From NCBI RefSeq assembly GCF_000418555.1, contig NZ_ATKM01000011.1, positions 372,001-436,000 of the forward strand: DNA of 64,000 nt, read 5' to 3'. This DNA is from Pseudomonas sp. P818 (GTDB lineage Bacteria; Pseudomonadota; Gammaproteobacteria; Pseudomonadales; Pseudomonadaceae). Below, piece after piece: positions 1 through 64,000 of this stretch (position 1 is the stretch's first letter; every line of letters begins with the position of its first letter). The notes beneath the pieces were generated by a model. The model was not told the origin of the DNA, made no database searches, and worked only from the letters and a program-made list of their open reading frames with translations. The position numbers were made by a program, and so were the translations under genes.

Positions 1-1
1 G

Positions 2-1987
2 GGCTCCGGCGGTGGCATGCTCGGTGCCAGCCTGGGGGATCTGGCCGTGCATGCGCTGAACGTGCAGGGCAGTACGCTGGTGTTCCTGGCGTTGTTCCTG
101 TTTGGCCTGACGGTGTTCACCGATTTGTCCTGGTTCCGCGTGATGGACCTGACGGGCAAGATCACCCTCGATCTGATCGAGCTGATTCACGGCGCCATTA
201 CCGGTTGGTGGAATGCCCGCAACGAGCGCAAGCAGATGAAAATCCAGCTGCGTGAGCTGGACGAGCGGGTTACCGAAGTGGCGGCGCCAGTGGTGTCTGA
301 TCGTCGCGAGCAGGCCAAGGTCAAGGAGCGCCTGATCGAGCGCGAAGAGTCACTCAGCAAGCACATGAGCGAGCGCGAAAAGCGTCCAGCACCGGTTATC
401 ACGCCTCCAGCGCCGCCCAAGGCAGCTGAGCCGAGCAAGCGTGTACTCAAGGAGAAGCAGGCTCCCTTGTTCGTCGACACCGCCATCGAAGGCAGCCTGC
501 CGCCGATTTCCATCCTCGATGTCGCCGAGAAGAAGCAGAAGCAGTTCTCCCCCGAGTCGCTGGAGGCCATGTCGCGCCTGCTCGAGATCAAGCTCAAGGA
601 GTTCGGTGTCGATGTCGTGGTCGAGTCCGTGCATCCCGGTCCGGTGATTACCCGTTTCGAAATTCAGCCCGCTGCCGGGGTGAAGGTCAGCCGCATCTCC
701 AACCTGGCCAAGGATCTGGCGCGCTCGATGGCCATGGTCAGCGTGCGCGTGGTTGAGGTGATCCCCGGCAAGACCACCGTGGGCATCGAGGTGCCCAACG
801 AGGATCGTCAGATCGTGCGCTTCTCCGAGGTGCTGTCTTCGAGCGAGTACGACGATGCCAAATCGCCGGTGACTCTGGCGCTGGGGCACGATATCGGCGG
901 TCGCCCGGTGATTGCCGATCTGGCCAAGATGCCGCACCTGCTGGTGGCCGGTACTACCGGTTCCGGTAAGTCGGTGGGGGTCAACGCGATGATCCTGTCG
1001 GTGCTGTTCAAGTCCACGCCGGAAGAGGCGCGGATGATCATGATCGACCCGAAGATGCTCGAGCTGTCGATCTACGAAGGCATCCCGCATTTGCTGTGCC
1101 CGGTAGTCACCGACATGAAGGAGGCGGCCAACGCGCTGCGCTGGTCGGTTGCCGAGATGGAGCGTCGTTACAAGCTGATGGCTGCGATGGGCGTGCGCAA
1201 CCTGGCCGGTTTCAACCGCAAGGTGAAGGATGCCATCGAGGCCGGTACGCCGTTGCATGATCCGCTCTACAAGCGCGAGTCGATGGACGATGAACCGCCG
1301 CACCTGAAAACGCTGCCGACCATCGTCGTGGTCGTCGACGAATTCGCCGACATGATGATGATCGTCGGCAAGAAGGTCGAAGAACTGATCGCACGTATCG
1401 CGCAGAAGGCGCGTGCCGCCGGTATCCACCTGATCCTCGCCACCCAGCGCCCATCGGTGGACGTGATCACTGGCCTGATCAAGGCCAACATCCCCACCCG
1501 CATGGCGTTCCAGGTATCGAGCAAGATCGACTCGCGCACCATTCTCGATCAGGGCGGCGCCGAGCAGCTACTTGGTCACGGTGACATGCTTTATTTGCCG
1601 CCCGGCACCGGTCTGCCGATTCGCGTGCACGGTGCCTTCGTATCCGATGACGAAGTGCATCGCGTGGTCGAGGCCTGGAAGCAGCGCGGTGCGCCGGACT
1701 ACATCGAGGACATCCTCGCCGGGGTCGAGGAGGGCGGCAGCGGCTTCGAAGGTGGCGGCGGTGGCGAAGGCGGCGAGGGCAGCGAGGAAGACCCGCTGTA
1801 TGACGAGGCCGTCAATTTCGTGCTGGAAAGCCGCCGCGCCTCCATTTCCGCGGTGCAACGCAAGCTGAAGATTGGCTACAACCGCGCCGCGCGCATGATC
1901 GAGGCGATGGAGATGGCTGGCGTGGTCAGCTCGATGAATACCAACGGTTCGCGCGAGGTACTCGCGCCCGGTTCATCACGTGACTGA
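2..1987 (+). CDS. ftsK: DNA translocase FtsK, 5' end outside the window
   Basis: Septum-anchored double-stranded DNA pump that clears and aligns chromosome termini at division. The frame is open from base 2, so the N-terminal membrane part begins before the window; the first visible residues include a last hydrophobic segment (about 60-150). A charged, proline-rich linker follows, then the RecA-like motor: Walker A GTTGSGKS near 950-975 and Walker [10 protein letters not shown] near 1325-1350. After a glycine/glutamate-rich spacer (about 1730-1790), the C-terminal winged-helix gamma domain (1795-1980), which reads KOPS and contacts XerD, is complete. lolA and rarA follow, the usual order in Pseudomonas. 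Identification is firm; only the true start cannot be given. Confidence 0.97.
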
Positions 1988-2112
1988 GTGTTGCGCGCCG
2001 CGGATAAACCGCTGAATTCGCGGTCTACAGGATTCACGGCAGCTCAGAGGCTGCCGAGCAGTGCGGGGTGCGGAGTCGCCTCGTCATTCTCATACGGACT
2101 CAAGGGGTTTAT

Positions 2113-2739
2113 ATGCGTGTTATTCGCCTGCTGATGCTGGCTGCTCTGAGCTTTACCCTGCTAACCGCCCAGGCTGACGAAGAGGCGGCCACCAAGCGCC
2201 TGACCGAACTGCTCAATCAGGCGCAGACCATCAACGCCCGTTTTTCCCAGCTGACCCTGGATGCCAGCGGCACCCAGCTGCAGGAGACCGCCGGCGAGCT
2301 GGTGCTCAAACGCCCAGGGCTGTTCCGCTGGCACACCGATCAGCCGATGGAACAGCTGCTGGTGTCGAACGGCGAAAAGGTCTGGCTGTATGATCCGGAC
2401 CTGGAGCAAGTCACCATCCAGACCCTCGATCAACGCCTGACCCACACCCCGGCTCTGCTGCTCTCGGGCGATGTGTCGCAGATCCGCGAGAATTTCGAGA
2501 TTGACTACAAGGAAGGCGGCAGCGTGGTCGACTTCATCCTCAAGCCCAAGGCCAAGGACAGCCTGTTCGACAGCCTGCGCTTGTCGTTCCGCAATCGCAT
2601 GCTCAACGACATGCAGCTGATCGACAGCATCGGCCAGCGCACCAACATCCTGTTCCTCAATGTGAAGATGAACGAGCCGGTCGATGACGGCCAGTTCACC
2701 TTCGACATTCCGGAAGGCGCGGACGTCATCCAGGAGTAA
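2113..2739 (+). CDS. lolA: Outer-membrane lipoprotein carrier protein LolA
   Basis: Periplasmic chaperone that takes lipoproteins from LolCDE to LolB. The ATG at 2113 is chosen because it is preceded by AAGGGG and gives a clean signal peptide (about 21 residues, ending AQA before DEEAATK). A GTG 45 bases upstream in the same frame would put a charged stretch in front of the signal sequence. The 208-residue length and the LolA pattern (RFSQ near the mature N-terminus, the [13 protein letters not shown] segment, FDIPEGADV at the end) fit the family. rarA starts three bases after the stop, so the two are probably co-transcribed. Confidence 0.95.
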
Positions 2740-2742
2740 CGC

Positions 2743-4068
2743 GTGGATCTGTTCGGTCGCCAACCCGTCGCGCAGCCCCTGGCTGCGCGTTTGCGTGCTA
2801 CCAGCCTGGACGAGTACGTCGGCCAGGAGCACGTGCTGGGGCCGGGCAAACCGCTGCGTGAGGCGCTGGAGCAGGGCGCCTTGCATTCGATGATCTTCTG
2901 GGGGCCGCCCGGTGTGGGCAAAACCACCCTGGCGCGCCTGCTGGCCAAGGTCACCGATGCTCATTTCGAGACCATTTCCGCCGTTTTGTCCGGTGTGAAG
3001 GAAATCCGTCAGGCCGTCGAGGTGGCCCAGCAGCATGCGGCGCAGTACGGCCGTCGCACCATCCTCTTCGTCGACGAGGTGCACCGCTTCAACAAGAGCC
3101 AGCAGGACGCCTTTCTGCCCTATGTGGAAGACGGCACGCTGATTTTCATCGGTGCCACCACCGAGAATCCTTCGTTCGAGCTGAACAACGCGCTGCTGTC
3201 GCGCGCCCGCGTCTACGTGCTCAAGAGTCTTGACGAGGCGGCGATGCGCAAGCTGGTCAATCGCGCCTTGACCGATCCGAAAGGCCTGGGCGATCGCCAC
3301 CTCAGCCTGCCGGACGAGGCTTTTCAGATCCTTCTGGCTGCCGCCGATGGCGATGGTCGCCGTCTGCTCAACTTCCTCGAGAATGCCGCCGACCTGGCCG
3401 AGGACGATGGCGAAATCGGGGTGGAGTTGCTGCAGAACCTGCTGGGCGACAGCCGCCGTCGCTTCGACAAGGGCGGCGAGGCGTTCTATGACCAGATTTC
3501 CGCCCTGCACAAGTCGGTGCGCGGCTCCAGCCCTGACGGCGCACTGTACTGGTACGCACGTATGCTCGACGGCGGCTGCGACCCGCTCTATATCGCCCGG
3601 CGTGTGGTGCGCATGGCCAGCGAGGATATCGGCAATGCCGACCCGCGCGCCTTGACCCTGTGCCTCAATGCCTGGGACGTGCAGGAGCGTCTGGGCAGCC
3701 CCGAGGGTGAGCTGGCCGTGGCTCAGGCCATCGTCTATCTGGCCTGTGCGCCGAAAAGTAATGCGGTGTACACGGCGTTCAGGGCGGCGATGCGTGATGC
3801 TGCCGAGCAGGGCTCGCAGGAGGTGCCGCTGCACCTGCGCAATGCCCCGACCAAGCTGATGAAGCAGCTCGGCTATGGCGACGAATACCGCTACGCCCAT
3901 GACGAGCCGGATGCCTACGCGGCGGGGGAGGACTACTTCCCCGAGAATTTACAGCCACGTCAGTACTACGACCCCGTGCCGCGCGGCCTGGAGCTGAAGA
4001 TTCGTGACAAGCTGCAGCATCTGCGCAATCTGGACGCTACAAGCGCCAGGCAGAGGAGAAAATCATGA
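2743..4068 (+). CDS. rarA: Replication-associated recombination protein A (AAA+ ATPase)
   Basis: RarA/MgsA (441 aa) is an AAA+ clamp-loader-like ATPase acting at stalled or broken replication forks. Walker A is GPPGVGKT at about residues 54-61; Walker [11 protein letters not shown] and sensor-1 GATTENPSF follow; the C-terminal MgsA tetramerisation domain ([18 protein letters not shown] onward) is complete. The start is a GTG (2743) three bases after lolA, with GGAG overlapping the lolA stop. Its own stop overlaps the crcB start (ATGA), so lolA-rarA-crcB look translationally linked. No defects seen. Confidence 0.96.
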
Positions 4069-4445
4069 TCCGTGTGGCGCTTGCCGTAGCTGCAGGAGGG
4101 GCGCTCGGATCGGTGATGCGATTTCTCGTCGCCAGCTGGGTAGCCGGCAACTGGCCGCGGCACTTCTATCTGGGCACCTTTGCCGTCAATGTCCTTGGTT
4201 GCTTGTTGATCGGCCTGCTGTCCGGCTTGTTTCTGACGCGCAGCGACTTGCCTCTGGAGCTGCGTACCGGGCTGATCACCGGCGTACTGGGGGGCTTCAC
4301 CACCTTTTCATCGTTCAGTCTGGAAATCATGAAGCTGCTGGAGGGCGGGCGCGCAACCGAGGCCTTCGGCTATCTGGCTTTCAGTATTGTCGGCGGTTTG
4401 CTGGCGGCCTGGGCCGGTTTGAGCCTGGCCCGATTGGCATCCTGA
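4065..4445 (+). CDS. crcB: Fluoride exporter CrcB/Fluc
   Basis: Small inner-membrane fluoride channel (126 aa, four membrane segments) that works as an antiparallel dimer and lowers cytoplasmic fluoride. Family marks are the N-terminal [10 protein letters not shown], the FxxNxxG-type segment [11 protein letters not shown], and [10 protein letters not shown] in the third helix, which lines the fluoride path. The ATG shares bases with the rarA stop. No fluoride riboswitch is seen upstream, as expected for an internal operon position. Confidence 0.93.
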
Positions 4446-4514
4446 CCCGCTAAGGCTTTACACTCCACAACCCGCGCCACACTGCTGGCCATCACCATTT
4501 CGCCGTTGTCTTGA

Positions 4515-5804
<1,290 letters not shown>

Positions 5805-5824
5805 GTCTGATCGTTTTGCACGAT

Positions 5825-5854
5825 ACGGGGGTGGCAGTAGCCGCCCCGTTTTTT
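5825..5854 (+). terminator. Intrinsic terminator after serS
   Basis: ACGGGG (5825-5830) pairs with CCCCGT (5844-5849), extended by TGGC/GCC inside, a short AGTA loop, and a run of six T. Good rho-independent shape placed 20 bases after the serS stop. Confidence 0.85.
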
Positions 5855-5971
5855 GGGCGGCAGGCTGGCGATGGCGCAGTCATTACGGCGCGCCCAGGAT
5901 CGGCGTCCATCAGTAGCGCGTATCGCACCTTGCGAGCCAGCCGCTCACATCCCGCTTACGAGGCACGACTC

Positions 5972-7360
5972 ATGCAATTCCTTCCGCTGTTTCACAAGCT
6001 GCAGGATCGCCCGGTACTGGTGATCGGTGGTGGCGAGGTCGCGTTGCGCAAGGCACGCCTGCTGAGCGATGCCGGGGCACGGCTGCGCGTCGTGGCGCCC
6101 GAGGTTCGTAGCGAACTACGGGAGCTGGCCGGGGCCGAAGGTTGTTTCCTGCGTGGCTATGTGAGCGGTGATCTGCAGGGCGTCGCCCTGGTCATCGCCG
6201 CCACCGATGACGAGCCGCTCAACGCACGTATTTCTGCCGAGGCTCAGGCGCAGGGCATTCCGGTCAACGTGGTGGATGCGCCGGCACTGTGCAGCGTGAT
6301 CTTCCCTGCCATCGTCGATCGCTCGCCGCTGATCGTCGCGGTCAGCAGCGGCGGCGATGCGCCGGTGCTGGCCAGGCTGATCCGCGCCAAGATCGAAACC
6401 TGGATTCCGGCCACCTATGGCCAGCTGGCCAACCTTGGCAAGCGCTTCCGTGATCGGGTCAAACAACTGTTTCCCGATGTGCAGCAACGCCGGGTGTTCT
6501 GGGAGGACGTCTTCCAGGGACAGATCGCCGAGAGCGTGTTTGCCGGCAAGCCGGAAGAGGGCGAGCGCCTGCTGGAGGAACGTCTGGCCGGTGCGGCGCC
6601 ACGTGCGCTGGGTGAGGTCTATCTGGTCGGCGCCGGCCCGGGCGATCCCGATCTGCTGACCTTTCGCGCCCTGCGCCTGATGCAGCAAGCCGATGTGGTG
6701 CTCTACGACCGCCTGGTGGCGCCGGCCATCATCGAGCTGTGCCGGCGCGATGCCGAGCGCATCTACGTCGGCAAGCGCCGCGCCGATCATGCCGTGCCGC
6801 AAGAGCAGATCAACCAGCTGCTGATCGACCTGGCGCGCCAGGGCAAGCGCGTGCTGCGCCTGAAGGGCGGCGATCCGTTCATCTTCGGCCGCGGTGGCGA
6901 AGAGATCGAGCAGCTGGCCGCCGAGGACATCCCGTTCCAGGTAGTGCCGGGTATTACCGCGGCCTCCGGTTGCGCGGCCTATGCCGGGATTCCGCTGACC
7001 CATCGCGACCATGCGCAGTCGGTGCGTTTCGTCACCGGTCATCTCAAGGATGGCAGCAGCAACCTGCCCTGGAAGGATCTGGTGGCGCCTGGGCAGACGC
7101 TGGTGTTCTACATGGGCCTGGTCGGGTTATCCGGCATCTGCGAGCAATTGATCGCGCACGGCCGCTCGGGCGCAACGCCCGCGGCGCTGGTGCAGCAGGG
7201 CACTACGCAGAATCAGCGGGTCTTCACCGGTACTCTGGAAACCCTGCCGCAGCTGGTGGCGCAGCACGAAGTGCATGCGCCCACCCTGGTGATAGTCGGA
7301 GAAGTGGTCACCCTGCGGGACAAGCTGGCCTGGTTCGAAGGTGCTCAGGGCAGCCTCTGA
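5972..7360 (+). CDS. cysG: Siroheme synthase CysG (trifunctional)
   Basis: Makes siroheme from uroporphyrinogen III: two SAM methylations to precorrin-2, NAD-dependent oxidation, then iron insertion. The N-terminal half (about 1-210) is the dehydrogenase/ferrochelatase module with [14 protein letters not shown]; the C-terminal half (about 215-460) is the SUMT methyltransferase with [22 protein letters not shown] and [17 protein letters not shown]. The frame stays open upstream into serS, but the family N-terminus [10 protein letters not shown] places the start at 5972 (462 aa). Siroheme feeds sulfite and nitrite reductases. Confidence 0.95.
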
Positions 7361-7365
7361 CGCAG

Positions 7366-7438
7366 GTAGGGTGGATCGCACTTCATCGATCCACCGCGGT
7401 CGGGCATCGGTGGATGAAAAAAGCGTCATCCACCCTAC
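7366..7438. repeat. Inverted repeat with ends GTAGGGTGGAT / ATCCACCCTAC
   Basis: An 11-base perfect inverted repeat (7366-7376 and 7428-7438) flanks inner copies of ATCCACC / GGTGGAT. It sits between the convergent cysG and hydroquinone reductase genes and could fold into a cruciform or act as a bidirectional terminator. GTAGGGTGGAT-type units occur as dispersed intergenic repeats in several Pseudomonas genomes (general knowledge); no second copy was noticed in this window. Confidence 0.6.
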
Positions 7439-7441
7439 GAC

Positions 7442-8449
7442 CTAGCTTTCAGCTTTTTGCCACACACCCTTGCCCGGCAGGCGCTGGCGGTCATGCGCGC
7501 GGGTGAAGTCCTGCTGCGGCCCCTTGGGGATCACCCCGGTCGGATTGATCGTGGCGTGGCTGGCGTAGTAGTGCGACTTGATATGGGTGAAGTCCACTGT
7601 CTCGGCGATCCCCGGCCACTGATACAGCTCGCGCAGCCAGTTGGACAGGTTCGGGTAGTCCTCGATGCGCCGCAGGTTGCACTTGAAGTGGCCGTGGTAG
7701 ACGGCATCGAAGCGGATCAGCGTGGTGAACAGGCGGATGTCGGCCTCGGTCAGGTATTCACCGGCCAGATATCGATTGTTGTCCAGGAGTGCTTCCAGCT
7801 CATCGAGCATGGCGAACAGCTCGTCGAAGGCTTCTTCGTAGGCTTCCTGGGTGGTGGCGAAGCCGGCCCTGTAGACGCCGTTGTTCACCGCCGGGTAGAT
7901 ACGCTCGTTGAGCTGGTCGATACGTTCGCGTAGCGGCTCCGGGTAGAAGTCCAGGTCATTACCGGTCAGGCCATCGAAGGCGCTGTTGAACATGCGGATG
8001 ATTTCCGCCGACTCGTTGCTGACGATGCCGCCGCTCTGTGTGTCCCAGAGTGTCGGCACGGTGACGCGGCCGCTGTAGTGGGGATCGTCGGCCGTGTAGC
8101 GCTGGTGCATGTAGCTGAGGTTGTCGAGACGGTCGCCGCTGGAGCCGAAGTTGCGGTCGAAGGTCCAGCCGTGCTCGCGCATCAGCCAACTGACCACGGA
8201 TACGTCGATCAAGGATTCCAGACCCTTGAGCTTGCGCAGGATCAGGGTACGGTGAGCCCAGGGGCAGGCCAGCGAGACATACAGGTGATAGCGTCCGGCT
8301 TCGGCCTTGAAACCGCCGTCGCCACTCGGGCCGGCGCTGCCGTCGGCGGTTACCCAGTTGCGGCGTTGCGCGCTTTCGCGTTGGAAGCGGCCACTGTCGC
8401 CGGTGTCGTACCACTGGTCGTGCCAGCGTCCATCGATCAGCAAACCCAT
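7442..8449 (-). CDS. yqjG: Glutathionyl-hydroquinone reductase (YqjG/ECM4-type, Xi-class GST)
   Basis: 335-aa Xi-class glutathione transferase that reduces glutathionyl-(hydro)quinones. The thioredoxin-like domain has the catalytic SLACPWAHR motif (Cys near residue 62), which separates this class from Ser/Tyr GSTs; the helical C-terminal domain carries LTEADIRLFTTLIRFDAVY and the late motif YYASHATINPTGVIPKGP. Length and order match the E. coli YqjG family. Monocistronic, convergent with cysG. Confidence 0.9.
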   Translation of the reverse strand: MGLLIDGRWHDQWYDTGDSGRFQRESAQRRNWVTADGSAGPSGDGGFKAEAGRYHLYVSLACPWAHRTLILRKLKGLESLIDVSVVSWLMREHGWTFDRNFGSSGDRLDNLSYMHQRYTADDPHYSGRVTVPTLWDTQSGGIVSNESAEIIRMFNSAFDGLTGNDLDFYPEPLRERIDQLNERIYPAVNNGVYRAGFATTQEAYEEAFDELFAMLDELEALLDNNRYLAGEYLTEADIRLFTTLIRFDAVYHGHFKCNLRRIEDYPNLSNWLRELYQWPGIAETVDFTHIKSHYYASHATINPTGVIPKGPQQDFTRAHDRQRLPGKGVWQKAES

Positions 8450-8523
8450 AACGCTTGCCTCCGTTCTTGAGTGAACCTGGAGTCTAGCGCCATGGGGTCG
8501 ATTGAAAGGTGGAAAAAGCTGGC

Positions 8524-9519
8524 TTAATCAATCGGCTGATTGGATCGAAGTCGGGCATCCCAGCGCTGCCGGGCCTGTTCGAAAGCCTGCTCGCGCGGCA
8601 TGCCCAGCCCTCGTAACGCGACGGCCATGGTGGCAACGACAGCCAGCTGGCCGTAGGCATCTTCGCGCTCGCCGCGCCAGAAGGCGCTCAGAACGGTCGG
8701 GTCGAGCTGTTCCGGTTTGACGTGACGCTGCGCCGAAAGCGCCGGCCATTCCTCGTCCCAGTCCTCGCCATCGCGGGTGCCGTACAGGTGGCAGGCCGCG
8801 TCCGGGTTCGCTTCGATCTCGCCGCCTTCGCCCTTGATGACGATGGCAGGGTCGCCGAGCAGGCGGCTGGCTTCGCGGTGCACGGCCTGGTAGCCAGGAT
8901 GGAAGATGCTCTGCAGCCCGCAGCTGGCGCTCAGCGGGTTGATGATGCGCGCCAGAGAGTGAATCGGCGAGCGCAGGCCCAGCGTGTTGCGCAGATCGAT
9001 CATGCGCTGCAGTGCCGGCATCCAGTCGCCCAGGTAGCTGTAGGCCAGGCCATGTTGATCGAGCGCCGTTGCCACGCTCTGCCAGTCGCGGCAGCAGGGG
9101 ATATCCAGCTCTGCCAGCAGCTGTTCGCTATACAGGCGCCCTGCGGTGTGGGCCCCACCGCCGTGCATGAAGATGCGCACGCCGCTGGCGGCCAGCGCCT
9201 TGGCCGCCAGCAGGTACCAGGGCAGGTGACGCTTCTTGCCGGCGTAGCTGGGCCAGTCCAGATCGACCCTGATGCCGGGTGCGGCCAGTCGTGAGCGGAT
9301 GGCTTCGGTAAAACCGGCGAGCTCCTCCGCGCTTTCTTCCTTGTGCCTCAACAGCATCAGGAAGGCGCCGAGCTGGGTGTCCTCGACCTTGTCGTCGAGC
9401 AGCATGCCCATGGCTTCGTGGGCTTCCTCGCGGGTCAGGCCGCGCGCGCCGCGTTTGCCCTTGCCGAGAATGCGCACGAACTGGGCGAAAGGATGTTCGG
9501 CGGGCGTGATCAGGTTCAT
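8524..9519 (-). CDS. ybiB: TrpD2/YbiB family protein (glycosyltransferase-fold nucleic-acid binder)
   Basis: 331 aa with the anthranilate phosphoribosyltransferase fold: N-terminal helices (LTREEAHEAMGMLLDDKVEDTQLGAFLMLLRHK) and a Rossmann-like domain. The exact PRPP motif of TrpD is replaced (FMHGGGAHTAGR). In E. coli YbiB, this branch binds nucleic acid without anthranilate activity (family knowledge), so it should not be called trpD. The ATG overlaps the tusE stop (ATGA), making it the last gene of the tus operon. Confidence 0.85.
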   Translation of the reverse strand: MNLITPAEHPFAQFVRILGKGKRGARGLTREEAHEAMGMLLDDKVEDTQLGAFLMLLRHKEESAEELAGFTEAIRSRLAAPGIRVDLDWPSYAGKKRHLPWYLLAAKALAASGVRIFMHGGGAHTAGRLYSEQLLAELDIPCCRDWQSVATALDQHGLAYSYLGDWMPALQRMIDLRNTLGLRSPIHSLARIINPLSASCGLQSIFHPGYQAVHREASRLLGDPAIVIKGEGGEIEANPDAACHLYGTRDGEDWDEEWPALSAQRHVKPEQLDPTVLSAFWRGEREDAYGQLAVVATMAVALRGLGMPREQAFEQARQRWDARLRSNQPID

Positions 9520-9851
9520 AGGCAGTTGGTCGGTTTCGGCAGGCCGGCGAGCTTGGCGGCGAGTTTGGCGGGCGTGCCCTTGAACAGGCGGTTGAGGTGC
9601 AGGCTGTTGCCCTTGTCCGGGCCGAGCTTGAGCGCCACGTACTTGATCAGGGGGCGATTGGCCGGCGACAACTGGAACTCATCGTAGAAGGCACGCAGCA
9701 GGTCGAGAATTTCCCAGTGCTCATCGCTCAGTTGCAGCTCTTCGGCGGCGGCCAGCGCTTCGGCAACCGGGTGCGACCAGTCTTGCAGGTCGACCAGGTA
9801 GCCATCCTTGTCCAGGGCGATTTCGCGTCCGGCGACATTTAGGATACTCAT
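9516..9851 (-). CDS. tusE: Sulfur-relay protein TusE/DsrC
   Basis: Accepts persulfide sulfur from TusBCD and hands it to MnmA for 2-thiouridine in the tRNA wobble position. 111 aa, starting MSILNVAGRE; the start is set by family length and by overlap with the tusB stop. The essential Cys is penultimate (C110 in PKPTNCL), as in TusE/DsrC. It lies between tusB and the trpD2 gene. Confidence 0.93.
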   Translation of the reverse strand: MSILNVAGREIALDKDGYLVDLQDWSHPVAEALAAAEELQLSDEHWEILDLLRAFYDEFQLSPANRPLIKYVALKLGPDKGNSLHLNRLFKGTPAKLAAKLAGLPKPTNCL

Positions 9852-10147
9852 AGCCAGCTGTTGACCTTGGCGTAGCGGGTGCAGAGCTCGACGAATGCCT
9901 GGTAATCCACGGCGCTCACGCGCTCGGGCGCCTGCAGGCCGCGTGCGGCGAGGTCCTCGTCCAGGGCATAGAGCGCGACGCTGGTGGGCATCAGTTGCAG
10001 CGCCTGCAGGTTGGCAGTGTCGGGTTGCAGGGCGTAGACCGCATCGCCACTGAGCAGCAGTGCGTCGTCGGCGCCCAGCAGGCGCAGGCAACTGGCCAGG
10101 CGGCTGTCGGCGAACGGCGAGTGGGAAAGGATATGCAGGGTGGCCAT
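9848..10147 (-). CDS. tusB: Sulfur-relay protein TusB/DsrH
   Basis: 99-aa subunit of the TusBCD hexamer that moves sulfur from TusA to TusE. The N-terminus MATLHILSHSP and the C-terminal KVNSWL are typical for the Pseudomonas DsrH branch. It is the least conserved of the three and has no catalytic cysteine motif of its own. The stop overlaps tusE and the start abuts tusC; the run of tusD-C-B-E is one operon. Confidence 0.88.
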   Translation of the reverse strand: MATLHILSHSPFADSRLASCLRLLGADDALLLSGDAVYALQPDTANLQALQLMPTSVALYALDEDLAARGLQAPERVSAVDYQAFVELCTRYAKVNSWL

Positions 10148-10506
10148 CAGAGGGTGATCACCTGGTCGTAACGGTCGAGGAGGGCGGTCAGCTCGCTGTC
10201 GTCGAGGCGCTGTACCGCGATATTCAATGCGGTGGCGCCGAGTCCGCGCTCGGCCAGGCTGCGCTGGCTGGCGTACAGAGCCTCCACGCCGAACATCGGC
10301 AGGGCCTGCAGATTGGCGCCGAGGTCCTTCTGCTGCAGATTGCCGGGCTGCTGGTGCGTGCTCAGCTGGAACACGCCATCGTCGAGAAACAGCATGCCGA
10401 TGGGCAAGTCGAAGGCGCCGCCGGCCAGGGCGATGTCCAGTGCCTCGCGCGCGCCGGGGCCGCTCCAGGGCGCCTGGCGGCTGATGATCAACAGCGACTT
10501 GCTCAT
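10147..10506 (-). CDS. tusC: Sulfur-relay protein TusC/DsrF
   Basis: 119-aa DsrE/F-fold subunit of TusBCD. MSKSLLIISRQAPWSG and ALDIALAGGAFDLPIGMLFLDDGV are the DsrF signature strand-helix unit. The start is directly downstream of the tusD stop, and the stop codon overlaps the tusB start. Confidence 0.9.
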   Translation of the reverse strand: MSKSLLIISRQAPWSGPGAREALDIALAGGAFDLPIGMLFLDDGVFQLSTHQQPGNLQQKDLGANLQALPMFGVEALYASQRSLAERGLGATALNIAVQRLDDSELTALLDRYDQVITL

Positions 10507-10899
10507 TCAGTGGCCTCCGAAGCAGATCAGGCGGTCGGCCTGCTGCGCCGCTTCATGCAATTGGCCGAGGCCGGAAAGCTCCCACGGGGCCTGCAGATTG
10601 GCCGCCGGGCGCGTATAGCGCTGCGCCTCTTCGTCGTTGAGTACGCCACGACGCAGGGCGGCAGCGATGCAGACTACCGCGTCGAGTTCATTGGCTGTGA
10701 CGAATTCGCGCCACTCTCGGGGCAGATCCAGCTCGTCCTGTGGGCTCACGACATTGCTGGCAGCACTGTGCACGCCGTCCTGGTAGAAGAACAGGCGAAC
10801 GATTTCGTGGCCGCCGTCCAACGCCGCCTGGGCGAAACGCAGCGCGCGACGCGAGGCAGGCAGGTGTGGGGCGGCGAACAGGGCGATGGCAAACTTCAT
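10507..10899 (-). CDS. tusD: Sulfur-relay protein TusD/DsrE
   Basis: 130-aa subunit carrying the active cysteine of TusBCD, seen in AVVCIAAALRRGV. A longer in-frame reading exists upstream, but the family N-terminus MKFAIALFAAP fixes the start at 10899. First gene of the tusD-tusC-tusB-tusE-trpD2 operon. The C-terminal ADRLICFGG is the usual end of DsrE-fold proteins. Confidence 0.92.
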   Translation of the reverse strand: MKFAIALFAAPHLPASRRALRFAQAALDGGHEIVRLFFYQDGVHSAASNVVSPQDELDLPREWREFVTANELDAVVCIAAALRRGVLNDEEAQRYTRPAANLQAPWELSGLGQLHEAAQQADRLICFGGH

Positions 10900-10991
10900 G
10901 GAGCGTCCGGTTAGGCAAAACTGGGGCAATGATAAGGCCAGGGTGCCCGGCAAACAAAGAATCACTGCAGCGAGGCAAAGCAGGCGGGCAA

Positions 10992-11014
10992 GAAAAAGCC
11001 CGCCGAAGCGGGCT
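10992..11014 (-). terminator. Intrinsic terminator after the BI-1 gene
   Basis: On the minus strand AGCCCGC (from 11014) pairs with GCGGGCT over a TTCG tetraloop, followed by five T. It ends 20 bases past the stop of the membrane protein gene at 11035. Confidence 0.88.
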
Positions 11015-11034
11015 CGAAGGGGGACGAAACGCTA

Positions 11035-11703
11035 TCAGTCGTCGCCGCCCATGATGCCGAAGATCTGCAGCAGGCTGACGAACAGGTTGTAGATCGACAC
11101 GTACAGGCTGATGGTGGCCATGATGTAGTTGCGCTCACCGCCATGGATGATGGCGCTGGTCTGGAACAGGATGCAGACCGAGGAGAACAGCACGAAGCCA
11201 GCGCTGATCGCCAGTTGCAGGCCGCTGATCTGGAAGAAGAAGCTGGCCAGAATTGCGGCGAGCAGGACGAAGAAGCCGGCGGTGATGAAGCCGCTGAGGA
11301 AGCTCATGTCCTTGCGGGTGGTCAGCACGTAGGCGGACAGACCGAAGAACACCAGCGCGGTCATGGAGAACGCCGAGCTGATAACCTCGGCGCCGTTGGC
11401 CATGCCCAGATAGCGGTTGAGGATCGGGCCAAGGGTGTAGCCCATGAAGCCGGTCAGGGCGAGGGTGGAAACCAGGCCCCAGGCCGAATCACGCAGCTTG
11501 TAGGTGAGGAAGAACAGGCCGTAGAAGCCGATCAGCACCACGAAGAAGTTCGGGTACGGCACGTTGGCACGCTGGCTGAGGAACGCGACCAGGCCACTGA
11601 AGGCCAGGGTGATGGCCAGCAAACCATAGGTGTTGCGCAACACCTTGCTGACTTCCAGCTGTTCGGTCTGCGAATGGTTTAGTACGTAGTCTCGCTCTTG
11701 CAT
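11035..11703 (-). CDS. yccA: Bax inhibitor-1/YccA family membrane protein
   Basis: 222-aa inner-membrane protein with seven predicted hydrophobic segments and a short acidic C-terminus (IMGGDD). It has the UPF0005/BI-1 pattern, including the GFxGYTLGPILN segment and the late IYNLFVSLLQIFGI helix. E. coli YccA is a substrate and modulator of the FtsH protease. The start at 11703 (MQERDYVL) is preferred over an upstream in-frame extension that would overlap the promoter. The good promoter (11749-11776) and terminator indicate a single-gene unit. Confidence 0.88.
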   Translation of the reverse strand: MQERDYVLNHSQTEQLEVSKVLRNTYGLLAITLAFSGLVAFLSQRANVPYPNFFVVLIGFYGLFFLTYKLRDSAWGLVSTLALTGFMGYTLGPILNRYLGMANGAEVISSAFSMTALVFFGLSAYVLTTRKDMSFLSGFITAGFFVLLAAILASFFFQISGLQLAISAGFVLFSSVCILFQTSAIIHGGERNYIMATISLYVSIYNLFVSLLQIFGIMGGDD

Positions 11704-11748
11704 GGCGACGCTCCTGTGGCACGAGGATCCGTTATTTGATTGGACCGG

Positions 11749-11776
11749 ATCATAACAGAGCCAGTCGAGGTGCCAA
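11749..11776 (-). promoter_or_regulatory. Sigma-70 promoter of the BI-1 gene
   Basis: On the minus strand TTGGCA (11776-11771), a 16-base spacer and TATGAT (11754-11749); the start codon is at 11703. It lies back to back with the tRNA-Ser promoter. Confidence 0.6.
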
Positions 11777-11786
11777 GACAGAGAGT

Positions 11787-11814
11787 TTGACAGTGTGTTG
11801 CGTTCCGGTAAGAT
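11787..11814 (+). promoter_or_regulatory. Sigma-70 promoter of tRNA-Ser
   Basis: TTGACA (11787-11792), 16 bases, TAAGAT (11809-11814), about 54 bases before the mature tRNA. Confidence 0.65.
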
Positions 11815-11867
11815 TGCCGCCCGCACTGCAGCGGAGGTTGAAGTCTCATCCTCCCTGCTCAGCGTTT

Positions 11868-11955
11868 GGAAGCGTGGCCGAGTGGTTTAAGGCAACGGTC
11901 TTGAAAACCGTCGATGGGCAACTATCCGTGAGTTCGAATCTCACCGCTTCCGCCA
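11868..11955 (+). tRNA. tRNA-Ser (UGA)
   Basis: 88 bases including an encoded CCA. The acceptor stem GGAAGCG pairs with CGCTTCC; anticodon loop CTTGAAA gives anticodon TGA; a long variable arm (class II) and GTTCGAATC T-loop are present. Confidence 0.97.
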
Positions 11956-12118
11956 ATTCCCCATATTGCCTTGAAGCGATATCTGACCTTAATCTGGCGC
12001 TTGCTTTTTGACTGCCGTACGCCAAGCTAGGTCAGCCCCTGGCTTTTTGCTAAGGTGGCCGGCAGGTTCAACCTCACCGTCGTTGCACGGTGGCTGACAA
12101 GGTGCAACGAGGTGGCGA

Positions 12119-12763
12119 TTGATTAGGGTCCTGGTAGTCGACGATCACGATCTGGTTCGCACGGGCATCACCCGCATGTTGGCCGATATCGATGGTCTGC
12201 AAGTGGTGGGCGAAGCCTGCACCGGCGAAGAAGCCCTGCTCAAGGTCCGCGAACTCAAGCCCGATGTCGTTCTGATGGACGTCAAGATGCCCGGCATCGG
12301 CGGCCTGGAGGCCACCCGCAAGCTGATGCGCAGCCACCCCGATATCAAGGTCGTCGCGGTCACCGTATGCGAAGAGGACCCGTTCCCGACTCGCCTGCTG
12401 CAGGCCGGCGCCGCCGGTTACCTGACCAAGGGTGCGGCGCTGGATGAGATGGTGCAGGCCATTCGCCTGGTGTTCGCCGGCCAGCGCTACATCGACCCGC
12501 AGATTGCACAGCAACTGGCGCTCAAGTCCTTCCAGCCGCAAACCAGCGGCTCGCCATTCGATCTTTTGTCCGAGCGTGAAATCCAGATCGCGCTGATGAT
12601 CGCCAACTGCCACAAGGTGCAGAACATCTCGGACAAGCTGTGCCTGTCGCCGAAGACGGTCAACACCTACCGTTACCGTATCTTCGAGAAACTCTCCATT
12701 ACCAGCGATGTCGAGCTGGCCCTGCTTGCGGTACGCCACGGCATGGTCGACGCCGTCAGCTGA
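12119..12763 (+). CDS. gacA: GacA, response regulator of the Gac/Rsm cascade
   Basis: NarL/UhpA-type regulator (214 aa) phosphorylated by GacS; it activates the small RNAs that titrate RsmA/CsrA. Receiver domain residues 1-120 have acidic pocket D8/D9, phospho-acceptor D54 (VLMDVKMPG), T/S and K105-region (YLTKGA). A LuxR HTH ([15 protein letters not shown]...[16 protein letters not shown]) covers about 145-205. The start is TTG at 12119, as in other Pseudomonas gacA genes. uvrC begins three bases after the stop, the classic gacA-uvrC pair. Confidence 0.96.
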
Positions 12764-12765
12764 AG

Positions 12766-14589
12766 ATGTCCGCCTCCTTCGATTCGAGCGCCTTCCTGGC
12801 GACCTGCAGTGGTCGCCCTGGCGTCTATCGCATGTTCGACGGTGAGAGCCGCCTGCTTTACGTCGGCAAGGCGAAGAATCTCAAGAAGCGTCTCTCCAGT
12901 TACTTTCGCAAGACCGGTCAGGCACCCAAGACGGCCGCGCTGGTCGCACGTATCGCGCAGATCGAAACGACTATTACCGCCAACGAAACCGAGGCGCTGC
13001 TGCTCGAGCAGACGCTGATCAAGGAATGGCGGCCGCCTTACAACATCCTCCTGCGCGACGATAAGTCCTATCCCTATGTATTCCTGTCGGACGGTGAATT
13101 CCCCCGGCTGGGCATCCATCGTGGCGCGAAGAAGGCCAAGGGGCGCTATTTCGGCCCCTATCCCAGCGCCCTGGCGATTCGCGAAAGCCTGAGCCTGCTG
13201 CAGAAGACCTTTCTGGTTCGTCAGTGCGAAGACAGTTACTACAGGAACCGTACGCGCCCCTGCCTGCAATATCAGATCAAGCGCTGCAAGGGCCCTTGCG
13301 TCGGTCTGGTCAGCCCCGAGGAATACGCCGAAGACGTGCGCCATTCGGTGATGTTTCTCGATGGCCGCAGCAATGCATTGAGCGAGGAACTGTCCGCCAG
13401 CATGGAAAAAGCCTCCATGGCGCTGGAGTTCGAGCGCGCCGCCGAGCTACGTGATCAGATTTCCATGCTGCGCCGCGTACAGGATCAGCAGAGCATGGAG
13501 GGCGGCAGCGGCGACGTCGATGTGGTCGCCGTGATGCTGACGCCCGGAGGCGCCTGTGTGCACCTGATCAGTGTGCGAGGTGGTCGCGTGCTGGGCAGCA
13601 AGAATTTCTTCCCGCAGGTGGCGATCGAGGAGGAGGGCGGCGATGTGCTGATGGCCTTCCTTGCTCAGTACTACCTGGGCAATGCCGAGCGCGATCTGCC
13701 CAGCGAGTTGATCGTCAACGTGCAGCATGAAGACTTCGCCACCTTGATCGAAGCCATCGAATCATTGCGTGGACGCAGCCTGAGCATCAGTTTGCGTGTA
13801 CGCGGCACCCGTGCCCGCTGGCAGCAATTGGCCGTTACCAACGCTGAACAGGCGCTGGCGGCACGCCTGGCCAATCGGCAGCACCTGGCCGAACGCTTCG
13901 AGGCGTTGGCCGCCGTGCTGGAAATGGACGAGCCGCCGCAGCGCATGGAGTGCTTCGATATCAGCCACTCCAGCGGCGAGGCGACCGTCGCCTCCTGCGT
14001 GGTGTTTGGCCCCGAAGGGCCGCTGAAATCCGATTACCGTCGCTTCAATATCGAGGGCGTCACGCCCGGCGATGACTATGCGGCCATGCACCAGGCGCTG
14101 ACGCGGCGTTTCAGCAAGATCAAGGATGGCGAGGGCAAGCTGCCTGACGTGCTGCTGGTGGACGGCGGCAAGGGGCAACTGGCCATGGCGCGCGAAGTGT
14201 TACAGGAGCTGGCGGTGCCGGATCTGATCCTGCTTGGCGTGGCCAAGGGTACGACGCGCAAGCCTGGCCTCGAAGTGCTCTACCTGAACGACGCCGAGCA
14301 TGAGTTCACCTTGCCCGGCAACTCGCCGGCGCTGCACCTGATCCAGCAGATCCGGGATGAGTCGCACCGTTTCGCGATCACCGGGCACCGTGCGCGACGT
14401 GGCAAGACGCGACGTACTTCGACGCTGGAAGAAGTCGCCGGGATCGGCCCGAAGCGGCGGCGTGAGCTGCTCAATCACTTCGGCGGCCTGCAGGAATTGT
14501 CCCGCGCCAGTGCCGAAGAAATCGCCAAAGCGCCCGGAATCAGTAAAAAGCTCGCCGAGTTGATTTATGACACTCTGCACAGTGAGTAG
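12766..14589 (+). CDS. uvrC: Excinuclease ABC subunit C
   Basis: Makes both incisions in nucleotide excision repair. 607 aa from ATG 12766: GIY-YIG nuclease domain (about 15-95, GVYRMF...[14 protein letters not shown]), UVR motif (about 205-240), RNase H-like 5' nuclease domain with [10 protein letters not shown] and DGGKGQL, and a C-terminal double helix-hairpin-helix ([19 protein letters not shown]). The frame is open upstream through gacA, but SD AGCTGAAG and the MSASFDSS N-terminus support this start. pgsA follows. Confidence 0.96.
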
Positions 14590-14622
14590 AATGCCTGTTC
14601 ACTTCGCAGCCTAGTTGTGCCG

Positions 14623-15183
14623 ATGAATATCCCCAACTTGCTTACCGTGCTCCGGGTCGCACTGATTCCGGTCTTCATCCTCCTGTTCTACATGCCGTTC
14701 TCCTGGAGTTACTGGGCTGCCAGCGGCGTCTTCGCCGTTGCTGCCGCGACCGACTGGCTCGACGGCTACCTGGCTCGCCGCTGGGAGCAGGGCACTCCGT
14801 TCGGCGCTTTCCTCGATCCGGTAGCCGACAAACTGATGGTGGCTGTAGCGCTGGTACTGCTGGTTGCAGAGCATTCCAATCTCTGGCTGACCCTCGCGGC
14901 AGCGACCATCATCGGTCGCGAGATCGTCGTCTCCGCACTGCGTGAGTGGATGGCCGAGCTGGGCGCTCGGGCGCACGTGGCCGTCTCCAACCTCGGCAAA
15001 TGGAAAACCGCGGCGCAGATGCTGGCACTGGTCATCCTGCTGGGCAATCCGCCTGTATTCACCTTCTGGGTGGTGGTCGGATACATCCTGCTGGTGATCG
15101 CTGCGGTGCTGACGTTGTGGTCGATGCTGCAGTACCTGCTGGCTGCCTGGCCGCACCTCAGCACCACCTCTGAAAAGAAATAA
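14623..15183 (+). CDS. pgsA: CDP-diacylglycerol-glycerol-3-phosphate 3-phosphatidyltransferase
   Basis: Inner-membrane enzyme for the committed step to phosphatidylglycerol and cardiolipin. The CDP-alcohol phosphotransferase signature D-G-x2-A-R-x8-G-x3-D-x3-D is complete (DGYLARRWE...[10 protein letters not shown]). ATG 14623 gives [12 protein letters not shown] (186 aa); a GTG two codons upstream is possible but less likely. Downstream lies the tRNA-Gly/Cys/Leu cluster with its own promoter. Confidence 0.94.
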
Positions 15184-15202
15184 GTATTTTTGAATCAAAG
15201 GG

Positions 15203-15230
15203 TTGACGGCGCGATTCGATTCTATAGAAT
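15203..15230 (+). promoter_or_regulatory. Promoter of the tRNA-Gly-Cys-Leu cluster
   Basis: TTGACG (15203-15208), 16 bases, TAGAAT (15225-15230) followed by a GC-rich discriminator GGCGCCCG, typical of stringently controlled stable-RNA promoters. The first tRNA starts 20 bases later. Confidence 0.7.
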
Positions 15231-15250
15231 GGCGCCCGTCGACAAGACAA

Positions 15251-15326
<76 letters not shown>

Positions 15327-15364
15327 GTTTTACACGAGTCGCCAAGGCGGCTCGTTTGCTTCAT

Positions 15365-15438
15365 GGCTGAGTTGCAGAGTGGTTATGCACCGGATTGCAA
15401 ATCCGTGAACGCCGGTTCGATTCCGACCTCAGCCTCCA
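15365..15438 (+). tRNA. tRNA-Cys (GCA)
   Basis: 74 bases with encoded CCA. GGCTGAG pairs with CTCAGCC; anticodon GCA in GATTGCAAATC. Confidence 0.97.
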
Positions 15439-15442
15439 ATCC

Positions 15443-15481
15443 AAAAGGCCTCGTAGATCAACGATTTACGGGGCCTTTTTC
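15443..15481 (+). terminator. Terminator-like hairpin after tRNA-Cys
   Basis: AAAAGGCCTCGTA (15443-15455) and TTACGGGGCCTTTT (about 15466-15479) form a long stem with a T-rich end, between tRNA-Cys and tRNA-Leu. tRNA-Leu may therefore depend partly on read-through or its own promoter. Confidence 0.7.
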
Positions 15482-15556
15482 ATTCTCCGAGGTGTGCTGT
15501 GCATGCCTTGCGAGGACGCGGAGGGCTGTATATAGTCCGCCCTTCACAGCGCTACC

Positions 15557-15643
15557 GCCCGAATGGCGAAATCGGTAGACGCAGGAGACTTAAAATCTCT
15601 CGCTCGCAAGGGCGTGCCGGTTCGAGTCCGGCTTCGGGCACCA
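15557..15643 (+). tRNA. tRNA-Leu (UAA), integration target
   Basis: 87 bases with encoded CCA. GCCCGAA pairs with TTCGGGC; anticodon TAA in GACTTAAAATC; class II variable arm. Its 3' end is the integrase-proximal attachment site of the element that follows and remains intact. Confidence 0.97.
15619..15643 (+). repeat. attL core: 3' end of tRNA-Leu
   Basis: The tRNA 3' portion (GTTCGAGTCCGGCTTCGGGC then ACCA) is repeated imperfectly at 25107-25128, where one base differs and one G is missing. This identifies the integration core. Confidence 0.65.
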
Positions 15644-15687
15644 TTCATCTGTTTATATCTGTCTCTATAAGTCTACGAAACCCATCT

Positions 15688-15711
15688 AAACCGGCCCTCT
15701 TGGCCGGTTTT
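15688..15711 (+). terminator. Terminator after tRNA-Leu, copied at the far end of the element
   Basis: AAACCGGCC, loop, GGCCGGTTTT with a T-rich tail. A related hairpin with similar flanks (GAAACCCA..TAAACCGGCC) lies beyond attR at 25173-25198, so the similarity between the two ends reaches past the tRNA sequence. Confidence 0.7.
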
Positions 15712-15753
15712 GTTGTTTATGGCTGTCTATCCTTGTCTCTGTACATATCCCGA

Positions 15754-15778
15754 TTTTAGGAATAAAAATGGGGATACG
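15754..15778 (+). repeat. Candidate integrase arm site, left copy
   Basis: TTTTAGGAATA, six variable bases, GGGATACG. The same two blocks with the same spacing occur in the same orientation at 25028-25052, each about 80-110 bases inside an att core, as expected for integrase or excisionase arm sites. Confidence 0.45.
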
Positions 15779-15805
15779 CCGGTTCGGTAAGGAAAACGTA
15801 TTCCT

Positions 15806-17128
15806 ATGGCACGCCCAGTCATCCCGCTGACAGACCCTAAATGCGAGGCAGCCAAGCCGCGCGAGAAGGAATACAAGCTCTTCGACGGCCAGGGCCTCTA
15901 CCTGGCGATAAAGCCCAGCGGCGCCAAGACATGGCGCTTCAAGTTCACTCGGCCTGATGGCCGGGCTGGGCTGGCCACCTTCGGTAACTATCCAGCTCTC
16001 ACGCTCAAGTCTGCGCGCGGTCGGCGTGCTGCTGCCTTAGAGCTGCTGGCCGAAGGTGTGGATCCCATCGAGCATGAGCAGCAGGCGAGGGCGACCGCCC
16101 AGGCTGAGCTCACCAACACCTTCAAGGCTGTAGCGTTGGACTGGCATGCGGCCGGCGCTCGCAAGTGGTCGCCGGATCATGCCGCCAAGGTATTGCGCCG
16201 GATGGAACAGCACCTGTTCCCGGCGCTCGGTAGCCGGGCGGTGACAAGTCTCAAGGTGCGTGACCTACTCACACCGCTCAAGGCGGCAGAGCAGCGCGAT
16301 ACCCTGGAGCTGGCCGGCCGGTTGCGCCAGTACATCACCGGGGTAATGCGCTACGCCGTCCAGCATGGGCTTATCGAAACCAACCCAGCGAGTGACTTGG
16401 TGGGCGCTACAGCGACCCGCAAGGCACAGCACCGTCCGGCGCTGGCATTGGAGCGGCTGCCCGAGCTGCTGCAGCGGATCGACAGCTACAACGGCCGCGC
16501 ACTGACCAAGCTGGCCGTGGCACTTACCCTGCAGGTGTTCATCCGCTCCAGTGAGCTGCGCTTTGCTCGGTGGCAGGAGATCGACATGCAAACCAGCCTC
16601 TGGACGATCCCGGGCGAGCGCGAGGCTATCGAGGGCGTCAAGCATTCAAGCCGAGGCGCCAAGATGCGCACGCCGCACCTGGTGCCGCTGAGCCGCCAGG
16701 CGCTTGGGTTGCTCGGGCAGGTTCATATGCTGTCCAGCCGGTATGAGTTGGTGTTCCCCGGCGACCACTACCACCACAAGCCTATGAGTGAGAACACCGT
16801 GAACGCTGCGCTACGCCGCATGGGGTACGACACCAAGGCCGAGGTATGCGGACATGGATTCCGTGCCATGGCTTGTTCTGCCCTGGTGGAGTCGGGCTTG
16901 TGGACGCGCGAGGCGGTAGAGCGGCAGATGAGCCACCAAGAGCGCAACACGGTGCGGGCCGCCTACATCCATAAGGCGGAACACCTCGAAGAGCGCAGGC
17001 TTATGGTGCAGTGGTGGGCTGACTACCTCGATGCCAACAGGCAGCAGCACGTCACCCCCTATGACTTTGCTCACCGAGGGGAGGGCGCCGCTAACGTGGT
17101 GCCAGTCAACTTCGGCAAGGCGGTTTGA
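15806..17128 (+). CDS. int: P4-type tyrosine integrase
   Basis: 440-aa site-specific recombinase that inserts and excises the element at tRNA-Leu. The N-terminal DUF4102 arm-binding domain (LTDPKCEAAKPREKEYKLFDGQGLYL...FTRPDGRAGLATFGNYPALTL) is followed by the SAM-like core-binding domain. The catalytic domain has Arg in IRSSELRFARW, His in HLVPLS, HGFRAMA, and Tyr in RAAYIHKAE. The catalytic set looks complete. The gene starts 163 bases after tRNA-Leu, the standard position for such integrases. Confidence 0.95.
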   Translation: MARPVIPLTDPKCEAAKPREKEYKLFDGQGLYLAIKPSGAKTWRFKFTRPDGRAGLATFGNYPALTLKSARGRRAAALELLAEGVDPIEHEQQARATAQAELTNTFKAVALDWHAAGARKWSPDHAAKVLRRMEQHLFPALGSRAVTSLKVRDLLTPLKAAEQRDTLELAGRLRQYITGVMRYAVQHGLIETNPASDLVGATATRKAQHRPALALERLPELLQRIDSYNGRALTKLAVALTLQVFIRSSELRFARWQEIDMQTSLWTIPGEREAIEGVKHSSRGAKMRTPHLVPLSRQALGLLGQVHMLSSRYELVFPGDHYHHKPMSENTVNAALRRMGYDTKAEVCGHGFRAMACSALVESGLWTREAVERQMSHQERNTVRAAYIHKAEHLEERRLMVQWWADYLDANRQQHVTPYDFAHRGEGAANVVPVNFGKAV

Positions 17129-17157
17129 GTATGCGAACCCGTACCCCTCGGAAAACT

Positions 17158-17307
17158 GGTGTTCCCGGTGTTCTTGGTGTTCCTCAATGGCTGGAAGCCA
17201 GTAACGGCGGGGCTTTCAGCGATGGAACACAATTGCGCAGAAGGCGGAACACGTGGTGTTCTGAACACCAATTGTGTTCCGTGATCGAGGGCGCCAGTTG
17301 GAACACC
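17158..17307 (+). repeat. Iteron array L: nine GGTGTTC boxes, inverted partner at 24649-24798
   Basis: GGTGTTC at 17158, 17167 and 17176 (9-base steps), inverse boxes at 17224 and 17246, GGTGTTC 17255, GAACACC 17263, GTGTTCC 17274 and GAACACC 17301. The reverse complement of 24649-24798 aligns over all 150 bases with no gap, every box at the same offset; by eye about 86% identity in the 132 bases outside the first two 9-mers. Two more single boxes (17346, 17403) lie outside the conserved block. The stretch can be read as an open frame from about 17131 to 17463, but differences between the copies change the amino acid freely, so I treat it as non-coding. Likely protein-binding sites for replication or regulation. 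Confidence 0.85.
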
Positions 17308-17462
17308 TCGGGGCGTTTCGATATAGCGCCAGCAGCCGGCCAGACGGAACACGACACAAGCCCAGCTCTGCCCTGGTGGCCGATGGGTGCAGGCTGGGCG
17401 ATGGAACACGGGCAAGCGCCCGCGCGTGTTGCCGCGCGGGAGTTTGGGGAGTGGGGGGATTA

Positions 17463-18155
17463 ATGGGCGGCTCAGTTGAACTAGAGCTTGATTACATTAT
17501 GGGGATGGTTGAGAGCATTCGGGATCACTGGGACTTTCTGAGTTCGCCTTACCACCCGCTTGGCTTTTCGCCAGCTCCGTTTTACCACCCTTGGCTTGAG
17601 CGGTACTTCGGAGACGGCTGGCTGGCGGATGAGTCTGGACGACAGCGATGCGAGGAACACGCCGGCCGGGGGCTGGAAATTGCCCTGTTTATCCCGATGC
17701 TGGAAGGCATGATGTTGGAGGCGAGGGATGCGGTAGATAACGCCGACTTTATGAACGTATCGTTTCGTAAGTCTGCGGCATTATCGGCCTGGATCCTGGC
17801 CAAAAAAGCGATAGCGGAGCCGCTGAATGATGCTGAGCTTAACGAGCTGGGATGGCGCCTTACGGAGCTGGTGGCCAGGGGAGACGGCACACTTCGGCGG
17901 GCGTTGCGCGAAGCCGCACGAAAGGCCGGGCAGAAGGGCGGTACACACTCTGCCGCCACGCGGCGGGCTGATTTTGCGGCCGCTGCTGCTGAGACCTGCC
18001 GGTTGGCCCGCGATGTACAGAAAGAAAGAGCTAGAAAGCCCGCTGACCTGGTAAGCGTGCTGGCGACACGTCTCAGCCTTTCAAAGCCGACCGTCCGAGC
18101 GCACTTGCGGCATGAGGGGCTTTATCCAGATGAAAAGAAAAGAAAGCGAGGCTAG
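17463..18155 (+). CDS. Unknown element protein with C-terminal HTH-like end
   Basis: 230 aa from ATG 17463, which forms TAATG with the stop of the open frame through the iteron array. I do not recognise the family. The middle is helical and slightly hydrophobic (LEIALFIPMLEGMMLEARDAV). The C-terminal third is alanine- and basic-rich, with LSLSKPTVRAHLRHEG resembling a recognition helix, and ends KKRKRG. The position between integrase and the excisionase-like gene, right next to iteron array L, suggests a DNA-binding regulatory role, but this is inference. Confidence 0.65.
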   Translation: MGGSVELELDYIMGMVESIRDHWDFLSSPYHPLGFSPAPFYHPWLERYFGDGWLADESGRQRCEEHAGRGLEIALFIPMLEGMMLEARDAVDNADFMNVSFRKSAALSAWILAKKAIAEPLNDAELNELGWRLTELVARGDGTLRRALREAARKAGQKGGTHSAATRRADFAAAAAETCRLARDVQKERARKPADLVSVLATRLSLSKPTVRAHLRHEGLYPDEKKRKRG

Positions 18156-18215
18156 GTTCGTTTTCTTTTGAGTGCGTAGCTTGCGACCTGTGGAAAACAA
18201 CACAGGTAGACAGCT

Positions 18216-18482
18216 ATGAACAACAACGCTCTATCACGACAGCACCCGCGCGCTGAGGCCGGCACAGGCATAGACCCGGCCGACCTCCTGACGCCTGAAC
18301 AGGCGGCGCAGTTGCTCGGCCTCTCGCTCAAGACCCTGGCCGCCTGGCGCAGCACTGGCCGCCATGCACTGCCGTTCATTCGCTGCGGTGCCCGTATTCG
18401 TTACCGTCGCTCTGATCTTGCGGCCTGGCTGCACGCCCGCCAGAGCACCACCGCCGCGCCTGCGGTGAAGGGGGCAGCGTAA
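18216..18482 (+). CDS. Helix-turn-helix DNA-binding protein (excisionase/HTH_17 type)
   Basis: 88 aa. Residues about 25-75 form a MerR/excisionase-type winged helix: LTPEQAAQLLGLSLKTLAAWRSTG...FIRCGARIRYRRSDLAAWL. Proteins of this kind serve as recombination directionality factors or as small regulators in integrative elements. The stop codon forms TAATG with the next start, so it is coupled to the AlpA-like gene. The pairing of two HTH proteins downstream of the integrase makes one of them a candidate Xis. Confidence 0.8.
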   Translation: MNNNALSRQHPRAEAGTGIDPADLLTPEQAAQLLGLSLKTLAAWRSTGRHALPFIRCGARIRYRRSDLAAWLHARQSTTAAPAVKGAA

Positions 18483-18811
18483 TGGTCAAGCCTTCTGTCA
18501 AAGCGTCCAGCGCTGTCCCAGCTGGCCCGCTCTCCGCCGAAAAGGTGCGGGAGCTGCGGCCTGGCGCCAGCAACACTGTTGCGACGGTACTCGACCCCGC
18601 TGTGACCCTGATCCGTATGCCCGACTTGCTGGCACTGACCGGCCTGCAGCGTGCAACGGTTTACAAGCGCCTCAAGGATGACCCGACCTTTCCCCGGCCA
18701 GTGCCGCTCAGCGCCAGTACCGCCCGTGGCGCCCCCGTGGCGTTCGTGCTGGCTGAGGTACAGGCCTGGGTGCGTGCGCGGATCGCCTCGCGCGGGGAGG
18801 CTGCAGCATGA
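18482..18811 (+). CDS. AlpA-like transcriptional regulator
   Basis: 109 aa. After a low-complexity N-terminus, LIRMPDLLALTGLQRATVYKRLKDDPTFPRPVPL is the AlpA/phage-regulator wing-HTH pattern, ending VQAWVRARIA. AlpA family members activate excision genes in P4-like elements. It overlaps the previous gene by one base and the following gene by four (ATGA), so the three are co-translated. Confidence 0.8.
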   Translation: MVKPSVKASSAVPAGPLSAEKVRELRPGASNTVATVLDPAVTLIRMPDLLALTGLQRATVYKRLKDDPTFPRPVPLSASTARGAPVAFVLAEVQAWVRARIASRGEAAA

Positions 18812-19494
18812 AGCGCAATCGCCACCCGTTCGAGGAACCTTTCTTCGATCCCTACCGGATTGGGTTTGCCTTGTATCGCCCGGATCAACCCAACTTTTGC
18901 CAGCGCACCATTGCCGGCGTGAGCTGGGATGGCCGCGCCAAGGAAGCCTACTTCTTCAACCCTGCCGGCCTGGTGCTCCCCCTGGAGCCTCACCCATATA
19001 ACCTGCCGCCTCTGCTCGGCCGTCATGCCGTACGGCGCAAGTTTGCCCACGTGGAAGGGGGCGGCCTGTTCGCCATGAAACCAGCTCAGTTAAAGGCAAT
19101 GAGCGCCGCCAGGCTGGGGGATTGGGTGACTTATTGGCTTATCGATGATGACGCCCATTACGCCAATGAGCCCGACACCTGGGCCGTGCATGCCGATGCC
19201 CGAGCGCGTGAAGCGCGCGAGAATGTTGAGTGGGCCTTCAAGCACTATCCATCCCGGCACTGGCCCGAGCATCTGCAGAGTACATGTGGCCTGGATGAAG
19301 CCGAGCGAACCGCGCTACAGCAACAGCGCGCCGCACACATGGAGCGCCAGCAGGCTGAAGCCGAACGGGTATCACGCAGCAACAGCGCCGAGGACTACGC
19401 CCGACAGTGCGCCTACGACAAGCGGATTAACGCATGGTTACGCGGCGAAGCGGGCGACCCGCCTTTGCTGGCCTTGATGAAAGACGCCGCCTGA
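18808..19494 (+). CDS. Unknown element protein, 228 aa
   Basis: Not recognised. Soluble, aromatic-rich N-terminal half (FEEPFFDPYRIGFALYRPDQPNF, GRAKEAYFFNPAGLVLPLEPHPYNLPPLLGR) and a long, charged, Gln/Ala-rich helical C-terminal half (about 150-215) that could be coiled. No signal peptide or membrane segment. Last gene of the tightly overlapping regulator trio and followed by the long leader with the C4-like RNA. A phage/plasmid accessory function is all that can be said. Confidence 0.65.
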   Translation: MKRNRHPFEEPFFDPYRIGFALYRPDQPNFCQRTIAGVSWDGRAKEAYFFNPAGLVLPLEPHPYNLPPLLGRHAVRRKFAHVEGGGLFAMKPAQLKAMSAARLGDWVTYWLIDDDAHYANEPDTWAVHADARAREARENVEWAFKHYPSRHWPEHLQSTCGLDEAERTALQQQRAAHMERQQAEAERVSRSNSAEDYARQCAYDKRINAWLRGEAGDPPLLALMKDAA

Positions 19495-19579
19495 CCAACC
19501 CCTAAAACGAAAACGCCCCCGGTGGCAGCCGAGGGCGTTGGAGGTGAAGCGCTGTGCCCAATCAATCTATGCCCTGCAT

Positions 19580-19601
19580 GGGCATCGTGCAAGCGATGCC
19601 C
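19580..19601. repeat. Perfect 8-bp hairpin upstream of the C4-like RNA
   Basis: GGGCATCG, six-base loop, CGATGCCC. No T-run follows, so it is not an obvious terminator; it may be a binding site or an RNA stem in the leader. Confidence 0.5.
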
Positions 19602-19614
19602 GCGCTGTTGAACC

Positions 19615-19643
19615 TTGCGCAGCCGCTACGGCAGCGCTACTCT
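19615..19643 (+). promoter_or_regulatory. Candidate promoter of the C4-like RNA
   Basis: TTGCGC (19615-19620), 17 bases, TACTCT (19638-19643). Both boxes are weak matches; support comes from the position just before the conserved RNA segments. Confidence 0.35.
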
Positions 19644-19649
19644 GCACCC

Positions 19650-19736
19650 GCCGCTGTAAATCCAGCGACCGGGTGTGGAAGCCCGATCAACTCTAGGCGC
19701 ACAAGCGCCATCGTATCGAAAGCAGGCGCTTTTTTT
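19650..19736 (+). ncRNA. C4-like antisense RNA
   Basis: The segment carries GGTGTGGAAG (19672-19681) and AACTCTAGG (19689-19697), both complementary to one downstream stretch (CTTCCACACC 19810-19819 and CCTAGAGTT 19796-19804). It then has alternative GC hairpins (GGCGC-ACAA-GCGCC, 19696-19709; GCGCC 19705-19709 with GGCGC 19725-19729) and ends in seven T (19730-19736). This matches the layout of the phage P1/P7/P4 C4 antisense RNA: two antisense blocks, a terminator, then target blocks before the regulated gene. The 5' end is estimated from the promoter guess. Confidence 0.6.
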
Positions 19737-19795
19737 GTGCCCGTTGTTTCGTTTTATGGTGGCTGTGCGCAGGGCGCTTTCGAGCGCGCCGGATT

Positions 19796-19876
19796 CCTAG
19801 AGTTCCGGTCTTCCACACCTGCGTACAGCCGCCACCCATCATGTGGAAGTGATGATGGCGGTTCCTCAACTCTAGG
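19796..19876 (+). promoter_or_regulatory. C4 target site and decoy covering the ribosome binding site
   Basis: Target blocks CCTAGAGTT (19796-19804) and CTTCCACACC (19810-19819) can pair with the upstream RNA or, within the same transcript, with TGTGGAAG (19842-19849) and AACTCTAGG (19868-19876). The last copy overlaps the AGGAG that serves the ATG at 19887. An open frame from about GTG 19737 through this region joins the next gene in phase; its VPVVSFYGG...ERAGF segment recalls the ASH-type leader peptides often found after C4 RNAs. Confidence 0.55.
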
Positions 19877-19886
19877 AGCCGTAACC

Positions 19887-20198
19887 ATGAAGCACCCGCA
19901 CGCCCTCAATCCGTCCGCACTTCAGCAACGCGCCGCCGCCCTGAAGGCCCGAGCCTTTGCCGCGCTTCGCGCTGATTCATCCCTGTCCGTTCGCCTCGCT
20001 CGCTACAACGTCGCTATGGCCAAGGCTCGCGAGCTGGAAGCCCAAGCCGAGCAGTGCAAGGCCACCAGCGACGCCAGCCAGGCGCTGGCCTGGCTGCAAG
20101 GTGGCCACCGTGCCCACATTCGTGCGGCCAACCTGCGCGAGCACCTTGAGCACGTCCGCTCCCTGACTCTGAAAGCTCAGGAGGTGCGCCATGCGTAA
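19887..20198 (+). CDS. Small helical element protein, 103 aa
   Basis: Alanine-rich, almost fully helical and basic: MKHPHALNPSALQQRAAALKARAFAALR... No known family recognised. ATG 19887 has AGGAG eleven bases upstream, inside the C4-decoy sequence, so its translation is the likely target of the RNA switch; the same frame is open back to 19554. First gene of a run in which each start overlaps the previous stop (20191, 20426, 20695, 20928), ending in the primase-helicase. Confidence 0.7.
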   Translation: MKHPHALNPSALQQRAAALKARAFAALRADSSLSVRLARYNVAMAKARELEAQAEQCKATSDASQALAWLQGGHRAHIRAANLREHLEHVRSLTLKAQEVRHA

Positions 20199-20433
20199 GC
20201 AGATGAACCCGCATGCCACTGAGCTGGCCAATGAACTCGAGATGAAGCTCGACACCGTAAAAGTGTTGGCTGAAATCACGTTGGACAATACGGCCCTTGC
20301 CGACTGTGCCGAAGGGGCATACCTGGATCGCAGCCACGCTGCAGCGCTGATGCAGGCACAGGTCTACCTGTCGCAATCGATCTTCAACGACTTCTGCAAG
20401 CTGATGGAGCTGGTGGAGGTGCCTCATGTGTGA
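20191..20433 (+). CDS. Small unknown element protein, 80 aa
   Basis: Overlaps the previous gene by eight bases and the next by eight. Predicted helical, acidic (ELANELEMKLDTVKVLAEITLDNTALADCAEG, then a second helix ending LMELVEVPHV). No motif recognised. Conservation of tight overlaps on both sides supports it as a real coding sequence. Confidence 0.6.
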   Translation: MRKQMNPHATELANELEMKLDTVKVLAEITLDNTALADCAEGAYLDRSHAAALMQAQVYLSQSIFNDFCKLMELVEVPHV

Positions 20434-20698
20434 TCAACAGAACCTCACCATCGGCCTGGACTTCTGCAAAATTCGAGGTCAGCACCTGTTCCAAGTCAAC
20501 ACCGGAGTACCGGCCAAGCTTGCGTTGGAGCATGCCAGCGATTTGCTGGAGGTTATCAACGGACTGTCTCAGACGGTCGCCATGGAACTGGCGCATGGTG
20601 GCGAAAGCTTCGCGGTCTATCACTTGAGCGAGATGGTCAAGGCGCTGGTTGATGCCGCTGCCGCTGGCCTACCTGACTCTGCAGGGGGTGACCAATGA
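20426..20698 (+). CDS. DUF3077 family protein
   Basis: 90 aa with the DUF3077 pattern common in Pseudomonas prophages and islands: LFQVNTGVPAKLALEHASDLLEVINGL followed by an amphipathic C-terminal helix. Function unknown for the family. Overlaps the neighbouring genes by eight and four bases. Confidence 0.7.
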   Translation: MCDQQNLTIGLDFCKIRGQHLFQVNTGVPAKLALEHASDLLEVINGLSQTVAMELAHGGESFAVYHLSEMVKALVDAAAAGLPDSAGGDQ

Positions 20699-20931
20699 GC
20701 GCGCTCCCATCAAAGATCACTTTCTTTCGTCAAGGCGTAGCTGCTAGTGCTGGTGTCCTGAGCTCAGCCGGTATCGGGCTGAAAGGCATCGGCCTAATGC
20801 TGGCCGAACGCGAGTTGAGCAGCTCAGAAGCGAACGCCCTTCACCACGCAGTCATTGCCTTGGGTTTCATGGTGGAAGCTCAAGGTGGCACGTTGTTCGA
20901 TAGCGCTGATGAGTTGGAGGGCAACGAATGA
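20695..20931 (+). CDS. Small unknown element protein, 78 aa
   Basis: Starts by ATGA overlap with the DUF3077 gene and ends by ATGA overlap with the primase-helicase. A glycine/alanine-rich N-terminus (FFRQGVAASAGVLSSAGIGLKGIGLML) is followed by an acidic C-terminus. No family recognised. Confidence 0.55.
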   Translation: MSALPSKITFFRQGVAASAGVLSSAGIGLKGIGLMLAERELSSSEANALHHAVIALGFMVEAQGGTLFDSADELEGNE

Positions 20932-23828
20932 CCGATACCCGAGAACGCAAGAAGTACCCCACCTTTGCCGAGGTGAAGCGCGCCGCCCTGCAGGCCATCG
21001 ACCGGGTGCTGTCGCACTGGTTGCCCGGTGGCAAGCGGGTGGACGGCGGCAAGGAATACACCGCACCCAACCCAACGCGGGCCGACAAGCGCGCGGGCTC
21101 GCTCAAGGTGAACTTGGCCAAGGGCACCTGGAGCGACTTCGCCACTGGCGACAAGGGCGGCGACCTGATTGACCTGGTGCGCTACCTGGACGGCGGCAGC
21201 GAGGTGGACGCTTGCAACAAGCTGGCGGACTTCTTGGGCGTTACGCCAGGCACTGTCAGCGCCAGCGCGCCGGCCAGCAACAAGCCCAAGGCGCCCGAGT
21301 GGGTGCCGGTGTTGCCGATCCCTGATGAGGCCATGCGCAAGGTGCTGCAGACGCACCGCCAGCACGGCAAGCCGTCGAAGGTGTGGATCTACCGTGCCGC
21401 CGATGGCCAACCGTTGATGGTGCTGTATCGCTTCGACCTGGGCCCGGATGAAAGCGGCACGCCGCGCAAGGTGTTCGCCCCGCTGACCTGGTGCAAGCAG
21501 TCGGGCAATGGCTCGCTGTCCTGGCGTTGGCAGGGGTTGCCCGAGCTGCGCCCGCTGCTGCGTCTTGATGAGCTGACCACCCGAGCGGCTGCCCCGGTGG
21601 TGCTGTGTGAAGGCGAGAAGGCGGCAGACGCTGCTGCCGAGCTGCTGACTGGCTACGTCGCTACCTGCTGGCCCAACGGCACCAACTCTTGGCAGAAAGC
21701 CGACTTCGCCCCATTGGCTGGCCGCGATGTGCTGCTGTGGCCGGACAACGACGCACCCGGCCTCAAGTGCATGGATGCCCTGGCAGAGCACCTGCGCCAG
21801 CTTGGCGTGGCCTCGGTGCGCTCGATAGCGCTTGCGGTGTTCAGCCAGCGCCCTGGCCTCGATGGCGAGCGGCCCACCTTCGCCCCTGGTGGCGACTGGG
21901 CCGAGGGGGACGACGCTGCCGATGCAGTGGCCAAGGGCTGGACGGCGGCACATCTTGCCGAGTTGGAGCGTACCGGGGAGCTGTTCGCCTTGGCGCCGAC
22001 TGCAGCGCCAGCGAGCAAAGGGAATGGGGCGAGCGCCAGCGGCAAGCCGGCGCCTACCGAGAAGCCTGCACCGATGCCGGCCGGCTTTCGCGTCACCGCC
22101 GATGGCGTGTTCTATGCCGGCGACGATGGCGAGGCGCGGCCGGTGTGTTCGCGCCTGGAGATCCTGGCGCGCACCCGCGACGAGAAAGGCCAAAGCTGGG
22201 GCTTGCTGGTGGAGTTCGACGACCCAGACGGCGACAAGAAGCGGTTGAACATTCCGGCCCGCTCCATGGCGGGGGACTTCGGCAAGGAGGTAGTCGGCCC
22301 GCTGGTTGATATGGGCTTGCGCCTGGCCCCGGTGCGTACCGCTCGCAACTCCCGCAACGACCTGCAGAGTTACCTGCAGGGCTACGACAGTGCCGAGCGT
22401 GCCCGCCTGGTCACGCGGCTGGGCTGGCATGGCGATGCCTACCTGTTGCCGGATCGCCAGATAGGCCAGAGCATCGAGCACCTGCACTTCTACGAAGCCG
22501 GCGCCCAGCTCCCGCCAATTAGCCAGGCCGGCACCCTAGAACAATGGCAGCAGCAGATTGGCGCGTTGTGCGTGGGCAACAATCGGCTGGCGTTCGTGGT
22601 GTGCGTTGCCTTCGCCGGCCCGCTGCTGCACCTGCTGGGCGCCGAGTCGGGTGGCTTCCACCTCTACGGCGACAGCTCAGGCGGCAAGACCACGCACCTG
22701 CAGGTGGCCGCCTCGGTATGGGGTGGCCCGCGCCTGGTACGTTCGTGGCGCTCGACTGATAACGCCCTGGAGAGCATCGCCGCCGCGCACTCTGACGGGC
22801 TGCTGGTGCTCGATGAAATTGGCATGTGTGACCCGAGGATCATCGGCGAAACGGTGTACATGCTGGGCAATGGCACCGGCAAGGCGCGCGCCAATGATCG
22901 CGGCCAGGCCGGGCGCCAGGTGCAGGAGTGGCGCTTGCTGTTCCTCTCTACCGGGGAGAAGACGCTAGCGCAGCACATGGCCGAGGCACACAAGGAGCTG
23001 AAAGCCGGGATGGAGGTGCGCTTGCTGGCTGTGCCGGCTGATGCCAGCAAGGGGCTTGGGCTGTTCGAGGTGCTGCATGGCTTCGACGATGCTGCCGCGC
23101 TGTCGGATGCGCTCAAGGCACGGGCGGGCAGGTTCTACGGTTCGCCGGCACTGGCCTTCCTGTCGGCCCTCTGCGAGCCGGGCAAGCTGCGCGGTTACGC
23201 GGCCATGGTACGTAGTACGGTGGAGCGCTTCACCGCCGATGCGTTGCCCGCCAGCGCCAGCGGCCAGGCTCAGCGGGCAGCCGCGCGGTTCGGGCTTGCT
23301 GCTGCAGCCGGGGAGCTGGCTACGGCGTTGGGCGTCACGGGCTGGCCAGATGGTACGGCCACGCATGCCGCCAGGGTGTGCCTGGGCGCCTGGCTGGCAG
23401 AGCGTGGCGGGGCTGGCAATCTGGAAGGTGACGCCATTGTGCAGCGCCTGCGCCTGACCATTGAGCGCTATGGCGAGGGGCGCTTTACCCGCTGGGACAA
23501 CGTGGCGGCCAAGGTGGACGAACACGCACCACGAACGGTTGACCGCCTCGGCTTCCGGCGCACCATCGAGCACGGTTGCGGGGATGTGCTTTACACCACG
23601 ACCACCTACTACCTGTTGCCCACCGCCTGGCGTGATGAGGTGTTCAAGGGTATGAACCTGCGCAACGTCAATCGGGTGCTGGTGGAGCGGGAGATATTGC
23701 AGCCCGGCAAGGATGGCAAGGCCGCCCAATCCATCGCGCTGCCCGGTATGCCCAAGGGGCGGGCCTATGTGGTGGACGGTGCCAAGCTGTTTGCTGATGA
23801 AGAGGAAGCCCTCGCTGCTGCTGCCTGA
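20928..23828 (+). CDS. TOPRIM-DUF927 primase/helicase-like replication protein, 966 aa
   Basis: Likely initiates or drives replication of the excised element. The N-terminus (about 40-90) has NPTRADKRAGSLKVNLAKGTWSDFATGDKGGDLI, the primase-type nucleic-acid domain without visible zinc cysteines. A TOPRIM domain follows with VVLCEGEKAAD (about 223) and WPDNDAPG (about 270). After a linker, the DUF927 ATPase domain has Walker A GDSSGGKTT (about 581) and Walker B LLVLDEIG (about 624). A C-terminal DNA-binding tail is plausible. The architecture parallels the P4 alpha protein (primase-helicase-ori binding) without clear sequence relation. Last gene of the coupled operon. Confidence 0.85.
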   Translation: MTDTRERKKYPTFAEVKRAALQAIDRVLSHWLPGGKRVDGGKEYTAPNPTRADKRAGSLKVNLAKGTWSDFATGDKGGDLIDLVRYLDGGSEVDACNKLADFLGVTPGTVSASAPASNKPKAPEWVPVLPIPDEAMRKVLQTHRQHGKPSKVWIYRAADGQPLMVLYRFDLGPDESGTPRKVFAPLTWCKQSGNGSLSWRWQGLPELRPLLRLDELTTRAAAPVVLCEGEKAADAAAELLTGYVATCWPNGTNSWQKADFAPLAGRDVLLWPDNDAPGLKCMDALAEHLRQLGVASVRSIALAVFSQRPGLDGERPTFAPGGDWAEGDDAADAVAKGWTAAHLAELERTGELFALAPTAAPASKGNGASASGKPAPTEKPAPMPAGFRVTADGVFYAGDDGEARPVCSRLEILARTRDEKGQSWGLLVEFDDPDGDKKRLNIPARSMAGDFGKEVVGPLVDMGLRLAPVRTARNSRNDLQSYLQGYDSAERARLVTRLGWHGDAYLLPDRQIGQSIEHLHFYEAGAQLPPISQAGTLEQWQQQIGALCVGNNRLAFVVCVAFAGPLLHLLGAESGGFHLYGDSSGGKTTHLQVAASVWGGPRLVRSWRSTDNALESIAAAHSDGLLVLDEIGMCDPRIIGETVYMLGNGTGKARANDRGQAGRQVQEWRLLFLSTGEKTLAQHMAEAHKELKAGMEVRLLAVPADASKGLGLFEVLHGFDDAAALSDALKARAGRFYGSPALAFLSALCEPGKLRGYAAMVRSTVERFTADALPASASGQAQRAAARFGLAAAAGELATALGVTGWPDGTATHAARVCLGAWLAERGGAGNLEGDAIVQRLRLTIERYGEGRFTRWDNVAAKVDEHAPRTVDRLGFRRTIEHGCGDVLYTTTTYYLLPTAWRDEVFKGMNLRNVNRVLVEREILQPGKDGKAAQSIALPGMPKGRAYVVDGAKLFADEEEALAAAA

Positions 23829-23878
23829 TATTGCCGGCCCAAGGTTCGTCCTGGCCGGCGCTTTCTCTTGCTCTATCC

Positions 23879-23997
23879 GGTATCGTAAAACGACCGTTTA
23901 TTGATACCAGCAAAACACCCTGCCTAATTGGTATCAACAAATACGGGTTTACTATTTATTGATACCAATAGATAATGAACCCACCTTAAACGATACC
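23879..23997. repeat. Five GATACC/GGTATC boxes upstream of the serine recombinase
   Basis: GGTATCG 23879, TTGATACC 23901, GGTATCAA 23930, TTGATACC 23959 and CGATACC 23991, at roughly 29-base steps with mixed orientation in an AT-rich stretch. The arrangement resembles resolvase subsites or an autoregulatory operator. The recombinase starts at 24011. Confidence 0.65.
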
Positions 23998-24010
23998 AAC
24001 TGGGCACACC

Positions 24011-24568
24011 ATGAATCGCATCTTCGCCTACGGCCGCGTCTCGACTCTGGAGCAATCTACCGACAACCAGTTGCTGGCTCTGCAGCAGAAGGGCTTCGAT
24101 GTGCAGCCGCACCGCTGGTTTGCTGAGCAGGTGTCTGGCGGTGTTCCCGCGCTGCAGCGTCCAGAGTTCTCCAAGATGGCTGATCGTATGGAAGCCGGCG
24201 ATGTGCTGGTGGTGCTCAAGCTGGATCGACTCGGCCGCGACGTGCAAGACGTGCTGTCCACCATCGAAGTCCTGGCCGCCCGCTCTATCCATGTGCGCAG
24301 CCTCGATCTGGACGGCGTAGACCTGACCAGCGCAGCCGGTAAGCTACAACTCACCGTCCTGGCTGCCGTGGCTGCCTTCGAGCGCGACCGCATCAAGGAG
24401 CGCACCAAGGAGGGCTTGGCCCGTACCACCAAGAAGGCCGGACGCCCTGAGGCAGTCGAGACCACCAAGGCAGTGCAAGCCTGCAAAGCCAAGGGCATGA
24501 GCCAGAGCCAGGCTGCTGCCGAGCTGGGGCTTAGCCTGCCGACCGTCAAGCGTCACTGGAACAAGTGA
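24011..24568 (+). CDS. Serine recombinase (resolvase/invertase family)
   Basis: 185 aa. Resolvase catalytic domain with nucleophile Ser in YGRVSTLEQ (residue about 10), KLDRLGRD, and the GKLQLTVLAAVAAFERDRIKERTKEGL dimer/E-helix region. The C-terminal HTH (MSQSQAAAELGLSLPTVKRHWNK) is complete. It could resolve multimers of the excised replicating element or invert DNA between boxes like those at 23879-23997, or just the inverted arrays. The presence of both a tyrosine and a serine recombinase in so small an element is noteworthy. Confidence 0.9.
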   Translation: MNRIFAYGRVSTLEQSTDNQLLALQQKGFDVQPHRWFAEQVSGGVPALQRPEFSKMADRMEAGDVLVVLKLDRLGRDVQDVLSTIEVLAARSIHVRSLDLDGVDLTSAAGKLQLTVLAAVAAFERDRIKERTKEGLARTTKKAGRPEAVETTKAVQACKAKGMSQSQAAAELGLSLPTVKRHWNK

Positions 24569-24648
24569 CGCCATTCGCCCGAGCCGCTTGGCTTGGGCGC
24601 TATGCCCCGCCCTTCCTCCTGCTGGCCCAGCACCTAACGCAATGGTGT

Positions 24649-24798
24649 GGTGTTCCACCTGGCGCCCCTGATCACGGAACACCATTGGTGTTCAGAACAC
24701 CAAGTGTTCCACCTTCCTCGCAATTGTGTTCCATGGCCACAAGCCCCGCCGTTGCTGGGCTGCAGCCGTTGCGGAACACCAAGAACACCGGGAACACC
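24649..24798 (-). repeat. Iteron array R: inverted copy of array L
   Basis: Boxes at 24649, 24676, 24687, 24695, 24704, 24726, 24774, 24783 and 24792 mirror those of 17158-17307 position by position (paired coordinates sum to 41956). It lies between the serine recombinase and the right end. The reverse strand is also open here, but the predicted peptide differs from that of array L at most changed codons. Confidence 0.85.
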
Positions 24799-25106
24799 AG
24801 TGATTCGAGGGTTACGGATTGGCGTACCCCAGCGCCCCGCTAGGGGTGGCGCCGCCAGCGGTGAAAGACTGAGCGCGATGTAGCGTCGGCAGCGCTCGCC
24901 CATGGGGTGGGGCGGGTCAAAAGTCTGGCTGACCTAGCCGCCGAACGACGGGGGGAGCCAAGTTTTCCGTGCGCCAAGATTTCAAATAGGGGGGGGGTTA
25001 AGGTTCAGGGCAGGGTGGTGATTTGGGTTTTAGGAATACGCTTAGGGATACGGTGATCATGGAGGAACGGGTCAGGCCAGATAAATAGGGGGTTTGACAG
25101 GTCATG
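24799..25106. other. Gene-free right end of the element
   Basis: No convincing coding sequence. It contains a run of nine G near 24990 and the right copy of the TTTTAGGAATA/GGGATACG pair (25028-25052). I see no recognisable cos site or terminase remnant. Confidence 0.5.
25028..25052 (+). repeat. Candidate integrase arm site, right copy
   Basis: TTTTAGGAATA, six bases, GGGATACG: identical blocks and spacing to 15754-15778, same orientation. Confidence 0.45.
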
Positions 25107-25128
25107 TTCTAGTCCGGCTTCGGCACCA
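25107..25128 (+). repeat. attR: degenerate copy of the tRNA-Leu 3' end
   Basis: TTCTAGTCCGGCTTCGGCACCA-like sequence; versus attL it has C-to-T in the T loop and one G lost before CACCA. The tRNA could not be rebuilt exactly from this end, which suggests an old insertion or imprecise exchange. Confidence 0.6.
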
Positions 25129-25172
25129 ATGACATGATTTCAGATGTTCGCATATGACTCTGAAACCCAGAT

Positions 25173-25198
25173 AAACCGGCCTCTATGGTCGGTTTTTT
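25173..25198 (+). terminator. Terminator-like hairpin beyond attR
   Basis: AAACCGGCC-TCTAT-GGTCGGTT followed by T. Related to the tRNA-Leu terminator at 15688-15711; probably the original terminator of the tRNA before insertion. It also lies just past the stop of the minus-strand RES gene. Confidence 0.6.
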
Positions 25199-25220
25199 CG
25201 TTCATGGCGTTCTGCTCCGG

Positions 25221-25916
25221 CTACTTAGCCAGTAGCGTCGTAATCTGATTGACGCTGATCACCTGTCCGCTCCAGATCATTTCGTAATGCGCGCTCTGGA
25301 TGATCGAGGTCACGGAGCGCGGCGTCATCAGTGCCCAGCAGATATTGCCCGGAGAGCGAACCGAGTGATAACGCAGGCCCGCATGTCCTGCGCTTTTGAC
25401 CTCGGCCCCCAGTTGGTTGGAGTGGGCGTAGTCGCCCGGCGCATAGATCGGGTCTGACAGCGGCACGACCGTGGCATCCCTCAAGCCAGCTTCATTGAAG
25501 CTAGCGGTCAGCCCTCTGAAGACGAAGCGCTCATAGTTGAGTTTCGGCACCTTCGACCAGTAGCGCTGCTGGTGGTAGCAAACCTCGGCAATCGCGGTAT
25601 CCATTTTGTCCGCCAGGTACAGCACGCCGAAACTGCCGTTGCTGAAGCGCGAGCCAGCTGGGTTGACGTGGGTAAAGGGGGCAGTCGCATAGGAGCAGCC
25701 AGCAATGCCGAAGGGAATCTGATCGCGCGGGATCAGTTCTAGACGTCCGATCTCGTTCTGTAGCCGAGGATTGGTCAGCGCCTGGATCTGGTAGAGAGCA
25801 TCGAAGTCCTCTGCATCGGCGACGTCATCGAACAGGGCGATTGGCGGAAACTTGGAGTTGACCAGGCGGTAGGCTTGTACAGCTTGCTCTTTCAACAGTG
25901 GCAGGTCGCTGAGCAT
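25221..25916 (-). CDS. RES-domain toxin (NAD+-degrading)
   Basis: 231 aa from the ATG that overlaps the antitoxin stop (TAATG). RES family toxins of type II systems degrade NAD+ (MbcT as phosphorylase). The R-E-S residues are consistent with R in GSRFSNGSFGVLYLADKMDTAIAEV (Arg and Glu) and Ser in HSVRSPGNICWAL. Length and the C-terminal W-x-G-Q-V pattern fit. The gene lies 90 bases outside the attR of the element, so whether it moved with it is unclear. Confidence 0.88.
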   Translation of the reverse strand: MLSDLPLLKEQAVQAYRLVNSKFPPIALFDDVADAEDFDALYQIQALTNPRLQNEIGRLELIPRDQIPFGIAGCSYATAPFTHVNPAGSRFSNGSFGVLYLADKMDTAIAEVCYHQQRYWSKVPKLNYERFVFRGLTASFNEAGLRDATVVPLSDPIYAPGDYAHSNQLGAEVKSAGHAGLRYHSVRSPGNICWALMTPRSVTSIIQSAHYEMIWSGQVISVNQITTLLAK

Positions 25917-26326
25917 TACCACTGGGCACCTCGCAGGGTGTCGATGCGCCGAAACGTCTCGTACAGCGAAATCATGTCGCCTTGCGCCATGACTTCCAGC
26001 GGTGTGCGGCCGTTGAAGAACTCATTGTGGTTTTCCATCAAGGCAAAGCCGTAGACGTTGTCGGGGTTGTCGAAAACCACGCGCAGCGCTGCATGGATGT
26101 TCAACACCAGGCTGATGCGCTGCATCTGGTCGGAGTCCAGACTCACTGTCCACGAAGAATCGTGCTGGCTGGCACGGGTGTACGTGCTGCGGGAAATGCG
26201 CAGTACTCGGCAGGCCTGTTCGGGAGAGGCCTTCCACTTATCGAGAACATTCAGCGCAGCGCGCAAACCGGCTGCGCACTGGCTTTTCGTGAAGTCCTGA
26301 ATCTGGACGGCGGCGGTAGCGGTCAT
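25916..26326 (-). CDS. Xre/MbcA/ParS-type antitoxin of the RES pair
   Basis: 136 aa. N-terminal Xre-like HTH (AALNVLDKWKASPEQACRVLRISRSTYTRAS) and C-terminal DUF2384 toxin-binding domain (RISLVLNIHAALRVVFDNPDNVYGFALMENHNEFFNGRTPLEVMAQGDMISLYETFRRIDTLRGAQW). Start at 26326 has GGGAGAG upstream; an ATG 33 bases further up is possible. It precedes and overlaps the toxin, the order needed for antitoxin excess, and the pair probably represses its own promoter through the operator at 26343-26379. Confidence 0.88.
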   Translation of the reverse strand: MTATAAVQIQDFTKSQCAAGLRAALNVLDKWKASPEQACRVLRISRSTYTRASQHDSSWTVSLDSDQMQRISLVLNIHAALRVVFDNPDNVYGFALMENHNEFFNGRTPLEVMAQGDMISLYETFRRIDTLRGAQW

Positions 26327-26342
26327 GACAAGCTCTCCCTTA

Positions 26343-26379
26343 TCTGTAGACTGAAACATAGCATATTTGCGTCTGCAGA
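26343..26379 (-). promoter_or_regulatory. Operator/promoter of the toxin-antitoxin pair
   Basis: TCTGTAGAC (26343-26351) and GTCTGCAGA (26371-26379) form an inverted repeat with one mismatch; between them the minus strand reads TATGCTATGTTT, a likely -10. Binding here would block transcription. Confidence 0.5.
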
Positions 26380-26417
26380 TCGAATGAGCTTGTTCTGCCG
26401 ATCTTTCATTGCCAAGT

Positions 26418-27290
26418 TCAGCTTCGTCGCAACCGCTCCCGCAGATCACGGGCGTCATAGGGAGCCCGAACCTTGACGTCGTTGTCGAAGTAGCAATAGA
26501 GATCGCGCGCCGTGCGGCGGGGTTTATGTGCTTGGTCGATCAGCCGGGCATCGTCGGGTTGGCCTCCGGCTGTCCAGGTTTCGATGCGCTGCTGCCAATG
26601 CTGCAGAGCTTCAGGCGAATATCCGCTGACATAAAGCTCCGCATCGCCATGCAGGCGCAGATAGAGGAAGTCGGCGGTAATGTCCTCTGCATAAGGCCAT
26701 TTACCCGCTGTGTCCGCCACCACCAGGGCGATGCCGTGCTGGCGTAGCAGTTTGATGAACGCCGGATCGCAGAAACTGGCATTGCGGATTTCCACGGCAT
26801 GGCGCAATGGGCGATCCGCTGCGGCGTCCAGGTAGCCGGCCACGTGCAGACGGGCGGAGGCATGACGGGCAAAGCTGCGAGCCTGGTCGGTATCGGCCGG
26901 CAGCTTGGCGACGAAATCGGCGAAGAGCGCTTCGTCGAAGCGGAAGCTGGGCGGAAACTGCCAGAGGATGGGGCCGAGCTTTTCCTTAAGGCTCAGCAGG
27001 CCGGACGCGAAGAAGTTGGCCAGCGGCTCATCGATGTCGACCAGACGGCGCACATGGGTGATGAAGCGCGGCGCCTTGACGCTGAAGACGAAGTCCTCCG
27101 GCGTCTGCGCTGCCCACTTGCTGTAACGCTCAGGGGTCTGCAGGCCGTAGAACGAGCCGTTGATCTCGATGCTGTTCACCTCGCGCGAGGCGAACTCCAG
27201 TTCGCGCCGCTGGGCCAGGCCCTTGGGGTAGAAGTCGCCGCGCCAGGGCGCGTAGCGCCAGCCGGAAATGCCGATGCGAATATCGCTCAT
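26418..27290 (-). CDS. DUF72 family protein (YecE-like)
   Basis: 290-aa cytoplasmic TIM-barrel protein of unknown biochemical role. Family marks: IGISGWRYAPWRGDFYP at the N-terminus, INGSFYGLQTPERYSKW, FSVKAPRFITH, ILWQFPPSFRF, AVEIRNASF, and the late YCYFDND. DUF72 genes often sit near stress or repair genes, as here with Ku/LigD. Complete and monocistronic. Confidence 0.9.
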   Translation of the reverse strand: MSDIRIGISGWRYAPWRGDFYPKGLAQRRELEFASREVNSIEINGSFYGLQTPERYSKWAAQTPEDFVFSVKAPRFITHVRRLVDIDEPLANFFASGLLSLKEKLGPILWQFPPSFRFDEALFADFVAKLPADTDQARSFARHASARLHVAGYLDAAADRPLRHAVEIRNASFCDPAFIKLLRQHGIALVVADTAGKWPYAEDITADFLYLRLHGDAELYVSGYSPEALQHWQQRIETWTAGGQPDDARLIDQAHKPRRTARDLYCYFDNDVKVRAPYDARDLRERLRRS

Positions 27291-27417
27291 GGCGTCATCT
27301 CCGGCAGGCGGAGGCGGTGCAGTGGGGACGGGAAGAAAATGGTCATGGCATCACCTCGCAGCTGGCATCAGTCTTTCGATACCTGGCCGGTGTCGGTCAT
27401 TCGAGTGAATTTTCTCT

Positions 27418-27445
27418 GAACCGCAGGCTTTGGGCGCGGCCATAA
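27418..27445 (+). promoter_or_regulatory. Weak ECF-type promoter before the PLDc_N gene
   Basis: GAACCG (27418-27423), 17 bases, CATAA. The -35 fits the AlgU-like set of this window; the -10 is poor. The start codon is 31 bases downstream. Confidence 0.25.
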
Positions 27446-27475
27446 CTGTATGGACCTGCGCGGAGGAATTTCGAG

Positions 27476-27700
27476 ATGTCCGGTGAACTCAGTCTGCTAT
27501 TCATTGCACTTGGCGTGATCATCATCCTGCTCGACCTGTGGGCCATCGTCAGCGTCTTCCGCAGCGACAAGGGGGTGGAGACGAAAGCCCTTTGGTCGCT
27601 GTTGATCGTGCTGTTCCCGGTGCTGGGATTGGGGCTGTGGGGCCTGTTCGGACCGCGTGGTATGAGCCCGCCACCGTCATCGCCGGAGCACAGCAAGTAA
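27476..27700 (+). CDS. Small PLDc_N-domain membrane protein
   Basis: 74 aa with two hydrophobic segments (LSLLFIALGVIIILLDLWAIVSVF and LWSLLIVLFPVLGLGLWGLFG) joined by RSDKGVETK, the cardiolipin-synthase-like N-terminal membrane hairpin found as free-standing small proteins. SD GGAGG at 27461. It carries no phosphodiesterase domain, so no enzymatic role is implied. Just upstream of ku. Confidence 0.8.
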   Translation: MSGELSLLFIALGVIIILLDLWAIVSVFRSDKGVETKALWSLLIVLFPVLGLGLWGLFGPRGMSPPPSSPEHSK

Positions 27701-27794
27701 CGGTACTGGCGAGAAGAGGAAGGTCAGATGACCGTTGAGAGTTCGACAAGGCCAGCCATTTGCGCCAGCCCCGTCCAGTACGGAGACGAACGCC

Positions 27795-28655
27795 ATGCCT
27801 AGGGCCATCTGGAAAGGCGCCATCAGCTTCGGTCTGGTTCATATTCCTGTTGCCCTGGTGACGGCGACTTCGACCCAGGGCGTGGACTTCGACTGGCTGG
27901 ACAAGCGCAGCATGGACCCGGTCGGCTACAAGCGGGTGAACAAGGTCACCGGCAAGGAAGTGAGCAAGGAAAACATCGTCAAGGGCGTGGCCTACGAGAA
28001 AGGCCGCTACGTGGTGCTCAGCGAGGAGGAGATTCGCGAAGCGCACCCCAAGTCGACGCAGACCATCGATATATTCGCCTTCGTCGACAGCGTGCAGATA
28101 CCTCTGCAGCACATCGACAAGCCGTACTACCTGGCACCTGACCGCCGCGGCGAGAAAGTCTATGCGCTGCTGCGCGAAGCGCTGAGCAGCACCGACAAGG
28201 TGGCCCTGGCTCATGTGGTGCTGCACACCCGACAGCATCTCGCGGCGCTGATGCCGATCGACTCGGCAATGGTGCTGGTGATCCTGCGCTGGCCGAGCGA
28301 AGTGCGCGGGCTTGAGACGCTGGAACTGGATGATTCGGTAACCAAGCCCAAGCTGGCCAAGAGCGAGCTGGACATGGCCAAGCGCCTGATCAAGGACATG
28401 AGCGCCGACTGGCAGCCCGAGGAGTATCAGGACAGCTTCCAGGACCGCATCATGGCGCTGGTGGAGAAGAAGGCCAAGGCCGGCAAGATCGAGAACGTCG
28501 AGCAGGTCGAGGGCGAAGAGACCCGGCGCAGTGCCGATGTCATCGACCTGACCGAACTGCTCAAGCGCAGCCTGGGTGGCAAACCCGACAGTAAGTCGAA
28601 AGCCAAGCCCAAGGCCAGCACGCCACGCAAGAGCCCCAAGACTGCACGCAAATAA
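27795..28655 (+). CDS. ku: DNA end-binding protein Ku
   Basis: Homodimeric ring that threads onto double-strand ends and recruits LigD for non-homologous end joining. 286 aa from MPRAIWKGAISFGLVHIPV, the standard bacterial Ku start; the in-frame sequence further upstream lacks conservation. The Ku core spans about 1-230, then a lysine-rich tail (KPDSKSKAKPKASTPRKSPKTARK in pieces) typical of Pseudomonas Ku. ligD follows after 15 bases, so both are one operon. Confidence 0.95.
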   Translation: MPRAIWKGAISFGLVHIPVALVTATSTQGVDFDWLDKRSMDPVGYKRVNKVTGKEVSKENIVKGVAYEKGRYVVLSEEEIREAHPKSTQTIDIFAFVDSVQIPLQHIDKPYYLAPDRRGEKVYALLREALSSTDKVALAHVVLHTRQHLAALMPIDSAMVLVILRWPSEVRGLETLELDDSVTKPKLAKSELDMAKRLIKDMSADWQPEEYQDSFQDRIMALVEKKAKAGKIENVEQVEGEETRRSADVIDLTELLKRSLGGKPDSKSKAKPKASTPRKSPKTARK

Positions 28656-28670
28656 GCCGGGATACCGACC

Positions 28671-31199
28671 ATGGCCAGAGCGCAGAGCGAATACAACCGC
28701 AAACGCAATTTCGAGCAGACCAGCGAACCGCGCGAACAACCGCGCAAGCGCCGCAGCAAGGCCGGTGCGCTGCGTTTTGTGGTGCAGAAGCACGATGCGC
28801 GCCGCCTGCACTACGACTTTCGCCTGGAGCTGGACGGCACCCTGAAGAGCTGGGCGGTGCCCAAGGGGCCGAGCCTGGACCCGACGCAAAAGCGTCTGGC
28901 AGTGCACGTCGAAGACCATCCGCTGGATTACGCCAGCTTCGAAGGCAGCATCGCCGAAGGCAACTATGGCGCCGGCGATGTGATCGTCTGGGACCATGGC
29001 ATCTGGCAGCCGCAGGGCGACCCGGCGGCTGCCTACCAGGCCGGCAAGCTCAAGTTCACTCTGGTGGGCGAGAAACTGTCCGGGGACTGGACGCTGGTGC
29101 GCACTCGGCTGCGCGGCAGTGGCGACAAGGAGCAGTGGCTGCTGATCAAGGAACGCGACGACATCGCGCGCCCCAGCGACGAATACGACATCGTCGAGGC
29201 GCAGCCACAAAGCGTGATCAGCGGCGCGCTGGTCGGAGGCCCGAGCAAGGTGGCCAAGCGCAAGGCATCGACGAAACCAGCAAAAAGTCGCAAGGCCCAG
29301 ACGGAGTTCCCCGACAGCTTGGCGCCGCAACTGGCGACCCTGGCCGAGCGTCCGCCCGAAGGCGACTGGCTGTATGAGGTGAAGTTCGACGGTTACCGCA
29401 TCCTGGCGCGGGTGCGCGGCGATGAGGTGCATCTGTTCACCCGCAATGGCCATGACTGGACGGAGCGCCTGCCGCAGCAGGCCAAGGCTCTGGCCAAGCT
29501 GGGCCTGAGCGATAGCTGGTTGGACGGAGAGGTCGTGGCACTCAATGAGCAAGGTCTGCCGGACTTCCAGCAACTGCAGAATGCCTTCGATATCGGCCGC
29601 AGCCACGATCTCATCTACTACCTGTTCGATGCGCCGTTTCTCAATGGCGAAGACATGCGCGAGGTGCCCCTGGAAACTCGGCGCGCCAAACTCAAGACCG
29701 CATTGGGCAGCACGCGGCGCAGCCCGCTGCGTTTTTCGGAGGCCTTCACCGCCCATCACCGGGACATCGTCGAGAGTGCCTGCGCCATGTCGCTGGAAGG
29801 CGTCATCGGCAAGCGCTCGGGCAGCCTTTACGTGTCGCGCCGCAGCGCGGACTGGATCAAGCTCAAATGCCGTCTGCGCCAGGAGTTCGTCATCGTCGGC
29901 TACACCAAGCCGCAGGGCAGTCGCAGCGGCTTTGGCGCGCTGCTGTTGGCGGTGAACGAGGCGGGCGGGCTGCGCTATGCCGGGCGGGTCGGCACCGGCT
30001 TCGGGGAAGCCTCGCTCAAGGCCCTGCATGAGCAGTTGCGCAAGCTGGGGCGAGACGAGTCGCCACTGGAGCGGAAACTGACCGCTGCCCAGGCCCGCGG
30101 TGTGAGCTGGGTCGAGCCGCAACTGGTCGGCGAAGTCGAGTTCGCCGAGTGGACGCGTGAAGGCATCGTGCGCCAGGCCAGCTTCATCGCCTTGCGCAGT
30201 GACAAACCGGCGGCGCAGATCGTTCGTGAGCATCCGCGTACGCCAGGCGCCGCAGCGGAGAAACAGACCAAGAAGGCCGAAAGTTCGCGCAAGTCATCCG
30301 CCAAGCCGGTAGTGGCCGGGGTGCCGATCAGCAATCCGCAACGGGTGATCGACCCGGAAAGCGGTACCACGAAACTGCAGCTCGCTCAGTTCTACGCGGA
30401 TATCGCCGAGTGGTTGCTGCCTTACCTGCGCAAACGGCCAGTCTCGCTGGTGCGGGCGCCGGACGGGGTAGAGGGAGAACAATTCTTCCAGAAGCATGCC
30501 GAGCGCCTGGCAATCCCCAATATCAAGCATCTCGATCCCAAGCTGGACCCCGGCCACGCGCGGTTGATGGAAATCGACAGCGTGCCGGCCCTGGTCGGTG
30601 CAGCGCAGATGGGCTGCATCGAATTCCACCGCTGGGGCGCTACCAGCGAGCGCATCGAAACGCCCGATCATTTCGTGCTCGATCTCGACCCGGACCCGGC
30701 GCTGCCGTGGCGCAGCATGCTGGAGACGACCCGGTTGATCCTGAGCGTGCTCGACGAGCTGGGTCTGCAGGCATTTCTCAAGACCAGCGGCGGCAAAGGC
30801 ATGCACATCATCGTGCCACTCGCCCGGCACGCCGACTGGGATACGGTCAAGGGCTTCGCCAAGGCCCTGGCGCAGTTCATGGCCAGGCAGTTGCCGGAGC
30901 GCTTCACCGCGACGTCGGGGCCGAAGAATCGGGTGGGGAAAATCTTCATCGACTATCTGCGCAACGGCCGCGGTGCCAGTACGGTATCGGCCTACTCGGT
31001 GCGCGCGCGGCCCGGCCTGCCGGTTTCGGTGCCGATCGCCCGGGACGAACTGGACGGCCTGCACAGTGCCCAGCAGTGGACGGTCGCCAACCTGCAGCAA
31101 CGCCTGGACGGGCTGCGCCAGGACCCCTGGACCGGCTATGCCAACCGCCAACGCCTGACGCGCGCCATGTGGGACCGGCTCGGCGCCGAGGCGCCATGA
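28671..31199 (+). CDS. ligD: ATP-dependent DNA ligase D (phosphoesterase-ligase-polymerase)
   Basis: 842 aa, with the Pseudomonas domain order. 3'-phosphoesterase at about 30-190 (VQKHDARRLHYDFRLELDG, with the His/Asp metal-binding set). Ligase at about 215-520 with nucleophile Lys238 in YEVKFDGYR, motif V WIKLKC and an OB domain. Primase-polymerase at about 545-842 with the HxH-type segment and catalytic aspartates in VLDLDPD, plus SGGKGMHI. It trims, fills and seals ends held by Ku. The gene is intact. Confidence 0.96.
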   Translation: MARAQSEYNRKRNFEQTSEPREQPRKRRSKAGALRFVVQKHDARRLHYDFRLELDGTLKSWAVPKGPSLDPTQKRLAVHVEDHPLDYASFEGSIAEGNYGAGDVIVWDHGIWQPQGDPAAAYQAGKLKFTLVGEKLSGDWTLVRTRLRGSGDKEQWLLIKERDDIARPSDEYDIVEAQPQSVISGALVGGPSKVAKRKASTKPAKSRKAQTEFPDSLAPQLATLAERPPEGDWLYEVKFDGYRILARVRGDEVHLFTRNGHDWTERLPQQAKALAKLGLSDSWLDGEVVALNEQGLPDFQQLQNAFDIGRSHDLIYYLFDAPFLNGEDMREVPLETRRAKLKTALGSTRRSPLRFSEAFTAHHRDIVESACAMSLEGVIGKRSGSLYVSRRSADWIKLKCRLRQEFVIVGYTKPQGSRSGFGALLLAVNEAGGLRYAGRVGTGFGEASLKALHEQLRKLGRDESPLERKLTAAQARGVSWVEPQLVGEVEFAEWTREGIVRQASFIALRSDKPAAQIVREHPRTPGAAAEKQTKKAESSRKSSAKPVVAGVPISNPQRVIDPESGTTKLQLAQFYADIAEWLLPYLRKRPVSLVRAPDGVEGEQFFQKHAERLAIPNIKHLDPKLDPGHARLMEIDSVPALVGAAQMGCIEFHRWGATSERIETPDHFVLDLDPDPALPWRSMLETTRLILSVLDELGLQAFLKTSGGKGMHIIVPLARHADWDTVKGFAKALAQFMARQLPERFTATSGPKNRVGKIFIDYLRNGRGASTVSAYSVRARPGLPVSVPIARDELDGLHSAQQWTVANLQQRLDGLRQDPWTGYANRQRLTRAMWDRLGAEAP

Positions 31200-31207
31200 T
31201 TGACGGA

Positions 31208-32182
31208 TCAGATAAGCAGCAGGACCAGCATGACCGCGCAGGTTCCCAGCAGGGCGGTCACCCGCGCTGAACTCAACGCCAATGCGTGCCCGCGCGACCT
31301 GCGGGTAAAGCGCCCTTGCACCTCGTGCAGGCCATCGACACTGTAAAAGAGGTTGTCACCTGCCGGATCTGTCTGGCCCTCGCTTAGCTGGCCTTGCCAG
31401 GCTCGCCGCGCCAGGAGTCGGTCGAGCAGGCCCGGAAAGAACTGATTGCCGATGATGGCCTTGAGGGTGGGCAGGCCGACCCAGAGTTCCCTTGGAGGTG
31501 CACTCGCGACGCTGAGAATGGCGCGCGCTGCGACACCGGGGTCATGAATGGGCGGCACGGGTTGCACGCGTTGACCCAGCTTGTTGCGCGCCCAGTCGAA
31601 CTGCGGGGTATTGATCGCCGGCAGCTGCACCATGCACACCTTGACCTCGCTACGCTGGTGAATGAGTTCGCAGCGTAGCGAGTCGGTGAAGCCGCGCAGC
31701 GCGAACTTCGCTGCGCAATAGGCCGACTGCAGAGGGATCGCGCGATAGGCGAGTGCCGAACCGACCTGGATGATCACGCCGCGATTCCGTGCGCGCATCA
31801 GGGGCAGCGCCGCCAGGGTGCCATGTACGGCGCCGAGGTAGGTCACCTCGGTAACGCGCCTGATCTCCTCCGGCGTCAACTGCTCGATCGCAGCGAACAC
31901 CGTGACCATCGCCGAATTGACCCAGACGTCAATGGGGCCGAGCTCGGCCTCGAAACGTTGCGCCGCCAGCGCCAGGGCATTGGCATCGGCCACATCCGCG
32001 CTGATCGCGAGGGTCGGCGTGGCATAGGCCTCCAGCTCCGATGTCGCCGCTGCCAGCCCCTCGTCGCTGCGAGCCAGCAAGCCGACGGCATAGCCCGCGG
32101 CAGCGAAAGCATGTGCGGTGGCCCGGCCGACACCGGCGCTGGCCCCGCAGATCACCACCACCGGGCAATCGTCTTTTTTCAT
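31208..32182 (-). CDS. Short-chain dehydrogenase/reductase with a C-terminal membrane anchor
   Basis: 324 aa. Rossmann motif GASAGVGR (variant of TGxxxGxG), NSA in place of NNAG, catalytic Ser in QVGSALAY and Tyr/Lys in SAYCAAK. The extended C-terminus ends in a hydrophobic helix (ALLGTCAVMLVLLLI), so the enzyme is probably membrane-attached. Substrate unknown. It directly follows the ThDP enzyme gene (17-base gap) and converges on ligD. Confidence 0.85.
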   Translation of the reverse strand: MKKDDCPVVVICGASAGVGRATAHAFAAAGYAVGLLARSDEGLAAATSELEAYATPTLAISADVADANALALAAQRFEAELGPIDVWVNSAMVTVFAAIEQLTPEEIRRVTEVTYLGAVHGTLAALPLMRARNRGVIIQVGSALAYRAIPLQSAYCAAKFALRGFTDSLRCELIHQRSEVKVCMVQLPAINTPQFDWARNKLGQRVQPVPPIHDPGVAARAILSVASAPPRELWVGLPTLKAIIGNQFFPGLLDRLLARRAWQGQLSEGQTDPAGDNLFYSVDGLHEVQGRFTRRSRGHALALSSARVTALLGTCAVMLVLLLI

Positions 32183-32199
32183 TCAAACAGCCTCGAGGA

Positions 32200-33993
32200 T
32201 CACTTCTTGTGCTTACCCGGCAGCAGCGAACCGAACAATTGCTTGGCGGTTTGCGCAAGGATGCCGCGCTGGTCCGGGTCGACCTGCAACAGGGTGGAGG
32301 CGAACTGCTTGGCCTGCTCCAGGTTGATATGCGGCGGCAATGGTGGGACATCCGGGTCGGTGCGAAATTCCAGCAACACCGGGCGATCTGCAGCGAGAGC
32401 CTGCTCCCAGGCCGGGCCGACATCCTCTTCACGCTCGATCAACAGGCCGAGCAGGCCAATGGAGTTGGCGAAGGTGTGGTAGGGCACGTCGGGGATGTTC
32501 TGCGAAGCCTCGAATTTCGGGTCGCCTTCCATCACCCTCTGCTCCCAGGTGACCTGGTTGAGGTCCTGATTGTTGAACACTGCGAGCACCCATTGCGGGT
32601 TTTCCCACTCGCGCCAGTACTTGGCCACGGTGATCAGCTCAGCCAGGTTGTTCATCTGCATCGCGCCGTCACCCACCAGGCCGACCACCGGACGGTCCGG
32701 GTGGGCGAACTTGGCGGCGATGGCATAAGGCACTGCCGCGCCCATCGAGGCCAGGCCGCCGGACAGCGAGCAGAGCATGTCGCGGCGAATCTTCAGATCG
32801 CGGGCATACCAGTTGGCGCAGGAGCCGGAGTCGCAGGTGACCACGGCGCGCTCCGGCAGCCGCGGCGACAGCTCGTAGACCACCCGCTGCGGGTTGATCG
32901 GGTTGGCCGAGACCATGGCGCGGCTTTCCAGGGTCTGATCCCAGTCGCTGCGCCACGCCTCGACGGTGGTGCGCCAGCTGTCATCCTGCTTGGCCTCCAG
33001 CAGGGGCAGCAGGGCACGAAGGGTCTCGGTGGCATCGCCCTGCAGATTGACCTCCATCGGATAGCGCAGGCTGAGCATATCCGGCTGGATGTCGATCTGT
33101 ACGCCACGCGCCTGTCCTTCTGCGGGCAGGAACTCGGAGTAGGGGAAGCCGGAACCGATCATTAGCAGGGTGTCGCATTCCTCCATCATCTTATAGCTCG
33201 GCACCGTACCGAGGAGGCCGATGGAGCCGGTGACCCAGGGCAGCTCGTCAGGCAGCACGGCCTTGCCCAGCAACGCCTTGGCCACCCCGGCGCCGAGTTT
33301 CTGCGCCACTTCGAAGACCTCATCACTGGCATTCAGCGCCCCGGCGCCTACCAGTATGGCGACCTTCTTGCCGCTGTTGAGCACTTCGGCAGCGCGCTGC
33401 AGATCTGCTTCATAGGGCACGACACGCGGATGGCTGTAGCCGATGCCGCTGTGCACGGTGCCGTGCTTGTGCGGTGGCTCGGCGTACTCGGCCTCCTGCA
33501 GATCGTTGGGCAGGATGATCGCTGTCACCCGGCGCTCACCGATGGCGGTGCGGATGGCGCGGTCGATCAGATGACGCACCTGCGCCGGTGCGCTGGCCTG
33601 CTGGACGAAGGCGCCGGCGACGTCCTTGAACACCGAGACCAGGTCCAGCTCCTGCTGGTAATGCCCGCCGAGTGCGGTACGCGCCTGCTGGCCGGTAATT
33701 GCCAGCACCGGCATGTGATCCATACGTGCATCGTAGAGGCCGGTCAGCAGATGGGTCGCGCCGGGGCCCGAGGTAGCGATGCAGACCCCCAATTGGCCGG
33801 AAAACTTGGCATCGGCCGCAGCCATGAAGGCGGCCATCTCTTCGTGGCGGGCCTGGATGAAACGGATCTTTCCGTCCGCGCGGTTGAGCGCGCCGAACAC
33901 ACCGTTGATGCCGTCCCCGGGGTACCCGTAGATACGCCGCACACCCCACTGGTAAAGCCGCTCGACGATGAAATCTCCGACTGTCGTGGCCAT
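32200..33993 (-). CDS. ThDP-dependent enzyme of the pyruvate oxidase/acetolactate synthase family (PoxB-like)
   Basis: 597 aa. N-terminal Pyr domain with catalytic Glu in ARHEEMAAFMA, middle domain, and C-terminal PP domain with the ThDP motif GDGAMQMNNLAELITV...NNQDL. ATG 33993 with GGAGG six bases upstream is chosen; a GTG two codons earlier is possible. The best guess is a pyruvate:quinone oxidoreductase-type enzyme, but the exact reaction cannot be fixed from sequence alone. It forms an operon with the SDR. Confidence 0.85.
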   Translation of the reverse strand: MATTVGDFIVERLYQWGVRRIYGYPGDGINGVFGALNRADGKIRFIQARHEEMAAFMAAADAKFSGQLGVCIATSGPGATHLLTGLYDARMDHMPVLAITGQQARTALGGHYQQELDLVSVFKDVAGAFVQQASAPAQVRHLIDRAIRTAIGERRVTAIILPNDLQEAEYAEPPHKHGTVHSGIGYSHPRVVPYEADLQRAAEVLNSGKKVAILVGAGALNASDEVFEVAQKLGAGVAKALLGKAVLPDELPWVTGSIGLLGTVPSYKMMEECDTLLMIGSGFPYSEFLPAEGQARGVQIDIQPDMLSLRYPMEVNLQGDATETLRALLPLLEAKQDDSWRTTVEAWRSDWDQTLESRAMVSANPINPQRVVYELSPRLPERAVVTCDSGSCANWYARDLKIRRDMLCSLSGGLASMGAAVPYAIAAKFAHPDRPVVGLVGDGAMQMNNLAELITVAKYWREWENPQWVLAVFNNQDLNQVTWEQRVMEGDPKFEASQNIPDVPYHTFANSIGLLGLLIEREEDVGPAWEQALAADRPVLLEFRTDPDVPPLPPHINLEQAKQFASTLLQVDPDQRGILAQTAKQLFGSLLPGKHKK

Positions 33994-33999
33994 CTCCAC

Positions 34000-34332
34000 C
34001 CTCCGCTAGATCGAGTTCCGGCCAGACGAGGCTGCGGCAACCAGGCGGCTACCGCTGTCATGACCGCTGATTAGGGTGGACGGGAGGAGGCGTCGGGAAG
34101 TTTCTACTGATTGACCTGCGGTCATTGCAGGTAGGGCGTGAATGATTAAAGCGCAGCGATGTGGCAAACAGGCGTAGCACCACGTGGTTGCATGGACTGC
34201 CGCGACGCGCCGGAGTCGTTTGTTGGCTTCGATCCAGGCGAGCGACCCCTGCAGAAACGTAGACGTGTCACTTCGTTTCGACTTTTGAACGCCACGTGTC
34301 CGGCTGTCGTGAGATCTACCGGTAAGCAGCTA
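34000..34332. other. Intergenic region between the ThDP enzyme and the FNR-type regulator
   Basis: No gene with coding character (a frame at 34159-34449 overlaps the regulator and has no recognisable product). A TGACC-TGC-GGTCA palindrome lies at 34112-34124, about 120 bases upstream of the ThDP gene, and may be an operator. Confidence 0.4.
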
Positions 34333-35082
34333 CTAGAGAGAGGCTACGCCTTCGGTCTTTCCCTGCTGGCGCAATGCACGAATATCCTGCAACTGCACCT
34401 CATGTCCGTTGCCAGCAATCAGGTTCAGATCACGAAAACGCGTGAATAGCCGGCTGACCGTCTCGGTAGTCAGGCCCAGATAGCTGGCTATGTCTCGGCG
34501 GCTCATCGGCAGGGCGAAGGTGGCAGCAGAAAGTCCGCGCCTGCTGTAACGCTCCGAGAGGTTGAGCAAAAAGGCGACCAAGCGCTGTTCAGCGCTTTCG
34601 CGCACGCGGCCGTGATGTTCGTGCTCCTCGTGGATTTCCCGGCCAAGTGTTCGCAGCAGCTGTTTGCGCAGGCCTGGGATTTGTCCGGCCAGTTCTTCCA
34701 GTTTGTTGATTGGAATGGCGCAGATCATCGAGGTTTCCAGCGCCACCGCGTAGCTGGGATGTCGCTGTCCACCCAGGGCGTCCAGGCCTATTAGCTCGCC
34801 GGGAAAATGAAAGCCGGTGACCTGCTCGATACCGTCCGGGCTGAGCAAATAGCTTTTCAAGGCACCGGAGCGCAACGCATAGACGTGCTGCACCGGATCA
34901 CCAGCACGAATCAGGTACTCGTGTTTGTGCAGCGGCCGGGCACGCTTGACGATGCCGTCGAAGCGGCCGAGCTCGTTCTCGTCGAGATTGAATGGAAGGC
35001 ACTGGCGGGCCAGGGAGCAGTCCTGACAGGTAACGTGAATGGAGCGCAATGCGCGCCCGATATCGATCTGACTGTCAACCAT
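34333..35082 (-). CDS. FNR-family oxygen-responsive regulator (Anr paralogue)
   Basis: 249 aa from ATG 35082. CxxCx5C at residues 19, 22 and 28 plus C121 provide the four ligands for an FNR-type [4Fe-4S] cluster, so it should sense oxygen, unlike Dnr which lacks them. cNMP-binding fold about 40-155; C-terminal HTH with SRRDIASYLGLTTETVSRLFTRF, where E-xx-S-R is the FNR recognition set for TTGAT half-sites. Differences from the usual Anr (e.g. the AGDPVQHVYAL segment and the C-terminus) suggest a second FNR-type protein rather than Anr itself. Confidence 0.85.
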   Translation of the reverse strand: MVDSQIDIGRALRSIHVTCQDCSLARQCLPFNLDENELGRFDGIVKRARPLHKHEYLIRAGDPVQHVYALRSGALKSYLLSPDGIEQVTGFHFPGELIGLDALGGQRHPSYAVALETSMICAIPINKLEELAGQIPGLRKQLLRTLGREIHEEHEHHGRVRESAEQRLVAFLLNLSERYSRRGLSAATFALPMSRRDIASYLGLTTETVSRLFTRFRDLNLIAGNGHEVQLQDIRALRQQGKTEGVASL

Positions 35083-35445
35083 CACAGAAGCCTTTCTGAA
35101 GACGGAGGACGCTAAATGTATAAGAAGATGTTACAGGCGTCCTGGCATTTCGTCGGATTCATGACACTTGTGTCGTTGCTATTTTCTTGACTTATATAAG
35201 TCTTTGTAAAAATTGATTTTTTATTTGAAATCATATTGCCATTAGTGACGCCAAAATACGTCATGTGAACAAGGCAGAAGCATTCCGAGTGTTCAGATCT
35301 TCTGATCTGAGTCTCTGAACCAGAAGCGCGACCGGTCCATGGCTGGCATTGGTGGCCTGGTCGCGCACCGCTGCTCTATCGGCCGATGAACGAGATAGAG
35401 GGCGAATACCTCTTTGTCATGTTGGGCAGGGATCTTGTGTCAAAA

Positions 35446-35459
35446 ATGATGCAAATCAA
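35446..35459. promoter_or_regulatory. FNR/Anr box
   Basis: ATGAT-GCAA-ATCAA against the consensus TTGAT-N4-ATCAA: nine of ten positions match. It lies 254 bases upstream of the sigma-54 activator gene. Confidence 0.5.
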
Positions 35460-35588
35460 TTTTCGGGCGCCTTTTCCGTCGCAGGCTGCGCCTCATGACT
35501 GAGGTCTGCACAGGCAACTGACCTTTCGCCGTCGGCCAATCGCATCAAGCAGTATCTGGCTTAAGCCTGGTGGAGTTTGGCCCATCGT

Positions 35589-35603
35589 CGGCACAGGCTC
35601 TGC
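35589..35603 (+). promoter_or_regulatory. Possible sigma-54 promoter of the activator gene
   Basis: CGGCACAGGCTCTGC keeps GG and GC at the required 10-base separation and GGCAC at -24; the -12 is CTGC instead of TTGC. About 110 bases before the start codon. Confidence 0.3.
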
Positions 35604-35712
35604 GGCTATCAGCGAGGAGGTAAGCATCCCTGATGACGCTTTTTTGATCGTGCATCTGCAGTCTCGAACGAATCGTCAGCGACACGCCGGATAAGGTGTG
35701 AAGGACATATCC

Positions 35713-37068
35713 ATGTTGGAAACATTGGTGCGCAGTGAAAGAAAGTTACTTATCGTAGACCCCTGCAGCGAATGCGAAGAGATTCTCCCTGCCCTCGGCA
35801 GGGCGGGTTGGTCGATAGAACTGAGCAAGCTATCCAGTGCACGCGAACATCGCTGCGACGTCGGCCTGATCCGCCTGCAGGCGTCCCATCTGGAACATCC
35901 CGAACCGATCAAGCAACTGATTCAGGCAAGCGGCACGGAGTGGGTGGCCGCAGTCGATCACGAGTTGATGCACAGTGCCGGCGGCAGCGAACTGATCGGG
36001 CAATGGTTCTTCGATTTCCACACCTTGCCATTCGACCCAGAACGATTGCGTGTTGCCCTCGGTCGCGCGCTGGGCATGGCACGTATCAGGCGTCATGGCA
36101 GCGGTCATGAACCCGCCCAAGAGTCTGACCTCATGGTCGGGCAGAGCCCCGATATGCGCGCCTTGCGTGGCCTGCTGGCGAAGCTGGCGCCTACCACCTC
36201 GCCGGTGCTGATCCAGGGCGAGAGCGGTACGGGCAAGGAACTGGTGGCGCGCACGCTGCATCGTCTTTCGAAACGCAGCACGGGACCCTTCGTCGCCATC
36301 AACTGCGGTGCGGTTGCCCTGAGCCTGATCCAGTCGGAGCTGTTCGGTCATGAGAAAGGCGCCTTTACTGGCGCGCACCAGCGCAAGATCGGGCGCATCG
36401 AGGCCGCCGACGGTGGCACCCTGTTCCTCGACGAGATAGGTGACTTGCCGCTGGAGATGCAGACCAACCTGCTGCGTTTCATGCAGGAAATGACCATCGA
36501 AAGGGTGGGGGGGCACGTCCCCATCAAGGTCAACGTAAGGGTACTGGCGGCCACCCATATCGATCTGGAAAAGGCGGTCGCGGAAGGTCGCTTCCGGGAA
36601 GATCTCTACTACCGTCTGAACGTGCTTCAGGTCCAGACCACGCCGCTACGTCGTCGTGCACAGGACATAGCCAAACTGGCCGAGCATTTCTCCTCGATCT
36701 ACGCCAGTGAGGTGGGCCGGCGTCCACGCCGGTTCAGCGAGGCAGCCATCAGCGCAATGCTGACCTATCCCTGGCCAGGTAACGTGAGGGAACTGGCCAA
36801 CCGTGTCAGACGTGGACAGGTGCTTGCCGAAGGCCGGGAGATCGAGGCCGCGGACCTGGGCCTGGAGAGTCTGCAGGAAGACGACAGCCAGGCCATGACG
36901 CTCTACGACTGCCTGTTCCAGGCGGAGCGCAAGGCCATCGATGCGGCATTGATCCGTTGCTCCCGGCACATGACCAAGGCCGCCAAGGCCCTGGGCGTGT
37001 CCCGTCCGACCTTCTACAGGCTGCTGCACAAGCACCACATTCTGGAGGACGATCCAAGCAGCGCCTGA
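35713..37068 (+). CDS. Sigma-54-dependent transcriptional activator next to fap
   Basis: 451 aa. N-terminal receiver-like domain of the VpsR kind (about 1-130, degenerate), central AAA+ domain (about 140-375) with Walker A GESGTGKE, GAFTGA loop (EKGAFTGAH), Walker B TLFLDEIGDL and R-finger region, and a C-terminal Fis-type HTH (MTKAAKALGVSRPTFYRLLHKHHI). ATG 35713 has AAGGA upstream; an in-frame GTG at 35698 is the alternative. It converges on fapF and is the obvious candidate to drive the fap promoter. Confidence 0.88.
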   Translation: MLETLVRSERKLLIVDPCSECEEILPALGRAGWSIELSKLSSAREHRCDVGLIRLQASHLEHPEPIKQLIQASGTEWVAAVDHELMHSAGGSELIGQWFFDFHTLPFDPERLRVALGRALGMARIRRHGSGHEPAQESDLMVGQSPDMRALRGLLAKLAPTTSPVLIQGESGTGKELVARTLHRLSKRSTGPFVAINCGAVALSLIQSELFGHEKGAFTGAHQRKIGRIEAADGGTLFLDEIGDLPLEMQTNLLRFMQEMTIERVGGHVPIKVNVRVLAATHIDLEKAVAEGRFREDLYYRLNVLQVQTTPLRRRAQDIAKLAEHFSSIYASEVGRRPRRFSEAAISAMLTYPWPGNVRELANRVRRGQVLAEGREIEAADLGLESLQEDDSQAMTLYDCLFQAERKAIDAALIRCSRHMTKAAKALGVSRPTFYRLLHKHHILEDDPSSA

Positions 37069-37073
37069 GCGCC

Positions 37074-38306
37074 TCAGAAGTAGTAGGGAAACTTGATGCT
37101 GAACGAGAAATCCGGGGCGTCTGGCGTCAGTCCGATGGACAGATTGGGGACGATGGTCAGGTCGTTGCTGACGGCGTAGGTCATGCCGATATTGAAGTAG
37201 GCAGCGTTGGCATCACTGCCGGTCACGGTCTGCCAGTCTTCTCCCTCCGGCCTGATCTTGCTGCTCTGGCTGATCAGCTCGGAGAAGGACATCGACATGC
37301 TGGCACGCTCGTTCAGGGCGAAGGCCACACCAACACCCAGCTGGAACCAGTTGCCGAGTCGTACTTCGCCCGGCACCTTCGCGCCGCGCTGCGGGCTTAT
37401 GTCGTCGAAGCTTTCCTTGAGGTTGTAGGTGTAGGACAGATTGCCGAAAACCACCGCAGGATCCATGGTCTTGACCAGGGCAATACCGGGTGTCACCGAC
37501 CAGACGCCGTTGCCGGTGGGCAGGTCCTCGGGCACGTTGAGGTTGTTGTTGCCCGGCACCGGATCGAGCTTGATGCCATAGGGCTCCACCCCGGTCGGCG
37601 CTTTGACTCTGAGGCTGAGCACTGCATCGGGGCGTCCGGGACCCTCGTCGAGAAACTTGTAGGAAATGCCGGCACTGACATCCCCAAGACGTGGCCCGGT
37701 ATTCACCGTGGCTTCGCTGATCTGGGCCGATGAGCCGCCTGCACCAGCCGACTGGTAGGTGGTTTCGCGATAGATCCAGGGGGTGTTGACGTCCAGCTGC
37801 CAACGGTTGCCCCAGTTGTAGCGACCAGTGAGATCGAAGGTATAGGTGTCGGCATTGATCTGGTCCACGCCCAGGTTGCCCAGGAAGATCGCGTCCAGGG
37901 CGAGGAAACCGTTCAGGAAAAGCTGGCGTGAGTCGTAATGGCTATAGGTGATGCCCGGTTCGATGCTGAACGTGCCACTGCCGAAGAAGCCACTGGCCTC
38001 CTGATACAGGGCCTCGACACTCGCAGGCGGCTCGGCGTTTTCCCGCAGCTGGGTGCCGTAGCCGCTGCCGGCACTGCCAGCCTGGGCTATCTGCGTGCCG
38101 GCGCCGCCGCTCTGGCCCCGCTCCTCGATCTGTCGCAGGCGTTGTTCCATCACCATCAGCGCGTTCTGCTGCACCTGATAGCGCTCCTTGAGCATGCGCA
38201 GCTCATCGAGCAGGGCCTGTACCTGAGGATCATTGGAGGCCCCCAGCGCCGGCAGGCTCAGAGCCACAGCCAGTGGAAGCAATGCGAGCTTTCTGCATGG
38301 AACCAT
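37074..38306 (-). CDS. fapF: Fap amyloid outer-membrane secretion pore FapF
   Basis: 410-aa trimeric outer-membrane beta-barrel that exports FapB/C/E. Start at 38306 ([10 protein letters not shown]...) has AGGAG upstream and gives a good signal peptide ending near ALGASND; six codons more are possible from 38324. A coiled-coil N-terminal plug region ([29 protein letters not shown]) precedes the barrel, which ends with the aromatic C-terminal signature FPYYF. Last gene of the fap operon. Confidence 0.92.
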
Positions 38307-38327
38307 GTGCCTTGTACTCCTCATGAA

Positions 38328-39056
38328 TCAGCGGGTTGGATTCAGGACCCGAAGCTGGTCCAGGCAACCGCGCAGGTCGACCGAGCCGGACAGGTCGCGT
38401 AGGCGGATATCGAGGCTGGCGAGGTTGCGTACGGTGTTCAGATTGCCGCCGATGGCGCTGTGCTGCCCCATGCCGCCGGCACCGAGCTGCTGGTTGGCGA
38501 TACCCTGGCCATTGCCGGCCTGGATGGCGATGGCCAGGCCGCCGTTCTGACTGGAAAGGCGCACGGTTCCGGCGTCGTTGCTCCATGCCTGACCGTTGCT
38601 CCAGGCCTGGGCGCCGCTGGGCAGTTCGCCGCTGGGGCCGCTGGAAATACGGATTTCCATACCGTTCTCGCCCTGATTGCCATCGCCGGCCACGCGTACG
38701 CTCTGGACGATGCCCCTTACGCCATCCAGGCCGGCCCCACCCAGGACCTGGCCGTTGCCTGCAACTACCGTCCCACCGTTTCCGGCTGCCTCGATGGGCA
38801 TGGCGTAGAGCACCGGTTGTGGCTGGCCGGCAGACATGCTCATGCCCACCTGAGCGCCGATGACCTGGCCGGCGGCATTTTCCCAGGTGGAGGTCATCAC
38901 CACGCCGAAACTGATGATGCGGTCGGGGAGAACGTAGCGGCCGCGCAACTGCGCCAGCTCGCCATCGCTCAGCTCGGTTGGTCTGAACATCTCGCTGGCA
39001 CTGAGTGGCAGGCTGAGTGCCAGAAGTGCCGATAGGCACCAGGTTCGCTTTTTCAT
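38328..39056 (-). CDS. fapE: Functional-amyloid component FapE
   Basis: 242 aa, secreted. Signal peptide about 1-20 (KKRTWCLSALLALSLPLSA). Gly/Asn/Gln-rich middle with the short repeats seen in Fap proteins (GNGQVLGGAGLDG, GNGQGIANQQLGAG), ending CLDQLRVLNPTR with a single cysteine. FapE is a minor fibre component exported by FapF. Identification rests on operon place and composition as well as the conserved end. Confidence 0.88.
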   Translation of the reverse strand: MKKRTWCLSALLALSLPLSASEMFRPTELSDGELAQLRGRYVLPDRIISFGVVMTSTWENAAGQVIGAQVGMSMSAGQPQPVLYAMPIEAAGNGGTVVAGNGQVLGGAGLDGVRGIVQSVRVAGDGNQGENGMEIRISSGPSGELPSGAQAWSNGQAWSNDAGTVRLSSQNGGLAIAIQAGNGQGIANQQLGAGGMGQHSAIGGNLNTVRNLASLDIRLRDLSGSVDLRGCLDQLRVLNPTR

Positions 39057-39092
39057 CGCCGCCCGCCTTGGGTCAGTCTCGCCCGTCTTGAT

Positions 39093-39785
39093 CTAGAAGA
39101 AATCGCTCTGGATGAAGCCGAAATCCATCAGCTCGGCGTCTTTGACCGGGCTGAAGGTGTGAATCCGGGTTCTCGCCGTCAAAGGTTCCGGCGGTGAGAG
39201 CAGCGCGTTGTTGCGGTCGTAGCCAGGGCCGATGAGGGCGAAGATGATGCCGTTCCAGCCCCTGGTGAATTCGTCGAGCGGCATCTTCTTGTGCCCAAGC
39301 ACCGAATCGCCGAGATAGACGTAGCCCTTGAAGGTCCGCTGCAGAATGACGAAGTGTTTGTAGCCGCGTACATCGAGCAGAACGATGCTAGGCACCTTGA
39401 GGCCCTCAAGTTTGTCCGGCTCGATACGGTAACCACGGGCGCGCAGGCCAAGGCTTTCGGCGTAGCGCTTCATGTCGAGCATGGAGAAACCCTGGGTGCG
39501 CACGACCTCCGGGTCGGCGTTGGCGAGCATGCCGCGAATCACATCGTCTTCTTCCAGATTCCAGCCATAGGCCTTGTTGAGGATGGTGGCCATGGCGGCA
39601 GCACCGCAGGAGAAGTCGGTCTTCTGTTCCACCAGATCCTGAAAGCGGCGTTCGCGAATGCTGACGACCTGCTTGTAGGCGAGGTTGCCGCCGGGTAGCG
39701 CGGCGAAGCGGATTTCCGCAGCGTATGCCTCGTGCACGTTGCTCAGCAGAAGGATGATGCTCAACAGCCAGGCCAGGTTGTTCAT
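39093..39785 (-). CDS. fapD: Fap C39-family peptidase FapD
   Basis: 230 aa. N-terminal signal/anchor (about 1-22), then a C39 (bacteriocin-processing type) cysteine peptidase: Cys in KTDFSCGAAAMATIL, His in YKHFVILQ, Asp in YLGDSVLG. Thought to process or gate the Fap subunits/FapF; required for fibre export. It sits between fapC and fapE, the usual order. Confidence 0.92.
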   Translation of the reverse strand: MNNLAWLLSIILLLSNVHEAYAAEIRFAALPGGNLAYKQVVSIRERRFQDLVEQKTDFSCGAAAMATILNKAYGWNLEEDDVIRGMLANADPEVVRTQGFSMLDMKRYAESLGLRARGYRIEPDKLEGLKVPSIVLLDVRGYKHFVILQRTFKGYVYLGDSVLGHKKMPLDEFTRGWNGIIFALIGPGYDRNNALLSPPEPLTARTRIHTFSPVKDAELMDFGFIQSDFF

Positions 39786-39847
39786 GGCGTCGATCTCGAA
39801 AGATGGACGGGCCCGGCCGAGCCGGCCCCGTCCGTTTCAACCGCTGC

Positions 39848-40639
39848 TTAGCGACAGGCATTGCATCCTGCGGCGATCGCCAGAGCATTGCTCTGCTGGT
39901 TGCCACCGCCGGCTGCTACGTTCACGCCGACGTTGCCGGACGCATTGTTGAGCGAGGCACTGATCGAGGCGGTGTTGACCACCGGGGTTTGCGGTTTCTG
40001 CGGGACAGGGAACCAGCCCAGGCCGCTGGATACGCCCTTGAGATCGGCTGCGACCTCATAAACGTCGCCGATCTTGTTCTCGGTGAAGTTGCCGTGGGAC
40101 TCCTGCAGCATGTTCACCGAGGCGGTGGCGGTGGTGGCCTGCTCGGAGGAGGCGATCGACAGGTCGTTCTTCTGCTGGTTGAAGTTGCCAGCCGCCACGT
40201 TCATCCCGACGTTGCCCTGCGCGCCATTACCCGAGTCGTTCACGCTGGCCGAGTTGGGGTTGCCATAGTTGACCAGGTCGTTGTCGTGGGCCTTCTGAGT
40301 CACGCCGATGCTGGCGCTGGCTTCCTGCCCCAGGTACTGGCCGAAGACGAACAGCGCATCAGCAGTGGCGATTGCCGCAGCGTTGGCTTGCTGGTTGTTG
40401 TCGCCGGCAGCCACGTTCGCGCCCACGTTGCCGGTGGCGCCGTTGAGCGAGCCTTCGATGGACGCGGTGTTCTTGGTTTCCTTGTTGAGCACCTGGTTGT
40501 TGTAGTTGTGCTGCGTATCGTTCACGCTGGCGGTCGAGCCACTGGCATGGGTGCCGGGCAGGCCGGCGGCGTATGCACCTGAGGCCATTACTGCTGCCAT
40601 CGCCAGGGCGAGAGGGCTGAAGATCATCGCTTTTTTCAT
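39848..40639 (-). CDS. fapC: Major functional-amyloid subunit FapC
   Basis: 263 aa, signal peptide about 1-24 (ending AYA-AGL). Three imperfect amyloid repeats carry the GNVGxNVAAGxxNQQxN core: about 58-92, 130-165 and 225-260, separated by two linkers. The protein ends with the family CxxC (CNACR). The repeats stack into the beta-sheet fibre core. The short linkers keep it near the small end of FapC sizes. It is followed by fapD. Confidence 0.95.
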   Translation of the reverse strand: MKKAMIFSPLALAMAAVMASGAYAAGLPGTHASGSTASVNDTQHNYNNQVLNKETKNTASIEGSLNGATGNVGANVAAGDNNQQANAAAIATADALFVFGQYLGQEASASIGVTQKAHDNDLVNYGNPNSASVNDSGNGAQGNVGMNVAAGNFNQQKNDLSIASSEQATTATASVNMLQESHGNFTENKIGDVYEVAADLKGVSSGLGWFPVPQKPQTPVVNTASISASLNNASGNVGVNVAAGGGNQQSNALAIAAGCNACR

Positions 40640-40682
40640 GGTCTTTCTCCTATCGGATTTTGAGGTGTCGTCTACAGCAGGG

Positions 40683-41252
40683 TCAGTCCGCGACCCGTAT
40701 GCTCAGGCTGTTGGTCGTTCTGTTACCAACGCCGGCACTCTGGTTCAGCTGCACCACGCCACGGCTTCCCGAGAAGGCCTGGTCGCTGATCTCGACGATT
40801 CTTTCCCCATCTACCGTGGCGCCGCCGAGCGTTGCCGAGGTGATAGCCGTGCTCTGGGAAAGAACGCTGTCGTCGAGGCTTTCCGGGATGACGCCGACTG
40901 CCATCCGGAAAGCGTTGATGTTCTGGTTGCCGATGCCGGCGCTCTGATTGATGCCACTGATTCCGCTGGCCTGGCTGAAGGCCGGCCCCTGGATACGGGC
41001 AGCGGCATCGAGACCTTGGGGCAGGGCGATGGCACCGCGGACCTGCTCGACCCGCACGCTGGTGGTCGGTTGATCGCCAATGCTGATCATCCGCACGTTG
41101 GTTTGCTGGTGGCCGTCTCCGGCTGCCTGGTTGAGGCTGGCGTTGCCGCTGAAGCTGCTGAAACTGTCGTGCAGCTCCACCTGGGAACGGGTGCCCGGTT
41201 CGGCGGCGAGCAGTGGCCCGCAGGCAAGCAACAAGAGTGCGAAGCTGCGCAT
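40683..41252 (-). CDS. fapB: Minor functional-amyloid subunit FapB (nucleator)
   Basis: 189 aa with signal peptide about 1-17. Three repeat units around NASLNQAAGDGHQQTN, GINQSAGIGNQNIN and VQLNQSAGVGNRTTN resemble the FapC repeats but are shorter. FapB is considered the nucleator of FapC fibres. It begins one base after the fapA stop. Confidence 0.92.
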   Translation of the reverse strand: MRSFALLLLACGPLLAAEPGTRSQVELHDSFSSFSGNASLNQAAGDGHQQTNVRMISIGDQPTTSVRVEQVRGAIALPQGLDAAARIQGPAFSQASGISGINQSAGIGNQNINAFRMAVGVIPESLDDSVLSQSTAITSATLGGATVDGERIVEISDQAFSGSRGVVQLNQSAGVGNRTTNSLSIRVAD

Positions 41253-41253
41253 G

Positions 41254-41694
41254 TCAGCGTCCTCCCAACTGTTGCAGTGGACGCAACCCTTGCTGCAGTG
41301 GCCGGTTCACCTGGCCGGAAATCCCTCCTTCCGCACCTCGGGCGCCGCCATGTATGGCGCCCATGCCCGGCAGATTCTGCGAGGGCATTCGCTCGATCTG
41401 CAGTGGACTGCCGGTCTGCGGGCTACCGACAATGAGACCCGGCAGGACCGAGCCGGTGGAAACACCGGCGAAGTCGCCATCGCTCAACTCGACCATCGCG
41501 CCCGTGGTGATGGCGCCCGGGTTCACGGTTTTTGGATTGGGATCGGGAACGACCGCCGGCCGGGTGGCGCTGCGAGGCTGCACGTCGCGAGTGATGATGA
41601 TCTGCCCCGGCTCTGCCAAGGCCAGCGGCGCTGAAAGCGCGACTGCTGTGCACACCAGAAGCACCTTGCTGCCATAGCGAGTGTAAAGGTGCAT
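41254..41694 (-). CDS. fapA: Fap periplasmic chaperone-like protein FapA
   Basis: 146 aa, first gene of fapABCDEF. Signal peptide about 1-27 (ending ALA-EPGQ). A short proline/glycine-rich mature domain (VNPGAITTGAMVELSDGDFAGVSTGSVLPGLIVG) ends in a Gln/Leu tail. FapA affects fibre composition and is believed to hold subunits in the periplasm. It has a strong SD (GGGGAGG) nine bases before ATG and a sigma-54-type promoter at 41748-41763. Confidence 0.9.
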   Translation of the reverse strand: MHLYTRYGSKVLLVCTAVALSAPLALAEPGQIIITRDVQPRSATRPAVVPDPNPKTVNPGAITTGAMVELSDGDFAGVSTGSVLPGLIVGSPQTGSPLQIERMPSQNLPGMGAIHGGARGAEGGISGQVNRPLQQGLRPLQQLGGR

Positions 41695-41747
41695 GACTTA
41701 CCTCCCCCGAGACCTGTGAACCTGCTTCACACGCCGCACCCTGGTAA

Positions 41748-41763
41748 TGCGCTTCGTGTGCCA
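41748..41763 (-). promoter_or_regulatory. Sigma-54-type promoter of the fap operon
   Basis: On the minus strand TGGCAC-ACGAA-GCGCA: perfect -24 element, GG and GC ten bases apart, imperfect -12 (GCGC for TTGC). The fapA start is 53 bases downstream. This agrees with the reported RpoN dependence of fap and with the activator gene at the end of the operon. Confidence 0.6.
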
Positions 41764-42243
41764 AAAATGAAAAGCTCTTTGTTTTCAATGGGTAAGAGAT
41801 TTGTGCGGGGCGCAGAAGGGCGAGGGTTGTTGCAGTCACGAGACAATCGCTAGACAGCGATCCGGGCTCGGACTAATGGGCGGAGCGCTTGCCCACGGGG
41901 CTTTGCAGCCGTTCGCGCGACAGTCTCAGGGTTGAGACAGTGAGGCAGAGCAGGGCGGCGTCGCAGACACCCGCCATGATCGCCGTATCAGGCCATGCTG
42001 CCAGGCGTTACCAGCACGCTTGGCAAGGGTATTCACCAGTGCCTCCAGCAAGCTGCCACGGAACACCCTCTCTGCCGTTGATGTTTCAAAGGCGGACAGC
42101 GTGCCTGCCCCCTTTTTGCGCAGAGCGGTAGAGGATGCGCGGCTGGGGGACCTGTGTCGGCTGTCATCATTGCTTCGCCATTTCGTCACATCGCTGCCAC
42201 CGCGATTGGTTGCAATCGCAGCAAATGCCAGGAGGATGCTGCG
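41764..42243. other. Gap between fap and ugd
   Basis: Short open frames on both strands lack any recognisable product or coding bias. Regulatory DNA for fap (upstream activator sites expected here) and ugd, but no clear palindrome was found. Confidence 0.4.
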
Positions 42244-43605
42244 ATGCAGATATGCGTGATAGGAGCGGGCTACGTGGGCTTGGTGACGGCGACCTGCCTG
42301 GCGGAGATGGGCAATCAGGTGGTCTGCGTCGAGCGCGACCCGCAGCGCGTTGCCAAGCTTGCGCAGGGTGAGGTGCCGATCTACGAGCCGGGCCTGGAGG
42401 CGCTGCTCAGGGCGCAGCAGGCAGCGGGGCAGCTCGGTTTCACCTCGCAGCTCAAGGCCGGCATCCGCCGCGCTGAAATCATCTTCATCGCGGTGGGCAC
42501 GCCCAGTGGCGAGGACGGTTCGGCAGACCTTTCACACGTGCTGGCGGTCGCCGATGAGCTGGGCGAGCGGCTGGAGCACGCCTGCCTGATCGTCGATAAA
42601 TCCACCGTGCCGGTGGGCACCGCCGAACGCGTCGAGCAGCGCATCAACGCCGGCCTGGCGCGTCGAGGCAAGCGCGTGCGGGTGAGCGTTGCCAGCAACC
42701 CGGAATTCCTCAAGGAGGGCTCGGCGGTCGAGGACTTCATGCGCCCAGACCGGGTCATCGTCGGCTGTGAAGACGAGCGCGGGCGTGAGCTGCTGCGCAG
42801 ACTGTATGCGCCGTTCCTGCGCAATCATGACCGCCTGCTGTGCATGGGTGTGCGTGCCGCCGAGTTCAGCAAGTACGCGGCCAACGCTTTCCTGGCGACC
42901 AAGATTTCCTTCATCAACGAGATGGCCGGCATTTGTGCGCGCCTGGGTGTCGATATCGAGGAAGTGCGCCGCGGCATCGGCAGCGACCGGCGCATCGGCA
43001 CGCACTTCATTTATGCCGGCTGCGGCTACGGCGGTTCGTGCTTCCCCAAGGACGTCAAGGCGCTGATCCGCACCGCGGAGCACGAGGGTATCGAGCCGGG
43101 CATCCTGCGTGCGGTCGAGGCGCGCAATGCGCTGCAGAAGACGCTGCTGTTCCAGGCCCTGCGCGAACACTTCAATGGCCACCTGCAGGGGCGGGTCGTC
43201 GCGCTCTGGGGGTTGGCGTTCAAGCCAGGTACCGATGATCTGCGGGAAGCACCGAGCCTGGTGCTGCTCGAGGCGCTGCTGATCGCCGGCGCCAGGGTGC
43301 AGGCTTGCGATCCGGCGGCAACCGCCGCCGTCGCCGAGCGCTATCCTGAGGCTGTCCAGTCAGGGCAGCTGGTGTTGAGCGAATCGCCCTATGCCGTTAC
43401 CCAGGGCGCCGATGCGCTGGTGCTGGTGACCGAATGGAAGCAGTTTCGCCAGCCGGATTTCCCGCGCATTCGCGGCGCCATGCGTATGCCGGTGCTGTTC
43501 GACGGGCGCAACATTTACGAGGCCGAGCAGCTGGCGGAGCTGGGATTTCTCTATCGGGGCATCGGGCGGCCTGCAAGCGGCAGTTGTAAGGCTAGCGCGG
43601 CTTGA
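42244..43605 (+). CDS. ugd: UDP-glucose 6-dehydrogenase
   Basis: 453 aa. Oxidises UDP-glucose twice to UDP-glucuronate, a precursor for surface polysaccharides and lipid A modification. N-terminal NAD motif GAGYVGLVTATCLAEMG; catalytic Cys in GYGGSCFPKDVKAL; Lys in the EFSKYAANAFLATKISFINE helix; C-terminal UDP-binding domain. ATG 42244 has AGGAGG upstream; earlier in-frame codons are not conserved. galU follows, giving substrate and enzyme in one unit. Confidence 0.95.
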   Translation: MQICVIGAGYVGLVTATCLAEMGNQVVCVERDPQRVAKLAQGEVPIYEPGLEALLRAQQAAGQLGFTSQLKAGIRRAEIIFIAVGTPSGEDGSADLSHVLAVADELGERLEHACLIVDKSTVPVGTAERVEQRINAGLARRGKRVRVSVASNPEFLKEGSAVEDFMRPDRVIVGCEDERGRELLRRLYAPFLRNHDRLLCMGVRAAEFSKYAANAFLATKISFINEMAGICARLGVDIEEVRRGIGSDRRIGTHFIYAGCGYGGSCFPKDVKALIRTAEHEGIEPGILRAVEARNALQKTLLFQALREHFNGHLQGRVVALWGLAFKPGTDDLREAPSLVLLEALLIAGARVQACDPAATAAVAERYPEAVQSGQLVLSESPYAVTQGADALVLVTEWKQFRQPDFPRIRGAMRMPVLFDGRNIYEAEQLAELGFLYRGIGRPASGSCKASAA

Positions 43606-43647
43606 TAGACTGAGCGCGCATTCCAACCATCCCCATCTGGGAGTCCC

Positions 43648-44487
43648 ATGATCAAGAAATGCCTGTTCCCCGCTGCCGGTTACGGCACCCGCTTTTTGCC
43701 AGCGACCAAGGCAATGCCCAAGGAAATGCTTCCGGTGGTGAACAAGCCACTGATCCAGTACGGCGTCGAAGAGGCGCTGGAGGCCGGTCTCAACCAGATC
43801 TCCATCGTCACCGGCCGCGGCAAGCGCGCACTGGAAGACCATTTCGACGTGAGCTATGAGCTCGAGCACCAGATCAAGGGCACCGACAAGGAGAAATATC
43901 TGGTTGGTATTCGCCGCCTGATCGACGAGTGCAGCTTCTCCTACACCCGTCAGGTGGAGATGAAAGGCCTGGGCCACGCCATCCTCTGCGGTCAGCCGCT
44001 GATCGGTGACGAGCCCTTCGCCGTGGTCCTGGCCGACGACCTGTGCCTGAACCTCGAAGGCGACAGCGTACTGGCGCAGATGGTCAAGCTGTACAACCAG
44101 TTCCGCTGCTCCATCGTCGCGATCCAGGAAGTGCCGAAGGACGAGACCTCCAAGTACGGCGTGATCGCCGGCGAGATGATCCGCGAGGACATCTACCGCG
44201 TCAGCAACATGGTGGAGAAGCCCAAGCCCGAGGACGCGCCGTCGAACCTGGCGATCATCGGTCGCTACATCCTCACCCCGGACATCTTCGACCTGATCCG
44301 CAGCACTCCGCCGGGCAAGGGCGGCGAGATCCAGATCACCGACGCGCTGATGCGCCAGGCCCAGCAGGGCTGCGTGATGGCATACAAGTTCAAGGGCCAG
44401 CGTTTCGACTGCGGCAGCGCCGAGGGTTACATCGACGCGACCAATTTCTGCTTCGAGAATCTGTACAAGACCGGCAAGGCGTTCTGA
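43648..44487 (+). CDS. galU: UTP-glucose-1-phosphate uridylyltransferase, copy 1
   Basis: 279 aa. Makes UDP-glucose from UTP and glucose-1-phosphate. Nucleotidyltransferase signature FPAAGYGTRFLPATKAMPKEMLPVV, VLADDL metal site, VEKPKPEDAPSNLAIIGRYIL, and FDCGSAEGYI at the C-terminus. Operon partner of ugd, feeding it directly. A second galU lies 5 kb downstream. Its terminator is interrupted by a small inverted-repeat element. Confidence 0.95.
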   Translation: MIKKCLFPAAGYGTRFLPATKAMPKEMLPVVNKPLIQYGVEEALEAGLNQISIVTGRGKRALEDHFDVSYELEHQIKGTDKEKYLVGIRRLIDECSFSYTRQVEMKGLGHAILCGQPLIGDEPFAVVLADDLCLNLEGDSVLAQMVKLYNQFRCSIVAIQEVPKDETSKYGVIAGEMIREDIYRVSNMVEKPKPEDAPSNLAIIGRYILTPDIFDLIRSTPPGKGGEIQITDALMRQAQQGCVMAYKFKGQRFDCGSAEGYIDATNFCFENLYKTGKAF

Positions 44488-44522
44488 TACGCCCCCAGGT
44501 CAACGAAACGCCACCCTCGGGT

Positions 44523-44714
44523 TAATGCTGTTCACTTAAGGTTGCACAAGTTTGGCTCCCCTCTCCCATTTATGGGAGAGGGGCTGGGGGAGAGGGCTGA
44601 AAACACCGCAAACCTGCCAGTTTTCCCCTCGCCGAACGCGGCCCGCCCTAACCCTCTCCCCAAAGGGGCGAGGGGACTAATCGCGTCCGACCATTTCTGA
44701 TGTGAACAGCATTA
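44523..44714. mobile_element. MITE-like element in the galU terminator
   Basis: 192 bp bounded by 13-bp perfect terminal inverted repeats TAATGCTGTTCAC (44523-44535) and GTGAACAGCATTA (44702-44714). Flanks are an 11-bp near-direct repeat CACC(C/T)TCGGGT (44512-44522, 44715-44725). Inside are further CCCTCTCCC/GGGAGAGGG palindromes and no coding sequence. The outer bases AAACGCCACCC...GGGTGGCGTTTT read as the two halves of one terminator hairpin, so the element seems to have entered its loop. A single left end of the same element lies at 57414-57426. Confidence 0.7.
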
Positions 44715-44738
44715 CACCTTCGGGTGGCGTTTTGCATT

Positions 44739-45161
44739 TCAGGGGATGGGCATGTCCTCGGAGCCAGGCCCTAATGGCTGACCGTAGCTGAACTCCACGT
44801 AATTGCCGGCCGGGTCACGCAGGCCACAGTAATAACCGACCGGATAGGGCTCGTCACGCGGCGCCCAGATCAGGCAGCCTTCGCGCTCGGCCAGGGCGGC
44901 GATGCGGTCGACTTCTTCGCGACTGCCCAGGGCGAAGCCGAAGTGGCTGTAGTCGTTGGCGGCCAGGTTGCGGTCCTGGCCGCCGGGCATGATAACGAAG
45001 ATGAACTGATGCTCCTTGCCCGGTTCGGCCATCCAGACGATACGCGTGCCCTTGCCGGGGCGCTCGTGGATCACCTGCATACCGCAGAATTGCGCGTAGA
45101 AGGCGATACAGGCATCGAGATCGGGAACGTGCAGGGCGAGATGAGTCAGGGTAGGGCGCAT
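44739..45161 (-). CDS. VOC/glyoxalase-family protein
   Basis: 140 aa. Vicinal-oxygen-chelate fold with two beta-alpha-beta repeats: [23 protein letters not shown] and [19 protein letters not shown]. Metal-ligand candidates are the His in HLALHV, the His in SHFGFAL and Glu in YVEFSYG. ATG 45161 has AGGAGG upstream; a GTG two codons earlier is possible. The substrate cannot be stated. It is divergent from gor. Confidence 0.85.
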
Positions 45162-45231
45162 ATCCACCTCCTGCTTTCAGCTTAGCGCTAGCCTTTACGG
45201 TATGCTCCCCATCTGCCTAGGAGATACCCCC

Positions 45232-46590
45232 ATGAGTTACGACTTCGACCTGTTCGTGATCGGCGCCGGTTCCGGCGGCGTACGTGCGGCGCGCTTCGCC
45301 GCTGGTTTTGGTGCTCGCGTCGCGGTGGCCGAGAGCCGCTACCTCGGCGGCACCTGCGTCAATGTCGGCTGCGTACCGAAAAAACTGCTGGTGTACGGTG
45401 CACACTTCGCCGAGGACTTCGAGCAGGCCACAGGTTTCGGCTGGTCGCTGGGCGAAGCGAACTTCGACTGGGCGACACTGATCGCCAACAAAAACCGCGA
45501 GATTCAGCGCCTCAATGGCATCTATCGCAATCTGTTGACCAACAGCGGCGTCAGTCTGTTCGAAGGTCATGCGCGCATCGTCGATGCCCACACTGTCGAG
45601 GTCAATGGTCAGCGTCATAGCGCCGAGCGCATCCTGATCGCCACCGGCGGCTGGCCGCAGATTCCCGATATCCCCGGACGCGAGCACGCCATCAGCTCCA
45701 ACGAGGCGTTCTTCCTCAAGCAACTGCCCAAGCGCGTACTGGTGGTCGGCGGCGGTTATATCGCCGTGGAGTTCGCCTCGATCTTCCATGGCCTGGGCGC
45801 TCAGACTTCGCTGCTGTATCGCGGCGATCTGTTCCTGCGCGGCTTCGACGGTGCGGTGCGTGAGCACCTGCGCGACGAGCTGAGCAAGAAGGGCCTGGAT
45901 CTGCAGTTCAATGCCGACATCGCCAGCATCGAACGCAAGGTCGATGGCAGCCTCGCGGCTACGCTCAAGGACGGCCGGGTACTGGAGGCCGATTGCGTGT
46001 TCTACGCCACCGGTCGCCGGCCGATGCTCGACAACCTCGGCCTGGAGAATGTCGAGGTGAAGCTGGACAAGCGTGGCTACATCGAAGTCGATGATCTGTT
46101 CCAGACCTCCACGCCCTCGATTCTCGCCCTTGGTGATGTGATCGGCCGTGTGCAACTGACCCCGGTCGCGCTGGCCGAAGGCATGGCCGTGGCGCGTCGG
46201 CTGTTCAAGCCCGAGGAATACCGGCCGCTGGACTACCGCATGATCCCCACCGCCGTGTTCAGCCTGCCGAACATCGGCACCGTTGGCCTCAGCGAAGAGC
46301 AGGCCATCGAAGACGGGCACAAGGTGAAGGTCTTCGAGAGCCGCTTCCGCCCGATGAAGCTGACACTGACCGAGAACCCGGAGCGTACCTTGATGAAACT
46401 GGTGGTCGATGCCGACAGCGACCGCGTGCTCGGCTGCCACATGGTCGGCCCGGAGGCGGGCGAGATCGTTCAGGGGCTGGCCATCGCACTCAAGGCGGGC
46501 GCGACCAAGCAGATCTTCGATGAGACCATCGGCGTGCACCCGAGCGCTGCCGAAGAGTTCGTCACCCTGCGTACGCCGGTCAGCCGCTGA
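45232..46590 (+). CDS. gor: Glutathione-disulfide reductase
   Basis: 452-aa FAD/NADPH flavoenzyme that regenerates glutathione. FAD motif [17 protein letters not shown], redox disulfide [18 protein letters not shown] domain [14 protein letters not shown], and C-terminal active-site [15 protein letters not shown] 45232 ([11 protein letters not shown]) is chosen; ten further codons upstream are open but unlike the family. The TRIC-family gene follows after seven bases. Confidence 0.95.
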
Positions 46591-46597
46591 GGACAGC

Positions 46598-47221
46598 ATG
46601 GAAAAGCTTTTCTACGTCGCCGACCTGTTCGGCGTGGCGGTGTTCGCCATCACCGGGGCATTGATGGCGGGGCGCAAGTCCATGGACCTGTTCGGCGTGC
46701 TGGTGATGGCCATCGTCACCGCCCTCGGTGGCGGCACGCTGCGCGACCTGATCCTGGACAACCATCCGGTCAGCTGGATTCGCGACGACACCTACATTCT
46801 CGTCGCCTCCCTGGCGGCATTGGGCACCGTCGCCTGGGTACGCATGACCCGGCCGATCCACGAGAAGGGGCTGCTGATCGCCGATGCCTTCGGCCTCGCC
46901 GTGTTCACCGTGTATGGCACCGAGCTGGCGTTGCAGAACGGCACGCCGATCAGCACGGCGGTCATCATGGGGGTCATGACAGGGGTGGTCGGCGGGGTGA
47001 TTCGCGATGTGCTGTGCAACGAGATCCCGCTGATCTTCCAGAAGGAAATCTACGCCACGGCCTGCATCGCCGGAGCGCTGACCTTCATCGGCCTGCGCGC
47101 CCTGGGTACACCGCACTGGCTGGATACCGCAGCGGCGATGTTCGTGGTACTGGCCGCCCGCCTGGCGGCGATCCACTGGCACCTTGGCCTGCCGCGCTTC
47201 CACTTGCTGGACCGGCAGTAA
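46598..47221 (+). CDS. TRIC/UPF0126 family membrane channel (YicG-like)
   Basis: 207 aa with about seven hydrophobic segments in two repeats. Each repeat has the glycine-rich GGGTLRDLIL / GGVIRDVLCNEIP kink of trimeric intracellular cation channels, which conduct K+ in prokaryotic members. Immediately downstream of gor, probably co-transcribed. C-terminal part ends LPRFHLLDRQ. Confidence 0.88.
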   Translation: MEKLFYVADLFGVAVFAITGALMAGRKSMDLFGVLVMAIVTALGGGTLRDLILDNHPVSWIRDDTYILVASLAALGTVAWVRMTRPIHEKGLLIADAFGLAVFTVYGTELALQNGTPISTAVIMGVMTGVVGGVIRDVLCNEIPLIFQKEIYATACIAGALTFIGLRALGTPHWLDTAAAMFVVLAARLAAIHWHLGLPRFHLLDRQ

Positions 47222-47362
47222 GCCATGCTCCTCACCTGACCCGAAGCCTGGTAGCGATCAGTAGCTGGACGCGTGCAACGCGCGTCCTGCCATGGTGCCT
47301 GTGAAATTTTCTTCTGATGTTCGCCACGGATGGCGGGTCATAGGTTTCAGGAGGAAACCCAC

Positions 47363-47854
47363 ATGCATTTACCTGAACAAAGCAGTCGCAGCGTTCCCGT
47401 ACAGGAACACATGGCTCTGCAGGTCCGCGTTTGGAAGATAGAGCGATTCGGCTGGTATGGCCTTCTGCTGCTCCTGCTGTTGGCGCTGGCCGGGCTGTTC
47501 TCCAAGGGGCCGCTCAGCGATGTGCAGATCGGTGGCGCGCAGGATGCCCTGCAGGTCGAGTACCAGCGCTTCGCACGCAACGGCGCGCAGTCGCCCTTGA
47601 AGATCAACCTTCAGGGTACGTCACGGCTGCATGTCGCCGGTGAACTGCTGGATGGCTTTTCCATCGACGCGATCCAGCCTGTACCGATTCATAGCGCTAG
47701 CGATGGGGCGGGCGGCCTGATTCTCGACTTCGGTGGCGAGGCCGAGCGCATCAGCGTCAGCCTGCGCCTCACCGCTGACGGTGTGGGGCCTTATCGCTCG
47801 ACGCTCCAGGCTGCCGGCCAGCAGGTCGAGCTGAACCAGTTCATCTACCCCTGA
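47363..47854 (+). CDS. Membrane-anchored protein of unknown function
   Basis: 163 aa; SD AGGAGG ten bases before the ATG at 47363. N-terminal cytoplasmic 40 residues, one hydrophobic segment (GLLLLLLLALAGLFS, about 39-53), then a beta-rich periplasmic domain with paired repeat-like strands. It is followed by the DUF421 gene ten bases on, and the pair is common together in Pseudomonas. Likely a partner of the DUF421 protein, but function is unknown. Confidence 0.75.
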   Translation: MHLPEQSSRSVPVQEHMALQVRVWKIERFGWYGLLLLLLLALAGLFSKGPLSDVQIGGAQDALQVEYQRFARNGAQSPLKINLQGTSRLHVAGELLDGFSIDAIQPVPIHSASDGAGGLILDFGGEAERISVSLRLTADGVGPYRSTLQAAGQQVELNQFIYP

Positions 47855-47864
47855 GGAGACGGTC

Positions 47865-48314
47865 ATGGATGCGGTACTGCGTGCTGGCGCCATCTACCTG
47901 GTGCTGTTGATCCTGTTCAAGCTGTCCGGCCGACGTTCGTTGGCGCAACTGACCACCTTTGATTTCGTGCTGCTGCTGATCATCGGTGAGGCCACCCAGC
48001 AGGCGTTGCTGGGCGAGGATTTTTCGGTGACCAACATGGTGCTGGTGGTGGCGACGCTGATCGTCCTCGATGTCGGCGCCTCGTTGCTCAAACGTCGCAA
48101 CGACAGGCTGGCGCGTTTGCTCGATGGTTCGCCGACCATCATCGTTGAAGACGGCGTGCTCATGCAGTGGCGTATGGACAAGGCGCGCCTGACGCTCGAC
48201 GACGTCATGGAGTCGGCGCGGGAGAGCGGACTAGAGCGGCTGGAGCAGATCCGCTACGCGATCGTCGAGCGTAACGGCAAGATTTCGATCATCCAGCGAA
48301 GTGCCGAGAAATGA
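47865..48314 (+). CDS. DUF421 family membrane protein (YetF-like)
   Basis: 149 aa: three membrane helices (about 5-70) and a cytoplasmic DUF421 domain (GSPTIIVEDGVLMQWRMDKARLTLDDVMESARESGLERLEQIRYAIVERNGKISII). The RLRxxD-type pattern is here MDKARLTLDDV. Its role is not known. Coupled to the gene before it. Confidence 0.87.
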   Translation: MDAVLRAGAIYLVLLILFKLSGRRSLAQLTTFDFVLLLIIGEATQQALLGEDFSVTNMVLVVATLIVLDVGASLLKRRNDRLARLLDGSPTIIVEDGVLMQWRMDKARLTLDDVMESARESGLERLEQIRYAIVERNGKISIIQRSAEK

Positions 48315-48361
48315 GCATGACCGTTCGTCAGCCATCGCCGAGCGAGGCGGAAAATTAGCCT

Positions 48362-48389
48362 GAACGTCCGAACAGGGCCCTTCCTCCAA
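48362..48389 (+). promoter_or_regulatory. AlgU/ECF-type promoter of KGG gene 1
   Basis: GAACGT, 17 bases, TCCAA; start codon 43 bases downstream. Part of a set of similar sites in this half of the window. Confidence 0.4.
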
Positions 48390-48432
48390 ATCAGTGCACG
48401 GGCAATTCTGCCCATCACTGAGGAGAAACGAC

Positions 48433-48603
48433 ATGAGCACCAACAAGAACCCTGGCAACTTCGCAAACGACCGCGAGAAGGCTTCTGAAGCAGGCAAGAA
48501 GGGCGGCCAGAACAGCGGCGGCAACTTCGCCAATGACCGTGAAAAAGCTTCCGAGGCTGGCCGCAAGGGTGGCCAGAACAGCCACGGTGGAGGCCGCAGT
48601 TGA
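48433..48603 (+). CDS. KGG stress-induced peptide 1
   Basis: 56 aa, highly hydrophilic, with two tandem copies of GNFANDREKASEAGxKGGQNS, the KGG repeat of general-stress small proteins (GsiB/YciG type). No enzymatic motif; such peptides are thought to act as hydrophilins. SD AGGAG ten bases upstream and its own terminator. A second version lies at 50588. Confidence 0.9.
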   Translation: MSTNKNPGNFANDREKASEAGKKGGQNSGGNFANDREKASEAGRKGGQNSHGGGRS

Positions 48604-48621
48604 TTGATTGCGTAGCCTGGG

Positions 48622-48646
48622 GGAGGCCCGCTACGGGCCTCCTTTC
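48622..48646 (+). terminator. Terminator of KGG gene 1
   Basis: GGAGGCCCG-CTA-CGGGCCTCC followed by TTT; nine-base perfect stem. Confidence 0.85.
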
Positions 48647-48685
48647 CCTCCTGCACAACGAAACGGCAATTGCGCGAAATTCCTT

Positions 48686-48713
48686 GAACCGCCCGCACTT
48701 CGGACAGGTCAAG
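48686..48713 (+). promoter_or_regulatory. AlgU/ECF-type promoter of galU copy 2
   Basis: GAACCG (48686-48691), 17 bases, TCAAG; start codon 35 bases downstream. galU copy 1 has nothing similar close by. Confidence 0.4.
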
Positions 48714-48748
48714 TTCTAGTACCGAGTCACTAAACTGGTACAGAACCC

Positions 48749-49612
48749 ATGATCAAGAAATGCTTGTTCCCCGCCGCCGGTTACGGCACCCGCTTTCTTC
48801 CCGCTACCAAGTCGATGCCCAAGGAAATGCTCCCGGTGGTCGACACCCCGTTGATCCAGTATGGCGTCGAAGAAGCACTGGAAGCCGGGCTGCATGAAAT
48901 CGCCATCGTCACCGGCCGTGGCAAGCGCTCGCTGGAAGACCACTTCGATATCAGCTACGAGCTGGAACACGAGATCTCCAACACCGGCAAGGAAAAATCC
49001 TTGAGCGGTGTACGCCACCTGATCGACCAGTGCACCTTCTCCTACACCCGTCAGATCGAGATGAAAGGCCTGGGCCATGCCATCCTCACCGGCCGCTCGC
49101 TGATCGGCGACGAGGCATTCGCCGTGGTGCTGGCCGACGACCTGTGCCTGAACCTGGAAGGCGACGGTGTGCTGACCCAGATGGTCAAGCTCTACGAACA
49201 GTTCCGCTGCTCCATCGTGGCCATCCAGGAAGTGCCGATGGAAGAGGTTTCGCGTTACGGCGTGATCGCCGGCGAAGCATTGCGTGACGATATCTTCCGC
49301 ATCGAGCGGATGGTGGAAAAACCCAACCCGGAAGATGCGCCGTCGAACCTGGCAATCATCGGTCGCTACATTCTCACGCCGGATATCTTCGAGCTGATCG
49401 AGCAGACCGAACCGGGCAAGAGCGGCGAGATCCAGATCACCGACGCGCTGATGAAGCAGGCCCAGCAGGGCTGTGTTCTGGCTTACAAGTTCAAGGGGCG
49501 TCGCTTCGACTGCGGCTCCGCCGAGGGCTACGTGCAGGCCACCAACTTCTGCTTCGATAATCGCCATAAAACCCACCCGGTGACGGCCAGCCCACGTCTG
49601 CAGGCCGTCTGA
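48749..49612 (+). CDS. galU: UTP-glucose-1-phosphate uridylyltransferase, copy 2
   Basis: 287 aa, full-length and intact, about four-fifths identical by eye to copy 1 at 43648 with the same catalytic motifs (FPAAGYGTRFLPATKSMPKEMLPVV, VLADDL, FDCGSAEGY). The C-terminus differs (THPVTASPRLQAV). It lies inside the stress block, has its own ECF-like promoter and is followed by an SDR gene, so it may supply UDP-glucose under stress while copy 1 serves ugd. Confidence 0.94.
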   Translation: MIKKCLFPAAGYGTRFLPATKSMPKEMLPVVDTPLIQYGVEEALEAGLHEIAIVTGRGKRSLEDHFDISYELEHEISNTGKEKSLSGVRHLIDQCTFSYTRQIEMKGLGHAILTGRSLIGDEAFAVVLADDLCLNLEGDGVLTQMVKLYEQFRCSIVAIQEVPMEEVSRYGVIAGEALRDDIFRIERMVEKPNPEDAPSNLAIIGRYILTPDIFELIEQTEPGKSGEIQITDALMKQAQQGCVLAYKFKGRRFDCGSAEGYVQATNFCFDNRHKTHPVTASPRLQAV

Positions 49613-49639
49613 ACGCTTATCCGCAGGGAGGAGTGAACG

Positions 49640-50494
49640 ATGAATGACAAGACACTGCCCGCTCAGCATCAGGAGCGGCAGCCTGGCGTCGAGCACGCCA
49701 TGCATCCCGAACCCATCTACCTCGCCGACGATTACCGCGCTGCCGGCAAGCTGACCGGCAAGGTGGCGATCATCACCGGCGGCGACAGCGGCATTGGCCG
49801 CGCCGTCGCCGTGCACTACGCGCTGGAAGGCGCCAAGGTCGCGCTGGTCTATCTCGACGAAGACGAGGACGCGCAGAAAACCCTCGATGAAGTGAACCGG
49901 CACGGCGGCGAAGCTATCGCCCTGGCCGGCGACGTGGGCGACGGCAGCTTCTGTCAGTGCGTGGTCGATGCGGTGATCGCCAAATGGGGACGCATCGATA
50001 TTCTCATCAACAACGCCGGCGAGCAGCACCCCGAGCACAACCTCGAGGCACTCGACGAGGCCCAGTGGGAGCAAACCTTCCGCACCAACATCTTCGCCAT
50101 GTTCCACCTGACCAAGGTGGCGCTGCAGCACATGCAGCCGGGGTCGAGCATCATCAACACCAGCTCGGTGACCGCCTACAAGGGCAACCCCATGCTGCTC
50201 GACTATTCCTCGACCAAGGGCGCGATCACCTCGTTCACCCGGTCGCTGTCGATCAACCTGGCGCCGCGTGGCATTCGCGTCAATGGCGTTGCCCCAGGGC
50301 CGATCTGGACGCCTCTGATCCCGTCCACCTTCAGCGCCGAGAAGGTCTCCGAATTCGGTGCCGACACGCCGCTGGGGCGCCCCGGACAACCCTCGGAAGT
50401 GGCGCCGGCATTCGTCTATCTGGCCAGTAACGACGCCTCCTATATCACCGGGCAGATGCTCCATGTGAACGGCGGCAGCGTGGTCAATGGCTAG
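49640..50494 (+). CDS. SDR family oxidoreductase (YghA-like)
   Basis: 284 aa. N-terminal extension with EPIYLADDYRAAGKLTGKVAIITGG, glycine motif TGGDSGIGR, NNAG, catalytic Ser in INTSSV and Tyr-Lys in DYSSTKGA. It matches the extended-N-terminus YghA/general-stress type SDR. Substrate unknown. It starts 27 bases after galU-2 with AGGAGG. Confidence 0.9.
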   Translation: MNDKTLPAQHQERQPGVEHAMHPEPIYLADDYRAAGKLTGKVAIITGGDSGIGRAVAVHYALEGAKVALVYLDEDEDAQKTLDEVNRHGGEAIALAGDVGDGSFCQCVVDAVIAKWGRIDILINNAGEQHPEHNLEALDEAQWEQTFRTNIFAMFHLTKVALQHMQPGSSIINTSSVTAYKGNPMLLDYSSTKGAITSFTRSLSINLAPRGIRVNGVAPGPIWTPLIPSTFSAEKVSEFGADTPLGRPGQPSEVAPAFVYLASNDASYITGQMLHVNGGSVVNG

Positions 50495-50507
50495 TGAAAA
50501 AATGCCT

Positions 50508-50534
50508 GAACGACTCGGCGAAGCGCCTGCCTGA
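50508..50534 (+). promoter_or_regulatory. AlgU/ECF-type promoter of KGG gene 2
   Basis: GAACGA, 16 bases, CCTGA; start codon 53 bases downstream. Confidence 0.4.
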
Positions 50535-50587
50535 ATTTATGTGGAGGCAATAACGCCTCGCGAAAAAACTCTCAGGAGGCACCAGCA

Positions 50588-50761
50588 ATGGCGACCAACA
50601 AAAATCCGGGTAACTTCGCAAACGATCGAGCCAAGGCGTCCGAAGCCGGCCGCAAAGGTGGCAAGAACAGCGGCGGCAACTTCGCCAATGACCGCCAGAG
50701 AGCCTCCGAGGCGGGGCGCAAGGGTGGCCAGAAAAGCCATGGTGCTCGCGAGTCCTCTTGA
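50588..50761 (+). CDS. KGG stress-induced peptide 2
   Basis: 57 aa, two KGG repeats (GNFANDRAKASEAGRKGGKNS and GNFANDRQRASEAGRKGGQKS). Closely related to the peptide at 48433, 2.1 kb away in the same orientation with related flanks. SD CAGGAGG upstream; a perfect terminator follows. Confidence 0.9.
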   Translation: MATNKNPGNFANDRAKASEAGRKGGKNSGGNFANDRQRASEAGRKGGQKSHGARESS

Positions 50762-50768
50762 TGTCTGA

Positions 50769-50803
50769 ACCTGGGCCCGCTGCTAGCGGGCCCAGGTCTT
50801 TCC
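50769..50803 (+). terminator. Terminator of KGG gene 2
   Basis: 13-base perfect stem ACCTGGGCCCGCT / AGCGGGCCCAGGT around a GCT loop, then CTTTCC. Confidence 0.85.
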
Positions 50804-50839
50804 AACGATGTGATTAGTAGACCTGAGGAGAGCAAGACG

Positions 50840-51310
50840 ATGAACGCCATCGAACTGCTGAAGAAGGACCACGAAACCGTCAAAGACCTGCTGAGCAAGC
50901 TCGAGGAAACCACCGAGCGAGCGGTGCAGACGCGCAAGAAACTGCTGGCCAAGATCGAGCAGGAATTGAAGATCCATACCGAACTCGAAGAGCAGATCTT
51001 CTATCCGGCCTTCCGCCAGGCCGGCAGCAAGGACGAAGCCGTGCTGGCCGTCGAGGCCAAGGAAGAGCATCGTGCCGTGGAAGCCCTGGTGCTGCCCGAT
51101 ATCAAGGAAACACCGCCGTCGACCATCGAATTCTCCGGCCGGGTCAAGGTGCTCAAGGAACTGCTCGAACACCACATCGAGGAAGAAGAGCGCGACATGT
51201 TCCCGCAGGCCCGCAAGCTGCTGAGCAAGAAGCAGCTCGAGGAGCTGGGAGAGTCGATGGAAGTGCTGCGCAAGTCGCTGAAGAGCAGTGCCCAGGCCAA
51301 GGCAGCCTGA
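50840..51310 (+). CDS. Hemerythrin-like HHE domain protein
   Basis: 156-aa four-helix bundle with iron-ligand residues in KKDHETVK, HTELEEQIFYP, EEHRAVEAL and HHIEEEERDMFP, the HHE pattern of diiron oxygen/NO-binding proteins. ATG 50840 has GAGGAG upstream. The protein ends in a lysine-rich helix. Roles suggested for the family are iron/oxygen buffering and nitrosative-stress repair. Confidence 0.9.
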   Translation: MNAIELLKKDHETVKDLLSKLEETTERAVQTRKKLLAKIEQELKIHTELEEQIFYPAFRQAGSKDEAVLAVEAKEEHRAVEALVLPDIKETPPSTIEFSGRVKVLKELLEHHIEEEERDMFPQARKLLSKKQLEELGESMEVLRKSLKSSAQAKAA

Positions 51311-51348
51311 GTGTTAGAGCGCAGCGCCTGCGTGTTGCAGGCGCCGCT

Positions 51349-52317
51349 TCAGCGCTGGCGCTGATTGGGCTGATAGGTCAGCCTCAGCGCCACGCAGGCA
51401 ATGCGCTCGGCCTGATCGTATTCGGGCTTGTGCAACTCCTCGCCGAACACATCCGGGTCGATTTCCTCATAGTCCCAATCCCAGCCGGTATCGTGCAGCG
51501 ATAGGCGGACGGCATTGAGCAACGGGTCCTCGCCGGCAAAGATCGCCACGCCGGTATAGAGCAGCAGCGTACCGCCGGGCGCCAGTCGTTCCATCGCCGT
51601 ATCGAAGATCGCCAGCGACAGTCCGGCGCCATGCTTGCCGCCGCCATGGCGATAGGTGCGCTGCTGCGCATCGAGCATATAGGGCGGGTTGGCGATGATC
51701 AGATCGAACTGCCCATCGACGTCGCGCAGCAAATCGCTGTGCTGCACACGCAGGTTGTAGAGACCGGCCTGGCGTGCATTCACCGCGGTCATGGCCAGCG
51801 CGTTGGGGTTGATATCCAGTGCCATGACCTCAGCTCCCGGACGCAGCTGCGCCGCGGTGATGGCGCCAGGGCCGGCGCCGCACCCGATATCGGCGATGCG
51901 CCGCAAAGGCTGATGGGCGTGGGCCAGATAGTCACGCAACAGGCGAATGAAGCGGTAGGTGTCGGGCCCGAAGAACACCGCGTCGCTTTCCTCGGTCGGG
52001 AAGCGCGAGTGCGCGTAAAGTTCGTCGCCCAGGCTGGAGAAGCGAACCTGGCTGATCCAGCCCTGGGCGTGAGGCTGCAACACCTGCGCTTCGCGCATGG
52101 CTGCGACGATCTCCTCATCCAGTGTCCCGTCGCTAAAGGGGCGACTCCAGCCAAACACGTCGCGCAAGTCTTTTGCCTGCGCATTGCCTGGGCGCTGATT
52201 GACCCGTTGATGCGTCAGTGGCGTGGGCGTGACGAAATGATAGCCACGGGCGTGCAGCAAGGTGCCGAGGCGCAACAGCGCGAGGCTTTGCGGGGCGTCG
52301 AAGGTCGGTTCGAGCAT
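51349..52317 (-). CDS. N5-glutamine/ribosomal-type methyltransferase, small-domain family
   Basis: 322-aa SAM-dependent methyltransferase. SAM motif I ADIGCGAGPGAI, acidic loop ALDINPNAL, and catalytic NPPY (LIIANPPYM) as in PrmC/HemK and RsmC-type enzymes that methylate glutamine or exocyclic amines. The substrate is not clear. The gene is downstream of, and probably co-transcribed with, the haem-oxygenase-fold gene. Confidence 0.83.
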   Translation of the reverse strand: MLEPTFDAPQSLALLRLGTLLHARGYHFVTPTPLTHQRVNQRPGNAQAKDLRDVFGWSRPFSDGTLDEEIVAAMREAQVLQPHAQGWISQVRFSSLGDELYAHSRFPTEESDAVFFGPDTYRFIRLLRDYLAHAHQPLRRIADIGCGAGPGAITAAQLRPGAEVMALDINPNALAMTAVNARQAGLYNLRVQHSDLLRDVDGQFDLIIANPPYMLDAQQRTYRHGGGKHGAGLSLAIFDTAMERLAPGGTLLLYTGVAIFAGEDPLLNAVRLSLHDTGWDWDYEEIDPDVFGEELHKPEYDQAERIACVALRLTYQPNQRQR

Positions 52318-52330
52318 ATCTGGGCTCCGG

Positions 52331-53734
52331 TCAGCGCGGCTGTAGCATCAGGCCAGTGAAGGTGCGAGTAGCGGCCAGGCCGGCGCTGCTCCAGTGCTGG
52401 GCCGGTGACTGCAATTCGATCAGGCGGCATTCGCGCCGATAGGCATCCAGGCCCTGCAGTTGCCGGACCATGTCGCGGCGCTCGCGATCCAGTTCGCCAG
52501 GTTGCTCACCGGCACGGGGCTGGTTGGCAGCCGCACGCGTGCGTCGCGCCCGGAATGGCCGGCCCTGTTCGACCTGCTGCTGCCAGTCGCCGGCGATCCA
52601 GTCGTGCAGCAGTTGACACTCGTAGGGGCTGAACACGCCGAACATCGCTGCCCCCTGGCCCTGCACCAGACGCCAGAAACGGCTTTCGGCCGGGTCTCTA
52701 TCGCGCCTGATCCAGCCATTGCGCTGCAGTGCCTGAAGAAAGCCCTCCACGTCACCGGAGCTGCCCAACCACTGGTTCACCGTACGCCCTTCGATGCGGC
52801 AGTAATCGGAATGCACCTGGCTGGCTACCTTGCGCTTGCATTCGAGCATGTGCAGCAGCTCCTGATGCAGGTCGAAGCTGTCGATCACCGCGGTGGAGCC
52901 AACGCCCAGATCGTTGAGCAGATAACCACGCATGACGCGCTCGTAGAAGGCCTGTGCGTCGCCGACTCGCGGCAGGTTGTCCAGCACGCTCTGCACCGCC
53001 TTGGCGGCGTGACCGCTGGAGCCGTTGTCGATGGTCACGTGGAGCTGGAAGTAGTAGGGGTCGATGTCCAGTTCGTTGAGCTCGAAGGCGCTGATCAGCA
53101 GGTGCAGCGGCAACTGCTCGTAACCCAGGTTGTAGCCAATCACCTCGGGCAGGAACTCGTCGACCAGCAACCCCAGCGCCAGCTGGATGGCACCCTGGCG
53201 ATACAGAGCGTCATCCAGCTCCAGGGCATCTTCACAGCCCTGGCTGGCCAGCAGCTGACGATAGAGCAGCACATGATTTTGTTCGGCGACCCCGTCGCCC
53301 AATTCTTCCAGATAGGTGCGCACCAGGGGATACACGCGATGATCGCGCCAGTGGGGCAGGGTGCCGTAGAGCCAGGCGCCGTCCACCAGTTTGGTCGGCG
53401 CCACCGCGCGGAGAAAGTGCAGGGCATGGGCCTTGCGCGGGAAAAAGCGGCGCCCCTGGCCCGAGCGGCGCTCTTCGAGATAGCGTGCGTACTCGGTGGT
53501 CACCCGCTGATGCCGGCGCAGTGACCAGGCAGCCAGTTCATAGGGGCTGGCTGGCAGATCGCTGCGCAGCCCGGCGACTTCCTGCAGGCAGTCCTGAAGA
53601 AACTCCTTTGCCTGCGGGTGCCCTGGCTCGGGTTCGTCCAGCAATTGGCGATAGAGGCTTTGCCAGGGGCCGGTTGCCGTCGTGAACGAGATGCGTTGGG
53701 CGGCGGGCGTGTCGATGAAACTGGCGATCGACAT
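52331..53734 (-). CDS. Iron-containing redox enzyme family protein (haem-oxygenase fold)
   Basis: 467 aa from MSIASFIDTP (SD AGGAGA just upstream). The helical domain at about 120-320 has the E/H iron-ligand pattern of the HDO superfamily (YRQLLASQGCEDALELDD, HLLISAFELNELDIDPYYFQLHVTIDN, H-AAKAVQSVL). A C-terminal extension (about 340-467) is specific to this subgroup. The reaction is unknown; members act in diverse oxidative steps. It shares an operon with the methyltransferase. Confidence 0.72.
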   Translation of the reverse strand: MSIASFIDTPAAQRISFTTATGPWQSLYRQLLDEPEPGHPQAKEFLQDCLQEVAGLRSDLPASPYELAAWSLRRHQRVTTEYARYLEERRSGQGRRFFPRKAHALHFLRAVAPTKLVDGAWLYGTLPHWRDHRVYPLVRTYLEELGDGVAEQNHVLLYRQLLASQGCEDALELDDALYRQGAIQLALGLLVDEFLPEVIGYNLGYEQLPLHLLISAFELNELDIDPYYFQLHVTIDNGSSGHAAKAVQSVLDNLPRVGDAQAFYERVMRGYLLNDLGVGSTAVIDSFDLHQELLHMLECKRKVASQVHSDYCRIEGRTVNQWLGSSGDVEGFLQALQRNGWIRRDRDPAESRFWRLVQGQGAAMFGVFSPYECQLLHDWIAGDWQQQVEQGRPFRARRTRAAANQPRAGEQPGELDRERRDMVRQLQGLDAYRRECRLIELQSPAQHWSSAGLAATRTFTGLMLQPR

Positions 53735-53772
53735 GGGGCAGATCTCCTGAAAAACGGGGGCCGTGTTCTGTT

Positions 53773-53800
53773 TAGGAGGTGCTCGCCCGAACAAAGATTC
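53773..53800 (-). promoter_or_regulatory. Possible ECF-type promoter of the haem-oxygenase-fold gene
   Basis: GAATCT, 17 bases, TCCTA on the minus strand; start 38 bases downstream. One mismatch in the -35. Confidence 0.28.
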
Positions 53801-53839
53801 CACCTAAATTCGCCCGCTGCGCACGGCTTCAAACAGGTT

Positions 53840-53867
53840 GAACCCAAGCCGCCAGTGTCATCTCCAT
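53840..53867 (+). promoter_or_regulatory. Possible ECF-type promoter of the YbdK gene
   Basis: GAACCC, 17 bases, TCCAT; start 27 bases downstream. Confidence 0.3.
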
Positions 53868-53894
53868 TGCAGGAATCATGGGAGTAGGCGAGTC

Positions 53895-55031
53895 ATGAGT
53901 GCGAGTACCTTCGGCATCGAGGAGGAGTATTTTCTAACCGACCTGGCAAGCCGCTGCGTGGCGCAGCAGGGCGTCGAAGCCTTCGCCGTATCCAGCCGCC
54001 GCGCGTTGGGCCCGCGGGTAACGCGAGAGATGTTCGCTGCCCAATTCGAGGTGGTCACGCCGGTGCTGCACAGCCTCGACGAGGCGCGCGAATTTCTCGG
54101 CCAGGCACGCCGCACGCTGGCCGAGCTGGCCGGCGAGTTCGGCTGCGGCATCCTCGCTGCCGGCACTCATCCACTGGAGCAGTGGCGGCGCGTGCAGGCG
54201 ACCGACATGGCACGCTACCGGACTATATTCGACGATTACCGCATCGTTGCCAGCCGCAGCGTGCTGGCCGGTCTGCACGTGCATGTCGGGGTACCGGAAG
54301 ACGTTGATCGCATACGTCTGATGAACCGGCTTACGCCCTGGCTGCCCTTGTTGCTGGGACTCAGCGCGTCGTCACCATTCTGGGATGGCCGACCCAGCGG
54401 CTTGATGAGCTATCGCCAGGCGGTCTGCGATGAGTGGCCGCGCATGGGCATTCCCGATCACTTTCGCGACGAAGCCGACTATCAGCGCTACGTGAAGGTG
54501 ATGACCGATACCGATTGCATCGGCTCGGCCGTCAACCTGTGGTGGAACATTCGCCCGTCGTTGCGCTTCCCCACCCTGGAACTGCGCATCGCCGATGCCT
54601 GCCCGCAACTGCAGGATGCCCTGTGCATCGCCGGACTGTTCCGCGCCATGCTCGCTCACGCGCTGGATGCCCCGCATGATGACTGGTTCGACGACCCGCT
54701 GACTCGCATTCTCACCGTGGAAAACCGCTGGCGTGCCAAGCGCCGTGGCCTGCGCGGTCTGTTCATCGAACCGCGCAGCCAGAGCACCTTGCCGTTCGCG
54801 GCCTGGCTGGATCAGGTGCTGGCCTGCATCGCCGAGCAGATCGCGCCCGAGGACCGCTGGATCATGGTCCATGCGCGCAAGCTGGCCCGTATCGGCGGCA
54901 GCGCTGAAGCTCAGCTCGGTCTCTACCGGCGCGCCCGCAGCCGTGGCGCCGACCAGCGTACGGCTGTGTGCCAGGTGGTCGACAGGCTGCTTTGCCAGAC
55001 CGCTCTGCAGGACGTTGGGCAAATAGCCTGA
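53895..55031 (+). CDS. ybdK: Carboxylate-amine ligase YbdK (GCS2 family)
   Basis: 378 aa of the gamma-glutamyl-cysteine ligase 2 family. FGIEEEYFL N-terminus (metal/ATP Glu set), HVHVGVPE, LWWNIRPSLRFPTLELRIAD and VENRWRAKRRGL are diagnostic. YbdK has weak Glu-Cys ligase activity, so a glutathione-type role is possible but unproven. ATG 53895 fits the family start. Divergent from the haem-oxygenase-fold gene. Confidence 0.9.
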   Translation: MSASTFGIEEEYFLTDLASRCVAQQGVEAFAVSSRRALGPRVTREMFAAQFEVVTPVLHSLDEAREFLGQARRTLAELAGEFGCGILAAGTHPLEQWRRVQATDMARYRTIFDDYRIVASRSVLAGLHVHVGVPEDVDRIRLMNRLTPWLPLLLGLSASSPFWDGRPSGLMSYRQAVCDEWPRMGIPDHFRDEADYQRYVKVMTDTDCIGSAVNLWWNIRPSLRFPTLELRIADACPQLQDALCIAGLFRAMLAHALDAPHDDWFDDPLTRILTVENRWRAKRRGLRGLFIEPRSQSTLPFAAWLDQVLACIAEQIAPEDRWIMVHARKLARIGGSAEAQLGLYRRARSRGADQRTAVCQVVDRLLCQTALQDVGQIA

Positions 55032-55056
55032 ACATCCGCCCGACAGCGATTTCGGA
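55030..55056 (+). promoter_or_regulatory. AlgU/ECF-type promoter of the zinc ADH gene
   Basis: GAACAT, 16 bases, TCGGA; start codon 31 bases downstream. Confidence 0.4.
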
Positions 55057-55087
55057 ATAGGGACATGCCTTTTGCGGGAGAAGCCTC

Positions 55088-56254
55088 ATGCAAGCATTGA
55101 CCTATCACGGTAGCCACGACGTGCGGGTGGAGCGGGTGCCCGATCCCGTCATCGAGCAACCCGACGACATCATCCTGCGCGTGACCGCCACGGCGATCTG
55201 CGGCTCGGACCTGCACCTGTATCGCGGCAAGATTCCGCAGGTGAAGGATGGCGATATCTTCGGCCACGAATTCATGGGTGTGGTCGAGGAGGTCGGTCCG
55301 CAGGTCACCGCGGTGAGCAAGGGCGACCGGGTCATCGTGCCGTTCGTCATCGCCTGCGGCGACTGCTTCTTCTGCCAGATGGACCTGCACGCGGCCTGCG
55401 AAACCACCAATCCGGGGCGCGGCGCGATTCTCAACAAGAAGCAGATCCCATCCGGTGCGGCGCTGTTCGGCTACAGCCACCTGTACGGCGGCGTACCGGG
55501 CGGGCAGGCCGAGCTGGTGCGGGTGCCCAAGGCCAATGCCGGGCCGTTCAAGGTGCCGGATGTACTCGATGACGAGCAGGTGCTGTTTCTCACCGACATC
55601 CTGCCGACCGGTTACCAGGCAGCGGTCAATGCCGGGGTCAGGCCGGGCAGTCGCGTGGCCATCTATGGCGCCGGCCCGGTTGGGCTGATGAGTGCTGCCT
55701 GCGCGCGCATGCTGGGTGCCGAGCAGATCTTCATGGTCGATCATCACGACTACCGTCTGGACTATGCCCGGCAGACCTACGGGGTGATACCGATCAACTT
55801 CGACGAAATCGATGACCCGGCCAGCGCCATCATCGAGCAGACGCCCGGGCATCGCGGCGTGGATGCGGTGATCGATGCGGTGGGCTTCGAGGCCAAGGGC
55901 AGCCTCACCGAAACCATACTGACCACGCTCAAGCTGGAAGCCAGCAGCGGCGTGGCGCTGCGCCAATGCATCGCAGCGGTGCGCCGCGGCGGCACGGTCA
56001 GCGTACCGGGCGTCTACGCCGGGTTCATCCACGGTTTTCTGTTCGGCGATGCCTTCGACAAGGGGCTGACCTTCAAGATGGGCCAGACCCATGTTCACCC
56101 GCTGCTGCCGACGTTGCTGGAGCACATTCAGCGCGGCGACCTGAACCCGGAAATCATCATCAGCCACCGCATGCCGCTGGCCGAGGCGGCAGAAGGTTAT
56201 CGCCTGTTCGACTCGCGCCGCGAGCAGTGCCGAAAGGTGATTCTGCGGCCCTGA
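55088..56254 (+). CDS. Zinc-dependent alcohol/formaldehyde dehydrogenase-like protein
   Basis: 388-aa medium-chain dehydrogenase. Catalytic zinc ligands ICGSDLH and GHEFMG, structural zinc loop [18 protein letters not shown] motif [10 protein letters not shown]. An insertion ([15 protein letters not shown]) and length like FdhA/threonine-type members suggest formaldehyde or glutathione adduct oxidation, but the substrate is not proven. Own ECF-like promoter. Confidence 0.87.
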
Positions 56255-56290
56255 CGCGCGATCGCCAGCTCGCCACTGGCCCGATTCTCT

Positions 56291-56319
56291 GAACCTTTGG
56301 CCGTAGTCGGCCTTTCTAA
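56291..56319 (+). promoter_or_regulatory. ECF-type promoter of the DUF2892 gene
   Basis: GAACCT, 18 bases (one more than usual), TCTAA; start 53 bases downstream. Confidence 0.33.
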
Positions 56320-56372
56320 ATCTCACGGGCGCCGCCATCGGCATTCGTCATGCAACCATCAGGAGAAACGCC

Positions 56373-56717
56373 ATGTCACTGACCCAAAACGTTCATCGTC
56401 TGGAACGTGCTGTCTCGCTCGCCACAGGCGCCACGGCCATCGTCGCTGGTGTTTGCCAGGGCGGCACCGCTGGTGTCTTCAAGGCCCTTGGCGGCGCCGC
56501 GCTACTGCAGCGCGGGCTGAGTGGCCACTGCGTGATCAAGGGGCTGATCAGCGACCCCAAGACCGAACTGGAGTGCCTGCGCGAGCGGGTTGCCGAGCTG
56601 CGTGCCGCGCTGCCGCGCCTGCAGAAGGAAATGGACAGCTTGAAAGGGCGCCAGGAGAACCGCCTGGATCATGCCGTCGAGGAAACCTTCCCGGCCAGCG
56701 ATCCGATTTCGCCTTGA
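56373..56717 (+). CDS. DUF2892/YgaP-type membrane protein with a FPASDPIS tail
   Basis: 114 aa. N-terminal DUF2892 membrane hairpin (RLERAVSLATGATAIVAGVCQGGTAGVFKALGGAALLQRGLSGHC), a coiled-coil middle (LRERVAELRAALPRLQKEMDSL), and the C-terminal tail AVEETFPASDPISP, a short linear motif found at the end of many Pseudomonas stress proteins. No catalytic motif. SD AGGAG nine bases upstream. Confidence 0.78.
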   Translation: MSLTQNVHRLERAVSLATGATAIVAGVCQGGTAGVFKALGGAALLQRGLSGHCVIKGLISDPKTELECLRERVAELRAALPRLQKEMDSLKGRQENRLDHAVEETFPASDPISP

Positions 56718-56789
56718 GCCGAGCGTTCGGGCGATGGCGCGAATGCGCCGTCGCCGCGCTTGACCCTTATCGTTCGAAGGAGGCATCTC

Positions 56790-57212
56790 ATGAAAGACAC
56801 CACTGCTGATCCCAACCCGCAACGGATCGATGAACAGGCGCTGGACTTCAGCGATGATGAAGACAGCCTTGGCACGGGCGAGCCTTCTCTGCAGCAGACT
56901 GCGCGGCCATCAGCCAGCGCCGAGGACGAGATCGGCCTGACCGGTGCAGCGACGCTCGGCGAAAGCGAGCACGAAGATAACGTCAGCCTCGATGACCTGA
57001 GCCCGGACACCCTGATCGATGACAGCGGTGCGCGCTCGCCGCTCGAACGCGGAGGCGATGGTGCCAATGATGAAGAGCTCAGCGTGGTCGATGAATCTCA
57101 GGTCGGTGGTGGCTTCGGCCTGGACGAGGCAGAACTGGCCCGCTCGGCACCGCTGGACGGCGAGCCCTGGACCGATGAGGTCGTATCCACCGACGAGGAG
57201 CGCAAGCCATGA
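56790..57212 (+). CDS. Acidic, low-complexity protein of unknown function
   Basis: 140 aa, strongly acidic with Asp/Glu/Ser/Gly, no hydrophobic core, probably disordered. ATG 56790 has GAAGGAGG upstream; ten codons further up are open but poor. It overlaps the metallothionein start by four bases (ATGA). Similar acidic proteins sit in Pseudomonas stress clusters; no function assigned. Confidence 0.7.
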   Translation: MKDTTADPNPQRIDEQALDFSDDEDSLGTGEPSLQQTARPSASAEDEIGLTGAATLGESEHEDNVSLDDLSPDTLIDDSGARSPLERGGDGANDEELSVVDESQVGGGFGLDEAELARSAPLDGEPWTDEVVSTDEERKP

Positions 57213-57409
57213 ACACGCAAACCTGCGCGTGCCCGCATTGTGATTGTGCGGTGCAGTCCCGGGAGTGGCTGCATGAAGTCGCGGGCGATGATCTGCTCTA
57301 CTGCTGCGAGGCCTGCATGCAGCGCCATCCCAAGGGCATGGTCCAGTGCCAGAGCGCCGGCTGCGATTGCGGCGAGCGAGTGGCACGTGAACGCGAGCAG
57401 GCGCCCTAG
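57209..57409 (+). CDS. Metallothionein (BmtA/PmtA type)
   Basis: 66 aa with ten cysteines at 6, 8, 11, 13, 32, 33, 36, 47, 52 and 54 and histidines 10 and 40: CACPHCDC...YCCEAC...GCDCG, the pseudomonad metallothionein pattern for a Zn/Cd cluster. Unlike several relatives it lacks the C-terminal FPASDPIS tail, which instead ends the DUF2892 protein just upstream. ATGA overlap with the acidic protein gene indicates coupling. Confidence 0.9.
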   Translation: MNTQTCACPHCDCAVQSREWLHEVAGDDLLYCCEACMQRHPKGMVQCQSAGCDCGERVAREREQAP

Positions 57410-57413
57410 ACGC

Positions 57414-57475
57414 TAATGCTGTTCACTGGAGACGCACGTTTGTTCCCCCTCTCCCCATTTAGGTGAGAGGGGAAC
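57414..57475. repeat. Solo end of the MITE-like element
   Basis: TAATGCTGTTCAC (57414-57426), then CCCTCTCCCCATTTAGGTGAGAGGGG, similar to the left half of 44523-44714. No right terminal repeat was found before 57536, so it is a truncated copy or remnant. Confidence 0.6.
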
Positions 57476-57536
57476 GGGGAAACGACCAGGGCCACTGATC
57501 GATTCCGGGTATTTCCTAGATGAGCAGCTGACTTCC

Positions 57537-57917
57537 TCAGGCGCTGGCCTTGCGCAGCGCCTGCAGCAACTCCTCCTTGCGCATGCGCGAGCGCCCGGCG
57601 ATATCCCGCTTGCGCGCCAGCTCCATCAGCTCGGTCTTGTTCATCGCCTCCAGACGCTGGCCAGGGCGGGGCGAGCCTTCACGGGTCGCAGCGGCGCGCC
57701 GTGCCGAGGATTTGCGTGCGGCCTGCTTGCTGGTGGAGCTGGTCTTCTGCCCTGAGCCACCGGCCTTGTCACCGCCGCCGGACTGCTTGTTGACAGTGGC
57801 CCAGGCGCGCGCTTCGGCCTCGTTCTCGGGCACACCGCGATCCTTGTAGCTGTCTTCGATGTGCTCGGCCTTGCGCTTCTGCTTGGTGGTGTACTTGTCT
57901 TTGCTGCCACGGGGCAT
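57537..57917 (-). CDS. Rho N-terminal-like basic protein
   Basis: 126 aa, very basic. N-terminal part (MPRGSKDKYTTKQKRKAEHIEDSYKDRGVPENEAEARAWATVNKQSGGG) resembles plasmid-stabilisation/ChaB-type small proteins. The C-terminal SAP/Rho-N helix pair (MNKTELMELARKRDIAGRSRMRKEELLQALRK) is a nucleic-acid-binding motif. Probably chromatin- or RNA-associated under stress. Divergent from mgtC, with an ECF-like promoter in front of each. Confidence 0.8.
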   Translation of the reverse strand: MPRGSKDKYTTKQKRKAEHIEDSYKDRGVPENEAEARAWATVNKQSGGGDKAGGSGQKTSSTSKQAARKSSARRAAATREGSPRPGQRLEAMNKTELMELARKRDIAGRSRMRKEELLQALRKASA

Positions 57918-57952
57918 GAGTGTTCTCCCGATTGGTTGTGAGGTCTAAAAGG

Positions 57953-57979
57953 AGTGAATGCGCGCAAGGGCATAGGTTC
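57953..57979 (-). promoter_or_regulatory. ECF-type promoter of the Rho-N-like gene
   Basis: GAACCT, 16 bases, TCACT on the minus strand; start 35 bases downstream. Confidence 0.4.
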
Positions 57980-58012
57980 CTGGTTTCGGATGATCGGCAG
58001 CGACGATCATGC

Positions 58013-58040
58013 GAACCTCCAGGTGCCTGCGTCGCTCTGA
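58013..58040 (+). promoter_or_regulatory. AlgU/ECF-type promoter of mgtC
   Basis: GAACCT, 17 bases, TCTGA: best match in the window to the AlgU consensus GAACTT-N16/17-TCTGA. Start codon 29 bases downstream. Confidence 0.55.
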
Positions 58041-58069
58041 AGGAAGGCGTCCCAGGAAACCGAACGAAG

Positions 58070-58594
58070 ATGGACATACTCGAGCGAGTTCTCACGACTC
58101 TGGTGCAGGAGTTTTCCGACCTTGGCCAGGTCGAGCACATCACCCGCGCCACCCTGCGCCTGGTTCTGGCCATGTTCCTCGGTGGTCTGCTCGGCTACGA
58201 GCGCGAGGTCATGGGCAAGGCTGCCGGCATGCGCACACACATGTTGGTGTGCCTTGGCGCGGCGATCTTCGTCATGGCCCTGGAGCAGGACGGTGCCGAG
58301 GCCGATGCCATGAGTCGGGTGATCCAGGGCATCGCCGCCGGTGTCGGTTTTCTCGGTGCCGGCACCATTCTCAAGGGCCAGAACATCTCCGACGTCAAGG
58401 GGCTGACCACCGCGGCCGGCCTGTGGGCTTCGGCTGCCATTGGCGTGGCGGTCGGTCTTGGGCGTGAGGCGACCGCCGTGCTGTCGACGGTGATCGTGCT
58501 GGTGGTGCTGCACCTGATGCCGCTGTTGGTCGATCCGGGCACCAGGACCAAGCCAGACGACCAGGCCGATGAAAACCCGGGCGACAGGCAATAG
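58070..58594 (+). CDS. mgtC: MgtC/SapB family membrane protein
   Basis: 174 aa, about five membrane helices. MgtC signature: LRLVLAMFLGGLLGYEREVMGKAAGMRTHMLVCLGAAIF, GIAAGVGFLGAGTILK, VKGLTTAAGLWASAAIGVAVGLG. A short hydrophilic tail is all that follows, so it lacks the ACT-like domain of Salmonella MgtC. Such proteins modulate Mg2+ homeostasis and ATP synthase in stress. Start at 58070. Confidence 0.88.
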   Translation: MDILERVLTTLVQEFSDLGQVEHITRATLRLVLAMFLGGLLGYEREVMGKAAGMRTHMLVCLGAAIFVMALEQDGAEADAMSRVIQGIAAGVGFLGAGTILKGQNISDVKGLTTAAGLWASAAIGVAVGLGREATAVLSTVIVLVVLHLMPLLVDPGTRTKPDDQADENPGDRQ

Positions 58595-58626
58595 CCGTCA
58601 ACCCGGTGAACCGGCAAAAACTGCCT

Positions 58627-58654
58627 GAACTTTTCCCGCCGCTTCCGTCTCGGA
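58627..58654 (+). promoter_or_regulatory. AlgU/ECF-type promoter of glgE
   Basis: GAACTT (perfect -35), 17 bases, TCGGA; start 92 bases downstream. Confidence 0.45.
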
Positions 58655-58746
58655 ATTTCTGACAGGTGCAGCGCTTGGCGCGCTGCCGCATACCTGCCCG
58701 CCAACCCCTTCGAACACGTCTGCCAGGCGTAGAGGAGCCAGGAACG

Positions 58747-60729
58747 ATGCCGTCCCCGCAGCATGCCGATCAGACCGTCAGCCACGCCATCGCCCAGCCC
58801 CGGCTGGCCATCGAAGCAGTACAACCGATCATTGAAGGTGGCCGCTTCGCCAGCAAATGCCTGTGTGGTCGCGAGTTTCCGGTCACGGCGGTGATCTTCA
58901 GCGACGGCCATGAGCAACTGGCCGCGGACCTGCTGTGGCGTGCCAGTGGCGAGGCCACCTGGCAGCGCGTGCCCATGCAGGCGCTGGGCAATGATCACTG
59001 GAGCGCCACACTGCGCATCGATCAGCAGGGCCGCGGCGAATTCGCCATCGAGGCCTGGCTGGACGTTTACGCCAGCTTCCGCCAGGAACTGGTGAAGAAA
59101 CTCGGTGCCGGTGTGCCGGTAGAGCTGGAACTGCAGGAAGGTGCGCAGCTGGTTCGGCGCATCGCCGCGCAGGCGCCGGAGCAATTGCGCGGCGAGCTGG
59201 CGGCGCTGATCGAGCGCATGGAGGCCTCGCAATCGCAGACCGAGCGCGAAGCCGTGCTGATCGATCCCTCCGTCAACGAGCTGATGCGCCGCGCCGAATA
59301 CCGTCCTCATCTGTTGCGCACGCCGAATTACCCGCTGGACGTCGAGCGCAGCCTGGCCGAATTCGCCAGTTGGTATGAGCTGTTTCCCCGCTCGCTGGGC
59401 GACGAGCAGCGCCACGGCACCTTCGCTGACGTGCACGCACGTATCCCCGAGATCGCCCGAATGGGCTTCGATGTGCTGTATTTCCCGCCGATTCATCCCA
59501 TCGGCCGGGCGCACCGCAAGGGGCCGAACAACAGCCTCAAGGCCGGCCCGGGCGACCCCGGCAGCCCCTATGCAATCGGCAGCGAGGAGGGCGGTCATGA
59601 GGCCGTGCACCCGGAGCTGGGCAGCCTCGAGGATTTCCGTCAGCTGGTCCGTGTGGCGCGCGAACATGGCCTGGAAGTGGCGCTGGATTTCGCCGTGCAG
59701 TGCTCGCCGGATCACCCCTGGCTCAAGCAGCACCCCGGCTGGTTCAGCTGGCGACCGGACGGCAGCATTCGCCACGCCGAGAACCCACCGAAGAAGTACG
59801 AAGACATCGTCAACGTCGAGTTCTATGCCGAAGCGGCCATGCCGGATCTGTGGCTGGCGTTGCGCGATGTAGTGCTGGGCTGGGTGGAGCAGGGCGTGAC
59901 ACTGTTTCGCGTCGACAACCCGCACACCAAGCCGATGCCGTTCTGGGAGTGGCTGATCGCCGACGTGCGTGAACGCCATCCCGAGGTGATCTTCCTCTCC
60001 GAGGCCTTCACCCGCCCGGCCATGATGGCGCGCCTGGGCAAGCTCGGCTTCAGCCAGAGCTACACCTACTTCACCTGGCGCAACACCAAGGCCGAGCTGC
60101 AGGCCTACTTCGAAGAGCTTAACCAGCCGCCCTGGCGCGATTGCTACCGGCCGAACTTCTTCGTCAACACACCGGATATCAATCCCTATTTCCTGCAGCG
60201 CAGCGGCCGGCCCGGCTTTCTCATCCGCGCTGCGCTGGCGACCATGGGCTCCGGCTTGTGGGGCATGTATTCGGGCTTCGAGCTGTGCGAGGCCGAGCCG
60301 GTGCCGGGCAAGGAGGAGTACTTCGATTCGGAGAAGTACCAGCTGCGCCCACGCGACTACCAGGCCCCCGGCAACATCAACGCCGAGATCACCCGGCTCA
60401 ACCAGATTCGTCGCGAGAACCCTGCCTTGCAGACCCATCTGGGCTTCCAGGCCTACACCGCGTGGAACGACAACATCCTCTACTTCGGCAAGCGCACGGC
60501 TGATCTGAGCAACTTCATCCTGATCGCCATCAGCCTCGATCCGCATCACGCCCAGGAAGCGCACTTCGAATTGCCGCTGTGGGAACTGGGCCTACCAGAC
60601 GATGCCTCGCTGGCCGGTGAAGACCTGATGAACGGCCACCGCTGGACCTGGCACGGCAAGGTGCAGTGGATGCGCATCGAACCCTGGCACCTGCCTTTCG
60701 GCATCTGGCGAATCCAGACCGCCCGCTGA
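58747..60729 (+). CDS. glgE: Alpha-1,4-glucan:maltose-1-phosphate maltosyltransferase GlgE
   Basis: 660 aa GH13_3 enzyme that extends alpha-1,4-glucan from maltose-1-phosphate. N-terminal beta domains (about 20-130), then the barrel with nucleophile Asp in LFRVDNPHTKP, acid Glu in IFLSEAFTRP and third Asp in VNTPDINPYF. The GlgE-specific HPIGRAHRKGPNN loop is present. ATG 58747 has GAGGAG. treS follows 16 bases on, forming the trehalose-to-glucan route. Confidence 0.94.
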   Translation: MPSPQHADQTVSHAIAQPRLAIEAVQPIIEGGRFASKCLCGREFPVTAVIFSDGHEQLAADLLWRASGEATWQRVPMQALGNDHWSATLRIDQQGRGEFAIEAWLDVYASFRQELVKKLGAGVPVELELQEGAQLVRRIAAQAPEQLRGELAALIERMEASQSQTEREAVLIDPSVNELMRRAEYRPHLLRTPNYPLDVERSLAEFASWYELFPRSLGDEQRHGTFADVHARIPEIARMGFDVLYFPPIHPIGRAHRKGPNNSLKAGPGDPGSPYAIGSEEGGHEAVHPELGSLEDFRQLVRVAREHGLEVALDFAVQCSPDHPWLKQHPGWFSWRPDGSIRHAENPPKKYEDIVNVEFYAEAAMPDLWLALRDVVLGWVEQGVTLFRVDNPHTKPMPFWEWLIADVRERHPEVIFLSEAFTRPAMMARLGKLGFSQSYTYFTWRNTKAELQAYFEELNQPPWRDCYRPNFFVNTPDINPYFLQRSGRPGFLIRAALATMGSGLWGMYSGFELCEAEPVPGKEEYFDSEKYQLRPRDYQAPGNINAEITRLNQIRRENPALQTHLGFQAYTAWNDNILYFGKRTADLSNFILIAISLDPHHAQEAHFELPLWELGLPDDASLAGEDLMNGHRWTWHGKVQWMRIEPWHLPFGIWRIQTAR

Positions 60730-60745
60730 ACAACGGAGTAACACC

Positions 60746-64000
<3,255 letters not shown>

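Follow-up and report, generated by a model that had tools for sequence, protein, structure and literature searches.

The integrative element of Pseudomonas sp. P818 analyzed here carries two arrays of a short GTGTTC box, inverted with respect to each other and placed on either side of the replication gene, and both arrays are likely to be origin modules that bind the initiator of the element's own replicon, acting like ori and crr of phage P4. Judged from the sequence, we propose with rather good assurance that at least one array binds the initiator and functions as an origin, and that the two arrays are needed together is a point on which we lean slightly to the negative. No description of this array pair in Pseudomonas was found in the literature searched, including the available portions of PMC7581432, PMC8628076, PMC6092414 and PMC10111431, and no literature linking DUF927, satellite and Pseudomonas was found.

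Architecture of the element and its arrays

The window, i.e., the whole stretch of DNA that was analyzed, comprises 64,000 nt of Pseudomonas sp. P818 (GCF_000418555.1, NZ_ATKM01000011.1, positions 372,001-436,000, forward strand), and all coordinates refer to it. The arrays form an ungapped 179-nt inverted repeat (left array 17129-17307, +; right array 24649-24827, -) that is 86% complementary with 25 mismatches in 179 positions, confirming the preliminary description, which had reported inverted arrays free of insertions and deletions. The 18 divergent bases that it gave were also obtained on recounting in the 150-bp core, and the arms as a whole are about 14% diverged. In the left arm, GGTGTTC/GAACACC boxes start at 17158, 17167, 17176 and 17255 (+) and at 17263 and 17301 (-), their mirror partners in the right arm starting, in the same order, at 24792, 24783, 24774, 24695, 24687 and 24649. 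The first three boxes are direct and, as had been stated, 9 bp apart; they are followed by a spacer of about 40 bp and by inverted and mixed boxes, and in the right array, an inverted copy of the left, the corresponding boxes (24774, 24783 and 24792) are the outermost. Nearly all boxes are kept, but the earlier claim that every box has a partner fails for one, because the right box at 24677 faces a degenerate left copy, GTGTTCC, at 17274. When all 7-mer boxes present in either arm are taken as box positions, core mismatches fall on 1 of 67 box positions vs. 17 of 83 positions elsewhere (Fisher one-sided P = 1.8e-4). GTGTTC boxes reach nine per 150 bp, and dinucleotide shuffling of the element gave at most 3 in 300 trials. 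When the left arm was compared with the window's own genome by a blastn-type search (E <= 0.001), the known pair came back and no third copy, and the array DNA had no match in either the phage or the plasmid collections.

The element adjoins a tRNA-Leu (TAA) gene (15557-15643, +; ARAGORN), the attachment gene, the 3' end of which is attL; an attR-like near-copy of this end (25106-25123, +; 18 nt, 94%, E 0.006) sits 308-325 bp outside the right array. The tyrosine integrase (15806-17128, +; Pfam Arm-DNA-bind_3 and Phage_integrase) lies outside the arrays, and the first left-array box starts 30 bp past its stop codon. Homologues of the proteins were counted in 64 loci, comprising the window and 63 further loci retrieved via six peptide patterns taken from the window's DUF927 protein, which are therefore close relatives and not independent. 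Between the arrays, all on the + strand, are a 230-aa protein without family match (17463-18155; homologue in 4 of 64 loci including the window), an HTH_17 protein (18216-18482; 25 of 64), an AlpA regulator (18482-18811; Pfam PF05930; 57 of 64), a 228-aa protein without family match (18808-19494; 16 of 64), the C4 RNA target sites c4-a1b1 (19637-19689; Rfam RF03163, 47.8 bits, gathering 46.7), the C4 antisense RNA (19752-19839; RF01695, 83.5 bits), a 103-aa protein (p103; 19887-20198; 57 of 64), an 80-aa open reading frame (20191-20433; 2 of 64), a DUF3077 protein (20426-20698; 51 of 64), the 966-aa DUF927 primase-helicase (20928-23828; Pfam PF06048, 1e-81), whose residues ~826-962 are the putative box reader, and a serine recombinase of the resolvase/invertase type (24011-24568; PF00239; 5 of 64). 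Gene positions, Pfam and Rfam thus agree with the earlier placement of the regulators, C4 RNA, replication gene and serine recombinase inside the arrays and of the integrase outside. Both C4 and c4-a1b1 were present in four of six further loci scanned (L024, L032, L038 and L042); the Rfam scan found the pair absent from L096 and L097, which are without a DUF927 gene. Among ten element proteins scanned with Pfam and PHROG, none matched psu, sid or delta-type proteins.

Recurrence of the paired arrays

Recurrence of paired arrays in DUF927 islands had been set beforehand as a test that could refute the proposal, and the proposal withstood it. A left (+) array shortly after the integrase stop together with a right (-) array past the DUF927 gene was found in 46 of the 64 loci, window included, and L068, in which about 35 kb separate off the right array, is a 47th paired locus. 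Wherever integrase and left array were both present (54 loci), the integrase was on the same side, just before the array. Across the genus, array matches occurred in 102 of 398 genomes; among the 150 genus matches listed there were 49 inward pairs, 6.4-35 kb apart, and none facing outward; a DUF927 match lay within 48 of the 49 (with a stop codon in four of these), and 52 of the listed matches lay outside inward pairs, some contigs being broken. In another family of the same order, one inward pair surrounds a DUF927 protein that is 46% identical. In genome G297 an array was present and a DUF927 match absent.

The remaining 18 of the 64 loci were incomplete in the DNA first examined, with one array missing or both. 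Contig ends cut 11 of them (L022, L041, L050, L063, L066, L071, L073, L077, L079, L082 and L083), the DUF927 match was incomplete in four (L075, L076, L078 and L080), and L068 was among them until its right array was located. L023 had no right array within 10 kb and another array on a different contig of its genome, and L040 had a whole DUF927 gene but neither integrase nor left array in the 10 kb examined. Four of the 64 loci had no array and no class (see below), and weak extra "+" matches in L049 and L058 are the right array read on the opposite strand. The notion that each right arm is closest to its own left arm holds partly: the mean for the own right arm was 0.635 vs. 0.549 for other same-class right arms, and the own arm was the best match in 10 of 46 loci.

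Box class and the C-terminal domain of the DUF927 protein

The boxes fall into two classes, GTGTTC and GTGTTA/GTGTAA, and both arrays of one element share a class. By the majority of boxes (GTGTTC vs. the rest), left and right arrays agreed in 45 of 46 loci, L028 being mixed in both arrays. Class was compared with protein sequence in 54 DUF927 sequences, L028 and reading frames <850 aa being left out; integrase and AlpA sequences for tree building were present for 51 of the 54, and the p103 tree had 38 rows. Excess identity of same-class DUF927 sequences was 0.067-0.116 in the last five alignment windows (columns 826-962) and -0.023 to 0.017 in every window before them. Among pairs with an N-part identity of 0.80-0.93, those of opposite class (n=85) had a mean C-part identity of 0.60 and a highest value of 0.71, and those of the same class (n=374) a mean of 0.84 and a lowest value of 0.57. 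The fewest class changes per tree were two for the DUF927 C part, four for its N part, five for AlpA, six for p103 and seven for the integrase. Box class follows the C-terminal ~135 residues of the DUF927 protein better than the rest of the protein, AlpA or the integrase. Against this reading, class switches are few (two to four) on the DUF927 trees, and of 22 class-diagnostic DUF927 columns ten lie outside the C-terminal part, within 260-756. As a candidate box reader p103 was rejected: same-class identity is raised in its last columns (0.08-0.11), but its tree of 38 rows requires the six changes given above.

Each array consists of two iteron sets flanking a spacer, which is AT-rich in the GTGTTA/GTGTAA classes (58-69%) and hardly so in the window's class (mean 46% for GTGTTC; loci overall 43%), a point against the origin reading. 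The GTGTTC-class spacer does contain an inverted repeat. Its covariation was 0.176 vs. 0.174 in shuffles, and we therefore claim no hairpin.

The predicted structure of the C-terminal domain (pLDDT 71, a modest value) had no Foldseek match at E <= 0.001. A second aligner matched it to residues 452-556 of SaPIbov1 Rep (8tch; a middling Z of 6.2 over 90 residues) and to the oriT-binding relaxosome protein of pCW3 (Z 7.2), both with Z <8; the DNA-binding domain of P4 alpha was absent among the rows listed, which is uninformative either way. As modeled, the domain resembles, if weakly, its counterpart in SaPIbov1 Rep and is probably a winged helix. The helicase part of the DUF927 protein is related to the same Rep (8tch; phmmer 5e-15), and PMC7581432 reports that the C-terminal domains of SaPI Rep and Cch2 recognize origin iterons.

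By the mechanism that we propose, excision by the integrase would yield a circular element, the GTGTTC boxes of both arrays would be read by the C-terminal domain of the DUF927 protein, the initiator-bound arrays would be brought together by looping, and helicase loading would then start replication on the circle.

Comparison with phage P4 and other DUF927 replicons

Replication of P4 requires ori and crr, and we know of no settled reason why two iteron regions are needed. In both systems, two regions of one short box, mutually inverted, surround the replication operon (the alpha operon in P4) and flank a putative DNA-binding protein (in P4 one that we take to be AlpA-like), the cI region or the C4 RNA, respectively, and the replication gene. 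The direct boxes point outward in both; in P4 there are two, 9-10 bp apart, followed after 43 bp by an inverted box, and some 200 bp separate crr from attP. Further traits of P4-type satellites in the element are the C4 RNA with a1/b1 targets, the AlpA/Vis-type regulator and the tyrosine integrase at a tRNA gene. The differences are that the P4 boxes are TGTTCACC, that crr comprises two 120-bp units in tandem, with the second half of ori unlike it, and that P4 relies for replication on an unrelated protein, alpha (Pox_D5/D5_N/DUF5906), a type of primase-helicase not found in the element, which has the DUF927 protein instead; no BLASTP similarity between the two was detectable. The P4 record X51522 annotates both regions, ori as the origin and crr as a cis-required region. 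A scan of P4 with the pattern TGTTC-N4/5-TGTTC-N38-48-GAAYA, composed after this annotation had been seen, found crr repeat 1, crr repeat 2 and the inverted ori, with no other match and none in 300 shuffles, and de novo comparison of crr with ori gave a 37-bp inverted repeat. Our array model R1 had no match above chance in P4, and sequence homology to ori/crr is therefore not established. The suggestion of an analogous inverted ori/crr pair is well supported by the recurrence, by the relation of class to the C-terminal domain and by the layout and orientation shared with P4.

SaPI and PICI origins, according to PMC6092414, likewise have iteron sets on either side of a spacer, which in them is AT-rich; they are single and located 3' of the initiator gene, whereas the present element has an inverted pair whose left member lies upstream, beside the integrase. 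Among eight distant DUF927 records (L108-L115) examined by a crude hexamer scan, three had a single box cluster just 3' of the DUF927 gene: Salmonella OX345456 (a 7-kb linear record that may be incomplete), the complete plasmid III of Legionella fallonii and, more weakly, E. coli AP026530. The Salmonella and Legionella arrays resemble ours in having three direct boxes 9-10 bp apart with inverted partners, and the distant replicons differ in their box words (GGTAAC, GGGACA and GGTGGA) and in the one array found in each. The same scan found no clear array of this layout in L109, L111 and L113-L115; in L113, CACACC occurs six times about 90 bp past the DUF927 gene. Because three of the distant records show one array and five no clear array, two arrays are not generally needed, and what is new here relative to the single-array records is that there are two and that they are inverted.

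Alternative explanations

These single arrays, together with the 3' position of PICI origins (PMC6092414) and the tandem right arrays of L107 and L028, also suit an explanation that we regard as unlikely though worth keeping in mind, namely that the right array alone is the working origin, as in PICIs and SaPIs, and the left one a second initiator site serving copy number, incompatibility or promoters downstream of the integrase. Against it, the two arrays are alike in layout and similar in box counts, the left one is nearly fixed in place behind the integrase, and the P4 record annotates both of its regions. The boxes might instead serve as operators for a regulator or an excisionase, for example AlpA or the HTH_17 protein: AlpA is nearly universal, its identity is lower between than within classes in most identity bins, and one AlpA window has a same-class excess of up to 0.054. 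We consider this improbable, since class changes more often on the AlpA tree than on that of the DUF927 C part, the HTH_17 protein has homologues in under half of the loci (25 of 64), and the distant replicons place the array directly behind DUF927.

Both arrays lie toward the element ends, and in all 54 loci with an integrase and a left array this array comes after the integrase gene, as would suit arm-type sites of the tyrosine integrase. This is very improbable: the integrase tree requires the most class changes of the five, the integrases of the window and of L022/L023 are 94% identical while their classes differ, and a separate repeat motif, recognized by eye, stands beside both att sites (~15754-15780 and 25030-25056). 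Similar second repeats occur in some other loci too. The preliminary description had also offered that the arrays might bound an invertible or transposable core. Inversion by the serine recombinase, or a transposon, would suit their inverted orientation and the recombinase adjoining the right array. This we regard as scarcely credible, because homologues of the recombinase occur in 5 of 64 loci, so that it is not the arrays' partner in general, the integrase side is constant, all 49 opposite-strand pairs among the genus matches listed are inward, and the arrays are 14% diverged. Only one orientation of the segment was found across the loci and listed genus pairs, and the ten element proteins scanned included no transposase family, save for a weak PHROG match of the HTH_17 protein (E 0.0055).

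Implications

The analysis names the likely reading domain and predicts its specificity classes, and it provides a sequence signature by which such elements can be located and delimited, even where they have been stripped of the replication gene. The inverted layout is that of P4, yet the helicase is unrelated, and arrays occur in about one quarter of the genus genomes searched, which suggests that the paired inverted arrangement is itself useful, whether the module was inherited from a common ancestor or the arrangement arose convergently. More speculatively, and with considerable doubt, these elements may form a lineage, widespread in Pseudomonas, that has two complete, inward-facing inverted origins placed toward the element ends and loading converging helicases; elements reduced to integrase, arrays and cargo (L096) might borrow the helicase of another element; the cargo between the arrays would then be copied without running into the chromosome, possibly while the element is integrated, and box words and C-terminal reader would have changed together to give separate replication identities.

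The element and its arrays

The integrative element in the window is ~9.5 kb in size. The tRNA-Leu gene at 15557-15643 marks its start with its 3' end, of which a partial copy (18 nt, 94%, E 0.006) marks the other end, ~310 bp past the right array. Its order is tyrosine integrase, left array (17129-17307, + strand), 230-aa protein, HTH_17, AlpA, 228-aa protein, C4 antisense RNA with a1/b1 targets, four small ORFs, a 966-aa DUF927 primase-helicase, serine recombinase and right array (24649-24827, - strand). This agrees with the preliminary description, in which the arrays enclosed regulators, C4 RNA, primase-helicase and serine recombinase, the integrase lying outside. Arm comparison confirmed that the arrays are gapless inverted copies (25 mismatches in 179 positions, 18 of them in the 150-bp core), and the GTGTTC-type boxes were indeed spared while the sequence between them diverged (1 of 67 box positions mismatched vs 17 of 83 elsewhere).

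Every array opens with three direct boxes at 9-bp spacing, followed by a spacer of ~40 bp, an inverted box and more boxes up to about position 121-128; in both arrays the direct boxes point outward and the remaining boxes inward. Single GGAACAC boxes occur just inside the left array (17346, 17403 and 17654), with no counterparts inside the right one. A separate repeat motif, found by eye, adjoins both att sites (15754-15780 and 25030-25056) and probably represents the integrase arm sites.

Recurrence of the paired arrays

A scan of a species-genome collection with the DUF927 protein of the window yielded 63 loci, and arrays were detected with an HMM built from the arms. A left (+) and a right (-) array were present in 46 of the 64 loci, window included. 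The left array followed the integrase stop in all 54 loci possessing both. Its distance from the stop was 14-54 bp in 53 of them, exactly 30 bp in 38, and 153 bp in the remaining locus (L084), the integrases being 30-94% identical to that of the window. Right arrays were located 0.9-9.8 kb behind the DUF927 gene (up to 10 kb examined), and one in the genus set 25.6 kb behind it; cargo therefore resides inside the arrays. Direct repeats between the pre-integrase stretch and the 3 kb past the right array were found in 17 of the 46 loci, ~0.3-1.7 kb outside the array; several, of only 12-17 nt, may be chance matches, and some are not the att core but repeats belonging to the integrase.

R1, a model of the arrays built from sequence only, matched 102 of 398 same-genus genomes. 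Among the 150 matches listed, neighbours 5-60 kb apart formed 49 inward pairs, a single parallel pair and no outward pair; two more parallel pairs, ~320 bp apart, were tandem copies, and 52 matches had no inward partner. A DUF927 protein match was found in 58 of 60 genomes queried from the 102, and 48 of the 49 inward pairs enclosed one (four with an internal stop codon). The only exception, L096 (G031; element at L096:2053-10490), lacks a DUF927 gene but retains integrase, cargo and the two inverted arrays, and may be a stripped element borrowing a helicase in trans; by eye, ORFs between its arrays resemble an HNH-type protein and an AAA ATPase. In the complete genome G297, which has no DUF927 match, an array (L097) with no listed partner adjoins a 2519-aa ORF whose start resembles DnaG primase. 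At order level, R1 matched 4 of 244 genomes: the window's own, a congener, G412 from another family, with an inward pair 15 kb apart (arms 94% alike) enclosing a DUF927 gene that shares 46% identity with the window's, and G542, with one weak match.

Box class and the DUF927 protein

By majority of boxes, 60 loci were classified as GTGTTC (19), GTGTTA (15) or GTGTAA (26). The GTGTTC-versus-rest class was the same in left and right array in 45 of 46 loci with both; L028 was mixed in both arrays, and a stray box of the other kind occurred in L025, L026, L046 and L070. Some right arrays were duplicated or expanded: in L084:15280-15565 the three direct boxes have grown into a long run of the 9-mer GTGTTCCAT, L107:2211-2645 is a tandem whose two copies, ~320 bp apart, are reminiscent of the pair of 120-bp repeats in phage P4 crr, and L028 has two arrays ~165 bp apart. 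In L030 (partial), L035, L044 and L051 the right array is accompanied at 0.6-1.4 kb by another of right type, which perhaps derives from an adjacent or older element at the same site.

DUF927 was present in all 64 loci by selection; homologues of AlpA and of a 103-aa protein (p103) were each found in 57, integrase in 54, DUF3077 in 51, HTH_17 in 25, the 228-aa protein in 16, serine recombinase in 5 and the 230-aa protein in 4. In DUF927 (54 sequences), identity between same-class pairs exceeded the level expected from the remainder of the protein at the C-terminus only: the excess was 0.067-0.116 in the five windows spanning columns 826-962 and -0.023 to 0.017 in all others; the largest values in other proteins were 0.114 (p103), 0.054 (AlpA), 0.035 (integrase) and 0.023 (DUF3077). 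The effect was plain in two comparisons of close relatives of opposite class, each 93% identical in columns 1-820: in the C part (the last ~135 residues) identity fell to 73% for the window vs L022/L023 and to 57% for L025 vs L027. Since 12 of the 22 class-diagnostic columns lie in 856-945 and 10 in 260-756, the C part holds most of the signal but not all of it. Quick trees required the fewest class changes for the C part (2), followed by the N part (4), AlpA (5), p103 (6) and integrase (7); because independent switches are few, the evidence for the link is good without being conclusive. For a model of the C-terminal 152 residues (pLDDT 71), a second structural aligner ranked two entries of the pCW3 oriT-binding relaxosome protein highest (Z 7.2 and 7.0), followed by the SaPIbov1 Rep C-terminal domain (Z 6.2; next row Z 4.0). 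According to the account in PMC7581432, origin iterons are reportedly bound by the C-terminal domain in SaPI Rep and Cch2.

Comparison with P4 and other DUF927 replicons

In the P4 record, crr consists of two 120-bp repeats close to attP, their boxes running + + (9 bp), 43 bp, - - +, whereas the boxes of ori in reverse reading run + + (10 bp), 43 bp, -, then + + +; ori and crr are therefore mutually inverted, and a 37-bp inverted repeat between them was recovered de novo. They flank ORF88-cI-epsilon-alpha with direct boxes outward, an arrangement like that in the window, and the core word TGTTC is common to both systems in the same strand relation. A layout pattern, written with the P4 annotation already known, matched precisely the three modules of P4 and both arrays of the window, and nothing in 300 shuffles of each. 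R1 found no match in P4, the likeness seen being one of layout and core word, and alpha and the DUF927 helicase are unrelated by sequence.

The preliminary description offered two interpretations, an ori/crr-like pair or the ends of an invertible or transposable core. Recurrence, the association of class with the C part and the P4 layout support the former; an invertible core is unsupported, given a recombinase in 5 of 64 loci and the lack of outward pairs among the matches listed. In the favoured, P4-like reading, both arrays would be bound by the DUF927 protein via its C-terminal domain, the two bound complexes would interact, and the helicase would open and copy the excised circle. On this circle int and attP, too, would lie between the arrays, which on that side would be separated by ~2 kb.

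Among other DUF927 records, one from Salmonella has a GGTAAC array (9 copies, both strands, three direct boxes 9 bp apart) from 26 bp 3' of the DUF927 gene, a Legionella fallonii plasmid, circular and complete, a GGGACA array (first three boxes spaced 9 and 10 bp, 9 copies in all) from 7 bp 3' of it, and an E. coli element a weaker GGTGGA cluster behind it. Each has one cluster, no second cluster of its own box word being found in these three records, and no clear array was seen in five others. An E. coli element (L112:9797-18390), whose annotation lists integrase, AlpA, polarity suppression protein and, under the name alkaline-shock protein, a gene of DUF927 type, appears to be a P4-like satellite equipped with a DUF927 helicase. 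PICI origins, as described in PMC6092414, have an AT-rich region between two iteron sets 3' of the initiator gene. Taken with the single arrays behind the DUF927 gene, this indicates that a single array 3' of the gene is the state observed elsewhere and that the inverted pair distinguishes the Pseudomonas lineage and G412.
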